Program-made: the position numbers and the translations under genes
The notes under the pieces: model-generated
What the model was told of the DNA's origin: nothing
The model's database searches: none
Seen by the model: only the letters and a program-made list of their open reading frames with translations
Part shown: one piece after another, positions 1 through 64,000 of the stretch
Layout of the letters: every line of letters begins with the position of its first letter
How positions within the stretch are numbered: the stretch's first letter is position 1
From: Tubiluchus corallicola
Taxonomy: Eukaryota; Priapulida; Priapulimorpha; Priapulimorphida; Tubiluchidae
Direction: 5' to 3'
Assembly (NCBI GenBank): GCA_030141605.1
Contig: JAQGDQ010000111.1
Coordinates: 124,001-188,000 of the forward strand
Length of the DNA stretch: 64,000 bases

Positions 1-3000
1 AATTTCAGCTGTAAGAAGCTTAAGCTTCTCATTGTTGTTTGAGATTTTGAATTTTCACATGATTGGTATGTGAAACAGGTAACTGATAATTGATGATTGA
101 AATAGGTAACTATACATGTGAACCTACTTCACCTGCCAGGTAAAATCTCCAACTCTTTTGTAATAGTTTGGTGCTCTGCAAACCAGAATCTTATCTCTCA
201 ATGGCAAATCATATTGTACAGGTTGAAAGGACTTTGCCAGAACGATAACCATGCCAGTAGCTAATACCAAGCACATGTAATCCTTTGAGAATAGATATTG
301 GACAAGCAGAGGTCACTTAGCCACACACAGATGCACAAACACATTTCCTCAATGAAAGAAATGGCTGGTGTAATATGACAGATGGAACCATGCAGCTTCC
401 ATTTATCCAGCAGTGAGCAGTCGCCCATTTATTTACTAACTAGATTTGGTGCTGCTTAACTTTCCTAGACTTCATAAAAAATGGTGGTGCCCAGCGATTG
501 TTTGATTCTGGATTTTTTTTTGGTTTACATATGGCTTCACAAAAATTTAGCATATTGAGCATTTTGTATAACTTGCTTGTTAAAACTAGAGTAATTATAG
601 TTGTTGTTATAAATATATTGTTACATTGTGGTGGTAAAAACTGTTTAAATTTATGTAATAAAAGTATTGTATGTGACATAATAAATGCATTTTTAACTTT
701 ATTTCTTTATTAATGTGATACTTCATTGATCCAAAAACTTTTCTAATAGTCAGGCAGAGTTAAATTACCAACAACTTTTTATGATGCATGTACTTTACAG
801 TCAAATGATACCATAATGCTTTCTTATTATGCACATAGGTGGTGCCACATATTGATTATTAGTCTCATGACAACATTGGTTTTGCACAATATATCCCACT
901 AAAGTGTTTTCAGTGTCTGCTGAATCTCCTACTGAGACTATTCTTGGAGAAAACACGAACTTTTAACTGACAGTAGTACATTGAATGGATGTAGCTTAAC
1001 CAAAACACGAAAAAAATGCTTAAAAATTGTTTGCCTGTTTATTTTGCTGTCAAGCAGTATTTCTAGGAAACTTAAAAAAATGCGACACTTTTTACCACTG
1101 TTGAGAACTGCATTTTTAATTTCTTATTCGTACTGTGTAAGTACTGAGATTATGAGAGTACAGCTGTCGAATTGTAGCCGTAAGCGAAACTGTTTTAATT
1201 GAACGTCCCCTCTCATTTACGTTTGCTTTTCAATGCTTGGCCAACTTCTCTGAGTAACACCCACTGAGAAAACATCAAACACTCACGTACCAAACAGACT
1301 GGAAAAATTGGAAAAATGCTTTGCCTGCCGAAATGATTTTCTTTTATAATTTCACATTTCTTGACACGAATGTAAGGTTTCTAAAGTTTCAGTCAACAGT
1401 ACAAAAAATTTTGATGCGAAATGAGATAACAAAATTTAATACAGCAAGTACGTAAAAAACAGATGGCAATTTTATCCACAGATACGAGATTGCTATTTAT
1501 TTTTTGTACAGCCCAGAGTTTGCCAGCTGGGATTCAGCAGTTAACCCAGTGTAGGTGGCTGTGGCAGGATTAGAACCTCTAGAATCTCATCAATTACGGC
1601 AATTTCTAAGATGAAACACTGTTCCAACAGGGGAGTTTGAGCGACATTCGCCTGTGTCTACATTCTTCCTCAACGACATAAATACAGTTGGGCCGGATGG
1701 CAGACCAAACCGCTCAGATTGAGTACCTATTGAAGTGACAGTTACTCGTTGTTCACCAACCAGGCATTATTTAAGTTTGGCAGCCAAACATGCGCAGTAA
1801 TCAACAGGCCTAATCACATTTTTATTCATCTTGCCCATTGCTTGACAAAGTTGAGACATCTTGGCTACATGCATTAATAATATAATGCAAAGTTTATATA
1901 GGAACAAGCATACATTTTGGCACAGTAAGGCTAAAGTATCGGATCTGTCACTTCTGTTTGGAAGTCGAAAAGCAACCAAAACTTGGTAAATTGCCATACG
2001 TGATTGTGTTTGCTTATCAATATTAAAGATTCCGGGGAGCATCAAACAACATTTACTTATGTACTTCTGTGGTCTGGGTACCTGTTTATCAAACAATATG
2101 AATGGGGAATCCTATTTACCTATGTAATTAAAGTGTAAAATTAATGCGTGTTGGAAATGTTGGTTAATTATGAGTGGATGCCCAAATTTTCAGACACACA
2201 AATTGCACCCAGCAATAAAGGCTCTGGTATATTTATGATCTTGCTAAATACAGACCAAAGTCTTGACAACTTTACTGTAATACGAAGCCCCACTAAACAA
2301 CAATCATACCAATGCTTATGAAAAAATGAAGCCATGATTTTTTATCTATCTTTAACCTGTGTAATACGCTTGGAGTAGCGCGTCCCAAGAATATCACAGT
2401 GCAAATGAGGTTTGAATCTCAATTTGCAAAAATTTAGCCCCCACTTTTTTTGGTTTACAATAGGTATCATAGAAACTGCATATTAGAAATTATGCACATG
2501 AATTTACATTTGAGTTATAACTGGATTTTATTTAGTAAGCTAAATGTAATAGATATGTCACTTTGATAACCTTTAGGATAGCGATTTGTCTTTAGTCTTT
2601 AGGATAAGCGATTTGTTTTTCAAATTCACAGTTTGGCACTGATGCAAGCTAGCATTCACCACTCATGGGTAACTGAATGATGGGTAGATGTGGGATGATG
2701 GGTTGATGGGTAGGACCAGAATGCAGCTTATTATCAAAAATAACATCCTAAGATTGCAACATAGTGAGCCAAGAGGCGTTGCTGTTTAGCTATGTTCAGA
2801 TTCGTATGCAAACTCTTTCAACAGAGTAAACAGTTGATATTAATGGTACTGAAATTGCCAAGATGCAGTTTTCAATGTGTTCACCCATTCATGTCCTGAC
2901 CATGTTCAGCAGTGCTTAACTTCATCAGCTAAGCACAGACCCCAATGACTACACAGCGAGATCTTCGTTTTAAAACAACAGTAGCAGTAGATTCTTTTTG

Positions 3001-3465
3001 GTTTACGTACAGTTCTACATCATTTAAAGAACAAATGCAAACAATTTAAGGATGCAAGCATCTTATTAGACTATATAGCACGCTAGCCAAGTCTCCACCA
3101 TGTAACAAATAATGTGGTCAAACAGATTGAATCTTAATGGCATGTGGTAATGAAAAATTTTATAGCCATCAAACCTGCAGAAAAACTGAGACTACAAAAA
3201 GTACCTATGTAGAATCGTTAAAATGTGAGCTATCTTCTGACAAAGGCAATAATTTGAGGTACAAAGAGTTATTTAAGAAAACAGTAGAAAAGGCTGCAAC
3301 TTGGAGTTGCTTAATAGTAGCAAGATGAAATAGCACACTTGTGTATCCAGTACAAATGGGAAGCCATAACATCACAGAACCACCAAAAAGAGACTCGATA
3401 AGTCATAATAGTGCTGTAAGTTGTTAAAATTAGCAAAAATATGCTTCGCTTTCAACAGCTAAACA
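1..3465. other. gene-free stretch, no feature recognised
   Basis: AT-rich sequence with stops in all frames. Open frames are below about 110 codons and show no family resemblance or splice-site support. A short GATGGGTAG-type simple repeat lies near 2670-2715. I see no gene or classified mobile element. Confidence 0.6.
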
Positions 3466-3471
3466 TTTATT
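3466..3471 (-). terminator. candidate polyadenylation signal of CCDC51
   Basis: On the minus strand this reads AATAAA, about 190 nt past the CCDC51 stop codon. It is the first canonical hexamer I see downstream. The spacing suits a short 3'UTR, but an AT-rich genome makes chance hexamers common. Confidence 0.4.
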
Positions 3472-3662
3472 TTTCCTATTTTTCTAAATTTCACACATTG
3501 ATTTAAGACAAAAATCACAATTTAGCTTAAAAGAAAATATCTAACGGAAGTGAAGCACCGAGTTCAATTTAGAAAAACCTAAGATTTGTTGCTATTTGCA
3601 AAATATAAATACTCTAACATCACTAATTAATAAAACTTGATCACAACTATGTTGTCTAGACC

Positions 3663-5590
3663 TTAAGAGCCTTTGAATAATATGTTAAAGAGTATCGGTA
3701 TTGTTAACGCTATTGAACCATATATTAAAACAACCGTTGCTAAGGAGTGTAACTTGATCTTCCACTCGATATCTTCTTGTGTTTCTTCTATTAGTTCCTG
3801 CACTTCTGGCGCAACATACACAATTTGCACATCAGAGTCTTTTTTAGCACGGGCGGCAATTAACGCTTTGATCTCTTTCATGTCCTTTGCCACCTTCTCT
3901 TCCTGACGGTCAACAGTGTCGAGTATCTCACGTGTCTTTGCCTCTAACTCTGGACCTCCAATAGGCTGGCGGTCAAACAGGAGAGTTTTGCCGGCTGCCT
4001 GGTCTTTGAGTATTGACTTCAGATCATCAACGAATGACTGCATCACATTGTACTGCGATTTCAAACTGGATGAAAGCTCTATGATCAAATTTTGCAGTTG
4101 TCCACCACCGGAGTCCGTCACCATACCTTCAAGCTCCTTCAGCCGAATGTGGTTGCTGACCATGGTGGCAATTATTCCAAATATCGCACCGATTATTGAA
4201 CCTATCACAGCCCAGTACTTAGTCTTCTCGGCGTAAGCCCGCTCTTTTTCATGGCTTTCACGTATGGCGGTTGAAAGAACGTGGAACTGGTCCCGTTCAA
4301 GTTTTTCCAGCAAGCTGAACTCTGCCAGCGCAGTCGTTTCTTCTTTGATAATTGCATGCTCTTTTGTCACTAGTTTGAGGTATCGATCCTCTCCTCTGGA
4401 GACTTTGTCAAGTTCGACATGAACATCTTTTAGTCGATATTGGATGTTTTGAATTAGGTTCTGCTGCACACGTCTATTCGATTGCGATTCTGCAAACTTC
4501 TTTTCGACCTGTGTAAGAAGAGAAACTTTTAACACAATCACTGTTTTCCTTCTATACCAGTCAGACACTAAATTTTATGAAGGTTTCTTTGAATGTCTGT
4601 CCGAACAAATATATGGAGCAAGCAACAGGCTGAAAATTTGGTGGGTTTGATATAAAACAGGCTACAATGCGTTTATTTCCAAACATATTGATAATTTGCA
4701 GTTGCTAGGGGCAAACTAACAGTAAATAAAAGTTCGCGAACTCATTATTTTAGAGCAGTATAGGATAAATGTGTTTTGCCTTCCATTCTAGCCATTTCTT
4801 GCATTCAATGATTAAAATCACAAGCTTTAGCATGGAAGTGATTCTGAAATCTTAGTTGATGAGCAGATTAAATTTCTATGATCCAAGAGTAAAATAGTTT
4901 GTCTTGTTACTCGAGTATTGAGTCTTCTGGTTAAATGTCCACCGCGAAAGTGCCTTACTAGCTATGTGCTGCCCTTAAAGTCTATCTACCAAGTTGCTGG
5001 TTTTTATACGCACTGTAAACTGGAATCTGGTCACAGTCCAGCTTTTAACAGCAGGACTAAGGCCTGCTTAACACAGTGTTTGCGGCAAGATCTCAAAACC
5101 TACATATTATCAACTACAGCTACCCAGGATGAGCTCTGAATCAGCAGAGGTGTTTTACTCATATTTGCCTGTATATATATTATCCTTTTTTATAAGGTAA
5201 ACAGCAAACATCAAAGTTCAGTCAGCACGAAGTGAAAAAGAATATCATCTATATCATTGAGTAAGTGACTACACAGGATAATTTTAATTATAACATCCAT
5301 TAACTTTTATTACAGCCTTCCGTATACCGCTGTATATCTGTTTTTCAGGTATCCCGGCTGTAGAGATGGTAAATAGCATACAGTACCTGAAATACTTTCT
5401 CTTGTGCTTGTTTGACTTCTGTGATTCCCATGAAATCCTCAAAAGCTTTCATCAAAGCATTAATTTGTTCCGTGGCTGGTCGTTGATTTGCATACTTAAT
5501 TCCACTCTTAGTTACTTTATTGGAATAAGATCTAAAACGTGATACGTTACGTGCACAAAATCTTATGCGGCTAATCACGTAAGCCGCCAT
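3663..5590 (-). CDS. CCDC51: CCDC51 / MITOK, mitochondrial ATP-sensitive K+ channel pore subunit (2 exons)
   Basis: Exon 1 is 5590-5387 (68 codons, phase 0) and exon 2 is 4508-3663 (281 codons plus TAA), giving 349 aa. The donor CAG|GTACTG and acceptor TTACACAG|GTCG join in frame. Residues 1-25 are Arg-rich with few acids, like a mitochondrial presequence. Residues ~55-160 are charged, heptad-like coiled coil. The family block ERAYAEKTKYWAVIGSIIGA sits at ~157-176, with TM1 ~166-186 and TM2 ~324-346 near the C-terminus. This order (presequence, coiled coil, TM, long charged loop, TM) is that of CCDC51, known in mammals as the MITOK pore of the inner-membrane K-ATP channel that works with ABCB8. 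The protein is somewhat shorter than the ~410-aa human one. The start has purine at -3 and G at +4. It lies head-to-head with ALG12. Function is inferred from family; the exon model is read directly. Confidence 0.9.
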
Positions 5591-5926
5591 TACTCCGAAA
5601 GAAAAAACAGTCGATAAAGTTAATGGTTAGCATTTTGCTGTTTTTGTAAAATAACGGCCAAGAATGTGTTTCAGAACGCCAAAAAATGTTACAGATTTAT
5701 TTCTACTTCACATTTTGTGCAATTTTGCAAAACGCCATTTTTTATAACTTTTGTCGGCTGATTGTGTCAGGGACGTCACAAACCTATCCCAAAATCCAAT
5801 GTAAAAATGTCTGCGCCCTGTTAAAAGCATTTTATATGCTTGATTTTGAAGTTTGTTTGGGTTGTCAAGGAATTTTATTCGGCAGTTACATTGTCTTGTT
5901 CTTACGAGTATGAATTCCAGTTCAAA
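5591..5926. promoter_or_regulatory. shared bidirectional promoter/5'UTR region CCDC51-ALG12
   Basis: Only 336 bp separate the two divergent start codons, so both 5'UTRs and the core promoters must lie here unless there are upstream noncoding exons. No clear TATA box is placed for either gene. Such compact head-to-head arrangements commonly act as bidirectional promoters for housekeeping genes, which both of these are. Transcription starts cannot be located from sequence alone. Confidence 0.65.
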
Positions 5927-8900
5927 ATGCTAGAGTTATTGCCTTTAGTAGTGGCTTTGGTTCACCTTTTGACTTGTCCATTCACGAAAGTGGAGGAGAG
6001 TTTCAACATTCAAGCAATTCACGATTTATTGTACCATGGTTTGAGTATAAATCAGGTGTGTTACTATGATTTTGACTGATATTTCTGTTCAGACACTAGG
6101 TGGCCTTGTACCGCAGGAGTGTTTGTTGCGTCTAAGGCAAAACTGGATCCTATTTGAAACTGTAGGTCAAAACAATCTACTCTAAAATATTGAAAGGAAA
6201 TATACTATTTTTCAAAAATGACTCACATGAAAAAATTATTATTACACAAATGCAGTTTCACGTTCATGCCACTAGTTCTTTGCTGTTGCATGCTTTTTTC
6301 CGCTCGCTAGTTAGATGGGCACTAGCACCTGCTTTTTGGAACGCATGGCATAAATAACAGGTGCTGTACCTCTCAGTTCAGATGTGTTAGTTTATGATGT
6401 ACAACACACGTTCGACAGCTCATGCGTAAGCACAGCAGTTAATTTGAAATTTGAATTTTTATCTTTAAACCTCCTGAGTTTTAGTACAACACACTGAGTC
6501 ACTTAAGTAGTGTTGTACTTAAATTTTCGTTTTCACAAGCACGTGCAACTCGCTGAACATACTGAAAATTAGATTCGTTTGTGATGTCATCAATAGTTGG
6601 GCTCGCCCACCATTAATTAAGATTTTAATCCATTATATAATTATCAAAAATGCGTTTGCAGTATATAAATGTATACTTTTTACTGTACTTAAAAATGGGG
6701 TAGTATATCTTTTCTTCTTTAAGCCTCAATTTATGAAAAATTTTGTACTCTTATGTTTTGCAGTATGACCACTTGGAGTTCCCTGGAGTGGTACCTAGGA
6801 CTTTCATTGGACCAATGCTTGTTAGCAGTCTATCACATCCATTTGTTACAATTGCACATCTACTTCAAGCAAACAAGTTTATAGCTCAAATTATTGGTAA
6901 GGCTTAAAAAGCATGTGGTTTACATGCTTGCTTTACAAAACAGTTGGCAAGGGATGCTTATGAGTTACTAATGGCACATACTTTAGTTCACATGCACAAT
7001 GTTCAAGATTAGCAAAATCGAAAAAAGCCTAATTCGTGACATCAGTAACGTTCTTAGAATTGAAATAAAATGCATAACAAATTTGAAGAGTGGAAATCAA
7101 AAAGTAAAGAAATTTTGGAACTGGTAAAGGATTTTTTAGATTTGTCTAAAAGCTAAGTTACAATTATGATATAGTAATAGTAGTTGTAGTGGTTGTGTTA
7201 GTGGTAGTGGTAGTGGTAGTGGTAATAGTTTCGGTAGCCCTTGATTAGGGATAAAATTACTCTGATTTGTTTTTGACTTACCATCACTATCAGTTCCACA
7301 TACAATTGCTCTTTATTATTTTCCCTTTAACTAAACTGATTCTTGCATAAGACAAAGCCGTGACTTTGAAACCACGAAGAAGTGTGGAATTTTGGGAATA
7401 CAAACGTTGTACATGTTTTTGTTAGCAAAAAGTCGATTTAATGACTAATCTTATGCTGGATGAACTAACTGTTTTCTTATTTTTGCATGTGCGTTTGTCT
7501 GAATTGTGTTATGTATGTACTTATCATCCGATCTGAATTGCTAATTTACCTTTTGCTGAAGGTAATTAAATACTAATAACTCGTAATAGAATTAGTAATA
7601 GATTAGTATTGAGACAGAGATTTGTATATTTAACAGTGACTCTCTAAATCGTAGTTGTTTTCTACTGTTTCAGTTCGCGGTATGCTGGGCATTGTCGTCT
7701 TGGCCTGTTTCTACAAGTTCAGCATGACAGTCAAGAAAAACTTTGGAGTTGCTGTTCACAATTGGCTTATCTTCATCACCTGCAGTCAATTTCATTTTCT
7801 GTTCTACTGCACTAGGCCGTTACCCAACACTTTTGCACTAGCCATCGGTGAGTGATGATGTCACAAATTTTCTAATTTTGGCCTGCTTTTTACATTCAGT
7901 CGATAGACCAAGGTTCACTACTTGTACTTAACATTGATGCCTGTTGTATAACCAGAACCTGATTATCTATGAAGAATAAAATGAGGTATTAAACTGGGAG
8001 AGATGTGTTAGCCATGATTGCATGATGTACACATGTGCCCTCAATGAGCAAAGAGCTTCAGGCAGTATTACCAAAGAAATTACCTTGAGGTCGGGTTTAA
8101 TTAATCTGGTATGCCAAGAAGTCTGATGTTAAGTTGCAAAACAGGTAGCCAAAAATAATTAAAAACCAGTTCAGTAAGACCTCGTTTAACGACGCTAATG
8201 CAAAAGAGGTCGTTAAATGAAGCCAAGACTTCCATAGAAAGCAATGTAAAACAATTGCTTACTTACTAGTGCATGTTTAGAACAGACTTATGCAATACGT
8301 ACTGTTCTAATGCATCAGATTAGATAAAAATGTTGTTCATAAAATAAAAACTTACCTTGAGCAGAGTAAACAAAAAATTGTTGTTAAAGTGAAATGTGCA
8401 TGTTAAATGAGAAAAGGTCAATGTCACTAAATGGGGAGTCGTTAGGCAAGGACTAACTGTGTGTGGACTGCACATTGTGAGACCATTATTCTCGGTTCTT
8501 CCACAGAACAGCTACGTCTTTAAATTCTATGTACAGCCAACTGTGTGTTCAGTGTAATGTCCTAGCAGTTGCACAGCTTGCGGTGGCAAGTCAAGAATGT
8601 GTTGAACTACATGCAAGCGAAATGCTACTGATTTACATTTTGTGTTATTTGCTAGTGTTACATTAGAATGTTCTGTTAAACTGTTATTCTTAACACTTTG
8701 ATCGTCAATTAATTTTGAAATTCAAATCATAGCAAACCATAGGCAGCGAAATAGCCAGAACTGTGCATTACTATATGTGTTATATTTTTGACTTTTAGTT
8801 CTATTAGCTTTGCGTTTCTGGATTAACCAAGATCATCCACGATTCATCCGCTATTCTGCATTTGCCATCGTTGTTTTCCGTAGTGAGCTGTGTGTGTTTC

Positions 8901-11900
8901 TCGGACTCATGTTGCTGCTGGATCTGGTTAACAGACGGGTGACCATTTTAGCAGTTTTAAAAGAGGCCATTCCAGCTGGTCTATTGTGTTTAGGTAAGCA
9001 ATCATAGAAACATGTCTACATGACCTAGAAAAATAATATAAAAGTTTAGGTTTTTTGCTTGACAGGGAATGTACTAGTACTAGAATTAAATTGTATAATA
9101 TCTTATGTCATGTGCATTTTTAGGAAGGTCACTTAGTTGTGTTTTGATGTTGCTTGTTTGGTTTTTATTGAACAAAGTTTCTTGGAACAATTCTGGAAAC
9201 TAGCCAAGTGCAAGAATACCAGATAAAAATGCTGATTGAAAACATAATACTTGAATTGAAACCTGTGGAAATTTGTGATTTTTTATTTTTGTATTCTGTC
9301 ACAAAATTATTTAATCAAGATTTGTAAAGTCGTGTCCATGAGCTTATAAATATATTTTGCAAAGTTTGTCTGTAGCTACATATTTTTTTTAATGCATACT
9401 AGCCTTTACAAGGTCTGCAAGAACTGCGGTCCAATGCCAAAATAAAAAATCATTAAAGACATGCTGTAGTACAGCAGTGGCGGCTCGTAGCTAAAATTAG
9501 TGCGGGTGCTGCTTCAGAAAATTTTTAGCCATTGTTTTAATACTGTGTAAAACAAAACAAACATAAGTAATTTTAATGTTGTAATTTGTAGTCAAACATA
9601 TGAAAGTTTATACATAAACAAGATAAAATCCAAAGCAAAAAAATATTTTCTGCTTACTAATAGCTTAAATTGTTGCAGTTCTAGCTTGGTCCTTTCACGG
9701 TAAGCATGTGACAACTGACAATAAAGTGTGTTAGCGACAGTACTTTCTCTACCTAGGCTGAGACGTGTGCATGGCCGCATATGCACAACGGCTAAACACC
9801 GCATTGCTAGAGCGTGCTGTGCTGGGTTGTGAAGCAAACAGTACAACCCTTACATGCTCTGGCTCTGTACATGTATAAAGAAAGAGCTAAAGAAAAAAGA
9901 CTTTTATTATATTGAATATTATTGATAATATTGAGTGAAAATAAGGGGCGCTGCAGTTTGACAGTACCTATGCATTAGCTGCCTCTGTAGTACAGTCTCT
10001 GGTCTCTGACTGATGTCAATATTCTGTTACTCACAATGTAAGTGTGAACTTTTGATTTAAAAAATCCAAATTTAAAGTAGGATTTTGGAGTACTACTCAG
10101 TTGTAAAGCACTAATATTTAAATTGAGTATACGACTCAAAATTTCTAAAAATTGTTTTGTAAAATATGATATTGCCGTGATAGTGCAAATTGTTGTGTTA
10201 GCAGTGTAATACAATACAAACTAGTTGACAATGTTACTGATGTGGTCAGAAATAGAACCGGGGGAAATCAAGAAGATTCTGCTTGCACTGTATGAAAAAC
10301 AATAAGATTTTGCTATTGTAAAATCTTAACTGTTCTTCAAACTCACCCTAATAAAAAAGAATGACGTGGTCCAGTGAATTTTACATTTCATATTATTCTA
10401 AGAACCATTGTAAGCTATTTTTGTTACGACTATTAAATAAAATAACAGGTTGTATTTTTGCATAGATTTTCTATGAGAAATTGAGAAGTGAATGCGTGTT
10501 ACATAGGCCATTTTGGAGATATGGCAGGCAGCCTGCATAAAATCTTTAAATTAGACTTAAGTTTTTTCAAGCAAAACTGGTTGAGAAGATGGACATTTCA
10601 AAAGCAAAAATAGACATTTCTGCTTTGTCTATAATTGTCTATAAATTGAGCAACTAATGACAGGTTTATAATTATGGTTATCCTTGATAAATAAGATAGG
10701 TTTCAGTTCTGCCACAATGGCCTCCATTAAGTGGACATGCTGGTGAGCTCAGGATTATGGCTTGTAAAGTGCCAAATGTATAAAAAAAAGCAGGTCCAGA
10801 TTACCAAGATGAATTCACACCAAAAGCCAAAAGGTCCCGCCTTTTTGAATTGATTGATAAGTAACTTACTCACTCAGTAAATCCATCTCGGCCTCTATAT
10901 TGACAAATTACCAAATACAATATTCAGTCGGGCCTTGGCTATCGAGTATGGGTATATTGGAAATTACCCAATGGCTAACTGTTCAAGTGGAGTTAGTAAG
11001 TTGTCACAAACAATTTCTTACTGTCATATTTGACTTTTTTTTACAAATTTTCTTATTTTGGTTATTTGCTCAGTTTTCATTTCAAGAATTTTTGTATTCA
11101 TTGCAATGACTGCAACATTGCCAATCTGTTACTCTTTTATAAATTATGGGCTAAACTGAAAAAAATTGTTAATTAATGTCAAGCTAAAGGTTACAGCAAT
11201 TTAAAGCTATGGATTATAAAAGTAATTGTTTCAAGGCATTGTGTTTTGCATTATATTACAAGGACTCAGGTTCAAATATTGGTTCAGCCAGACCTTATTC
11301 TTTCAATGGATTTTTTTCTTTTAGCTTTTACTGTGATGATTGACTCGTATTTTTGGAGACGTCTGATTTGGCCGGAGGGAGAGGTGTTCTGGTACAACAC
11401 GTTCTTAAACAAGAGTAAAAACTGGGGTGTATCCTTTTATCATTGTACTAGAAGGAGATTTCCAGTAATGCCATAACTTCACCTTAACAATGTCTGCAAT
11501 GTTTTAGCAGAAGTGCTGAAATGCCACTGATGTAGCTGATGCGCTGGGCTGACTGCTGGAGATTACTTATTTTAAAAACAGATTTTTTTTTGTAGATTAG
11601 AGATGTGCTTACTGGACATCATCAACACACACGACTGACGTTTGATGATGACATCTGCAATATATTGACAATTTGGCACATCTCTGTCAGAAGTGGGACT
11701 AGTGCTGACTGAACTGCCTGCCATGTTTCTTGTCTTGAGGCAGATTTTACAAGATTTCTCTCGCCCAATTTACCAAGCAGATACAAGATGTGCAGCGCAT
11801 GATTCAATTGCAGAGAAATGGGATGGTCGCCGTGTGTGATATTTGTAAGCTAAGTTAATCACCGATGAGTCTGATTAGTAAATGGATGCATAAGTGGTGC

Positions 11901-14830
11901 TAGGAATATTGATTCTGTGATTTTCATCTGCTTTTTTTTATTGGGAGGGTGTGTCCATGTGCAACCTAATTAGACTAAGTTGTTTCTACTAGTTCAATGC
12001 CTCATTTTAGAAAACGCAATTTTTTCTTTCATACTGAGTGAGGTGCCAGTTCTGCCATAGCCATTAATGTAACAAATAAGCATCACCATTAAGTGCTGAA
12101 TTTTTATTTGTAAATATAAAAATGTACCTTCTTTTTCAGTTATTTCTTCCACCATTTAAGATATGTACGATTTAGTCTTAATCGGTTTTGTTAGTTACTT
12201 GGTCAAAATCATTAGATCAATGGTTCAATGTTCAGTTACAGCTCAGCCTGAGTTCACAGTAATGAACCTTCAATGAACACAGTAATCCACATCCAAAGGT
12301 ACTTTTCACAGTAAAAAAGTTAATTATCTAAATATGTTACTATGGCATATTACTTTATGAGCAAATTTTACATAAATAAATAAATCTGCAACCGACTTCC
12401 CAGCTCAATAACCAAGCTTTAGGGGCATTTGCTCACATTACGAAGTTATAGCTAGCACTTACCTGCTACTAAAATTTTTTGTAATTGCAAAAGGTGAGTT
12501 GCGTAAACTTTACCGCAGATTTTTTTCTACTATACCTATGTAGAAATTATTTTTTTATTAACAATGATTTTTTAATTAATGCAAAATGACTATAATTCCT
12601 TTTTTCCTTAACAGAATTTACAGACAATGCCTTTTCTTTGGTACTTCTACTCCGCTATTCCACGCGTGCTACTTGGTTCGTTGCTATTTGTTCCTATCGG
12701 TGCTTATTTAGACAGTCGAATGCGAACTCTATTATTTCCTTGTCTAGGATTTTTGCTTCTGTATTCCTTGTTACCCCACAAAGAACTCAGGTTCATCATC
12801 TACGTAGTGCCATTGCTGAATGTAGCCGCAGCAAAAGCATGTTGTGTCATGTAAGTATTTGTTCTGGAAATGCTATTGCAGCACTTGTGGCATTTAATTT
12901 GGTGACACGCCATCAGCTGTAATTGTCAGGTCAAGTTGTATTCGGCAAAAATCATTTTTGTGCCATTCAAATGCAGTTGACGTAGATTTCATGGATAGCA
13001 AAAATTGGTTGCAAAAAATTGATAGCAAACCGCAATAGTCTGGCAATGAAAGTCGTAATTAATTGATGATATCGTTAGTTGCCAGCTAATTTAGGAAAGT
13101 ACTGAGTATAAGTATCTCCCTACTGTCGTGGATACAGGTGGCGCTGTTGGAATGTGAGCTACAAGGAGGAAATCTCAGCCCTACTTGGTCATGTTGACTC
13201 GTATCTCAGCTGATCGAAGATGGGATTACTAATCCCATCATCCCAGTTTAAATCTCAACTAGTCCACAATTTCTCCTTTCTCTAACTCCAATTATCCGCA
13301 TTTGATAATAATTGGTAAAATAAACTCCAATGGTTTATAAAAAGCTGGCAATCACAGTCATAATTGACTAATGATTTCTTGGATTATTTTATGTAGTTTA
13401 AATAACTGCCAGTTGTGTTCGGCACATCCACAATGAAAATTAATTGTAAAAGAAATGGAAACTCAGATGGCTTGAGCTAGATTTGCCAACATGCAGTCAG
13501 TGTTATTAAATTATCGTCAACGACATTCTTGTCTAACTACAATTTTTTTTCCAGTTACGAAAATCGCGTCAAGTCGTGGCACCATCTAATGATGGGGTTA
13601 GGAGTTATGATACACATTATGCTCAATATTATGTTGACTAGTGATATTTTATACATATCCAGCATGAACTATCCCGGTGGGGAAGGCATAGCAGCCCTGC
13701 ACTTGTATGAACCATCATCTCAGTGTAAGTGTATAACTTTACACACTACTGTCCAAAAAAAATAAACATTTTCGTTTTAAATATTGGTACTAAAACATCT
13801 TACCGTTTTTATATTTTAGCTGGGTCATTTAAATTTAAGTGAATTTAGGTCAATAGGAATAGTTAAGTACCTATGATGCATGGTAAACTGTGTGCCTAGT
13901 GACCGAAGTTAAGCAACACTGGCTTGGTTAATAAATAAATGGACGACTGCCAGAAAAGCTATTTTTGTGATGATTTCATTTGCCTTTCTGCTTTCTGTTA
14001 TTTTGCTCATTGAGAGAGGATGTATAGGCATCTGGCTGCGGCCAAGACACCCCTGTTGGGTTAGTATTTTGCCTTAAACATTGTTGATATAGCATTTTGC
14101 CTTAAAAATTGTTTTCGTAGTAATAAGAAACTTCTGATTTTGCCACAACAATTTGCATTAAGTAGATCCTGCCATTAAGTACTGGATAATTTTCTGGAGT
14201 AGTGAAGATTATTATATAGCTAGTTATCAACGGTAACTTACGGAAGTGTTAGACATGTCTTAAACAGGCTTATTTGGGTGTACTGTCAACAACATAAATG
14301 GCAGGCAGATGAACACTATGGCTGACAAAACTATCCAGAGGCAATTTTCACGGTGGTTGTCAATTAACTTATTAGCTGGCTCAGACCTTCATTCATTAAT
14401 TACATACCGGGCCCACCCAGTTTGGTATAATTTGGATTTTGTCACTATGATGTTTATGTGATTGTTAGAACTGATAGTAAAATTTCTTTCAGATGTAAAT
14501 GTGCATATCAATGAATACACGGCACAGACCGGAGTTACACGGTTCACACAGCTCCATAACCATTGGACTTATAATAAAACTGAGAATTTACACCCGAAAA
14601 GCTTAGAAATACAGCAGTTTACTCATCTGCTAGTAGGTGGCCTTAGTGAGCACGATGTGTTACAGTTGTATAAACACTCACATCACATACAGGTGCACAT
14701 AAAAGGTTTTAAGCGGCTGAAAATCGACTGGAGCCAGTTTCCGTTCGTGTTCATTGAGACAGAAACCAAAGTTTTTCTGCTGAAACGTGAAAAAGTGCTG
14801 TCTGTGCTGAGCAACTCGTATGTTGCATGA
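5927..14830 (+). CDS. ALG12: ALG12 alpha-1,6-mannosyltransferase (8 exons, complete)
   Basis: ER multi-pass GT22-family enzyme that uses dolichyl-P-mannose to add the eighth mannose (alpha-1,6) to Man7GlcNAc2-PP-dolichol in N-glycan precursor assembly. Exons: 5927-6055, 6764-6896, 7674-7847, 8799-8993, 11325-11428, 12624-12850, 13555-13724, 14493-14830. Phases run 0,1,1,1,0,2,1 and sum to 1470 nt, or 489 aa, essentially the length of human ALG12. Family landmarks: VEESFN near residue 22, [14 protein letters not shown] at 44-57 across the exon 1/2 join, FRSELC and NYPGG blocks, and the GT22 signature HKELRF at ~297-302, plus repeated hydrophobic spans. The first luminal-loop acidic pair EE is intact. 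The start at 5927 is preferred because the upstream in-frame ATG at 5840 adds 29 residues absent from the family; the chosen ATG has A at -3. Intron 5 is U12-type. The rest are GT-AG U2-type. Confidence 0.96.
6137..6709 (+). repeat. unclassified interspersed repeat, copy 1 (in ALG12 intron 1)
   Basis: About 570 bp align end to end, by eye at roughly 75-80 percent, with 31791-32387 in the same orientation. Landmarks shared by both include CGTTCGACAGCTCATGCG, TTTTAGTACAACACACTGA and a terminal GGGTAGTATAT. It has no coding capacity. A partial inverted similarity (ATACTAC-type near 6203 and at the 3' end) hints at a DNA-transposon-derived element, but homology continues about 60 bp outside it. 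Confidence 0.8.
7182..7232 (+). repeat. GTGGTA-type simple repeat
   Basis: Imperfect hexanucleotide/trinucleotide run (GTAGTGGTAGTGG pattern) inside ALG12 intron 2. No other role is visible. Confidence 0.8.
8172..8459 (+). mobile_element. pogo/Tigger-like MITE in ALG12 intron 3
   Basis: 288-bp noncoding element with terminal inverted repeats. The left end starts CAGTAAGACCTCGTTTAACG and the right end, reversed, starts CAGTTAGTCCTTGCCTAACG; 18 of the first 24 positions match. The CAGT start and CCTCG-type body resemble TIRs of pogo/Tigger elements. A subterminal copy of GAGGTCGTTAAATGA sits at ~8205. A clean TA target duplication is not visible, so it is probably old. Confidence 0.65.
11429..12623 (+). 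other. U12-type (minor spliceosome) intron of ALG12
   Basis: ALG12 intron 5 begins GTATCCTTTT, the U12 5' splice site consensus (RTATCCTTT). It carries TTCCTTAAC at 12604-12612, matching the U12 branch consensus, with the branch adenosine about 12 nt from the AG at 12622-12623. A nearer AG at 12613-12614 is too close to the branch and out of frame. Using the distal AG restores the family sequence [14 protein letters not shown] across the junction. Confidence 0.92.
13883..13960 (+). repeat. decayed 5S rRNA-derived SINE fragment
   Basis: Contains GACCGAAGTTAAGCAACA followed by GGCTTGGTTAATA and ATGGACGACTGCC, collinear with the internal promoter half of 5S rRNA but with many substitutions. It lies inside ALG12 intron 7. 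It is too diverged to be a gene and is best read as an old relative of the 15.9-kb 5S-headed SINE. Confidence 0.65.
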
Positions 14831-14930
14831 AATGAACATGTGCTGACATCTACCTGCCAGTAGTGAAGTGTTTCTAAAGTTTGCTGGAACTCTGTCTGCT
14901 TGTAAGATGTAGAGTCTGTCTCATAAGACC

Positions 14931-14936
14931 AATAAA
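14931..14936 (+). terminator. ALG12 polyadenylation signal
   Basis: Canonical AATAAA 101 nt after the ALG12 stop, followed by a T-rich tract. Good position for the end of a short 3'UTR. Confidence 0.75.
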
Positions 14937-14959
14937 TTTTTTTGCTTTTATTGTACAGC

Positions 14960-15924
14960 TAAATTCATTTAGCTACTGCCTTGAAGACTCACATCTGTCA
15001 CCTGTTAGATGTTTCTGCAACCAAACATGTTAACATTATTACTGCAAGAGAACTCTCCATGGAGAAGCACCAGTTTAGTCCAAAACTGTGTTTATAACAA
15101 AACTGTAGCTTTGGCTTGCACACTTATTTCGTGTAAAAACATTGCCATTAAAATCATGTTAATATGTTTTGTCGTACCATTACCATTTTGTGATAAGAAT
15201 TGTAAGTTAAATGTACTATGGCACTTACCAAAGTAAAACTATGTTCAGATATAAATCTGTTTTTGTGTATGTGTTAAAGCTCATCATGGCGTGTGCAATT
15301 GATGCACGTCAGTCTCAGAGCACAAATGTTGAACTGCTTCAAAGCAACGTAGTCCTTCTTCTATTTGCTCCCAGATATTATTATTATTCTTAGAAGTCAC
15401 TATTACACCATGAATTCATCAAGTTACTGATCTACCTTTTCCTGCTTAGCCATGCATTGTTACTTGAAAGAAAGCAAAAAATGACACAGTTATAAGTTCA
15501 TTTGCGTGCATTGTTGTATAAATTATGAGCTATTGCTGTTTTTTGTTTGGAATGTTCGGGAGCATTAAGAAAAAATGACGCAGTGTTACAGGAATGCTTA
15601 TTGAAGGTACTTTAGCATGCAGCTCACTCGTTCGCTCTAAGTTTAAGTTGAAGTTTTTCTATTATAAAAGTCTCTGCCTTGCTAGCTTTTTGTTTAGATG
15701 TGATATCATCATCTTTCGTAACTCACAGTGCTTCATACTTTTTTGCCTATCTTATCCAACCACACCTTTTGTAACTGCTATTTTGATCTGAACCATGGGA
15801 TATATATATATATATATATATAGAGGATGTTTTCTACTTCCTTTCTGTGTTAATTGAAACAACTTACATTCTTTTAATATTTTGACTGTCCTGTTTTACC
15901 TGGTTCCATTGTTATCAATGACTT
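14960..15924. other. intergenic stretch after ALG12
   Basis: No gene recognised. It includes a (TA)11 microsatellite at 15801-15822. Short open frames lack support. Confidence 0.6.
15801..15822. repeat. (TA)11 microsatellite
   Basis: Pure TA dinucleotide run seen directly. Confidence 0.95.
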
Positions 15925-15938
15925 CATTCAGCCCTCCC

Positions 15939-16347
15939 ATATCACATTGAAAACACCGGTTCTCGTCTGATCACCGAAGTTAAGCAACATAGAGCCTGGT
16001 TAGTACTTAGATGGGTGATCGCCTAGGAATACCAGGTGCTGTAAGCTTGCGGGATGCCCACACTTTATCTCGACACTAGGCGGAGGAGCTGCACAAGCAG
16101 CCAACAGCTAGAGGGTGGAGGAGGTCAAGTGATCCAACGGCCATGTGTAGAGGAGTAGACCTTCCAAATAAGGAGTGGAGCACCAAAGGCGAACCAGTGC
16201 AGGCCACTCCATTGGTTCAAGGATCGGATTGCTCAGCCACAATCGACGCTGCAGCTCCATCAATACGATCAATAACTAACTCTCTTGGCGGCACACACTC
16301 CATTGTCTTCCGAGACAGAAGGATGCCAACAACAACAACAACAACAA
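15939..16347 (+). mobile_element. 5S rRNA-headed SINE (SINE3 type) with (CAA)n tail
   Basis: The first ~110 bp (to ~16048) follow 5S rRNA closely, including TCTGATCACCGAAGTTAAGC, GCCTGGTTAGTACTTAGATG and GGAATACCAGGTGCTGTAAG, so the type-1 Pol III internal promoter blocks are largely intact. A ~280-bp unrelated body follows, ending in GATGCC(AAC)n at ~16323-16347. The flanks CATTCAGCCCTCCC (15925-15938) and CATTCAACCCTCCC (16348-16361) match at 13 of 14 and look like a target-site duplication. The 5S part then starts near 5S nucleotide 10. The GCC..CC part of the left flank could alternatively be 5S sequence. It is non-autonomous, and mobilisation would need a partner LINE recognising its 3' end. 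Confidence 0.85.
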
Positions 16348-16361
16348 CATTCAACCCTCCC

Positions 16362-17040
16362 TTCCTTTTTACAGGAATTTATTCCATGTATTGATTATGT
16401 ATCTAATTTTTGCAACATTTATGCTCTGGTTTTCTGCACATTTCACACCGAGAAGGAAAGATGGCTGGTTGATGTGTCTGCCAATTTTTCAAATTTTTAT
16501 TGGCAAAAATTTCCTTTCATTTTCTGCTTCACATGTGCCGAGAAAATTTTAATAATCTGTTTAAACGATAACGATTAAACATATCAACTAAATCGCAAAG
16601 ACGGTAAGACACATTGATTTTTCCTAGTTATCTCCCAATATGTGTGCAACAAATTCTGTAATTAGGTTACTTGCCAGATAAATTCTTTGACAATGACGTA
16701 CCAACAAATGAGTTAAGCTGATCAAGAATTTCTATACACATGGTATGCTAACAATAGGTCAAAAGCTCATCTTCTAGAAAATGATTTTAGCCTCCAATTA
16801 CATTTTTAAGAATCAGTGTTTTAGTTTTAACTCACCAATGACTTAATTGATAATAGTGACATGGGTGCTGAAATGAGGTTTTGTTGGATTAGTGATGGTT
16901 TTGTAGGCCGTAATATTACTGTTGTAACTACAATAGTTCATGTTAAGATCTGTTATGCACCTCATGCATAGTATCCACCTGCAACACATGCGCAACATCC
17001 ACCTCGATTGGCAAGGTAGTGAATGTATTATTAACCCCAG
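16362..17040. other. gene-free stretch
   Basis: AT-rich unique-looking sequence. Nothing recognised. Confidence 0.55.
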
Positions 17041-18690
17041 TCCAAGAAAGCGGTAATATTGAGAAACTGTCGTACTGCACTAGTCACATTTATAAGGTTG
17101 AGCTAGGTAAAAAAATCCGACAAGCAAAAAACCACATAGTGAAGAAACTCTGTGTTACGGCATTAGTTACTCTTATAAGGCTGACCAAGTCACACTTATA
17201 GTTACTCTTATAAGGCTGACCAAGTCAGTCTTTGTTTAAGAAAACCACATATCAAAAATATCCTATGTTGCACAAAATTATTTTCAATAATGCCAAATTA
17301 GTTGTATTAGGAAGCCCAAATCCACGAAGAAATTTGTGTGCGTAATCAATCACAGTTTATGGCCGAAAGAGTTATAATATGTATGATAGCTAGAATAATA
17401 AACACGCAAGCATTTCATTAGTCATGTTTATAAGGCTCAGTAATTCGTCTCCTTATCTAAGAAGCTGGAAGCTTACACGGGTGAAAAAACTTATTTTTTA
17501 TATATGGCTAGATAATTTGCAAACCGATTATTATTACTGCCGATATCCAATTAATGATCAAGATAATTATTGTTGAAACAGAACATAAATAAATTACAGG
17601 TGATTGCGGCAGGACCGGGCGCTAACTAATTATCAAGAATAATTCTCCAAGATGAGATTCTGAACTATCCAATGTTTTAGTCCTGTTTAGATGTGTATAC
17701 AATATTCTTCAACTGGTCGCTTGCCAGGAGCAATGTACTTGGCGTGTAAAACCCACCGGGAAGGCTGTCGTTCGTCCATTTGTTGACCTGTGATCTGTCT
17801 CGTTATACGCAAACAGTAAACACTCACCTGTTGCGTACATTGTATTTAATAAGACTAAGTGTGTTGTTCTGTACCTATTATTATTATTATATTATTAATA
17901 ATGTTCAGGTAACACTGATAAACTTTGTAGTGCGTTAATCTCGCATTTATAAAGTTCAACGAATTTTACTAGCAGATTCATTTGCTAAGTTTTAGTGTCT
18001 AAGAAAATCATAGCAATAAGAAAAATTGCATTTAACAAGCCGCAATACTGAGAAAACTAGTAATCACATAAGAAACCAATATAGTGAGAATATCTTGTAT
18101 TGCGTCACTCACATTTCTATGGCTGGGTGTGTGTTGCGTCTTGGAAGAGAGAGCGATAAGAAATCGCGTATCACCAAAATCACATTTATAAGGTTGCCAC
18201 TGCTTTAGTTACTCCTGTTATCGTGCGGTTGTGCAGTCAGTGGCACTACTTCCTTGATGATGGACCGTGCTGTAACTACTTGATCTGCTTGTTCTGCGTA
18301 GCGCGTGTGGTTAGGATTTTTGTTCTTTCACATATGCGTCATGTAGAAAGTCCGATGTATAACATGGGACACATTTATAAGGTTTGCGTCTTGTGTGAGT
18401 CGATGAGTTCTTTCTTAAATTAAAAATTACAGTTTCTTATTTGAGTAGATGCAAATTAATGGCCCTTCTACGCAGAACACACTTGTAAGGTTTATAATAT
18501 CGTGCAGTCCGAATTTGCAAAGCTTTATTTTAGATGAGTAGATGAGTAGATGTGCAAGTTGAATTGAATGATGTCAGATGCCCAGGGTGAATACTCTTTT
18601 CGACGCAGGTCGGTCCGTCTCGGTCGCATTATTTTTTCCTTGTTACGTATTTGTCACATTTGTAAGGCTTGATAACTTGTTTGTGTATGG
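17041..18690 (+). repeat. degenerate tandem array with CACATTTATAAGGTT core
   Basis: About ten copies of a TCACATTTATAAGGYT core occur in one orientation, near 17085, 17169, 17205, 17424, 17942, 18108, 18179, 18369, 18478 and 18655. The better-preserved copies (17041-17230, 18026-18200) show a unit of roughly 70-85 bp, including an upstream GTGAGAA-ATCTTGTATTGC motif and a downstream AAGTC-GTCTTTGTTTAAGAA motif. A 27-bp segment is repeated exactly at 17165 and 17200. Spacing becomes irregular eastward, as in an old minisatellite. No coding pattern is maintained. Confidence 0.75.
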
Positions 18691-20408
18691 AAATTATTCT
18701 TGGTATAAAAACCTTTGTTTGCAATGTAAATTCTTGGTTGGTAGTTGCTTCGTTGTTGATTTACATTTATTCTATAATAAATTTTATATATTAAAATTTC
18801 GTTGCAAAAAATCACAATTGAAAAGCTTTAATTCTGCATTTATCATTGGCAAGCTCAAGACTTTTTGCCAATAGTTTGTTACTTCTGCCACCAGATGACG
18901 GTACATGGTTACGTTTACCCAGTAGATACCATAGGTACTCTAACGTTGTTTGGAGTGCCTATACATGTTAATGCGCTACTTTCTTAAAACGTCAACTGTA
19001 GTGTATAAATGTAACTGTTATTTCATTGTTTCTCATGACGGTCAAACCATAAAATATTTCATTTATTTAATAAATATTGTATCGTAGAGCATCAGTGGTT
19101 GTTTGCTTTCGTCATAAATAATTTGGGACATTATTAAGTAATTAATTACTGAAATACGAATAATAAAATTATTGCGGTTTATCAGTTGTGTAACGAGGTT
19201 TTTCAGCATCTCAGATGATACAGATATGCACAATATGTGCATGTTTCCTCAGAAAACCACAGTTGATTGTTCTGTTCTTTTTTTATTTTGCTCTAGTAAA
19301 CAGTGCTTATCATCCAAAAGTAAAGCAACAGTGGGTCTTGTTAGCAAATGAAGAGTTGATTTTTAGCTGCTTTTGAGCGGTTTCGTTCCGAAGTTTAGTG
19401 TCTCATCTTATTTTTGTTTAGCAAAGTTCCGGTCCTGTCACGATTATAAGCCTAATAAGCAGGACTTATAGCAGGATGTTCAGCCCTAGAAACCAGCTTG
19501 ACGAGTGGCAAACTGCATAAAAACAGGATTGCAAATTTTCTTTCTCGAGCGTGCATTTATTTATATTATTAATTGTCGGGGTCTGTTTTAATGTCTGTTA
19601 TTGTGTTTGTATGAGTACTATGTTTTTAAGAACAAATTTTTTAAAAAATAGTCTGGTTATAATTGTACCTCGACTGTTAGGTATCAAAACAAAGGTATTA
19701 CTTTTATATATAAAGTCTGAAGACGATCTAATGCTATTTGGTGTACTTTGGAGTTTGTGCACAACCTGTAAAACAGTAAATAAAAAATAAAATAATGACG
19801 AACATTAAAAAACACAAGCGAAAACAAAGTTACAGTATCTTTAAAAGTAAGCAAATAAATTACACACAGATATAGTAATTATACAAATCATATAATGTCG
19901 CATCGTCTGTGTAGCCTATTACCGTAAGTAGAACATGGCGTGGTGATTCAGCTCACTATTTGATTTAAATTGTATTCTTTTGTTTAGTTATATACAAAAG
20001 ACTGGATGATATTTAATTAAAACAATAATTACTGAGAATAAAAGCTAAAATTTTAATGCTTTCGTGAATGAGTACTTCAGTTGCCTCAAAAATGCTACTT
20101 TGCGTGTGTAAAAGTTAATAAAACATTGGTGTTTTGCACGTTAAATTTCATCAAGGTTTAAATTATGAACGTTTTCATCATTTTCATTTCCCTTCTGTTG
20201 CAGCTGCTAACTTCACTTTACCTTATACGCTTAAATTTGGCGGTCCCTTTGAGCCAGGTGGGCATGACGTAATGATAAGGGTCAATCACTCATTTCAACG
20301 GCAGCAAACGTGGTGCGTGTGCATGTAGTGCCAAGAGGACAAAATTCTAATTTGCTTAATCTCACAAAATCTCGCAAAATTTATGATTAGTTTGGGGCAG
20401 TTTTGTAA
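18691..20408. other. gene-free stretch, includes probable 5' flank of the 20.4-kb exon
   Basis: Mostly AT-rich. From about 20190 the sequence becomes more GC-balanced (ATTTGGCGGTCCCTTTGAGCC, a TGACGTAA half-CRE-like site near 20266), which would suit a promoter/5'UTR for the exon at 20409. No other feature seen. Confidence 0.45.
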
Positions 20409-20587
20409 ATGAACACGAGAAGGGCCAGTTTTATGACGCACCCTGGGAAAAAGCTAGTGGTTTTCTACAGCGGAGTGATTTTGTTTGTGTTGTACTACTT
20501 TTGTGTCGCCGCGCTGCAAGCCGAGGAAATCAACATCAATAACAACAAGCCGGTAGATTTTTCACAAGTTTGCGTTATGGATTTATG
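20409..20587 (+). CDS. candidate first coding exon of a signal-anchor membrane protein (partial)
   Basis: The ATG opens a 179-nt segment ending TTATG|GTGAGT, a strong donor, leaving phase 2. It encodes 59 residues plus two bases. Residues 1-15 are basic (R4, R5, H11, K14, K15). Residues 16-36 are a hydrophobic span (LVVFYSGVILFVLYYFCVAA). A polar, acidic then Asn-rich stretch follows (AEEININNNKPVDF). Short basic cytosolic tail, one membrane span and luminal stem is the layout of Golgi type II enzymes, but I recognise no family and no catalytic domain is present. I could not find a compatible next exon; the exon at 30.0 kb does not fit its phase. Base composition is less AT-rich than its flanks. 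An isolated exon or chance frame is possible. Confidence 0.5.
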
Positions 20588-22695
20588 GTGAGTTGAAATG
20601 TATTTTATTAAAATATTACTTTGTAAGCGTAGATATAATGTTATTGATTCCGTTTGCATTTATTCAATGCGTGTTTTATTCTGATGTACAGCATGAATTT
20701 GTTGTTTACCCGGTGCTGAGCGTCAGTGAGCGTAATAAATCCACAATGCGTGTTATACAGTAGCTCCCAGGCGGCATTTCTTTAGCTAACTAAAAAGCGG
20801 TGTGCGTAAGTATAGTTGCAGTTAATTGGTAGTAACATTATTAGTTTAGCTTGGCAGAGAAAAGTATTCTTGACTTGTTATGGCACTTACAGGACGAACT
20901 TGTCAGGCAGTGTTGCACGCGTGGGTATTGCAAATTCTTCAGCTTCTGTAGGCTCACTAGGCTGTGATTGACAGTGAGAGTTGAAAATCTGAATTGGACA
21001 CGCAAATTTAGTTGAGCATTGGTTGTTGAGCTTATATGATTAACAGTTTCCCTAGTTTGAGCATAACCTGATCTTGCTGGAAATTTTTATTCTTAACTGT
21101 TGTCATTTCGTCAAAGTATGAAACTATAATTATAGATATGTTTTTTACTTGACATAAATCTAGTTTAAGTCATTCACAAGTAGTTAAATGCAATTGATTA
21201 AATGCATTTTTCCGCTATCCTAAAAGCTATTAACATCTATTACATTTTCTTTAATTAGCTAAATTTAATTTAATTTAATGAGCTCATTTACTAGTAAAGC
21301 CCATACTTAACCAAAATAACTTTTTGTTTCCCTTGTATGTGTTAGACCGTATGTACAAGTCAGTCGAGATAGAGGACTTCAATCCTCTTTCCTTCAATCT
21401 AATTGCAACTATGTCTTAGATAAACAGTTTTCTGGCATGCTCATTATGGTCACCATCTAAATTGTTGATGTTTCACAGGGCTTACTAGAGGGTACCAACC
21501 CGGGGCACTTGACGTTTAGAGTACCAATGTTGTAATATCTCATTTTACAAGCAGTGAAGTTATAGTGATAACTACAAATTGATTTGTAAAATTCATCAGA
21601 TGGGGATAACAATACACAAATTGACTTGTATTATACTTTCATACCTTCTGTATGAAACATTTCTGTGAGTAGGGTTTTTGAAGAGAAGAAGAAGAGTGAC
21701 CAAAATTGTCTCTGCCCTTTGTTGTTTCGTTTGCACATTGCTATTGGCATGGGCTTTAATAGACGGACATTAGGCCCAAGTCCTTAATAGGTGGGCGATG
21801 CCCTGACGGGGTTAATTGGAGCAACCACGCTTTATTATCACGTATGTAATCTAACCTTTTCCATTTGTCATAAGTCTTTTTGGTCCTTGTCTAATCTACT
21901 ACAAACTTTTTTTGCAGTTAATGCAGTCTTATTTCGCACTAATTAAAAAGGCATTTTGGTCTACGCTTGGGTGGGGCCTTAGCCAAAAACCTTGTTGGCT
22001 ATTGGCTGGTCATTCGTCGTTTTTAGCGTGTTTGGGCTTTGTTTGTGTAGTCTCATTTTTGATAGTTTGTTGTTGTTTGGCCAAAATTTGACGTTTTCTT
22101 AATTGTCAGGCATGGTCAGTAGTGGTCAGTGTGATGATTAAAGTAGCCCTTTTCTAAGTTATCTAATGTCCCCAGTAAATTTTTTTGTCCGTTGATAGAT
22201 ACTTGTTTGATTTGTTCATGTGACCTTTTCGATATGCATTAAAAAGTCGCGAACCTATCCTGTTATCTATTATCCAACGTTTTCTTGCATGGTTTTAACA
22301 AAGGAGGTAGTAGTTCTTAAGGGTATGTTTTTTTTATTTATAGGGATTAGCCTTAAAGGTACTTGCTAATTACTTAAACCACGTTGACTGATAATTTCAT
22401 AAAAGTGTCCTTGCATTTATTTTTTTCGATGTTTTTGGTTTTGTTAACCGTTTTTTACCTGCTGGCTACCTCTAACAACCAGACTCTGGGCTGGTAACTC
22501 GACGCTGTTCGATAAAAAGGATGTTTGTAATGGGCAGTGTATGTACAAAGATATTTTTATCTGCTTAATTATATGTGTTCATTTTTGGTCGTAAGAGTTA
22601 CTGTGAATTCTTTCCAACGAGTAGAATGAGTTTTGGAATAAACAGGTCTAATGATGTACAGGTCAGGCGATTAATGTGGAAAGTCATTCAAGGAC

Positions 22696-22770
22696 AAGGG
22701 TGCCACGACATGTGCTTAGCGTCCTTAAGTTAAGCATATCTGAGCCTGGTCGATAAGTGGATGAAATATC
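22696..22770 (+). repeat. decayed 5S rRNA-derived fragment
   Basis: Contains AAGTTAAGCATATCTGAGCCTGGT and TAAGTGGATG in the order and spacing of the 5S rRNA internal promoter. Substantially mutated. Probably a relic of the 5S-headed SINE family. Confidence 0.55.
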
Positions 22771-25265
22771 ATTAGCAAACTCCTTCAGGGTGGTTTCATC
22801 TGCTGTGTAGTGTCTCAGTCTATTTCTCCCATAGAGGATGTACACACTTATGTACATGGCTAAAATATTTTTGCTAGTTCAACATTTCTTAAGAATTATC
22901 TTGATTATGAATAGGTTACGGTGCTGTCACAAGTACTCAGTGTCTACCTTAAGTAGGCGTATAATGAGTGTTGAATATGCCACTGATTGTTAGGTATAAG
23001 CTTGAATGTCTAACTGTGTAAAACGTACTACAAACATAATTTCGTAGCCGCTATTTTTAACTGTAAGTGACATTTTTAGCTTTTTTGTCTTTTTTGGAGT
23101 AAAATAAATCAATAAGTAGACCATCTTTATGTGTCTGTATAGCTAGTATATAGCCATTGCAGGTTAAAATACAATAGCCTTCTCTCAACGGCAGCTGTAC
23201 CTACCAACAGTAGCATTATTTATTTTAAAGGCGACACACAAACCAGTTTTCCCCGCAGAAGAAAACATCTGTCAGCATTTTGCTTACAGCTAGCAGCATC
23301 GGTAAACAATACATAGAGTAAACATGTCACCTAGGCAACCGCCACCCGTGGTATCCCTTCAAAAAATGCTTTTGTTTGTTGTGAGCACAGTTGCTCCAAT
23401 AGGTATTACCCCGATTTACCCGAGTAGGTGACGAGGATAGATTATCGATTGAAAGTTGTCTTTGTTTAGATGCTTTTTCCTAAGCTGCAAGTGTAAATAT
23501 AATTTTATTGATTTCTCTCTATCGCAGTGCAAGGCCATGCAAGTGAATGCGCTGTTAATTTTATTGCAGTCGATTGCAGCGTTTCTGTGGGATTTGCTCG
23601 CACGTTCGATTTTTTTTTGATGAATGTTCTGCGATTTATGCCTAGTTTTGTGTAATTTGAGGATGAACCCTTTCTGCTGTATTTTAGCTTAGCTAGAGCC
23701 AACTAGTTAATGTTTTGAGAACTGTTGACACTCGTTTTATTTTATGCAGGCATCAAATCGGACTTCTTCTCTGTGGAATTCTCTGACTGTTCTGAGAAGT
23801 TGTCTGTATATTAATTCCAGTCAAGAAGAATGTTAACAGATTCCTATCACTAGCAAATTAGTTACATAAGAATTCTCTTGAGACTACTTGTCTGTGCCTG
23901 TTTTTTTTGTAGATAATATAGATCTGAACATGTTAAAGCAAGCACAGGGATTAATTTATTGCTATAAACTACGTACGCACATACACACATAGGCTATTTA
24001 CGTTAGCAGATAAAATAAAATAAGAGTATTAATAAGTTTACTTTAAAATAGATTTACTCCGACACACAGAACATAATTAGTTATAAATAGTCAATGTGCT
24101 AAAACCAAGAGAAGTGGGGAATCTTGCAGCGAGATTGCGAGAATTTTAAAACTCACCATTACCTCCGGAAGTGGACTCGAACCGGTTGTTTGGTGTGTCG
24201 TGCATTCCTGTCGGCAGTGGTCAGGCGATCATACTTGTGATTAAGTTTTCGCTGTGCATTGTGAACATTTTTTAACCACCGCCATCGCTGCTGTGTGCCT
24301 GTGGTTTTTGAGGCGACAACAATAGCGCATGTTGCTATTATGCGCGATTTCTAAAGCCAAACGGTTGATAATTTTTTGACAAGTGCGCAATTTTCTAACC
24401 TCTATAGCTGCGCTTTCATCTGCATCGCATTGGCCGCCTCTTCTGCTTCTGTTTGTGCTCTTGTGTGGAATAATGCTGATGTTGTTCTCATGTAAATAAT
24501 AACAGCGTGGTTGAGAAAGGGGGAAGGCACAGATGGAGAAGGTTGAATGACTTTTGTATGCCTAGCCTAATTGCGCTGTTTGCAAGAAAAAAACAAGCTA
24601 AATTAAATTGGCTATAGAAAGCCTATTAGTTTCAATTTGAATGATTTTTTTATGCTAAGTAAACCAAAGGCAAATAAATGATTAGTTTTATACTTGCATG
24701 TATATTTTGAAAAGAATGAAGTGTAATTACTGTGTAAGCATTTAACTGACTCACAACTAATGCTGTTTTAAATAGTGATACTGTATTCTGTACTTTTTGC
24801 GTTGCATTTCTCTTCTGTTTTCGTTTTTGTTTTGGGTTGCATATTTTCTGCTTCTTTTATAATACTGTTATCTTCACAAATGTGAAAAAGTACTGTCAAG
24901 TTTTACAGATTTTTTTACTTTTTTCTTTTGTTAGTTTACAATAGTAGTCACTAGTAGGTACTAGTAGTATACAACGATTAACTGAAATGTTTTTTATTAA
25001 TTATTCCATTTTTCATCATTATAATATTGATTGATCGTAGAGTAGGAAAGGCTACTTTGTTAGAGAATTAACTTTGTGATTCTTAAAATATTTAATGTTA
25101 ACTTGTAAAATATTCATTAACATCATTTTGAATTGCTTGTTTACCCTTTCATGTGTAGTTACTGTAAAAATTGTTTAGAAATAGAAGTAGAATTAGAGAA
25201 GCACACTGTACAAAAATCAAAACTGTTATTATGAGCACTATATAGTTTTATCACCTTTTGTTGAT

Positions 25266-25274
25266 AGATGGCGC
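25266..25274 (+). promoter_or_regulatory. CTCF-like core motif AGATGGCGC
   Basis: Exact match to the AGRKGGCGC core of metazoan CTCF sites, followed by CACCACC. The left half of the consensus is weak. One of seven exact core matches in the window. Confidence 0.3.
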
Positions 25275-26625
25275 CACCACCCAAACAGCTCCAGGTGTTA
25301 GAAATCGAATTAGATTGATCGCACCTGTGATCTGATGTGGTTATGCTCTTTTGTGCTTTATTATGTAACTAAGCCGAAATAATTACTCGATACTAAACTA
25401 GCAGATGAAACACAATCTCATTTTCTTTGCCTGTTGGATCACTTGGATGTGTCCTAATAAAAATATTTTTAAGGGCTGATTATAACACCAGAAGTTGAAA
25501 GCTGTTCTCAAATTGTACGAACTACCTTTGAATTCTTTGTACTACTAGTCTTGTTTGAAGTTCATAATTTCCAGAAGTTGAAACGGGCTTCAGCGCTTTT
25601 AGAGAACGACTATGCGTTTTCGAATTGCTGAACGCCTGTCGCTCCATCTACAGGCGAGAATAATTTACACCGCCGTACAGCAAGAGGTCAAGTTTGCTTG
25701 TGTTTTGCTTGCTAGCTCTGTTTTCGTCTTTTCTTTAATCAAAAATGAATAGAATAAATTGGTTAAATTTAAAATTTTTGCCCGCATCCCATCTGGTAAT
25801 TTGACTGACGTAAAGATAACAGCATTGGCGTTGTAGACATAAACAACAAGGAATTGTTTATGTTGTGTTTTGCATTGTTTACGCTTCGTGCAGGAAGCGC
25901 TCCGAAACTGAAAAAGCGACGGTGCGCCTAAAACAAACAAATATCCTCGCAGCGGCGCAACATGTGCAATCCTGAGGAATTCTTAACTCTTTGGCCTGCT
26001 GTTTTGTTACCTTGTTTGTGTTGTTTATTTTAGATAGGCGGTCGTACTTTGGAGTGCACAAGCTGTTTTTATCAATATCAGCCATGCAAGGGTAGCTTGT
26101 CCTTTTTTGCTCTAACTGTTAGTGCACTCGTTGGTTGTTCTTGAACTAAATAATCAAGATCTCTGTGGCATTTCTATGAGTTTTCTCGCACTTGTAGGCC
26201 TATCCAGCTGAAAATTTAGCAAAGTGAAATTGTAGAGTAATTATGTATGTAGATTTACTACGTTGCGTTTTGTTGTGATGATTTGATATTATAATGCAAT
26301 GTGATGGAGAGATTATGCTCGTGATGAAGAAAATGCTAAGAATGAAAGTTCTTCACGCCTTAAATGTTCTATTTTTTTCTGATTTGTGGCTCAAAAGGGG
26401 TAACTATGATGGTGAAGATGTCGTTGATGGTGATCAGGACGATGGTGATGATTATTTTGACAACAGTGGTGCCAACGGTGACCGCAAGAGTGAAATTTGA
26501 TGATGATGTTGATGATGGCAATGATGATGTTGATGGGGATTCTAAGAATCCTTTAGCAGCTTAAGCGGTTAACTAAATTGCAGACGAAACATAGTAATTC
26601 AGAATAAAAAGATGGGCTTGGAAGG

Positions 26626-26745
26626 AGTTTACAATTCCCCACACAATTTACCTACCCTAACCCTAACCTTATCCCTAACCCTTATCCTGACTCTAACCCT
26701 AATCCGCTTCACGAACTAATTTCTTGTTTGTGGGAATTGTAAACT
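26626..26745. repeat. interstitial telomeric repeats bracketed by an inverted repeat
   Basis: AGTTTACAATTCCCCACACAA (26626-26646) and TTGTTTGTGGGAATTGTAAACT (26724-26745) form inverted arms of about 21 bp. Between them, 26654-26706 is a degenerate CCCTAA array (TACCCTAACCCTAACC and variants). The compact 120-bp unit looks like a small foldback/MITE-like element rather than a chromosome end. Confidence 0.75.
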
Positions 26746-28547
26746 TTAGCCATGTTTTTATGTATTATCTGCACATAGACGGTAACGCCATCTACGTCCA
26801 AGTTTTATTACAAGTAAGGAAGAATGGAGCTTTAACATTTTCTTCTCAATAACGCCCAGATATTAGCACCTTTCGAGCTTTGTAGTTTTATTATTCGATT
26901 GCAATGACATCTATTAATGGCTGCTATTATTCAACTGGCGTTAGGAAGTGAAAAACGACGCGCGTTAATCCCACCAATCACAATGCGACGTAATCATTCC
27001 TCAAAACAAGAGAACATGCAGTCATGTTCGCGCCATCATTGCAAACGCGTGCGATGATTTATCTGCGATTTCACGCAAATAATCCGAGTTTTTCAAAACG
27101 TCCGGCGGACGAAATGATCCGGGAATTATCCGGGCCGATCTCGGCAGTCCATAATTCGGGTTGATTTATAGGAATATTTGTTATAAATATGATTATTTTC
27201 TGCAGAGAGAAAAGCTCGTATCGCGAATTGTATGAAAAATGGCGATTAGTAATGCGCTAAGCGCCGTCGATTACAGCCGATTTATATAGATCGGTTTGTA
27301 AGTAGTTGTTAAAAAGTATGAAAGCAAGAAAAATCGACCTCTTAATGTCCCTAAGTGATGGTTTACAAATGGGCAGTTGAATTAAACTTGCTTTACATAC
27401 AGGGCTATCGTGTCGACATCTGAGTTTGGCTAGAGCTGAGCTGTTTTTAATGTTAATGGTATGTTGCCAATAGCCGGGGCCAAGGTTGAAAAGGATAGCT
27501 AACGGTACAGACGAAATGAGGAATGGATTGGAATAAGACAGCCATACTGTCTTCCATATTTTATCATTGTTTTTTCTACTAATCCTTTCACATAAGACCA
27601 GGTGCAGCTTTTAGAAGTCGAACCTTGATTGTCGGAAAGCAGCGTGAAACGGGTTTGAACCAGCGTTCTTTGAATTTGGAAAACTAGAATGCGCTACACT
27701 TCACTACAGTATACCATAATCTGTTAAAACAAAAAGATTCCCCTGTTTTCTAGTTTGAAACTTCGAATTCTGGGTTTGAACTTTTTGAACTTGTTGCTGG
27801 ATTTAGGATAGAGTATCTCTTTTATTTTAAGATACTGCGCCTAAGAATCACACCGTTTTTTATATAAATAATGGGTTTCCTTACTTTCAACAAAGATTTG
27901 AGCGGCGTTGCAATGTCCTAGCCTCCTAGGCCTGGCTAGAACAATCATATTATCTGTGTTTGGCACACCAAAGTGTTGTAGCAAAACTTCTGTTGAAACT
28001 TTAAAGTTGGCTACGTAGATTGACTGAACCACTTGTAGAACCTTCATAGCTGAATTTGTAGAAAGTTTGAAATGGATACTTTTAGACTGAATTATATGGC
28101 TGGTTCACCCTGGTGATTACAGCCAGCGAATAGAAAACTGGATTGAACTGTGAAACACTTTATTTGCTATTTACGCTATTTACTATTGAAAGTAAGACAC
28201 ACATGGTAACAAATCAGCAGAAATCAGAAGAAAAAATCCTAGCGCTAGCCTTCGCAGAGCTAACCAAGTCACATACACCTACTGAGCTTACCTAGTAAAA
28301 CTCACTAGCAATCTTCACTGCCGTATATGGGAAGCCCAGCAGGTACAGGTGACTGAGCAGCATAGACCAAGGCCACAACCTGAATTGCACTTGAGTCAAG
28401 TTACAATAATAAGCAATTTTAAGTATAGGTGGCAGCATATGTTTAATTATTTGGTAGTAGTACTTTCAATTAAAAATCGCAGATGAAAATGTGCGACAAC
28501 TCCACCTACAATAGATCACATACGTGCACCCTGTCCCGGCGTCTTGA
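26746..28547. other. gene-free stretch with CpG-rich block 26935-27300
   Basis: 26935-27300 is strikingly CpG-rich and high-complexity for this AT-rich region, with TAATCC, GATTA and CCAAT-like motifs and no long open frame. It could be a cis-regulatory element. The remainder shows nothing recognisable. 28150-28450 may be the 3' end of another minus-strand repeat (AATAAA on the minus strand), which I cannot classify. Confidence 0.4.
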
Positions 28548-29875
28548 TGTATGTATGTAGTTTATTGACTAAATCAAATTACATGTATACATGAAGAACG
28601 AGGTAAATGCCACAATCGATACATTAGTGATTTTAGTCCAAATGTCACTTTACGCACATTTTCTACTCAAGGTTACAACAATAAAAACAGTGTTATGCAT
28701 ACAATGTAAAATTTTTTTTAACGAACACAACTGTAAAGCTACAAGCAAAATGCCTATACGCAGAACTGATATACACCATTTATACACTTTATTACACGTC
28801 ATTCACTTCATACTAGTTAGTACGTCAGCATAAAAGTTGCAAATTTCATGACATATTATGTAACAATTCTGGTGCTCAAAGAAGTGAGTTAAGTCAGCAA
28901 AGTTTACATTGTCGTAGCGGTTTCTAATATTAGATGTTAAGGGGCATGTCTGTATAAGGTGTTTCTCAGTTTGAATGTCCCCACAAGGACATAGTCTATT
29001 TTCCCTTGGTTGTCTCGCCCATCTACCCGTTTCTCTCCGCAGCCTATGTGACTGAAGACGCTAAAGGTTTGTGGCCAAAGCATTTCTCATAAGCTTTGCC
29101 TGTATTTTCTGCTGCCTAGACCGTAACCAAACTAAAACAACTGGGTATCCAGGTTCTATTAAAGCAAGGTCGTTTACAGGTAGTCTGTCTGACGCCCAAT
29201 GAAGCCTTGATTAACCCCATATACGTAGAGCAGGGGATATAAGTCCTATTATCAGTATTCCAACTCTGGGAACTGTAGAATATTGCCGTCAACAGCGCAC
29301 AATCTAGGACTCTTTTCTTCACATAATAAGGAAAATCTTTGTTTTTCCTCAAGAAAGCTTAAAACTTCAAAATTGCAACTGCATTCTTTTCTTGCATATG
29401 TTTGACTATTGAATCAGTCTTCCCGTCATCTGTAATAGCAGCTCCTAAATAAACATACGCAGACGTGCGCTTAATTTGGAAATCTGTCATTGTCATAGGC
29501 TGGTCATCCGCTACATCACCGTTTGCCACCATGAACTGAGTCTTAGTATGGTTCATCGTCATCTCATTGTTGTCACAAAATGATTGTAAACACTCCAATT
29601 TTATGTTACATTGTTCACGGTTTGATGCCAATATAACCGTGTCATCCATCATTAGGTATACTTGTGAATCCCCTAACCAACCATTCGTACCAGTGGCCTT
29701 CAATGATGTTATAAGTGGATTGGCATAGATACAGAACAGGATGCATGAGCTCTGAGCACCTTGCTTTATACCGCCATTATAGGCAATTACATTTGTTCCT
29801 AACAAGCTTTTCGTTGAATCAAACATTGAACCTATGTTTAGACAAGCCTTTAATGTGATCTTAAGATTTGCTTAG
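28548..29875 (-). mobile_element. decayed, 5'-truncated non-LTR retrotransposon (LINE)
   Basis: On the minus strand, 29826-29362 encodes the RT palm. It has a YNGGIKQGAQSSCILFCIYA-type segment and LMMDDTVILA, where the usual YADD is MMDD but both aspartates remain. A TAA at 29361-29359 interrupts the frame. The same frame then resumes with FLRKNKDFPYYVKKRVLD. A frameshift near 29165 leads to NDLALIEPGYPVV and IQAKLMRNALATN. Farther down, ~29040-28880 encodes CPCGDIQTEKHLIQTC, the C-terminal zinc-knuckle typical of these elements. The 3' end has AATAAA (28566-28561) and a CATACATACATC tail. A stop just upstream near 29875 marks the 5' truncation. It is clearly dead. The clade is not assigned. 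Confidence 0.85.
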
Positions 29876-30018
29876 CTTGGGGTATCTAGTGATTTTAAGA
29901 GTTACGCTTGGCGGTATTAAGAGTTACGATTGCATATCTTAATTAGAGGCCATTAATTATTTCACCGTTTATTCATAGGTGTTGTTACTAATCTTAATTG
30001 TTTGATGTTGTATTGCAG

Positions 30019-30108
30019 ATGTGGCTTTGTGGATGATGAACTATGCAAGATCCTCAGTCAGTTGACACATTGCAGACCCAGGTTGCAGCACAGGAGGATG
30101 AAGATGAG
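30019..30108 (+). CDS. candidate exon A: N-terminus of an unidentified acidic/Ser-rich protein
   Basis: Acceptor TATTGCAG and donor GAG|GTGAGG flank a 90-nt segment. Two in-frame TGA codons at 30034-30039 precede an ATG at 30043, after which 22 codons run open to the donor in phase 0, encoding MQDPQSVDTLQTQVAAQEDE plus two residues. It joins in frame to the exon at 37020. The result would be a disordered, acidic N-terminus such as many transcription regulators have. A weak resemblance to FOXP N-termini is noted only as a hint. No folded domain is visible. Confidence 0.5.
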
Positions 30109-30279
30109 GTGAGGGATGTAATGGAAGTGTGATTAAAAATCGAGGAAAAATATAAAACAATCTGTTAATTATTTATAACCATTTTTTCAAGATTATAATT
30201 AACGACTGAATGAACCACAACGAATAATTTCTTTATAAATCCCAAATTTGACTGAAAGAAATGAAATCTAAAACGGTCG

Positions 30280-30350
30280 TTCTCCAGGCTTGATTTGAAC
30301 CGGGGACATACGCAGAATACAAGTCCAAAAAAGTGAGCACTATGCACAAC
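30280..30350 (-). repeat. tRNA-derived SINE-like fragment
   Basis: On the minus strand CCCCGGTTCAAATCAAG resembles a B box/T-arm, preceded by GTGCATAGTGCTCAC. No intact cloverleaf. Similar T-arm-like motifs in the same orientation occur near 24172, 36172, 38580, 48605 and 55400, which suggests a dispersed tRNA-derived SINE family. Confidence 0.4.
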
Positions 30351-30387
30351 GTATACGTTATGATCGTGACAGGACTTTACTTAATTT

Positions 30388-30575
30388 AATTTTAACAACT
30401 CGCCAACTAAATCAACATTTTCAATTGTTATTTATACTAGTTTCAAATGCAGACTTTAACTGAACCACATAGCACTTTGTGAGGCTCTGAGCCATGGTTG
30501 TGAGAAGTCTTCATTTAAACACAAAAACTCACCAACTTGTACAACATTTCCAGGAGTTAGTTTATTCACACTAGA
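30388..30575 (+). repeat. two-copy degenerate tandem repeat
   Basis: CTCRCCAACT-CAACATTT-GTT segments recur about 135 bp apart (30388-30440 and 30523-30575). A 25-bp part (AAATCAACATTTTCAATTGTTATTT) recurs exactly at 31474. Probably pieces of one interspersed repeat. Confidence 0.5.
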
Positions 30576-31790
30576 AAAACTACCAAGTTTCTAGATTAGT
30601 TTTATAATTGTTAGCTATGAAATCTTTACATGTAACATAATTTTTTACTGGTATCACTTTTCTTCTTTTTAATTTTCGACCAAGTACTCAAGACTGAGGA
30701 AATTTGATTGCCGGTCGTATTATATATTTAAACTGTGAACATTAATTTCATTAAACATCGAAAAAGATCGGAAGTTCCAACCTCCATTTGTAGTATCTAT
30801 GGTTGATGAAATTAGAACCATAGTGTAATTATTATTACATGTATTCAATAACAAATCAGAATGATTATTATTATTATGAAAATCTGCGAACTTGGCTGGG
30901 TGTTTTGAACCCTTGTTCACCGCCCTCTAAACTTGTTCTAACTGCAGGTTCTGTGCTTGTCAGATAATAATAACTGTGTTATTTCATCATCTTCTTTTGT
31001 TACTTGATTTGCATACATCAGGTGGAAATAATTACCTAGTGTTGGGATGATGTGTGCGTTGAATATTTTCTATGGTTGTGAAGTTATGACGTGGCGACTG
31101 TGGCGCCTTCAGCGGCGAATTTTAACCAAATGTAAAATTATTAAAGAATTGTGTTCTAAAATTTAGCATGGTGTTACTAAATGCGATGAGCTGATTTGTA
31201 GCCCTAAAGTGAATTGAAGCTATTTGTCAATAGCTCAATGATTACAGTGTATGTTTTGATAAGCAGTGCCAAGTCTGCTTAGTAGATGGCTGAATGACCT
31301 CTTATGAACAGCACGTATCTGCCATAAGGTCTGCCTTCTTCCGTGTATATATTTCTTGTCTTGTATAGGCATGTATGCATTCAAAGAGGCTTAGACATCT
31401 TTGTCGGTTTGATGTTTCATTTTAGATGATTGTCTTTCGTAAAGATTAGTATCCAGTCACGCCACATGCCTAATAAATCAACATTTTCAATTGTTATTTT
31501 GCTCGTACTGGCCTACATAAAGTAGGCCTGCTGAGTTGGTCAGTTTGTAGAATTGGGAATCTTTCGACCTGCATAAAAAAGATCAGGTGATCTTATTTTT
31601 TTATTTTTTTTATTTTGATGGCAGATGAAGCCGCAACAAAAGCTGTTTTCTTTGCCGTCACCCATCGCATCGTTAGCCAGGCTCGGGATTGCTGATGTTC
31701 GTAGCCGAGCACAAACTGTGAATACTCAACTTTCCTCGCTTTATCTGCTATCTATTGAGTTGTTTTGCCTTTTTACATTCCGTTTGTTAA

Positions 31791-32387
31791 AGCAAAACCG
31801 GATGCAATCTTAAATTGTAGGTCAAAATAATGTACTTATCAAAATATTGAAAGGAAACATACTACTTTTTCAAAAATGACTTACGTGAATGAATTATTAC
31901 CACACAAATACAATTTCACGTTCGCGCCACTATTTCTTTGCTGTTACATGCATTTCGTCATTTGCTAGTTAGACGACCACTAGGGCCTGCATTACGGAAA
32001 CGCATTGCACAAAAAACAGAGGCTGCATCTCTCGTTTCAGATGTGTTAATTTGTGACGAACTACACACGTTCGACAGCTCATGCGTGAGCACAGCTGCAA
32101 ATTTGATATTAGAATTTTTATCTTAAAACTTGCCTAGTTTTAGTACAACACACTGAATATCTTACAGTGGCACTGTATTTCAATTTTCGCTTTCGTAAAC
32201 ACGCGCAGCACGCTCGTGGAATATTTTTGCTATTGAAAATTATGTTAGTTTGTGATGTCGTAAATAGTTTGGCTCGACCGCTGTTAATTAAATTTTTAAT
32301 GTATTAGTTAAGTATCAGGAACGCATGTGCAGTATTAATTGTCTTAACATGTATACTTTTACCCTACTTGAAAATTGGGTAGTATAT
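31791..32387 (+). repeat. unclassified interspersed repeat, copy 2
   Basis: Same family as 6137-6709, about 600 bp, collinear through its length. In this copy the inner 5' CATACTACTTTTTCAAAAATG and the reversed 3' end ATATACTACCCAATTTTCAAG are similar, suggesting inverted ends. Noncoding. Confidence 0.8.
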
Positions 32388-32814
32388 GAAAAATCATCTG
32401 TCTTTCTTTAATGATCTTGTACTGCGTTTTTGGTGTCTACATCTTGCTTGGTTCTCAGTGTTCACATTCGTTTTCTTTCGCTTTCCCTCGGTGTTATTTC
32501 ACAGTGTCAGCTGGATGCACCTAATTTTAACTGGTACAATCATATATACCTAATATGAATTGAAACAATCATACACGTATACACATTTGATTGGTCTTGA
32601 CTGCAGGCTTCACCTATAGATGTGACGAGATGTGATTACCTCCTCGCGATTTAACTCTTTCTTTAAGTGGTAACTCTTTATCATCGGCTCTTTTCTATAA
32701 TCATAGATGACAAATTGTGTTCTATTGGAGCAGATAATGGTTCATTCAGTGCGAGAAAGATGCCAAGAAATCTAGTTATTGCTAATGCTTCTCAATGTAC
32801 TGAGTAAGCCACCA

Positions 32815-32866
<52 letters not shown>

Positions 32867-35800
32867 AGAGAGAGAGAGAAGAGAGAGGAGGAGCAGGAGT
32901 AAGAGTGACAGATGGGTGGGTGATGTATTTAAGTCCAAGAAAACCGTGCATACTTTAGACCATACATTTTTCATCCTTATTTAGGGTGTTTTTAAAAGAA
33001 TCTGGGCACACCTTGATAGCAAAAAGTTGTTGTCAAAACAGAAAACGTAAACAAAGCTGAAACGTTATAAACAATTGTGTTATTGTTACTGTTATCTAAT
33101 GTACTGTATGATAAACAAAACTGTACGTAAACAAAACTGATACTATACTTTATAAACAATTGTGTTACTGTTTTGTACTGTTATGTTGTTTTGTCAAATC
33201 GTAATCGCTGTCTAAAAGAAAATTAAGCTTACGCACCAAGAAGTTTCACTGCAACTTCTTTGAGTTCCTGTCAAGGCCAAAATTTCTGAAAAAAAGATTT
33301 CAGGAAATAGAAAATGGAAGCTACAGCTACACAATGGGTTGTGGTTGTTGTCGTCATCTGTTCACCCCATACCAACCTTTATTCTTTTATAAGCGCATTG
33401 TTTTACACAGTTCAAATTTTTTTAGCAGCACCAGGATCTTAAATTATCGCTTTTAAGCTAGTTTTCTCGTCATACTTATTACCAGCGTCTTTGCTAGTCA
33501 CCCAGTCATGATCGTCTAAACAACACAGGCGATGATTCCGAACAATAATACGAAATCAATGCTAGGAAAATCACGCCGCCGCGGCTTGAGAACTCGCATG
33601 TGGGTCTATTAAGAGTTAAGTACCCTTTGCACATGAAAATAGCATTCGATTATCTATAGGCTCTGCAAAAAGACGAGAGTCGTGGAGAATGCACCGAATT
33701 GTCATCGACGTTGATGTGAGATTGATACCAGGTTTATTTTGCGCGCTTCAATGGTGCGTTTTTGTTGCGTTTTTTGTCAATTTTGGCGGGCTGATCATAG
33801 AGGGACTAGGGAGGGTGTTTGGCGTTTAAACTTGAGACTCCATTAAGGTATCATATTACGACTCGAGTAAATGTGTCACCTGTTTAAGGTTACTATTTGA
33901 GATACAATTTAAAAAAAACTAAAATTAAGTGTGAGGGAATGTTGAATGGTGCTTTGGCAACTGCTAGTGATTTGGACACCCAGTTCGATTTGGCTCCCCC
34001 TGTATTTTTCGCGAAAAACCGAAACTGCTTCAAAACAATTGTCAATAGCATTTTGACGGCGAGTATAGGGTATCAGATAGTGTCTATTGATGATGCAAAC
34101 CAAGGCTGGCTTAAAGAAGACATGTACTCACCTCAAGCAACAGAGTTGAACCGATTTAACGATTCGGAAAGATTTAGAGAAATTGTTGTTACTACAAGTC
34201 TGCTGAGGCATCAAAATTTGCTCTTCATTCTCTCACACACTCGTCGGAATTTAATAAACTTATAGACATGGTTTTGCACATCACGGCAAGCATTTAGTTT
34301 ATGATTAATGTAGGCCAAGGGAGTAAGGCTGTGTCTAGAATTTGTTTGTTAGTTGTTAGGTAATTTGCTTAATGCGTAGCATGTTTAGCCGAGATGAAAT
34401 GAAAATCTTCGTTGAATTATTCGAACATTTTTGGCTGGCTGACCAAAGTGAGAGTTAAAGCAATTCAGGCAATGATTTTTGAGAAGAAACCTGTGAATGG
34501 ACATGAATTATGTGTAAATAACGTAGAATTTAAAAATCACTTTAATAAATTTTAACACTTCTTTGGTAAAAGAGCCGCTAAGTTTAAGTTTTGCGTTTTC
34601 CAAGTTTAATAAAATGTAAATTTTGATTTCAGTATTTTAGGGCAAGGTGAAAGAGCATTATGGGATTATTGTAGGCGCCATGATGTACCATCTTACTGGC
34701 GAGATGTATTTACGCGACCAGCATGTTAAAATTATTATTTTAAAACGTTTTAACCAGCCATCACGTGGTCTATAGTTGTATTATCATTGCAAGCAGCTTA
34801 CGTAATCGGAGCCAGGCAACACAAGTAACCGACGATTTGTTTACCTATCGATTACCATGGCAACCGCACCTGCTATTGATCCGGCTTATTCGTAACAGAC
34901 GCTGTTGACATTGCTCAAGTCGGCGGATTTCAAAATCGACTCGAGTTTTTAACTCCTCGTGCTTATTTGCAAGTTTTCCATGCGTGGAAGTAATTAAGTT
35001 GTGGCCTTGTTTGTTCAAGTATATCTGTCTTAAGGCGTGGGTAAACACAACGCATGTAACGATGTTGTCCCATCCCAGAGTGTGCAATTATATTATCATC
35101 GTCTGTATTTTGACTAGGTATCGAACGATGTGCTTCCTTTTTTAGGAGGAATTGATTAGCCTAATGAGATGGTATGGTGTGCCATCAAGTAAATTAAGCA
35201 GTTTAACTAATCACTTGTCCCTCTCCTAGCTGTAAAAGTCTCTACAGAACTTCATAACTCAAGACAATGTCATAGTCTCAAACTGTACCCGGGACAAAAC
35301 TACTGACTTTCGATTACTTGATCTGTACTGCCAGCCGGAATCCATGACACAACCGCTAGGCCCACGACTGTTGACTTGTTGTGACTAATCGCGTGGATAA
35401 ATCTGTAAAATGAGACTCTAAACAAGTGGTGTCTTAGTCAAATTTAGACGACATCCTCCCTCAATCTATGATCAGGCAAAAAAGTGGCAGATGAAATAAT
35501 CTGAAGCAGTTTTCTCAATGGTCAGCTGTTCGTTACATATTCAGACTGGCATTGCTTAACTATTTTGGCCAGCTGCACGCACTGGTTATTTAGCTATAAC
35601 CCTATCCGTCGTGAGGTTACCCCTGATTCGTGAAGTTTTTATTGAAGACGAGGTGTCAAACTTTGGCTTAGGATGAGTGGAGTAGGTGGAGCAGAGAGAA
35701 TGACCGACAGTAAGACCACTGAGTCACCTCAGAAGTGATCATCAGTCTCGTTGCTGGTCCGATCGACGTTTTCTCTTGCGGGTGCCTCTTGTTTTGTTGA

Positions 35801-37019
35801 AAGGTCTAGGTTACTTTTTCTTGTCACTAGTTTTTCAGGGGTTACATGATGGTTATTTTTTGTGACAGTATGTGGCTGCGTCTAACTGTATGTATCTGTC
35901 AAAATTGCAGTTTTGACAGTACCGTCCTGACATATTCTGTTGTGGAACTTGCATTAGTGTGTAGTGTGCCAACTGTTTTATGAACATTCGTTAGGGTAAT
36001 AGGGTAACCACGTGCTTAAAAGACATTTACATATATTTATAATGACGACATACAACGTGTTGATTAATTTTGTTTATTATCGTAATTTCACCGCTACTAG
36101 TTATTGATCAACTCTACATTATTGTTGAATTTCTGAAACCAAGCTTGATCACATAAAAGGAAACGTGAAAGATTCGAATCAGAGACATCCAGGGACTTTT
36201 GGATTCTAAAGGAGTGTGTAACACTCACTGGCACATCGTTATTGTTACGCGCCGTTTCGGAACTCATGCACTTGTCTCTGTGCCGTGCGTCCCTGGCAAA
36301 ATGGGATGATATTTATCAAAATGAGGTGAAATCTTGCAATGGCTTTTAGTCATATCATACACAAACATTTTCCCTACAGGAAACCTGAACCTCCCAAACA
36401 AACAGAATCAGCGAAATTGTCCCGTTCCTTGTTTGCTTTGATGTTGTCCGAGTTGGCATGTCAACAGAGCGAGGATACTGTTTCTTGCCCGATTGTTGAC
36501 TGTCATTGGACAGAGTGTTTTCTGAAGTTGAAATTTTGATGGATTGGAAGCACCCGTAATGTGTTACTGATGTTGCTTCAATGTTTCTTTGTTACAAAAT
36601 CCTGCCATTTTAGGTTTAAGTTGAAGATCCTTAGACAGTAGCCTTTTAGAGGTTTGCAATTTTATTCTTGTATGACCTGAGTCAAAGATCTTATGACAGT
36701 GGCGTGTTAAAGGCTTTATAGGCTTATTGCGGTATGGCCTGCCTATAATTATGCTTCGGCGTGAGGTTAGCCTCATCTAGCTGACTTATAGACTAAAACT
36801 GTGGTAATTTTTAAGTTGTAAGTGTCACAGTCGTTTATTTAAGTAACCTTACTAGCATTTAGATAAGGACATTAACAAATATTTTGCATCAAGAAGATAT
36901 CTGATCATTTGACATTTGATTAGATGAGCTAACATTATAGTTAAGACCAGACATGCGTTAACATTATAAACGTTACATATATACATATAGTTATGTAATT
37001 TCCCATTTTTGTTTTGTAG
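32388..37019. other. gene-free stretch (intron between candidate exons A and B)
   Basis: No supported exon. It holds a (GA)n run at 32814-32890 and CpG-richer blocks at about 33540-33830 and 34790-34920. A 122-codon open frame at 33897-34265 has no splice or family support. Confidence 0.5.
32814..32890. repeat. (GA)n microsatellite
   Basis: Nearly pure GA/GAGAG run seen directly. Confidence 0.95.
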
Positions 37020-37145
37020 ACTGGATTGAAACCGTCAGCTAGTCCTCCAATCATTGAAAGGGTTAATGACATCAATGGCGATCCGTTGACCAATGGAAAT
37101 GGTCGTGACAGTGACACATCTTCCTCGGAGGAGACTGCTTCCCAG
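37020..37145 (+). CDS. candidate exon B, in phase with exon A
   Basis: T-rich tract plus TTTTGTAG acceptor and CAG|GTAAGA donor enclose 126 nt, exactly 42 open codons in phase 0. It encodes TGLKPSASPPIIERVNDING then DPLTNGNGRDSDTSSSEETA, ending SQ. Codon composition is less AT-rich than the flanks. Polar, Ser/Asp/Glu-rich and disordered. It is compatible with exon A (…DEDE|TGLK…), implying a 6.9-kb intron and a gene that continues past the window. Identity unknown. Acidic SSSEE could be a casein kinase 2 type site. Best supported of the desert exons. Confidence 0.6.
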
Positions 37146-39430
37146 GTAAGATGGCTTCTTTACCTGAATGAAGCTGATTGTGCAGGATGAATATATTTAT
37201 ATGGGAAAAGATGCTGCAGAAAACTAATTAGTCACAGTAATATCTCATATTGCCAAATAAATATGATCAAGTTCGAAAGAAACACACAAGTTGCAAGTTT
37301 TATTTATTACAGATGGCTTAATGTCACTTTTATGATTTAAATTGTTACCTTCATCGTGGGAACCTGCTAAGGCGATGCCAAAAAACTTGCAAGTGCACAG
37401 TTTTCAAACTAAAATAATATGATTTTATCGATGCTCAACCACCATTATATCATATCAAATTCGATGCCATTAATATAAATTATATAACAAATAATGATAG
37501 TGATTTGCATGTTTACCCGTGTGTAATTTTCCATAATAACCGACCGGATTATGTATTGCCACATCCTGTACGTGTTTGCTGTTGGATTTTGTTAGCTGGT
37601 GCATTATAATTTGCTAATAAATCATCTTCAACACGGCGACTCACTCTCACTGTCCGGTGTTGTTTTGTCAGGGAAAAAAACCCGCATAATTTATAGTAGG
37701 GTCACTGAGGCGAAGATACTTTCAACTGGTTTTTGGCATTTTTGCTCTCTTAATTTCACACTAAATACCTACTGGTGGGTGGATCCATCATGCCCTGGTG
37801 CAAGATTTCTGATTCAGAAAAATTTCCTGAAAAATCCAGGCACGACGTGAACGGCTTTTTTATTTTTTAACAAGGTTCTAGAAGTTCACAGCACGCGGCA
37901 TTGGCCGAACATTTTTCCCGCCATTGCTTGCAGCGCTGCCTTTCGGCTGCGAACGCTAACGTTTACGAGATTCGTGGCTAGCCGAGGACCCTAAAAATTC
38001 CTGGCGTTATTATTGTGAGATTATATAGTTTTATAACAGCAGTTAGCAGTGAAAAATTTCGCCTAAATAATAACAAGGCGTGGATTGCTGATGTACTAGC
38101 TTCAGGTCTAGTTTGTGGATCACAATGGACAGGTTGGTTTTATGCTCAAGACTTGTGATTATGGAGTTTATCACGATGCGCTGCACAACGTATAGTTTAC
38201 GACCACATTTTATTTATTCGCTGTTCTCTGCAGCGGATTTATTCCCCTGTTTTTAGAATTATCTCTTTTATGGGTTCTTTTTGATTTGTTTTTACGCACA
38301 TTAGAGCTGTTAATTTCGAGTTTGCAGCCAGTGTTGAAAACTTGAAATTTTTCGCACACATGCAGGGGTTAAAATTCGTATCTTTTGCATTCCAGAGGTG
38401 TGCTTTAACCATTTCGCTGCAGAACAACTTTAATTTCCTGGACTCAGAAATTTATTATTGTATCGCTGAGGAAAAGTTGACTGACTATGTGGCTGTTAAA
38501 ATATTACTCGAATAGTTTAATTAATTTAGAGTTGCATAAGTAAGTTAAAAATGCCGAAAACTCTTTTCGGCCACTGGTATTCGAACCCAGAACTCGCATT
38601 TTCGGCTCGCTAAGGTTAGCTAGCTGAGGTAATTACTATGACAGTCTTTTGTAGGTGCACAAGAGGTGGCTCTTATGTAACAGGTTCCGGTTCCTTATAG
38701 TAAAGTCTGTTCGGGCCTTAAATGACTTTGTCATCTTGAATTTTATCTTCAGTTTGCGTAATTGCTAATGTTTGGCACTAGTTACCCTGTAATTCTGATA
38801 GGTTACAAGATTCGAGGGCAGGGATGATGTACGCTGACTGGAACACCCGCTTGCTGGAAGCGCAGTTTATGAATTGTAACCAGTAGTGAATAGAAATTAT
38901 GAATGAACTATTTTTCCAAAGGCGCAGCTGTTTTAATGTGTTTATTGGCATGCCACAAGCCGGCCGGTCGAGTGGGTGGGGTCACTGTCGGAAACGGCCA
39001 TTCTGGAATGTCAACGTGCGTGAAGGTCGTCTGCCAGGGGACAAAAATCTGGTTGGTCAATGGATGAGCCAAGTATCCGGTGCATTTAATGCATTTAATA
39101 GTTTGTGCTGCGGCACGCGACGATTTGGACATGTTTGGACAGTTGCGAAAGAGTTAATAAATTTGCTGTGGTTCTGCTACTTTCTTCTTTGTATCAAACG
39201 AATTGACAAGATTGACAAATTGCTGTTTTGCGTGGGCTCGCCGTTATTTCAGTTACTTTTCATCGCTAGAAGAGAGAGAGAACTTTCAAACCATTGTCCT
39301 CGCTCATTAGTTTGCTGAGAGTTTTTACTGATACCTTAGTTATGATAAGAAATTTAGGAGCTAATCGATTCTACAAAGAACAGAAAATAGCATTTCTCAT
39401 AACACGAGCGCACTTGTTTCATTTTTAGTG
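37146..39430. other. gene-free stretch
   Basis: Probably intron of the gene with exons A and B. A 139-codon plus-strand open frame at 38899-39318, with an opposite-strand open frame too, shows no homology signal. A tRNA-like TATTCGAACCC motif (minus orientation) lies at 38578-38592. Confidence 0.45.
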
Positions 39431-39436
39431 AACTGT

Positions 39437-39800
39437 AACTCCGTAAAATGCTTGCTTTATTTAACTACTTTGTCAGTTAGTTAGTCAGTCTGCCTGTTAG
39501 TGAGGTAGTCAGTCATTAACACACTTTTCTTGATCTTATTTGTGTGAGGCAGTTTGATCTGCGTAAAATGTTTGCTTTATGTAACTACTTTGTCAGTTAG
39601 TTAGTCAGTCCGCCTATCAATGGATCAGTCAGTCAGTCATTAATATACTTTTCTTGATCTTATTTGTGTGAAGCACTTTGATAACTGCGTAAAATGCTTG
39701 TTTTACTTAACTACATTGTCAGTTTGTTAGTCAGTGCGCCTGTCGGTGAGTCAGTCAGTCAGTATTATACTTTTCTTTATCTTATTTGTGTGAGTCAATT
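39437..39800 (+). repeat. minisatellite, 3 units of about 120 bp
   Basis: Three consecutive units each start GCGTAAAATG(C/T)TTG and contain AACTACTTTGTCAGTTAGTT, a GTCAGTCAGTCA run and CTTTTCTTGATCTTATTTGTGTGA. Starts near 39437, 39559 and 39684. Units are about 85-90 percent alike by eye. Confidence 0.9.
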
Positions 39801-42800
39801 TGGAATTAAAATTATTTTGTAGAGCACTATTTTTAGCTAATCATCAAACTAAAACAAATTGAAACATTCAAAAATCAGTTACAACAATAATTAGTATATA
39901 ATTAATGCATAAGTGGAACGCAGTAGTTTCCTGTTTGTTTATTTTAGAACGGAGTAAACGAATGAACACGATAGAGAAATAAGAAAAAGCTTCAATTTAG
40001 TCTTAATACAATTCGCATTCGGTTCAGAAATCCTGTATGTATGTGGCTCAGCTAACATTTTAAGAAGAGCTAAAAGTCATCAGAAATACTAAAATACCAT
40101 TACATGCCTTATGGTGCTTGCCCAAAAGCCCTTTTTGTTTTCATGCTTCGAAATTTGTAAAGGATGTTTAGGCGAACACATTCAGTTGTGTGGGTAGTTT
40201 TAATAATTTTGACTCTGCTTCAAGTGATTGGCTAAGTAGTTAAAGCTAAAACGTACACTACTTACGTACACACAGTATCCGAGAATTTCAGGCCAAGTTG
40301 TATAAGACCAAATTGCAGCTTTTTCGTATGCATATCTAAGATATCTTACATACGTATTTATTTATTATATATTTTAGTTTCTCGTAGCGTTCTTCCATTT
40401 TCTCTATTCTAAAACGGACTGTTGCGGTCCATAGGTGTATATGTGCTAAGTGTTTTAAATGGTTAAATACCAATTATTCCATTTATTTAGTTCAGTGCTT
40501 TAGTGGTGATCTAAGAAACGTGTTTACTTACTCCAGTAAATCCCGTCACCTGCATAACAATGAGCATTGCAATTTGTGACACTGTCTGCAGATGCGTAAG
40601 ACTGTGCTTTAACAAGTTCTTTAAAGCAAGTATCATAATATTTATGATGTAATAAGTTCAACATCATAAAATTAGTGTATAATTATATTATTTGTATATG
40701 ACCACACCGCATTAAGTTATTTTAGTTCATATAACACAATAAACTAGGGGAACTCGACCTTTTAAACTTGCTCATATTTTGCCAGTATAAAATAATTTCT
40801 CACCGTAAATTTTTTATTTACAAACTTCCGTTCGGGCAATAAATGCATTTATGGTAATGCTTATAGGGGTTTCTTCTAGTTGCGTCGTTATTTGAATGTT
40901 CTTTGTGTCGTTTTTAATGTTTGAGGAAATTAGTGAGTGAACAGACTAGTGAATGAGTTAAACGAAAAAATGAAATCGAACTAGCAAATCGATATAGAAA
41001 ATGGCTGAAGCCTAGTTTCAGAAGAGGCTTCGAAAGTAACATCAACCTTATCCAGTTCTAGGCTAACAAATAAATACATAGATCTAAGCAAAAACAGTCA
41101 AACTAATAAACAGATATCCAGGCAGACAGACGGACGGAGAGAGAGACAGACGTCCTGTCAAGCAAGGCAAACAGGTAAATAATTAAATAATCAATCAATC
41201 TGGCTATCGGCGTTAAGTGTGACATCATGAAATGTGACTGATGTCACACTTATGCAATAGACTGTCGAAAGTTTGAAATCGAGAAATCTAGCCAAAAATT
41301 TGTTTTCGTAATATTCCGAAAATCTATTGAAATAGGATCTATCCTGCTTATGTAATACGCATTCAATATTTGCTGCTTAATTGCAAGTTTTTCAACTTGT
41401 TATTTAATTTGTTACCTAATTGTCTGGCAAGTCTTAGCAACTTGCAGCTACACTTGCCTGTTAATGAGTGTTAAGTGTACACGTGTTAATATCACGTAAT
41501 AAACTGCTCTTTAGTATTCTAAGTAGGACATTTGTGAAGCGTAAGTACACTTCAAGTCATGGTATAACACGTCTGAAGTATTTGAGCCCCCGGGCAGTGT
41601 CAGCCGCTTGGACGACAGGTCCGAGTGTCACTGCTGTTTTTCAATAATTAATGGTTTGAATATAGTAGGCGCTTCCCATTGAATTAGGTGCATAGTAAGT
41701 AATGATGAAGATTATGATGGCGCAGTTATGATGATTATTTCGAGTGGCAGAAATATGCGGATGCCGTTAAAAGTTATAGAATATTTTCTATTAGATTAGA
41801 TTAGATATAGATTTAGATTTTAATTTAGTTCACATAGTACACATAGCTTATTGATGGCCTCACGTACTTGTCTTTATTTTTTTTTGTTTGTGCAATGTTT
41901 TCTAAAATATTGCTTTGAATGCATCGTACTTCACGGCAGAATATGCTGTAGTTTGCATGTGAATCAATGCATATTTTTGTTACAATCATGCAAATTAACC
42001 TACACTCCGTCAGGTAATTAAATGAGCAAACAGTGAAATGAACGAACCAATCCACCTAACCAACTTATTAATCATTCCCCAATAAAAAAACCAACAAAGT
42101 GAGTGGGTGGGAGTGTAACGAAGTAGGTGAGTGAGTAAATGACTAACTGACTGATTGACTGACTGGTTGGTTGGCTGACTAACTAACTGTCCGACGGACC
42201 AAGCAAGCAAGCAACAAATGTGTGCTGTGTATTACAATGAATCATATTCAAAGCAGATACACCGTAAATGTGTTTTATTACGAAAGATATTTAGAAAAAT
42301 CTGCTTCCATTGCTGAGATAAGATAAGATAAAATTTGTTTTGAGTGGATCAAATACATAGATAACATGAGCTGTTAAATCTTTATCGACTATAATAAATT
42401 ACTGCTTAACCTAAAACGTATGAAGCCCAAAACCTGAATTAGTGTACAATTGTCGTTGTATGTATTGTTATATACTGTTATGTACAAGAAACAATCGACC
42501 TCTTTCAGTAGTTTCTTTATTCTACATTGGTGATTAAGTGTCCACCAGCATAGTTTTTCAGACACATAAATATGCGGGCAACACTTGCCTGTTTGCGGCG
42601 CTTTGTTTAGCCGCATCGTAAACTTCACCGTTCCGCCGCAGGGCGCAGCATCGTCGCGAATAAAAACAAGCGCCGCACAATGGCCGGCAGGAAATAAAAA
42701 CTTTGCAACAAACATCACCTACCAGAGCTCTGGACTTGCATGTCGAATGAGCTGGGCATGGGCAGAATCAGGCAAAGGGGTAAGAATGATGGAACCCTTT

Positions 42801-45137
42801 TGTCATACTGATGAACTCCTCAAAAGCGTTGTACGAATTTTAGTTCTAAAAGCGAGGAAAGGCCTCCAAGATTTTAGTTGGAATAAAGATGGGTTTCAGC
42901 CGCTTTTTGTTATGCAGCGTCCAGTGTCTAGATACCGTCACGTGACCCACAACTCTTTCGTTACGAACTGGAAGTGATGCCGGTCCGCCTTTTATTACTT
43001 AAATTATTATAGCCCAGTGTCATCATCATGAAAACTGCTGAACCTTGTCTCTTTCACTATAACAGTGATCAAAGGAGTTGAAGAGTATTGATCTTTGTGT
43101 GCAAGGGGACACTACGCGTCCCCCAAATTGCCCCAGTTTCAGTGCTCCATCCTCGAGTTTATAAGTAAAGGTTTTATTGTGGGCGGCAAGAATGCACCTT
43201 GCAGTGTACCTTGTTTTTTAAGTGAGCGTCATCTTGGCTGTTCAGTCTGAATAGGTTTCTTTCATTGTCTTGCATGGTGATTTTTTATGCCACTTTTTTG
43301 AGATGATATTCAAAGGTGAGTTGATTATAATAAAAACGTTGCGATGAAACGTGGTGTTCTGTTATGTGTTATATTCCACTAATAAAGCATTGCAAGAATA
43401 AGCTCTTATACGTAAATGTCATTTGTCAGTATATATATATATATATAATATATGTGCTTATTTATTTATGTTTTTAATTATATTTATCTTTTCTATCTGT
43501 TTTCGTTTGCTTACATTTTTGTTTGCTTATACTTTTATTCATTCATTCATTTATCTGGTGCACTGCTTACTTTTTCCTTTATTTGCTTCGTCATTCAGTC
43601 ATTCACTTACTAGCACATGTCTTTTCTCATCAGTTTTTATCAGTTACTTTTCAAAACCCAGCATGCTTCCTCATGTTTACCGGATAATCGCATTCAAGAC
43701 CGTTGCTGCTTGATTAATTGAAAGTGCTCATTGTTAGATCCTGTATCGCGATCATTTTCATGTCATCAATAATATGTGCAACTGTTTCTCAAGTTTGTAC
43801 ACAATACGTTGCCTATTCTGACGTAAAACCATAAAATGTGTAGACTGCCAAATTATGCAATAATATATAGAGCGATTGCGAATACTCTTTTTAAGCACAG
43901 AATGTAAAGCTGCTCAACCACGCAATTAGCTCGTCTTTTGGCAGTTTTAGGAAGACCTTGTAGAGTTTTGAGATACATCGTGTAACTAATTAGATGAGTT
44001 AGGCCGTGCTTGCGGCCACGTTGACACACCAAAGAACATACAAGTATCTTTGGCACTTGACAACTTTGCTGTAAACTCTCACAATGCTTGTCTTTAAAAG
44101 TGATTTTGCTGGCAACCCCAGGTATGTTTTGCACCTTGTTCTTTGTGGATTGTTTAAGTGTCTATCTTAGCGTGTGTTTATAGCGAATGATTTTTATTAT
44201 TTTTTGTGACTATATCCATTCACCTGTTTTTTCAAACAGTTTTAAACGCAAACCAATTTTCCAATAATCGTGCAGGTGTGCTGGCAACAACTAAGAGGAA
44301 CTGTTCTACATAGGTAAAGCTAAAGATGCAACCTTACCTATGCAGTTAATTCTAAGCTAGTGTAGTAAAGAAGTGTAATAAGAAAATACCTTGTAATCGC
44401 TTTAGTATTTGTTGTAAAATAAAGTCCAAATTTTGTTTTTTTTGTAACTTGTTGATAGTTTGTAAATAATGTTATAACCATTTTTAAATATGAGCAAAAC
44501 AGGAGTTGTAATGTGTCGCAATCTTCAAATAAGCCCACATTCAATAATAAAAATCAATATTTTAGTTATTAAATTATTATTCAACTAGAAAACTAATTAC
44601 CAGCTGGTACACCAGTAATGTTGTTATTGTTTAAATTGTTTTTTGTTGCGGCCGTTATTGTTATTAGTGTTGCTATTCATTCGATGTTCAATTTTGAATC
44701 GATAATTCCAAAAGCTCAAAATAGCTAAACTGGAATGGTCAGTGACGTCAAAGTGCCCCGTGCATCAATCAGAAATGTCCACTCGATATCTTAATGGTAC
44801 AAGGTGCTAGGTGTGGTTTATTAGTGTGCATTTAAAAACGTGTATTTTTTTCATTCTTCCCATATGAACAGTATCTGTAACTGTTGCCATGATTAACCAA
44901 AACTTAAATAACTTCCAGTATTATTAATTCAATTTGAAAGAAATTGTCAGGAACAAATTACGACCATCATTTCGACAAGCGTCATTACGACAGGGTATTG
45001 GGTTTGTCATTCTTATGGTTATAATTTGTTAATGTCAGTTTGACCAATTTTGAACAGTAGCCAAAGTCAAGTACACAAAAAGTGATAGAAAAATGCTTCG
45101 ATGTGAGATACGTGATCAGTATCGCTGGCAGATAAGT
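39801..45137. other. gene-free stretch
   Basis: No supported exon. It contains a GACTGACT/GTGAGTGAG simple-repeat patch at 42095-42215, an (AT)n run at 43431-43447, a perfect 13-bp-arm hairpin AAGTGTGACATCA…TGATGTCACACTT at 41215-41251, a CpG-rich patch at 42580-42680, and a TGACGTCA palindrome near 44742. Confidence 0.5.
43431..43447. repeat. (AT)n microsatellite
   Basis: Dinucleotide run seen directly. Confidence 0.9.
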
Positions 45138-45318
45138 TTGCCTTTCCACATATGCTCTATTTTGATTATTTTTGCATGTGACCTTTGATCCCATCTTGAC
45201 TTGGTGTCACTACGTGCTACTGAGTTAGTAAATAAGTAGCACGTGGTGACATCAAGTCAAGATGGTATCAAACATCACATGCAAAAAAAATCAAAATAGA
45301 GCATATGCAGAAAGGCAA
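45138..45318. repeat. foldback hairpin element, ~84-bp arms, 13-bp loop
   Basis: Arm 45138-45221 and arm 45235-45318 are near-perfect reverse complements (about 90 percent by eye), ending at the loop in GTGCTACT/AGTAGCAC. An almost loopless palindrome of this size is typical of a foldback-type MITE or an inverted duplication. Weak similarity continues some 20 bp outward. Confidence 0.88.
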
Positions 45319-46325
45319 AATTTCATTAGCGTAGTGGCGCCACAGGACTTCTGTCTAGTGGACGGTCAAGGTTTACTTAAAGGTCCTTATCCTAAAAGAT
45401 GCATAGAAAGATCAGTTTTAAGGTAGGACAGCCTGTCTTACCTTAAAAGAAAACACAGAACGAAACAACATATTGTGCACGTTATTTCAGGTCTTTTTGA
45501 CGAACTCTGTGGTCATATGCATGAATGGAAACATTTGTGCAGAATTATGCAGTGATGGCTCTGTAATGCAGTCCTTTTTGGCTGCATATGTGTGACACAA
45601 ATGAATAGCCGAAAAGTCTTAATTTTCCTTGTCTTCAACTTATTAGCCAGTGAATTAGTACACCCAGTACGTGCCCTCGCTTGACTGGAGTTCTTTGTAT
45701 GCTGTAGCTTGTCAAATGCTTCTGTGATTTGTTAATTAGTGTGGCGAATGTCAAGGTCTGCGTGATTTTTTCTTCTCTGAGGGCAACTTGTATACAGTGC
45801 ATATGCAGCCTAAAGGCAAGTTCACACTAACAAGCTGCTGTCTATAGGATGTTGACAGCTAAACGTTGCTCTAAACAACTGTGGAAAAAAACTTGTTTGT
45901 TGTGAGAATTCTGTAAGGCATTGGTTAAACGTTGCCTTTAGGAATGATGTGGTTAGTAAGCTATGTCTGCACTAATAAGACATCGAAGGTTGTATGTCCT
46001 TCTGGTTTTGTATTTGTGTGCGACGGTCCTACCTCACGTGCGTCCTTGAAGTGCGTCATGTAGGAAATCGTATGTTTCTAGATTTCCTTACACGTGGCAA
46101 CGTAATATTTTTGGTGAACTAACACATGAATAAAATAACAAATGACAAAACCGTCCAACCAAACAACTAAACAACTATTCAGTTTATCGGCTAAGGAACT
46201 ACTGGCACCTATCAATCAAACAATTTTAAACAAACCAACTAATTAGCAAGCAAAAAAATAAAAAAGCAACAGGTATATTAGCGAATGAACAGGACAAACA
46301 CATGTAAACGAACAAATGAAAACAA

Positions 46326-46373
46326 ACACACACACGCACGCACGCACGCACACACACGCACATACACACACAC
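46326..46373. repeat. (AC)n/(GCAC)n microsatellite
   Basis: Run of ACAC with interspersed GCAC, seen directly. Confidence 0.9.
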
Positions 46374-48247
46374 TTATGAAAGAAAACAAACGAACAAAGA
46401 ATTAACAAACAAGCGAGGAATGAATGAAGCAATTTACTCCTTTAAGTGCATAATTCGGTTGAACTGAAATCACCAAAATAATTAGATTTTATCACTGTTT
46501 TAATAGCGTAGTAAACATAAATAAACAACTAACACTGAAACGTAGAGAATTCTGAGGCTTCGGTGATGATAAATATGTGCAGTCAATATTCCCGTTATCA
46601 CACAATTTGAAATTAACTGTCCTTCTGTTCCTTCTGTTCGGTTTTTGTTTGTTTTTGCTGAACTTGCTGGCCTTTATAGACTCGACGCCCAATTTTAGGT
46701 AATTCGGTCTTGCGGTTTGTCATTTGTATATTTCATTCGTGATTTCATGTATGACATACACCTGTATGGCCCAAACACTGTTGCAAATTCCTTATATTGC
46801 TAACTTGAAATTGAGCAGTAGTAGTAGTGGTTTATTTACCATAAAATTAATATCTACAATCTTTGACAGGGATAGCAGAATTGAAACATTTCATAGTCCA
46901 TTTTTTTCCTTTTCAGAAAACAGCAACATTATACAAAAGTTAAAAAAGTTCACAATGACAAATTTTCAATCAGTGTCAATGAAAAAAATATGAATATATA
47001 ATAATGACTGAGCTGAAACTAGAAGATTGTGCTCAATCAATACATACTATTTTATACCGGTTAACTGTACTGGGTCGAATGCATTAATATGCATTATATA
47101 ATATACATGCTTTTACATGTTAGATTGCACTTTTGCGTAGCCGCCACCTTTTACAACAGTAAACTTGGCTTCACAGTTTTCTAATTTAATTGAAGCAAAA
47201 ATTGTTCCCATCTTACGTAAGATCTTACACAGCAGCCCAATTGATCAATGACGTAGATTCGTCATGATCATGTCCTACTGCAAGATCTTTAGCAGAATTC
47301 ACTTCATTTATTTCCCCTCACGTGGCTTTGTCCAGTACTATGCAGTACTTACATAACAATGCAATAGACCAATGACGTAGAATCATCCTGATCATGTCCA
47401 ATTGCAAGATCTCTGGCAGAATTCAATTCATTTAAGGGTCTTTATTTCCCCTCGCATGGCTTTGTCCAGTATTTGTCCAGCACTAGCATGTATTTTGCGA
47501 CCATGCTTGTTGTGCTTGCATACATGAATGCGTTTTTTATCATGTTCTAACGTTTCTCCTAGTTTTTTTAGTGTTAGATGCCTGAGAATTTTGTAGTATG
47601 GCGATTACTGATATTCATTCTGTTGTTCTGCAATAATGGAGGCCACATCATTCGGCTATTATTTTCGCATTTTTGTAATTTGGCTGTGCAGTGTTGAGCA
47701 CTCGTGAACCTCAAACACAGTGTAATATTCGCGTGATTAAATCCTTTCCAGCTAATCAATTGCTGTTGGTAGCTCTAAACAACAAATTATCTGAGTCGAA
47801 CTATTAATTTTGATTTTGTTTGGCAGTCTTGCAGGCTTATAGCCAACTTCTCCTCTTATCCCCACCAGGCTCCTCATTTAGTCAATTTTTAGAGACGTCT
47901 TTCTGTGAAACTATTCTTATCCTGACAAGTCAACCGCCCAGCTTGTAGTCAAACCTTTATTCCCATGGATAAATAAACTTACTTATTTGGATGCCTCACA
48001 ATTGTGAAATCGTATTTCTGTCAATGTATTAAACTGAAGTTTATCAGTGGGCATTTGTAGAGCAAAGGGGGCACTACTGGCGGCATCTCTGGTGATCGCT
48101 AATAAATAAATAAAATAAATTACCTAGGCGTGCGCGTTCATTGCTTTTACTAATCCAGTAGAAAGTGCTTATGATCTTTAATACTTTAATTTCTTTATTT
48201 CTGGGCAGGCCGTTTCGTCGAAAATGGGGTGCTTGTTGTTCTTGAGC

Positions 48248-49224
48248 GCGCCCTCTGTTGTAGCTTTGCGCAATGATATTGTTTGCATGAATTCTATGGA
48301 AACAGTTGATTAAAATGTCCATGTTAATAAACTGCCCAGCATGTGTTGGTATGGAGCTGTCAAAGAAATCTGTTACAGAATGTAGGTCTTGAAGCCTAAG
48401 CGTTTATTATAGAAGTAGTAGGTAGCCAGTTGGTGGCGCCCTAGTTGCATGTAATCATTTGGCGTAGAAAACTATAATGGCCTACTGATTGTTCAAATTG
48501 TGAAACATGCTTTCTATCTGTCTGCTTTCACATAATTACGCAAATTTTAAAATTCATTGTATCTCAGTTCGTACAAAGAGACAGAAAAGTCTTTCTTTTT
48601 TGGGGTTCGAACCCAGAACCTTTCCACTAAGTGCACTGTGCGCATCTTTGTGATTGTTTATCTATAAGTCACTTATTTTATGACATAAATAGTCTAAGAC
48701 TCTAAAGTAAGTAGTAAACAAGTGCAGCCAATGTAAATTCTATTTTTGTTTCACACTAGCGGCTCTAGGACTAATCTTCGCCTATTATTCAACTTTGCCG
48801 AACCTCGAGAGTAGCCTGAAGGAAGCTAACAAAGTGACGGTGATATAGTACTAATAAACTATTAGAATTGCTCAATAAATTGCCAACCGCAGGTGGCGCC
48901 TCTATGTATTGATGGTCCAACTTCTGCAGCAGAACTGGTTGAAGTTTTGAACTCTTCTGCGCCGCTCTTGGTATTCGTGTTAGCCTTATCATTAGGTATT
49001 TATAAATGTTTTGAACAACTTGGGGCAATACGGGACATCTTTAAAAGGGCAGTGGACACACATCGTAGAGACGGCCTCTGATTCAGTCAATACCGGGACA
49101 TCATCATCCCGACTCACTGTCAGAATTGTAACACAAGCAAACACGAATGGGCGGCTGACTCAGCGCGCAATTTTTCACAACAATAGCGTCCGGCAACTGT
49201 GTAAACAATGCAAGTAGATGGCGC
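48248..49224. promoter_or_regulatory. cluster of CTCF-like core motifs
   Basis: Exact AGRKGGCGC cores at 48248-48256 (minus), 48891-48899 (plus) and 49216-49224 (plus), with a near match TTGGTGGCGCC at 48430. All lie within the interior of the long-inverted-repeat element. Binding is inferred from motif only. Confidence 0.35.
48598..48650 (-). repeat. tRNA-like T-arm motif, SINE-derived
   Basis: On the minus strand GGTTCTGGGTTCGAACCCC is a strong B-box/T-arm match, preceded by AGTGCACTTAGTGG. No acceptor or anticodon stem can be built convincingly. It resembles the motif at 38578. Confidence 0.4.
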
Positions 49225-49624
49225 GTTTACACTGTAAACAAGTGAACGTCGTAATTAACAGAGGGCTGCACCCTCGCGGGGGTATTATCTGCTGATAACA
49301 CGCCGTTACTGTCTATTTTCAATGAATCTGTGTAAACGGTCATCGCTGGAGGCTGTGGCATGGTCGCAAATACATGCTAGTGCTGGACAAATACTGGACA
49401 AAGCCATGCGAGAGGAAATAAAGGCCCTTAAATGAATTGAATTCTGCCAAAGATCTTGCAATTGGACATGATCAGGATGATTCTACGTCATTGGACTATT
49501 GCATTGTTATGTAAGATCGTAAGTAAGACGTGAGCTCCTGTTTGCTTCAATTAGGTTAGAAAACAATGAAGCCAAGTTAGCAGTTGTAACAAGGTGGCGG
49601 CTAGGTAAAAAAGAAGAAAATGCA

Positions 49625-51300
49625 ATGCAAGCAGGAACAAACTTGACAAAAATGATGATGATGTTGTTGATGATAGTGTTGTTTCTGTTGTTGTTGTTGT
49701 TGTTGCTGCTGTTCTTAATACAGATGATGGTGATAATGCTGTTGATGGCAATGTGTTGTTTTTGTTATTATTGTTAGCTACTATTGTTGTTGAAACGTAA
49801 TAACTAGTATGGTGATGATGGAGTGGTGAATAGCGACGATGCTGCTGCTGTTGCTGAGAGTGGTGGTAATGTTAACAACAGAAACAGTTGTGGTAACGAT
49901 GAGGATGGTGATAATGACAAGGACTTATGTGGTAATGAATGAGTTCTTAACCACAATTATGTAAATGTGGTAAATCATTTACATGATGGTCGCCCTAGTG
50001 ATGTCTCATCTTTTTCTCTCTTTTCCTTTTTCTTCTTCCTAAATGCTTGTATTTCTCAAGTCGTACAAATCCGGTGATTCAATCACTCACTGACTCGTGG
50101 GCTCACTTCCTTACTTTATGCGTCACACTTTTCAACTCTGAAAGTGTTATCCAGTTGAGTGGAAATATGTAGCATTATCAGTTAGGATGGCCTTTGTTCA
50201 AAACAAATATTTGTAGCAATTCTTTAATTAATTACTTAATTAACTAGAACTATTTAATTAGTTAATTCTAAATTGACATTAGTGTGTGGTAATAAAAATA
50301 TACTTAAAACCTCATCCGAAATTTCGGGTTAATTATTTCGTCAAATGTTATAAAAGAGAATACTTTTCTTCGAGGCCGTATGTCGATAGTAATTAAAAAT
50401 GCAACTTTTAGCCGCAACGGGCGAGAGAGTAAACAATTTCCCTGAACAAAGGCGCACCGTATTTGGCTTCTCCACGCATCCATTCTTCCCTCTCACGAAA
50501 CTATTTTTATTTAAAGGCAGTTTATTTGCATGATGCGTTTTGCGTTGTTTGCATTAATTTCGCTCCATCATTCACGGTGTTGCGGAATCGTGCCGAGGAC
50601 ATGTTGTCATTGCGTTTTTGCGCGCAGTGGATTATTGTTTGTCTGAGGGGTCCCGTTATTTACATTTACTTAAACGCATTATGTATTTCATCTGCACATG
50701 ATAATGCAACTCTTGTCAGAATAGAGGCAGATTGGCTGTTCCACACTGTGCTATCACCCCCTACTCTTTCACGTATACCAACGGGATATATTTGTCGTAA
50801 TCAAATATCATGTCAAATATCATGTGTTCGGCATTGCCGTTTATTATGTGTATTCCGATAAGCAGTTGTGCAATGTATATTGTATTACGTATGTATAAAT
50901 TATGTAATGTATATAGCTTATATATATTTTGACATGCAGTATATAACGTATAAGACAGTATAATATATGCATTTAAGTATATACAAATAATGTAATGTAT
51001 TTAGCTTCATGAGGTTTCTTGTATATAATATACACATTATATTACTTAACCTCCCTTGACTAACCTGTTCATCTAATTGCATTCTTCTCTATACACACCC
51101 TAATTTTGTAGTTTGCCTTATCTTGCCCAACCCTTTCTCCCTATCAATGTTGTGGATACAAGATTTTCTTTCAGCACACATTGAATTATTTTATTGTAAG
51201 GCAATTAGTATGCCATTTTGTTATTATTGTTAACTATCATTTAATGTACAATGCTTTTTGTGAAAAATAAAATCTAAGCTAATGTAATCTAACCTAAGTA
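49625..51300. other. gene-free stretch with trinucleotide-rich and CpG-rich parts
   Basis: 49650-49930 is rich in GTT, GAT and GCT triplets, including (TTG)n at 49680-49702. 50330-50660 is CpG-richer, with an ATTTGCAT octamer near 50524 and short palindromes at 50225-50275. No exon supported. Confidence 0.5.
51190..51195 (-). terminator. candidate polyadenylation signal for the 51.3-kb ORF
   Basis: Reads AATAAA on the minus strand about 105 nt past the stop of the 100-codon ORF. Consistent with a short single-exon transcript, but a weak signal alone. Confidence 0.25.
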
Positions 51301-51603
51301 CTACTCTAAATCTTTGTGTGAGAAGAATTTGTTACGTGCATCTGTTGACTCTTTAGTACTTTTTGTTCTGTTCTTTGGGCTGGATTTCTTGGACCGTTTA
51401 ATTTCAAATAGCCACATGACCAACTGCAAGGCCAGAATCATTGTCGCCATCATGAACTTGAATATGGCCGGCCACAGTAAAATACTCAAACGCCCCACTC
51501 TGTTACATGCCTCAGTCATTGACGTTGATAACTTTACTACTATCACTGCTGCTGTTGCTTCAGACGGCGGTGCTTGTTGCACCAGCATCGACAGTGTCGT
51601 CAT
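51301..51603 (-). CDS. possible small single-span membrane protein, 100 aa
   Basis: ATG-to-stop open frame with a protein-like layout. The N-terminus is polar/Ala-rich, ~40-66 is hydrophobic (ILLWPAIFKFMMATMILALQ), and a basic tail KRSKKSSPKNRTKSTKE follows. The region is less AT-rich than its flanks. Against it: the opposite strand is open as well (110 codons), no family is recognised, and no splice sites or promoter are evident. Could be chance. Confidence 0.3.
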   Translation of the reverse strand: MTTLSMLVQQAPPSEATAAVIVVKLSTSMTEACNRVGRLSILLWPAIFKFMMATMILALQLVMWLFEIKRSKKSSPKNRTKSTKESTDARNKFFSHKDLE

Positions 51604-53666
51604 GGACGTCCCACGAAACCACTTTCATTTTGTTTTGCCCTCGTAGTCCGATCGCATGTTAACAGCACATGGCTTCATCGTGTTTTAGGCTGCTTTCCAC
51701 GACCGTTCATAGACAAAATTATAGTTGGGTCTATGACGACGATGGTGATGACGATGATTATGGTGATAATAGTAATGAACATTGCTGGTGATTAGAATGT
51801 TTAACAATAAAATAAAATAAGTCTGACCAGGCGTTTCCAGGCTAAAAATAACAGATGAAGATGGTTGCTTGCACGGGGAGGGTGCACAATAAACGGAACG
51901 ATTGATTCGCAAGCACTTGCAGCAATATTATAGCAAAAAGCTGTTTTCATTTGATGTTTACCCTTGCTCCCATTTGAGTGCTCCATTCACCAAGCGCTCT
52001 AAATCCATCTCTTTCTGAGTTTTTACCCGGAATTGCCATGGGAGGGCGCTTTATCACTAGCTATTTGTTATTGTCGGGGTTTGCCTGCAGCTAACCTATG
52101 ATCGCTATTCCTTTTTGTATCTATGAACCATAAAAGTAATTAAGTGGTTGTCCATAGGTATCCATGTCCATCAATTGGCATGAGAGCTAAGTAAAAAAAC
52201 GTATTACTTCCCACTACTGTAACTAAAAAATGAAGAGATTTTATTCTGTACTTTAAAGTTTAAATTTTGAACAGAGAATAACAGAGCAACTGAATTGTAT
52301 TTACGTTTATATTTCGCCAAAAACATTGTAATTTCCATCATCACACAAGCCCCCCAAAAAGATAAGTGCCAGCCTTGTTTTTGTTTCAGTACACAGATTT
52401 TGCCTGAAAAACTGCAACTCTTTTACTTTTATAATTAATTTGCATTTCTTGAAAGCACTATCTATATATGCTACACACGCGTTTAGTACAGCCCTTGATA
52501 TACCGTATTTTTTGTAGATTGACTGTTGTATGTGTTTAATTTTTGTAACAGTTGAGTAACTAACTATTCGTAGCGGGCTATTGTAGTAGCTGGAATTACT
52601 GGATTAGAAGTTACAACTTTTCAGATTAGACTGGCTCGCCACTACGTTGATAGTTGGATAACTTTGGTGTCCCTGTGTTAAAATAGCGCGTAATTATTTT
52701 TTGAACTGTTTATAGACAAAAGAAAGTTCAATTCAAGTTCAAATGTTGAATATATGAATGTATTATGAGGAATTTTGCGCAGTATTGATTGCTTTAGGTG
52801 CGTAATTTAAGAAGCCGCCATTACACGTGAAATCTTATTTGTTTAATACTCGCTGATTATGCTGATTATGCTGCTTGCATATTATTTTCCTGGGAAACAC
52901 TCTTTCTGTGCGTATTTTCCGTAATTAATTACATGTAGTTGTAAGGATTTATCCATTAACGGTGGATCACGTAAATAAAAAGCGTTAATTATTTGCTGTC
53001 GAGATAAATGTAACAGCAATAGGGTTTCCATTTTCCCCAGTTAATCAAATTATCTTTAATTTAATCGGGCGACTGTTTATTATTTACCGTATTTACTTTT
53101 AGATAGATAGTTTGTTTAATTGTTAGTTAGGATAGATTTAGTATTTTAATTTATAATGCTAATGTGATTAGTTAATTTAGGCGTGCTGCGTAACGTTTTG
53201 GCTGCACGTACACGAAACCTTATGAAACACTAACTTGTTATTGTTGTTGTTGCTGCAGCAGCTGTGACTTTTTGTGCGAGTATTATCGTTATTGCGGTGG
53301 CTGAAACCACCTCTGATATATTTCATTTTATTGCATTTTTTTGTAAGTACTTGGGATTTTTTAACGAAATATGTCCTATGCTCTCATTTGGATAGATCGA
53401 GTTTGCTCTTATGTTGAATATGCCTTAAAGGACAAGAAAAGGAGTACCTGAACTAGGTTTCAGAAAAATCGCCTTAAAATTTTATAACTTTATAGCAATT
53501 AAAAGGAATTTTTGTTTGTTTTCATTTTAAATCTCCCGCATTACCGTTCAGATGGCGCCATTACATGACGTCACCTACTCAAACGTAAATCAGGTGAAGA
53601 AAAGGTAATGTTAAACTATGTCACAAAAAACTTTCCATGCAAATCTATATTACTTAGTATTTCGCT

Positions 53667-53716
<50 letters not shown>

Positions 53717-56700
53717 AATTCTTTATTTGTCATTAAAAATGGCTCACTCATTACAATAAAATTGAGTAATCCTCAGCGTAATGTTAAAAACAACACTGTT
53801 CAAGACAAATGCGTCCAGTGCATACTAAAAAAAACTAAAGTGTAAAACTAAGGCCTAATTATATACAATAAATGAACATATTTACAAACACAATATTAAA
53901 ATATTTTTACAAAACAATATTACAAAAAAAACATTAAATTTTACAAGACATATTTTACACTATATATACATTTCACATGACACAACAGAAACATGTTTTA
54001 CATTACATAATTTTTTTTTAATTTTACATTTTTAATCATTTTATGGAGTTAGGGGCGGGGGTAGATGAAAATTGAGTCTGTGTAATTAGTATCAGATGCA
54101 CAATGTGGAAGTTGAAACCTGTTATATTGATATTCTTTATGAAAGACCTGCTTGAAAGACTTATGTAACTAGAAGTAATAATTTAAAATGGTATTTCGTC
54201 CAATTGTCAGATATCGCTGGCTCCAGGGTGCGATGTTCAAACTTCACACACTGTTATCTAAACATGTTTTTAACTACCTACCATTAAAATGGCTGCGCCT
54301 AACAGTCATCGCAGAGTTTAAATTTACAAGTTTTATACAGCGTTACTGCCGACGCAAGCCCTGCATGCAAAAAAGCATATATATAAGTGATATAAAATTT
54401 CAAGACGAATTTTGTAAGCTTTATGTAAGTGGAGGTTTTTTTGTGCTTTAAATTTTATGTTTTCAGTGCCTATTTTTATGTTTTCTGTGGTATGTATGAT
54501 TCCCATCGACAAAAGTTCCTGCTCCCTTGAAACCCAGTGTTTTCAAGAAATAGGGAAAAAACAAATGTATTCAATTATTGTTTGTTGTTGAATAGGCAAT
54601 TAGATAGAAGGGTAAAGGTGACAGCTCCGCAGTTTTACCTGTAGATGACAGCACCTTTGCCTAGACGATTATCAGTAGTAACTGTTGGAGTGGTTGTCGT
54701 GCCATTTTATTCTTAAAAGTCACATTGTTTTAAAGAGAAATAAATGAAATGGATTGTAGTATTGTTAAAGCCATGCGTTCATGATGTGCTGCTACCTATG
54801 ATTTCATATATACGAGTAAAGGTGACTCTTTAAGGACTATGTGACCCGGGAAACAACCGGATTTTATTTGTCGTTTTCCAGCCTCGTCTCGCACATCACT
54901 GCAGTGCCTCTGTATTGTTTTCTAAACAAACAGCGGTAAAGGCATTGTGTGTGTGCGAGTGAGTGCCAGGGTAAATTCTACAAAAAAAACTTACGCAACT
55001 GAAGCGTTTTTGTTTAAGAGTCACTCCTAGATCCTGCTGCCTGTTACTCTTCTCTGTTTACTGATAATGTAGCGTGGTTTTGCTTGGTTGCTCCGGGGTA
55101 AAGATTGCCCGGCTACCAGAGCGTTCTTCCAACCCACAAAGTTGACGGTTCGATTCGTCAAAAATCTGATATGTTATTCTGACACTGGTCTCTTACTTGT
55201 TTGGATGTTAGCAGCCGTTTTGTTCAAATATAGAAAGGCCCTGCATGCGAAGAGTTCCGCTATTGATGCTGGAGTTTGTCGGCCAGCAAGGTAGGCTCAC
55301 GTTAAAGTAGTTGTTATAATTGTAATCTATTTTATCTTTTGTTCACTGTGAGCATATATATAATTTGCACAGTTTGCGTGAAAATTATTCGTCTCCACTG
55401 GTACTCGAACTTGGATCTTCAGCAATTTGTAACTTATTTTGTTATGTTATTCTAACCTGCAAGCACTGAATAGTTGTTAAAATTAATAAAAAATACACAG
55501 CAGAGACTATTATTATTACCTTCAGTACCACGTTTTAAAAAATATGGGGTTTCTGAATATTTGTATGATTTTTATTCTTGATTTACTAAAGGGGATTTGG
55601 TATAAGTTCAGCCATTAGAAATTATTACTAAGGCTCACTTTTTGAGCCCAAAATTTAATAAGTAAAACAATTTAGTTTCTAAGTGTAGTTTTCTGTTAAA
55701 TGGACTTGAACTTCATTTTTGAGAATCATAATTTTTTCTTTTTTTGTGCATAGTTGTAAATATGTTTGATTTTTTTCGTCGTTACTTTCCATTACTGCAC
55801 AGTAGTTTAGATTACATTGACGCATTTGCCTTTAACAGTGTAAGTTTTTATTAAATAAAGATGAAAAAAGTTAAATAGTCTTACAGTCATGCCTTTTCCG
55901 AATTATTTTCTGTTCCATTATTTCACGCTTCACGATTAAAACTATAGGTTTTTGCACATAGAAGTGGAACCGATAATTGTTGACATTTTTGATGCCTATA
56001 CTTTTGTCTGGAATATTCAGTAGGCGTTTAGTCATGTTAATGGGTCGCAGAACTATAGTGACATTAGGCCTATACAAAATTGTACTGCCCCTGGGAAGGT
56101 AAGAATTATTACAAAGAAACAATCAGCCTGGGAATTTGAGTAGTGATATTATAATTTATATAATATACTTTTGTTATTTATTTGACTCATTAGTGTAAAA
56201 ATCGATAACTGAACTTGGCCAGATTTGCAGCTGTGGGGAAGAAAAATGGAAAAGGTGTGACGCAGCTGCGCCCTCTGTGTGAAGATGCATGACAGTCTAC
56301 GTTTGATTTGTTTCTGGGACAGCAAGAGATTGAATGTTGTCGCTTCATCGTGATTATCATTCACTTAGCGTCTTGCACTTTAAGATTTCTGTAAAATGTA
56401 AATTTTACCAATACTGTAGTAGGCATTTCAAAAGAGTAAGCCTGCAACAGCCGATAACAGCCGTTAACTGAACAATTTCGATCTCCTGGTGTTTTAAAAC
56501 GTTATATTTGTGCTTTATTATCATAACACTTTCTCTTGTTCCATTTCTTGAAACCATCTTTTATTAGTCAGTTTGTTTAGCATGAAGATTATGCCAGTCA
56601 GCATTTTAAATGTTCTGTACCATTATGTTTATGTTTTACTTTAATTTATTGTCCACTTTTATGGTGAAGACTTTCTAATGCTCCGAATCAAACAAATCGA

Positions 56701-59330
56701 AAGTGTTTTTCGCTTTCATTTTCCGACTTTAGATTAACATCCTCTTTAGAATTGCTTAATATATAATGTGCCACTTGTTTGGGAGAGAAATTTCGTGCCC
56801 TTAATTCTGTTTTATTCTCGAGTTTTAATCAGTTTAATTCAATCGCTGTTTTTCCGCGCTAAAATGGTTCTTGTAATCTTTATGTCGACCCAATTTAATT
56901 ATTTTTAACTTTTTCAATTGTTATTATTGTGCCATGTTATTTGCAAACATTTCTGGTAAGCTGCTCATGAAAGAGAAATGCTAGAATAACAGTCTTTCGG
57001 GGCTTAAATCCTCAATTTTTGCTTGTCAAAACAGTGGTGCGCTGAGTTACTGTTCAGGAGGGGTGGAACGCGTTAGTTAAACGCATTACAAATCTGGGAA
57101 ATCTTCGTCAGAACGCTGTGTCCATTAGTTCAAAGAAATGCTACTGATATATATATATATGTTCGCATTAACCCATTAATAAAGCACACAGTACAATTCA
57201 GTTAACTGCAGAATTTCAAGCTTTAATCCTTAGAGATGATCTTACTTAGGCCAAAGGTGTTGAAAAACACGTTCAAATAAAGCGTAATAATTTTCAAGAT
57301 AAAAAATGCATATGTATCCAAAAATTGGCCCATTTTGACTGGTGGTATAAACTTATGGACGCTCTGATGGTGCAACTTCTAGAGTTCTCTAAAAATATAA
57401 GTTACGTTTATTGTGTCGTTTCATTAATTGGGAAATTAGTTCTGACAATGGACAATCCAAATGCTTAAAATCCCAATATGTCACTGGTGTGTGCAGCTTC
57501 CGTTTTGTCAGCATTGTCTGAGACAAATTGGAAACTAAAAATCAAAATCAGCTGTTGTCTTCCAACTGGTCTCTGACTGTGCTGATGTTTGATAGTAGGC
57601 CGTGATTAAAGTCTTCGTACGAATACACCATTGTATAGCCTGAGAATAAATGTTATACAACATTGTTATTGTATGTTTTACTTTTATGGCGTATGCATTA
57701 TATATATGTATATAGTTGGAGGAAATGTAACGAACGCACATTTAAGCAAGCATGGTGGAAAAAACAGAAGGAAGAACACGCGAACCATTGAGCAAAAACG
57801 ACTACAGGGCCTAATTTAATGATTTTGGTGACATACTTGATCACAATTTTTCGTGGAGTGTATAAAATTAATCATTTTTTAATTGTCTTAATGTCCTTTA
57901 TGTCGAAAAATATTAGCTGTACTTTACTTGGTGTTTTTTCTTTGCATGATTATGACAGTTTAAGTTTGTTATAGTATCTCAAATATCTCAAATTGCTCAA
58001 GGTGACAGAAGGCCACCCTCAATATTCTTAAAGGGGATCATGAGAACCTGATAAGACCACTGAGAAAAAACTTACACCGAAAATGCAAGGTTCAACCCAC
58101 CGGTTGCCAGATTATTCGCTTTAAGCTTACATGAATTGTATGCACGGTGTATTTCAGTGCAAGACTTTATAAACGTGTGCAACATATTATATGCAAAAAT
58201 ACTTGATAAGCATCGAGTATCTCTAAGTAGGTTTCAAAATTCCAATCCCCAAGACCTTCTTTAGCATCAAAAAATAAATTACACTGAATTAAAAGCATGG
58301 TGCGTTTCAAAACAAGATTGCGTGTTTTGACTCGGTTCAGGATTTAATACGGGCGTGATTTGTTGTTTTAAAATGAATTCAATGCAGCCGGTTTTTGTAA
58401 TTATGTATCCGTGTACAAGGTCGATGGATTGGATAATCAGTGAAGAATAAACAAACAAACGAACCTCTCTTCTAGCATTGTTTTCATCACATCGGTCCTT
58501 TGATCATGGCTGAGTTCTTTTGATGAAGCCGAAAAATCATTGCATAATTAGATTAATTTGATAAAGTTTCCTTGCAGTGTTTGTTTTTTCATATCATGTG
58601 TTATTGTGTTTGCACAATGCAGGCGGTACATATACAAATTTGTAGGGAACTCTATGTTTTAGATAGATCTAAAAATAACACTTGCTTTGCGCATTGATAT
58701 TATTAATTGAAGTTGAGAATTATAAGAAACATTAGTAAGAATTGTTTCAGTCTCATTTTCATTTTGCTCTAATGTTATTCCGCGAATTCAGCTAAAATGC
58801 TCATCAACACAATCTGTTTTTTGCTACTTGTTATTCCAAGATACCAATGTTGATCCCGTTACACCCTTCATTTGTTAGAGAACATAGAAACTCCTTAGAA
58901 AGTACTTACCTGTACAAATAAAAAAGTCCTAATAATATCTTTTGAAATTACACATAAGTTGATTCATTAGAAGTCAAATAGGAGGGTGCTGTTAATAAAG
59001 TTAATAGATGTTAAATAATATTTTAGGCCTATATATTAATGTAGGCCTAAACATTAAAACTCGCTATAATCTGAGGTGAAAAATAGATTAAAGATAAAAC
59101 ATGCATTGTGTTTATGTCGTACAAGCACGCGCTACATTTTGTAGGCTAATGTAGTTCGGGTAATCAGTGGAATGCAGGCCACTAAGCCCGATTTCGGGTT
59201 GGGTTGGATCGGGTAAATGTCGTATCAGGGTTTGGTTGGTCGGTATCGAAAAACTTCTCGTTATGCATAAAGGCTTTGGTTCCTCAGCCGGTCAGCTCGT
59301 TGTTCCTAACATGTCAGTAGAATGTCCAAC
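51604..59330. other. gene-free stretch
   Basis: No supported exon. It contains a (TA)n run at 53669-53716, CTCF-like cores at 53550-53558 (plus) and 56268-56276 (minus), and a TGACGTCA palindrome at 53566. T-arm-like motifs occur near 55140-55160 (plus, GACGGTTCGATTCGTC) and 55396-55412 (minus), probably decayed tRNA-derived SINEs. Confidence 0.5.
53669..53716. repeat. (TA)n microsatellite
   Basis: TA run of about 40 bp followed by TATGTATATATA, seen directly. Confidence 0.95.
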
Positions 59331-59349
59331 CTTGATTTTTCAACCCATT

Positions 59350-59690
59350 GATCTCGCATTGTCTTGACTTGCTTGATTAAGACATTGATTCCTCAACTTT
59401 TTGATTCCGGTATTCCGCAGATTCGCTTAGACATTAAGGCCTTGATTTCTCAGCTTAGTGATATTTTGTTGACTCCTCATTAAGGTCTTAATTTATCGAC
59501 TCATTGATTATAGCATTCCATTGACTCACTAGGCGTAAGGCCTTGATTCTTCAACTCACCGATTCCAGCATTCCACTGATTCGCTTAAACATTCAGGCCT
59601 TAACTACTCGGCTCAATGATATTCTGTTGACTCATTATCAAGGACTGATTGTAGTTGATTCCTCAGCCCATTGTATTCGGTTTCTTTGGA
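59350..59690 (+). repeat. degenerate tandem array (GGCCTTGATTCTTCAACTCATTGATTCC type)
   Basis: Repeated AAGGCCTTGATT(T/C)(C/T)TC…CTCA(T/C)TGATT and ATTCCACTGATTCGCTTA-like phrases recur every ~45-50 bp. A higher-order repeat of about 165 bp is seen (CGCTTAGACATTAAGGCCTT near 59425 versus CGCTTAAACATTCAGGCCTT near 59583). Noncoding. Confidence 0.75.
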
Positions 59691-60342
59691 ACTTCATTGA
59701 ATTAGTTAAGTTATGAGTTGTAGATTATTTGGCTTCAGGTGTGTAGAAATAAATCATCTTTAGACGTAGATATATTTTTTATTATATACTTCTCTTTACG
59801 AATGACCTAACTATTTCGTCTTAACTTGTATTGAACCAATACGTAAAAGGGAGATTTTTAAGTTTTCAACCAAGTTAAATTTTGTATGCTTGTTCATTCT
59901 CATATACACAGTGTACGAAAACTGACTCTGCTCTAAAATTATTCCTCCTAGGTCTGCTAGCACCTTCAATGCTTCAACATCTACTGGTCTAGCTTCCTGC
60001 AGTTGATAGAGCATTCATTGAGCATTTGATTTAAAAACTTGAAGGACTGCTGCTTCAAGCACATGTTCTTTCATTAATGACTTACGGTGTCTCCTGTTTG
60101 CCGTTTTTTGCTGGTTAACCTGTTGGCTTAAGACGCTGGTGTTTTCCTTCTGTAAGACGCTGGTCGTAGAAAGCGGGAAATTTTTACCATCACAATGACA
60201 ACTCATTCTGCTCGGGACTGCCAACGTCAAAAATCAATATTTTGTTTAGAGATTTGCTGTAGTTGGGCTCTCCGTTCGACGGGTTCAAATCTTGGCCGTA
60301 CTTGTTTGTGTTGTTTATAGATAAGACGGTTTAGTAAGATTT
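59691..60342. other. gene-free stretch
   Basis: No supported exon. A plus-strand T-arm-like GACGGGTTCAAATC lies near 60278. Nothing else recognised. Confidence 0.45.
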
Positions 60343-60361
60343 GAGAGAGAGGGAAGGATGG

Positions 60362-60406
<45 letters not shown>

Positions 60407-60542
60407 CGCGAGAGAGCGAGAGAGCGAGAGAGAGCGAGAGAGAGCGAGAGAGAGAGAGAGGAGAGAGCGAGAGTGAGAGAGTGTGAGAGAGCGAGAGAGA
60501 GAGAGAGAGGGAGACAGAGTGAAAGAGAGAGAGAGAGAGAGA
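60343..60542. repeat. (GA)n microsatellite, about 200 bp
   Basis: Long GA run with interspersed GCGA and GTGA units, seen directly. Confidence 0.97.
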
Positions 60543-63500
60543 GGTTCGTAGTCATCTTTTGTAGATTAGAAGTATTAACACGTAGCTAGTTGTACTTATA
60601 ATGGCGGTGGTCGTCTTCATTACTACCCACGTGGCTTCGTGGCTTTGGTTACCTTCCAACTATATGTTATGGGATCTTGTTAATAAGTCTGTACTTAGTA
60701 TAGAAAACCTTCTTTACTTCTCATTTTTACGTACTACTGGAAAACCTTCTTTACTTCTCATTTTTACTTATTACTGACTAATAATTTTTGCGTTTCAGAG
60801 GTTGGGTATTATCATATCAATTTGGGAGACGGTTTTTCACCTGTGCAGCCCTCCCCCACAGAAATTACTGCGTGCACTGTTTTCTAAAAACCCGTTGTTA
60901 TTATTGTGGTGGCGTTGTTTATTTTACTGGGCGCTGATGCAAGCTCGGCTAAGGTGGTTGTTTATTTTACTCTCAGCTGATGCAAGCTCAGCTAAGGTGA
61001 TTACGCGCGAATAATGCGCGAAAATATTTTCATTTCTTGGCACGGAATGCAGGCTGTTATCCCTAGCATCGCTCGCTGGTTGTCACGCCAGGTCTCACAA
61101 CACCTTTACTGGTTACCTGTGTTTCATGACTGCACGGGTAGTGTTATAATGTCCTTGCGCGCCAGAGTTATTTTCTCAAAATACTAAAACACCTGTTTAA
61201 AGTTGTCTGAATTTTTAATTTAACATTTTCTTACTGGGTGTTATATAATTATTTAATCGAACGTGATCCGATTACGTGTGCAAAAGTGATTTTATTTAGT
61301 GCAAGAATTTTTGTTGGCTTTTTAATGTATGTGCAAATCATAGATATCAGCACACGAAAAAAAACAGACGCCTGCAAGGTACAATATCCAGGAACCACGC
61401 TAAAAATGCGAGTTTTCCTGCAGTAGAGAGAGATCCCTTAATGATGCGTGAGTCATGCCGCTAGATGGAGTTGAATCTGAGCTGGAAGTGAGTTTTTTCA
61501 GTTGTAGTGTTTTGTTGCATTTTCTTATTTCAATCACTTCATTTAAACAGAATCACAAAAAGTCTGTCATTCTGTAAAATCAAAATGAATAGTAAATAAA
61601 AGACGGTTTTCATTGTTACTGTTTTTTGTCATTGTGATAATTACAAAATTTAATATCGTTTTTGTTAAACCATGGATCTATTGTTGTTTTTAGGCACGTC
61701 ATATTTGGTTAGTATCTATAGTGAGAGCTGCATTTACAGCTTTAATAAACCTTTTCACAGTTTCGTTTTGCGTACCCGCAGTTGCTGTAGGTCACAGGTT
61801 AAGTGTACCACAGCAACGCGTCTTAACTACAACCGTCACGTGACATATGTGTAAAGCAAAGCCGGCTGCCACATCAGTTCAGTAACTTTAGTTCTTTTAC
61901 GTGGACTTTACTTAATTATGCATTGGTCTGTGTGCAGAGTGATTTACTAGCAGGACCTTGCTTAGGAACAAGAAAAAATGAACTAGGTAAGGTTCTAACT
62001 AGCTGTTAAAGCTGTTAGTATTACAGCAGCATGGGCTGCGAAGCGTTGTCAAGTGTATACAAATGCGTTGTCTGGTACACTTAACCTTTGAACTTTTCAC
62101 GATCATCATCCCTCACTGGAACCGTGAAAAGGCTTATTGTGAAACAAACTATATATTTTTTCGAGTACTTTGCTTTAGCATAGTAATGTTTTCGTAATAA
62201 AAGTATTCCCATAAACTAGAATTCTCACAATTTTCATAACTGTGTTCTAACACTATGGATTACCCGTTGTCTAACCACAGTAAAGTCGGTTTGTAATAGA
62301 CATGGTTATTTTTGTTTGCTATATGTTATGTCCGTGACGTGACAGGCATTGTTTACCTTGGTATTAGCCGTCTTAATCGTGTTTTAATCGTGACATGAAC
62401 GCTCTTTGCCAGTATCTTGCAATTACACCCACAACCCTTACTCCATGAAAATGCATAGTTATAACAGTAACAATTATACTTGATGGTTTGAATGAGTAAG
62501 GCATACTTGGAAGCAGGAATTCCGATGGTGTTATATCATTTATTGTTGTTAGCAAAGACTCTATTATTTGGGAATTTGTGTTTAATTCGAGCTTTTGGCC
62601 TAACTGGATTTAGGCCAAGCTGCCTACATAGAGATTTTAATTCTAGGTATTAGATATTTCATGCCTATACTTATCACGAGTGTGTCGAGTGTGCATCACG
62701 ACTGCATTTAGCGCGGATAAATTGCAGAATTTAATGCTTTTTCAAAACATCAATGATTTCATATCCTGTTAAAATCGATGTTAACTGTTTTTGATTGGTT
62801 TCTGCGAAACCACTGCGTCCAGCCCCAAATACATATCTCATAACAGGGGAAACTTGCGCATAACCCGGAATGGGGGTAATATTGTTTTCCATTCGGATTT
62901 TTCTAATTAAATTCGGCGACCATTTCGCATGATTACGGCTGAGAAAACGAGACAAAGAAGATATAACCGCGTCTCGTTTTGCAAAACAACGACTGGAGTT
63001 TATCAATAAAGATGTTTCCTCAAAGATTTCATATGCGTGATTATAACATGATTTGCATTGTTGATTTTTCGCTTGCTTCATGCACGAAGGCGTATTCGTG
63101 ACAGAAGCTTGGGCGCCATTTCCGTAGGTGGCGGCAGCACAGTGGGTCACCGAGTGACGTTCTGGTCACATCTTGTGCCGGCACTTTTTAAGAGCACCTT
63201 GTACCTACTTATTCCAGAATTATTGCATTAAAACTGCAGTATTGTGCTCAAGCGGAACAATTGTGCTTTCCAGAATTTAACACTAAAATTTTTTAATGTT
63301 TAGTGGCTTTTCTATCTCGTAAAAGACGGCTAAAATGGCGACTGTCTTTAGAGCTTAATTGTTTCTACATCTTCTATGCATTATTCTTTCCCTTTTATTT
63401 GTCACATATAAGGAATCCGAATACAAATCCTTATTTTCGAACATACCACAAAAATTTGGTATAAGTTACAGTGTCTGCTTGTATTGAGAAGACATCGTAC

Positions 63501-64000
63501 TACAAGATAGTGAGATAGTGCTGCCGCCTACTAAACGGAATTCTAGGGTAACAATACTGGGAGTGTTTTCTTGCGATTAATGTTTGATGATTGTCAAACA
63601 TTAATTTTTTTAATAATAATTATGATGAATTTTGTTAGCTTTGTGCTTTGCTTGATGTTGAAATGCTAAGAAAACATATCAAAAACCAACACTGCCGGCC
63701 GCAAATGCGTTAATCGCTTCATTATTGCAGTTTTGTTGAACCATTAAAATCTCACTTTTCCCTCTAATTTGTTTTCGCTGTTGCCAGGCTCAGGGTCGAC
63801 AAAACATTTTATTTTTACAAATGATGCGTCATTGTTTTTAAACCAAACGCTGAATTATAGAGTTTTGAAATTAGTATTATTTTGTGCAAGCTGCAAAGTG
63901 TTTTTGTACACTTGTTGCTTTGTCATACTTTGCTAGGCATTGGCGTTCAGTTGTGTTCATTTTAAGGCAACTGAAATAGAGGTGAGCAATGGTGTTTCGA
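60543..64000. other. gene-free stretch
   Basis: No supported exon. 62730-63150 is higher-complexity, relatively CpG-rich sequence open on the minus strand for 140 codons from a non-ATG start. A 12-bp-arm hairpin ATTAATGTTTGA…TCAAACATTAAT lies near 63578-63607. A possible acceptor at 60799 opens short frames without a donor. Confidence 0.45.

Follow-up and report, generated by a model that had tools for sequence, protein, structure and literature searches.

The question raised by this locus is whether one intron of an ALG12-like gene in the priapulid Tubiluchus corallicola is removed by the minor rather than the major spliceosome. The gene lies on the plus strand of the window, which is the whole 64,000-nucleotide stretch analysed here (contig JAQGDQ010000111.1, positions 124,001 to 188,000), and the intron in question is its fifth (11429-12623, numbered, as are all window positions below, from the first base of the window).

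Gene model and genomic context

The ALG12-like gene is complete within the window, with eight coding exons on the plus strand at 5927-6055 (start codon to LSINQ), 6764-6896, 7674-7847, 8799-8993, 11325-11428 (NWG at its end, last base T), 12624-12850, 13555-13724 and 14493-14830 (including the stop). Together these form a single open frame of 1470 nt encoding 489 aa, and introns 1 to 7 have phases 0, 1, 1, 1, 0, 2 and 1. All exon borders belong to a gene model picked by eye using homology and splice sites, with homology noted specifically for exons 1 and 6 and the junction scan described below for exon 5.

The 489-aa protein matches Pfam family PF03901 (Alg9-like mannosyltransferase family, 3.8e-54) and, by phmmer, PDB chain 9s6t_A over residues 3-476 (E 1.4e-152), compared with a weaker match to a protein labelled ALG9 (E 7.3e-06). 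The label of 9s6t_A is 'Mannosyltransferase' only, the name ALG12 stands on none of the database matches, a literature search on the PDB code of this chain, made to confirm the name, found nothing, and the prokaryote library NCBIfam returned 0 families. We take the protein to be probably ALG12 from its conserved block and from its naming in the initial annotation.

Several other features of the window were recorded. Head to head with ALG12 on the minus strand lies a coiled-coil-like protein with membrane-like stretches (3663-4574 and about 5345-5626), which presumably resembles CCDC51 (MITOK); its larger ORF has no match in Pfam. The interval 15924-16330 (+) consists of a full-length 5S rRNA match (80.3 bits) and, after it, some 280 nt that by eye end in a CAA repeat; this element may be a SINE derived from 5S and not a functional 5S gene. 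A partial 5S-like stretch in ALG12 intron 7 (13872-13956, +) aligns with this match at 15940-16029 with a local score of 55; the resemblance may be due to chance, as unrelated-looking places also score 49-58, and the two stretches were not matched to each other by the repeat finder. At 28803-29871 (-) there are interrupted open frames that, again by eye, have features like those of a non-LTR reverse transcriptase, and a tRNA scan of the window returned 0 hits.

Splice signals of intron 5

Intron 5 is 1195 nt long, in phase 0, and sits after residue 245, where it parts NWG from T within a conserved block common to 9s6t_A, in which the block reads NWGTSPFFWYFYSA. At its 5' border exonic GGT is followed by the U12-type donor GTATCCTTTT (11429-11438, +), the first eight bases of which match the U12 consensus RTATCCTT at 8/8 positions, compared with 2-4/8 in the other six ALG12 introns. 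A U12-type branch element, TTCCTTAAC, lies at 12604-12612 (+) and matches TTCCTTRAC at 9/9 positions, compared with best matches of 4-6/9 in the other six. The 3' end TTCCTTAACAGAATTTACAG closes with the splice site ACAG (12620-12623, +), after which exon 6 opens with ACA. Counted back from the last intron base, the candidate branch adenosines at 12610 and 12611 lie 13 and 12 nt away and the branch element ends at 11 nt, all within the published optimum for branch distance of 11-13 nt (PMC3584512). The initial annotation had given exactly these intron coordinates and had described both donor and branch element as fitting the U12 consensus, and on both counts our analysis agrees.

Agreement with the U2-type donor is poor, as intron 5 matches GTAAGT at only 3/6 positions and carries C at +5 and +6 where the U2 form has GT. 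The other six introns are all U2-like, each donor matching GTAAGT at 4-6/6 positions, which bears out an earlier statement to that effect covering those donors that had been checked. The exon base at position -1 of intron 5 is T; U12-type sites show an excess of T there, unlike U2-type sites, which have G (PMC7367187). The intron resembles the GT-AG subtype of U12 introns, in which an ATCCTT donor is combined with the branch element near the 3' end (PMC4667643, PMC3584512); the U12DB-derived consensus in the methods of PMC4667643 gives an ATCCTT donor and a TTTCCTT[A/G]AC branch. The only departure seen is phase 0, the less common phase among minor introns, at ~22% on average (PMC10639083).

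Chance expectation and predicted snRNA pairing

Free-standing motif matches were rejected as evidence for a U12-type intron, because their counts in the 64-kb window are at chance level: RTATCCTTT was found once (1.34 expected), TTCCTTRAY three times (3.03 expected) and the branch motif followed by YAG (TTCCTTAACN{5,25}YAG) once (0.42 expected), so that motifs alone prove nothing. It could accordingly be argued that the major spliceosome removes intron 5, the termini of which are after all GT-AG, and that the U12-like motifs are a coincidence or a relic, given that 64 kb should by chance contain about one nine-base donor motif and about 0.4 branch motifs with YAG. The argument fares poorly once donor and branch are considered jointly as signals of a single intron whose borders the protein sets. 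A chance match of both has a probability of 1.9e-8 for a given intron and 1.3e-7 over seven introns, or 2.9e-7 over seven with 3'-tail composition as the null; these figures assume independence and hold to an order of magnitude only. The null model used base composition and 12 permitted branch positions, and was conditional on the protein-defined intron.

Duplex predictions also bear on this point. With a standard U1 end, the intron 5 donor is predicted to pair with U1 at -3.7, the weakest of the seven donors (others -7.5 to -10.2), which together with the C residues at +5 and +6 speaks further against recognition as a U2-type intron. Using the genome's own U11 and U6atac, the intron 5 donor is predicted to pair at -6.1 with U11 (other six -2.4 to +0.9) and at -7.6 with U6atac (other six -1.2 to +2.5). 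The predicted U12 branch duplex failed as a discriminator, since intron 5 (-9.2) falls within the range of the others (-2.9 to -10.2), two of which are stronger (-10.0 and -10.2); this failure arises because U-rich tracts and tails also pair with U12. The predicted energies of the U4atac-U6atac (-40.4) and U12-U6atac (-7.1) duplexes are values without a control. Weighing these observations, we consider removal of intron 5 by the major spliceosome very improbable, and the initial description of a U12-type intron in ALG12 holds, in that the intron is best read as GT-AG U12-type with a joint chance of about 1e-7 for its paired signals.

Choice of splice junction

Donors from 11400 to 11459 were combined with acceptors from 12590 to 12659 in a scan for GT-AG, GC-AG and AT-AC terminal pairs, of which six (2 GT-AG, 4 AT-AC) keep the reading frame. 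Conserved length is kept by two of the six, namely 11429/12623 and the AT-AC pair 11431/12625. AT-AC introns of the minor type have a donor of the form ATATCC; the 11431/12625 pair has ATCCTT instead and would change T to V.

The GT-AG pair that competes for the 3' end uses the AG at 12613-12614 (+), which keeps the frame with the donor at 11429 without introducing a stop. An intron of U12-type in which this AG is mainly or partly the 3' end used would, however, place the splice site only 3-4 nt beyond the branch adenosines, far under the 11-13 nt optimum (PMC3584512), and would insert three residues (NLQ) into a block that 9s6t_A has without them, making use of this site highly unlikely. All five pairs other than 11429/12623 were judged less plausible, and the latter is the best of the candidate junctions on the scanned sequence. 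The initial annotation had called this junction required to keep the conserved block in frame; the junction itself stands, while 'required' is slightly too strong because other pairs, including that at AG 12614, also keep the frame.

Minor-spliceosome snRNAs

The source genome (343.5 Mb, 2344 contigs) was searched with Rfam models for the four snRNAs specific to the minor spliceosome, and all were found above their gathering thresholds: U12 with at least one match (105.9 bits, gathering 53), U11 with at least one (101.7 bits, gathering 39), U4atac with at least one (86.0 bits, gathering 53) and U6atac with at least two (112.4 and 74.0 bits, gathering 33). Copy counts are lower bounds, as the best 40 to 49 of many thousand candidates were scored per search. 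According to the alignments, every match spans the full length of its Rfam model. The 112.4-bit U6atac retains the donor-pairing AAAGGAGAGAAGG stretch. The 74.0-bit copy (L004 1501-1624, minus strand, G000:C1024) has changes in this stretch and may be a pseudogene. A search of the same assembly for mitochondrial COX1 gave no match. The initial annotation, which took the intron to show that this organism retains the minor spliceosome, had named absence of these snRNAs as a finding against its U12-type reading; all four are present.

Proposed splicing of intron 5

Intron 5 combines a U12-type donor, a branch element at the proper distance and the lack of a strong U2-type donor with a host genome that encodes the relevant snRNAs. 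In favour of the U12-type assignment we also counted the full gene model, the position within a conserved block and a branch distance inside the published optimum, and against it the minority phase 0, the second in-frame AG at 12614 and the non-discriminating U12 duplex. Taken together, the sequence evidence indicates that ALG12 intron 5 (11429-12623) almost certainly belongs to the GT-AG subtype of U12-type (minor) introns and is spliced out by the minor spliceosome. The donor and branch element would be recognised jointly by U11 and U12, U6atac would then take the place of U11 at the donor, the branch adenosine at 12610 or 12611 would attack G11429, and exons 5 and 6 would be joined at 11428/12624. 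These steps are established knowledge of minor splicing. What is directly observed here is the splice signals and the genes for the four snRNAs, and we infer that intron 5 follows this route.

Origin and significance of the ALG12 minor intron

Human ALG12 has a minor intron, retained at 38.5% in affected samples with RNU4ATAC variants against 8.0% in unaffected ones (PMC4667643), and its removal depends on the minor spliceosome according to patient RNA-seq (PMC4667643, Table 3 row). The human gene, whose minor intron is retained in Roifman syndrome cells, shares with the T. corallicola gene its name and the possession of a minor intron; PMC4667643 was the only paper found on ALG12 as a minor-intron gene. 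'ALG12' is absent from the main text of PMC2426677, PMC10639083, PMC7367187, PMC6717393 and PMC9501576, as is 'ALG' from that of PMC2831892. Fly and plant gene identifiers occurred in none of the 15 papers listed out of 167.

Minor-intron type is reported to be strongly conserved among vertebrates (PMC2831892), and 20 U12 positions are common to human and Arabidopsis (PMC2426677), so that an ancient shared ALG12 intron is the default expectation. Given the minor intron in human ALG12, intron 5 is most probably ancient and was inherited within this gene, and the human and T. corallicola positions presumably coincide. We hypothesise, with somewhat better than even confidence, that the ALG12 minor intron has occupied a single phase-0 position since the common ancestor with vertebrates, its signals unweakened.

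As a minor intron, intron 5 is clean yet unremarkable: its class is known, and human ALG12 had already been reported to carry a minor intron (PMC4667643). The present analysis documents, in this genome, a minor intron with near-ideal signals and genes for U11, U12, U4atac and U6atac. For a minor-intron gene of relevance to disease it supplies a data point from outside human, while changing no general view. If the hypothesis of a single ancestral phase-0 position is true, ALG12 could serve across animals to mark where the minor spliceosome has been retained.
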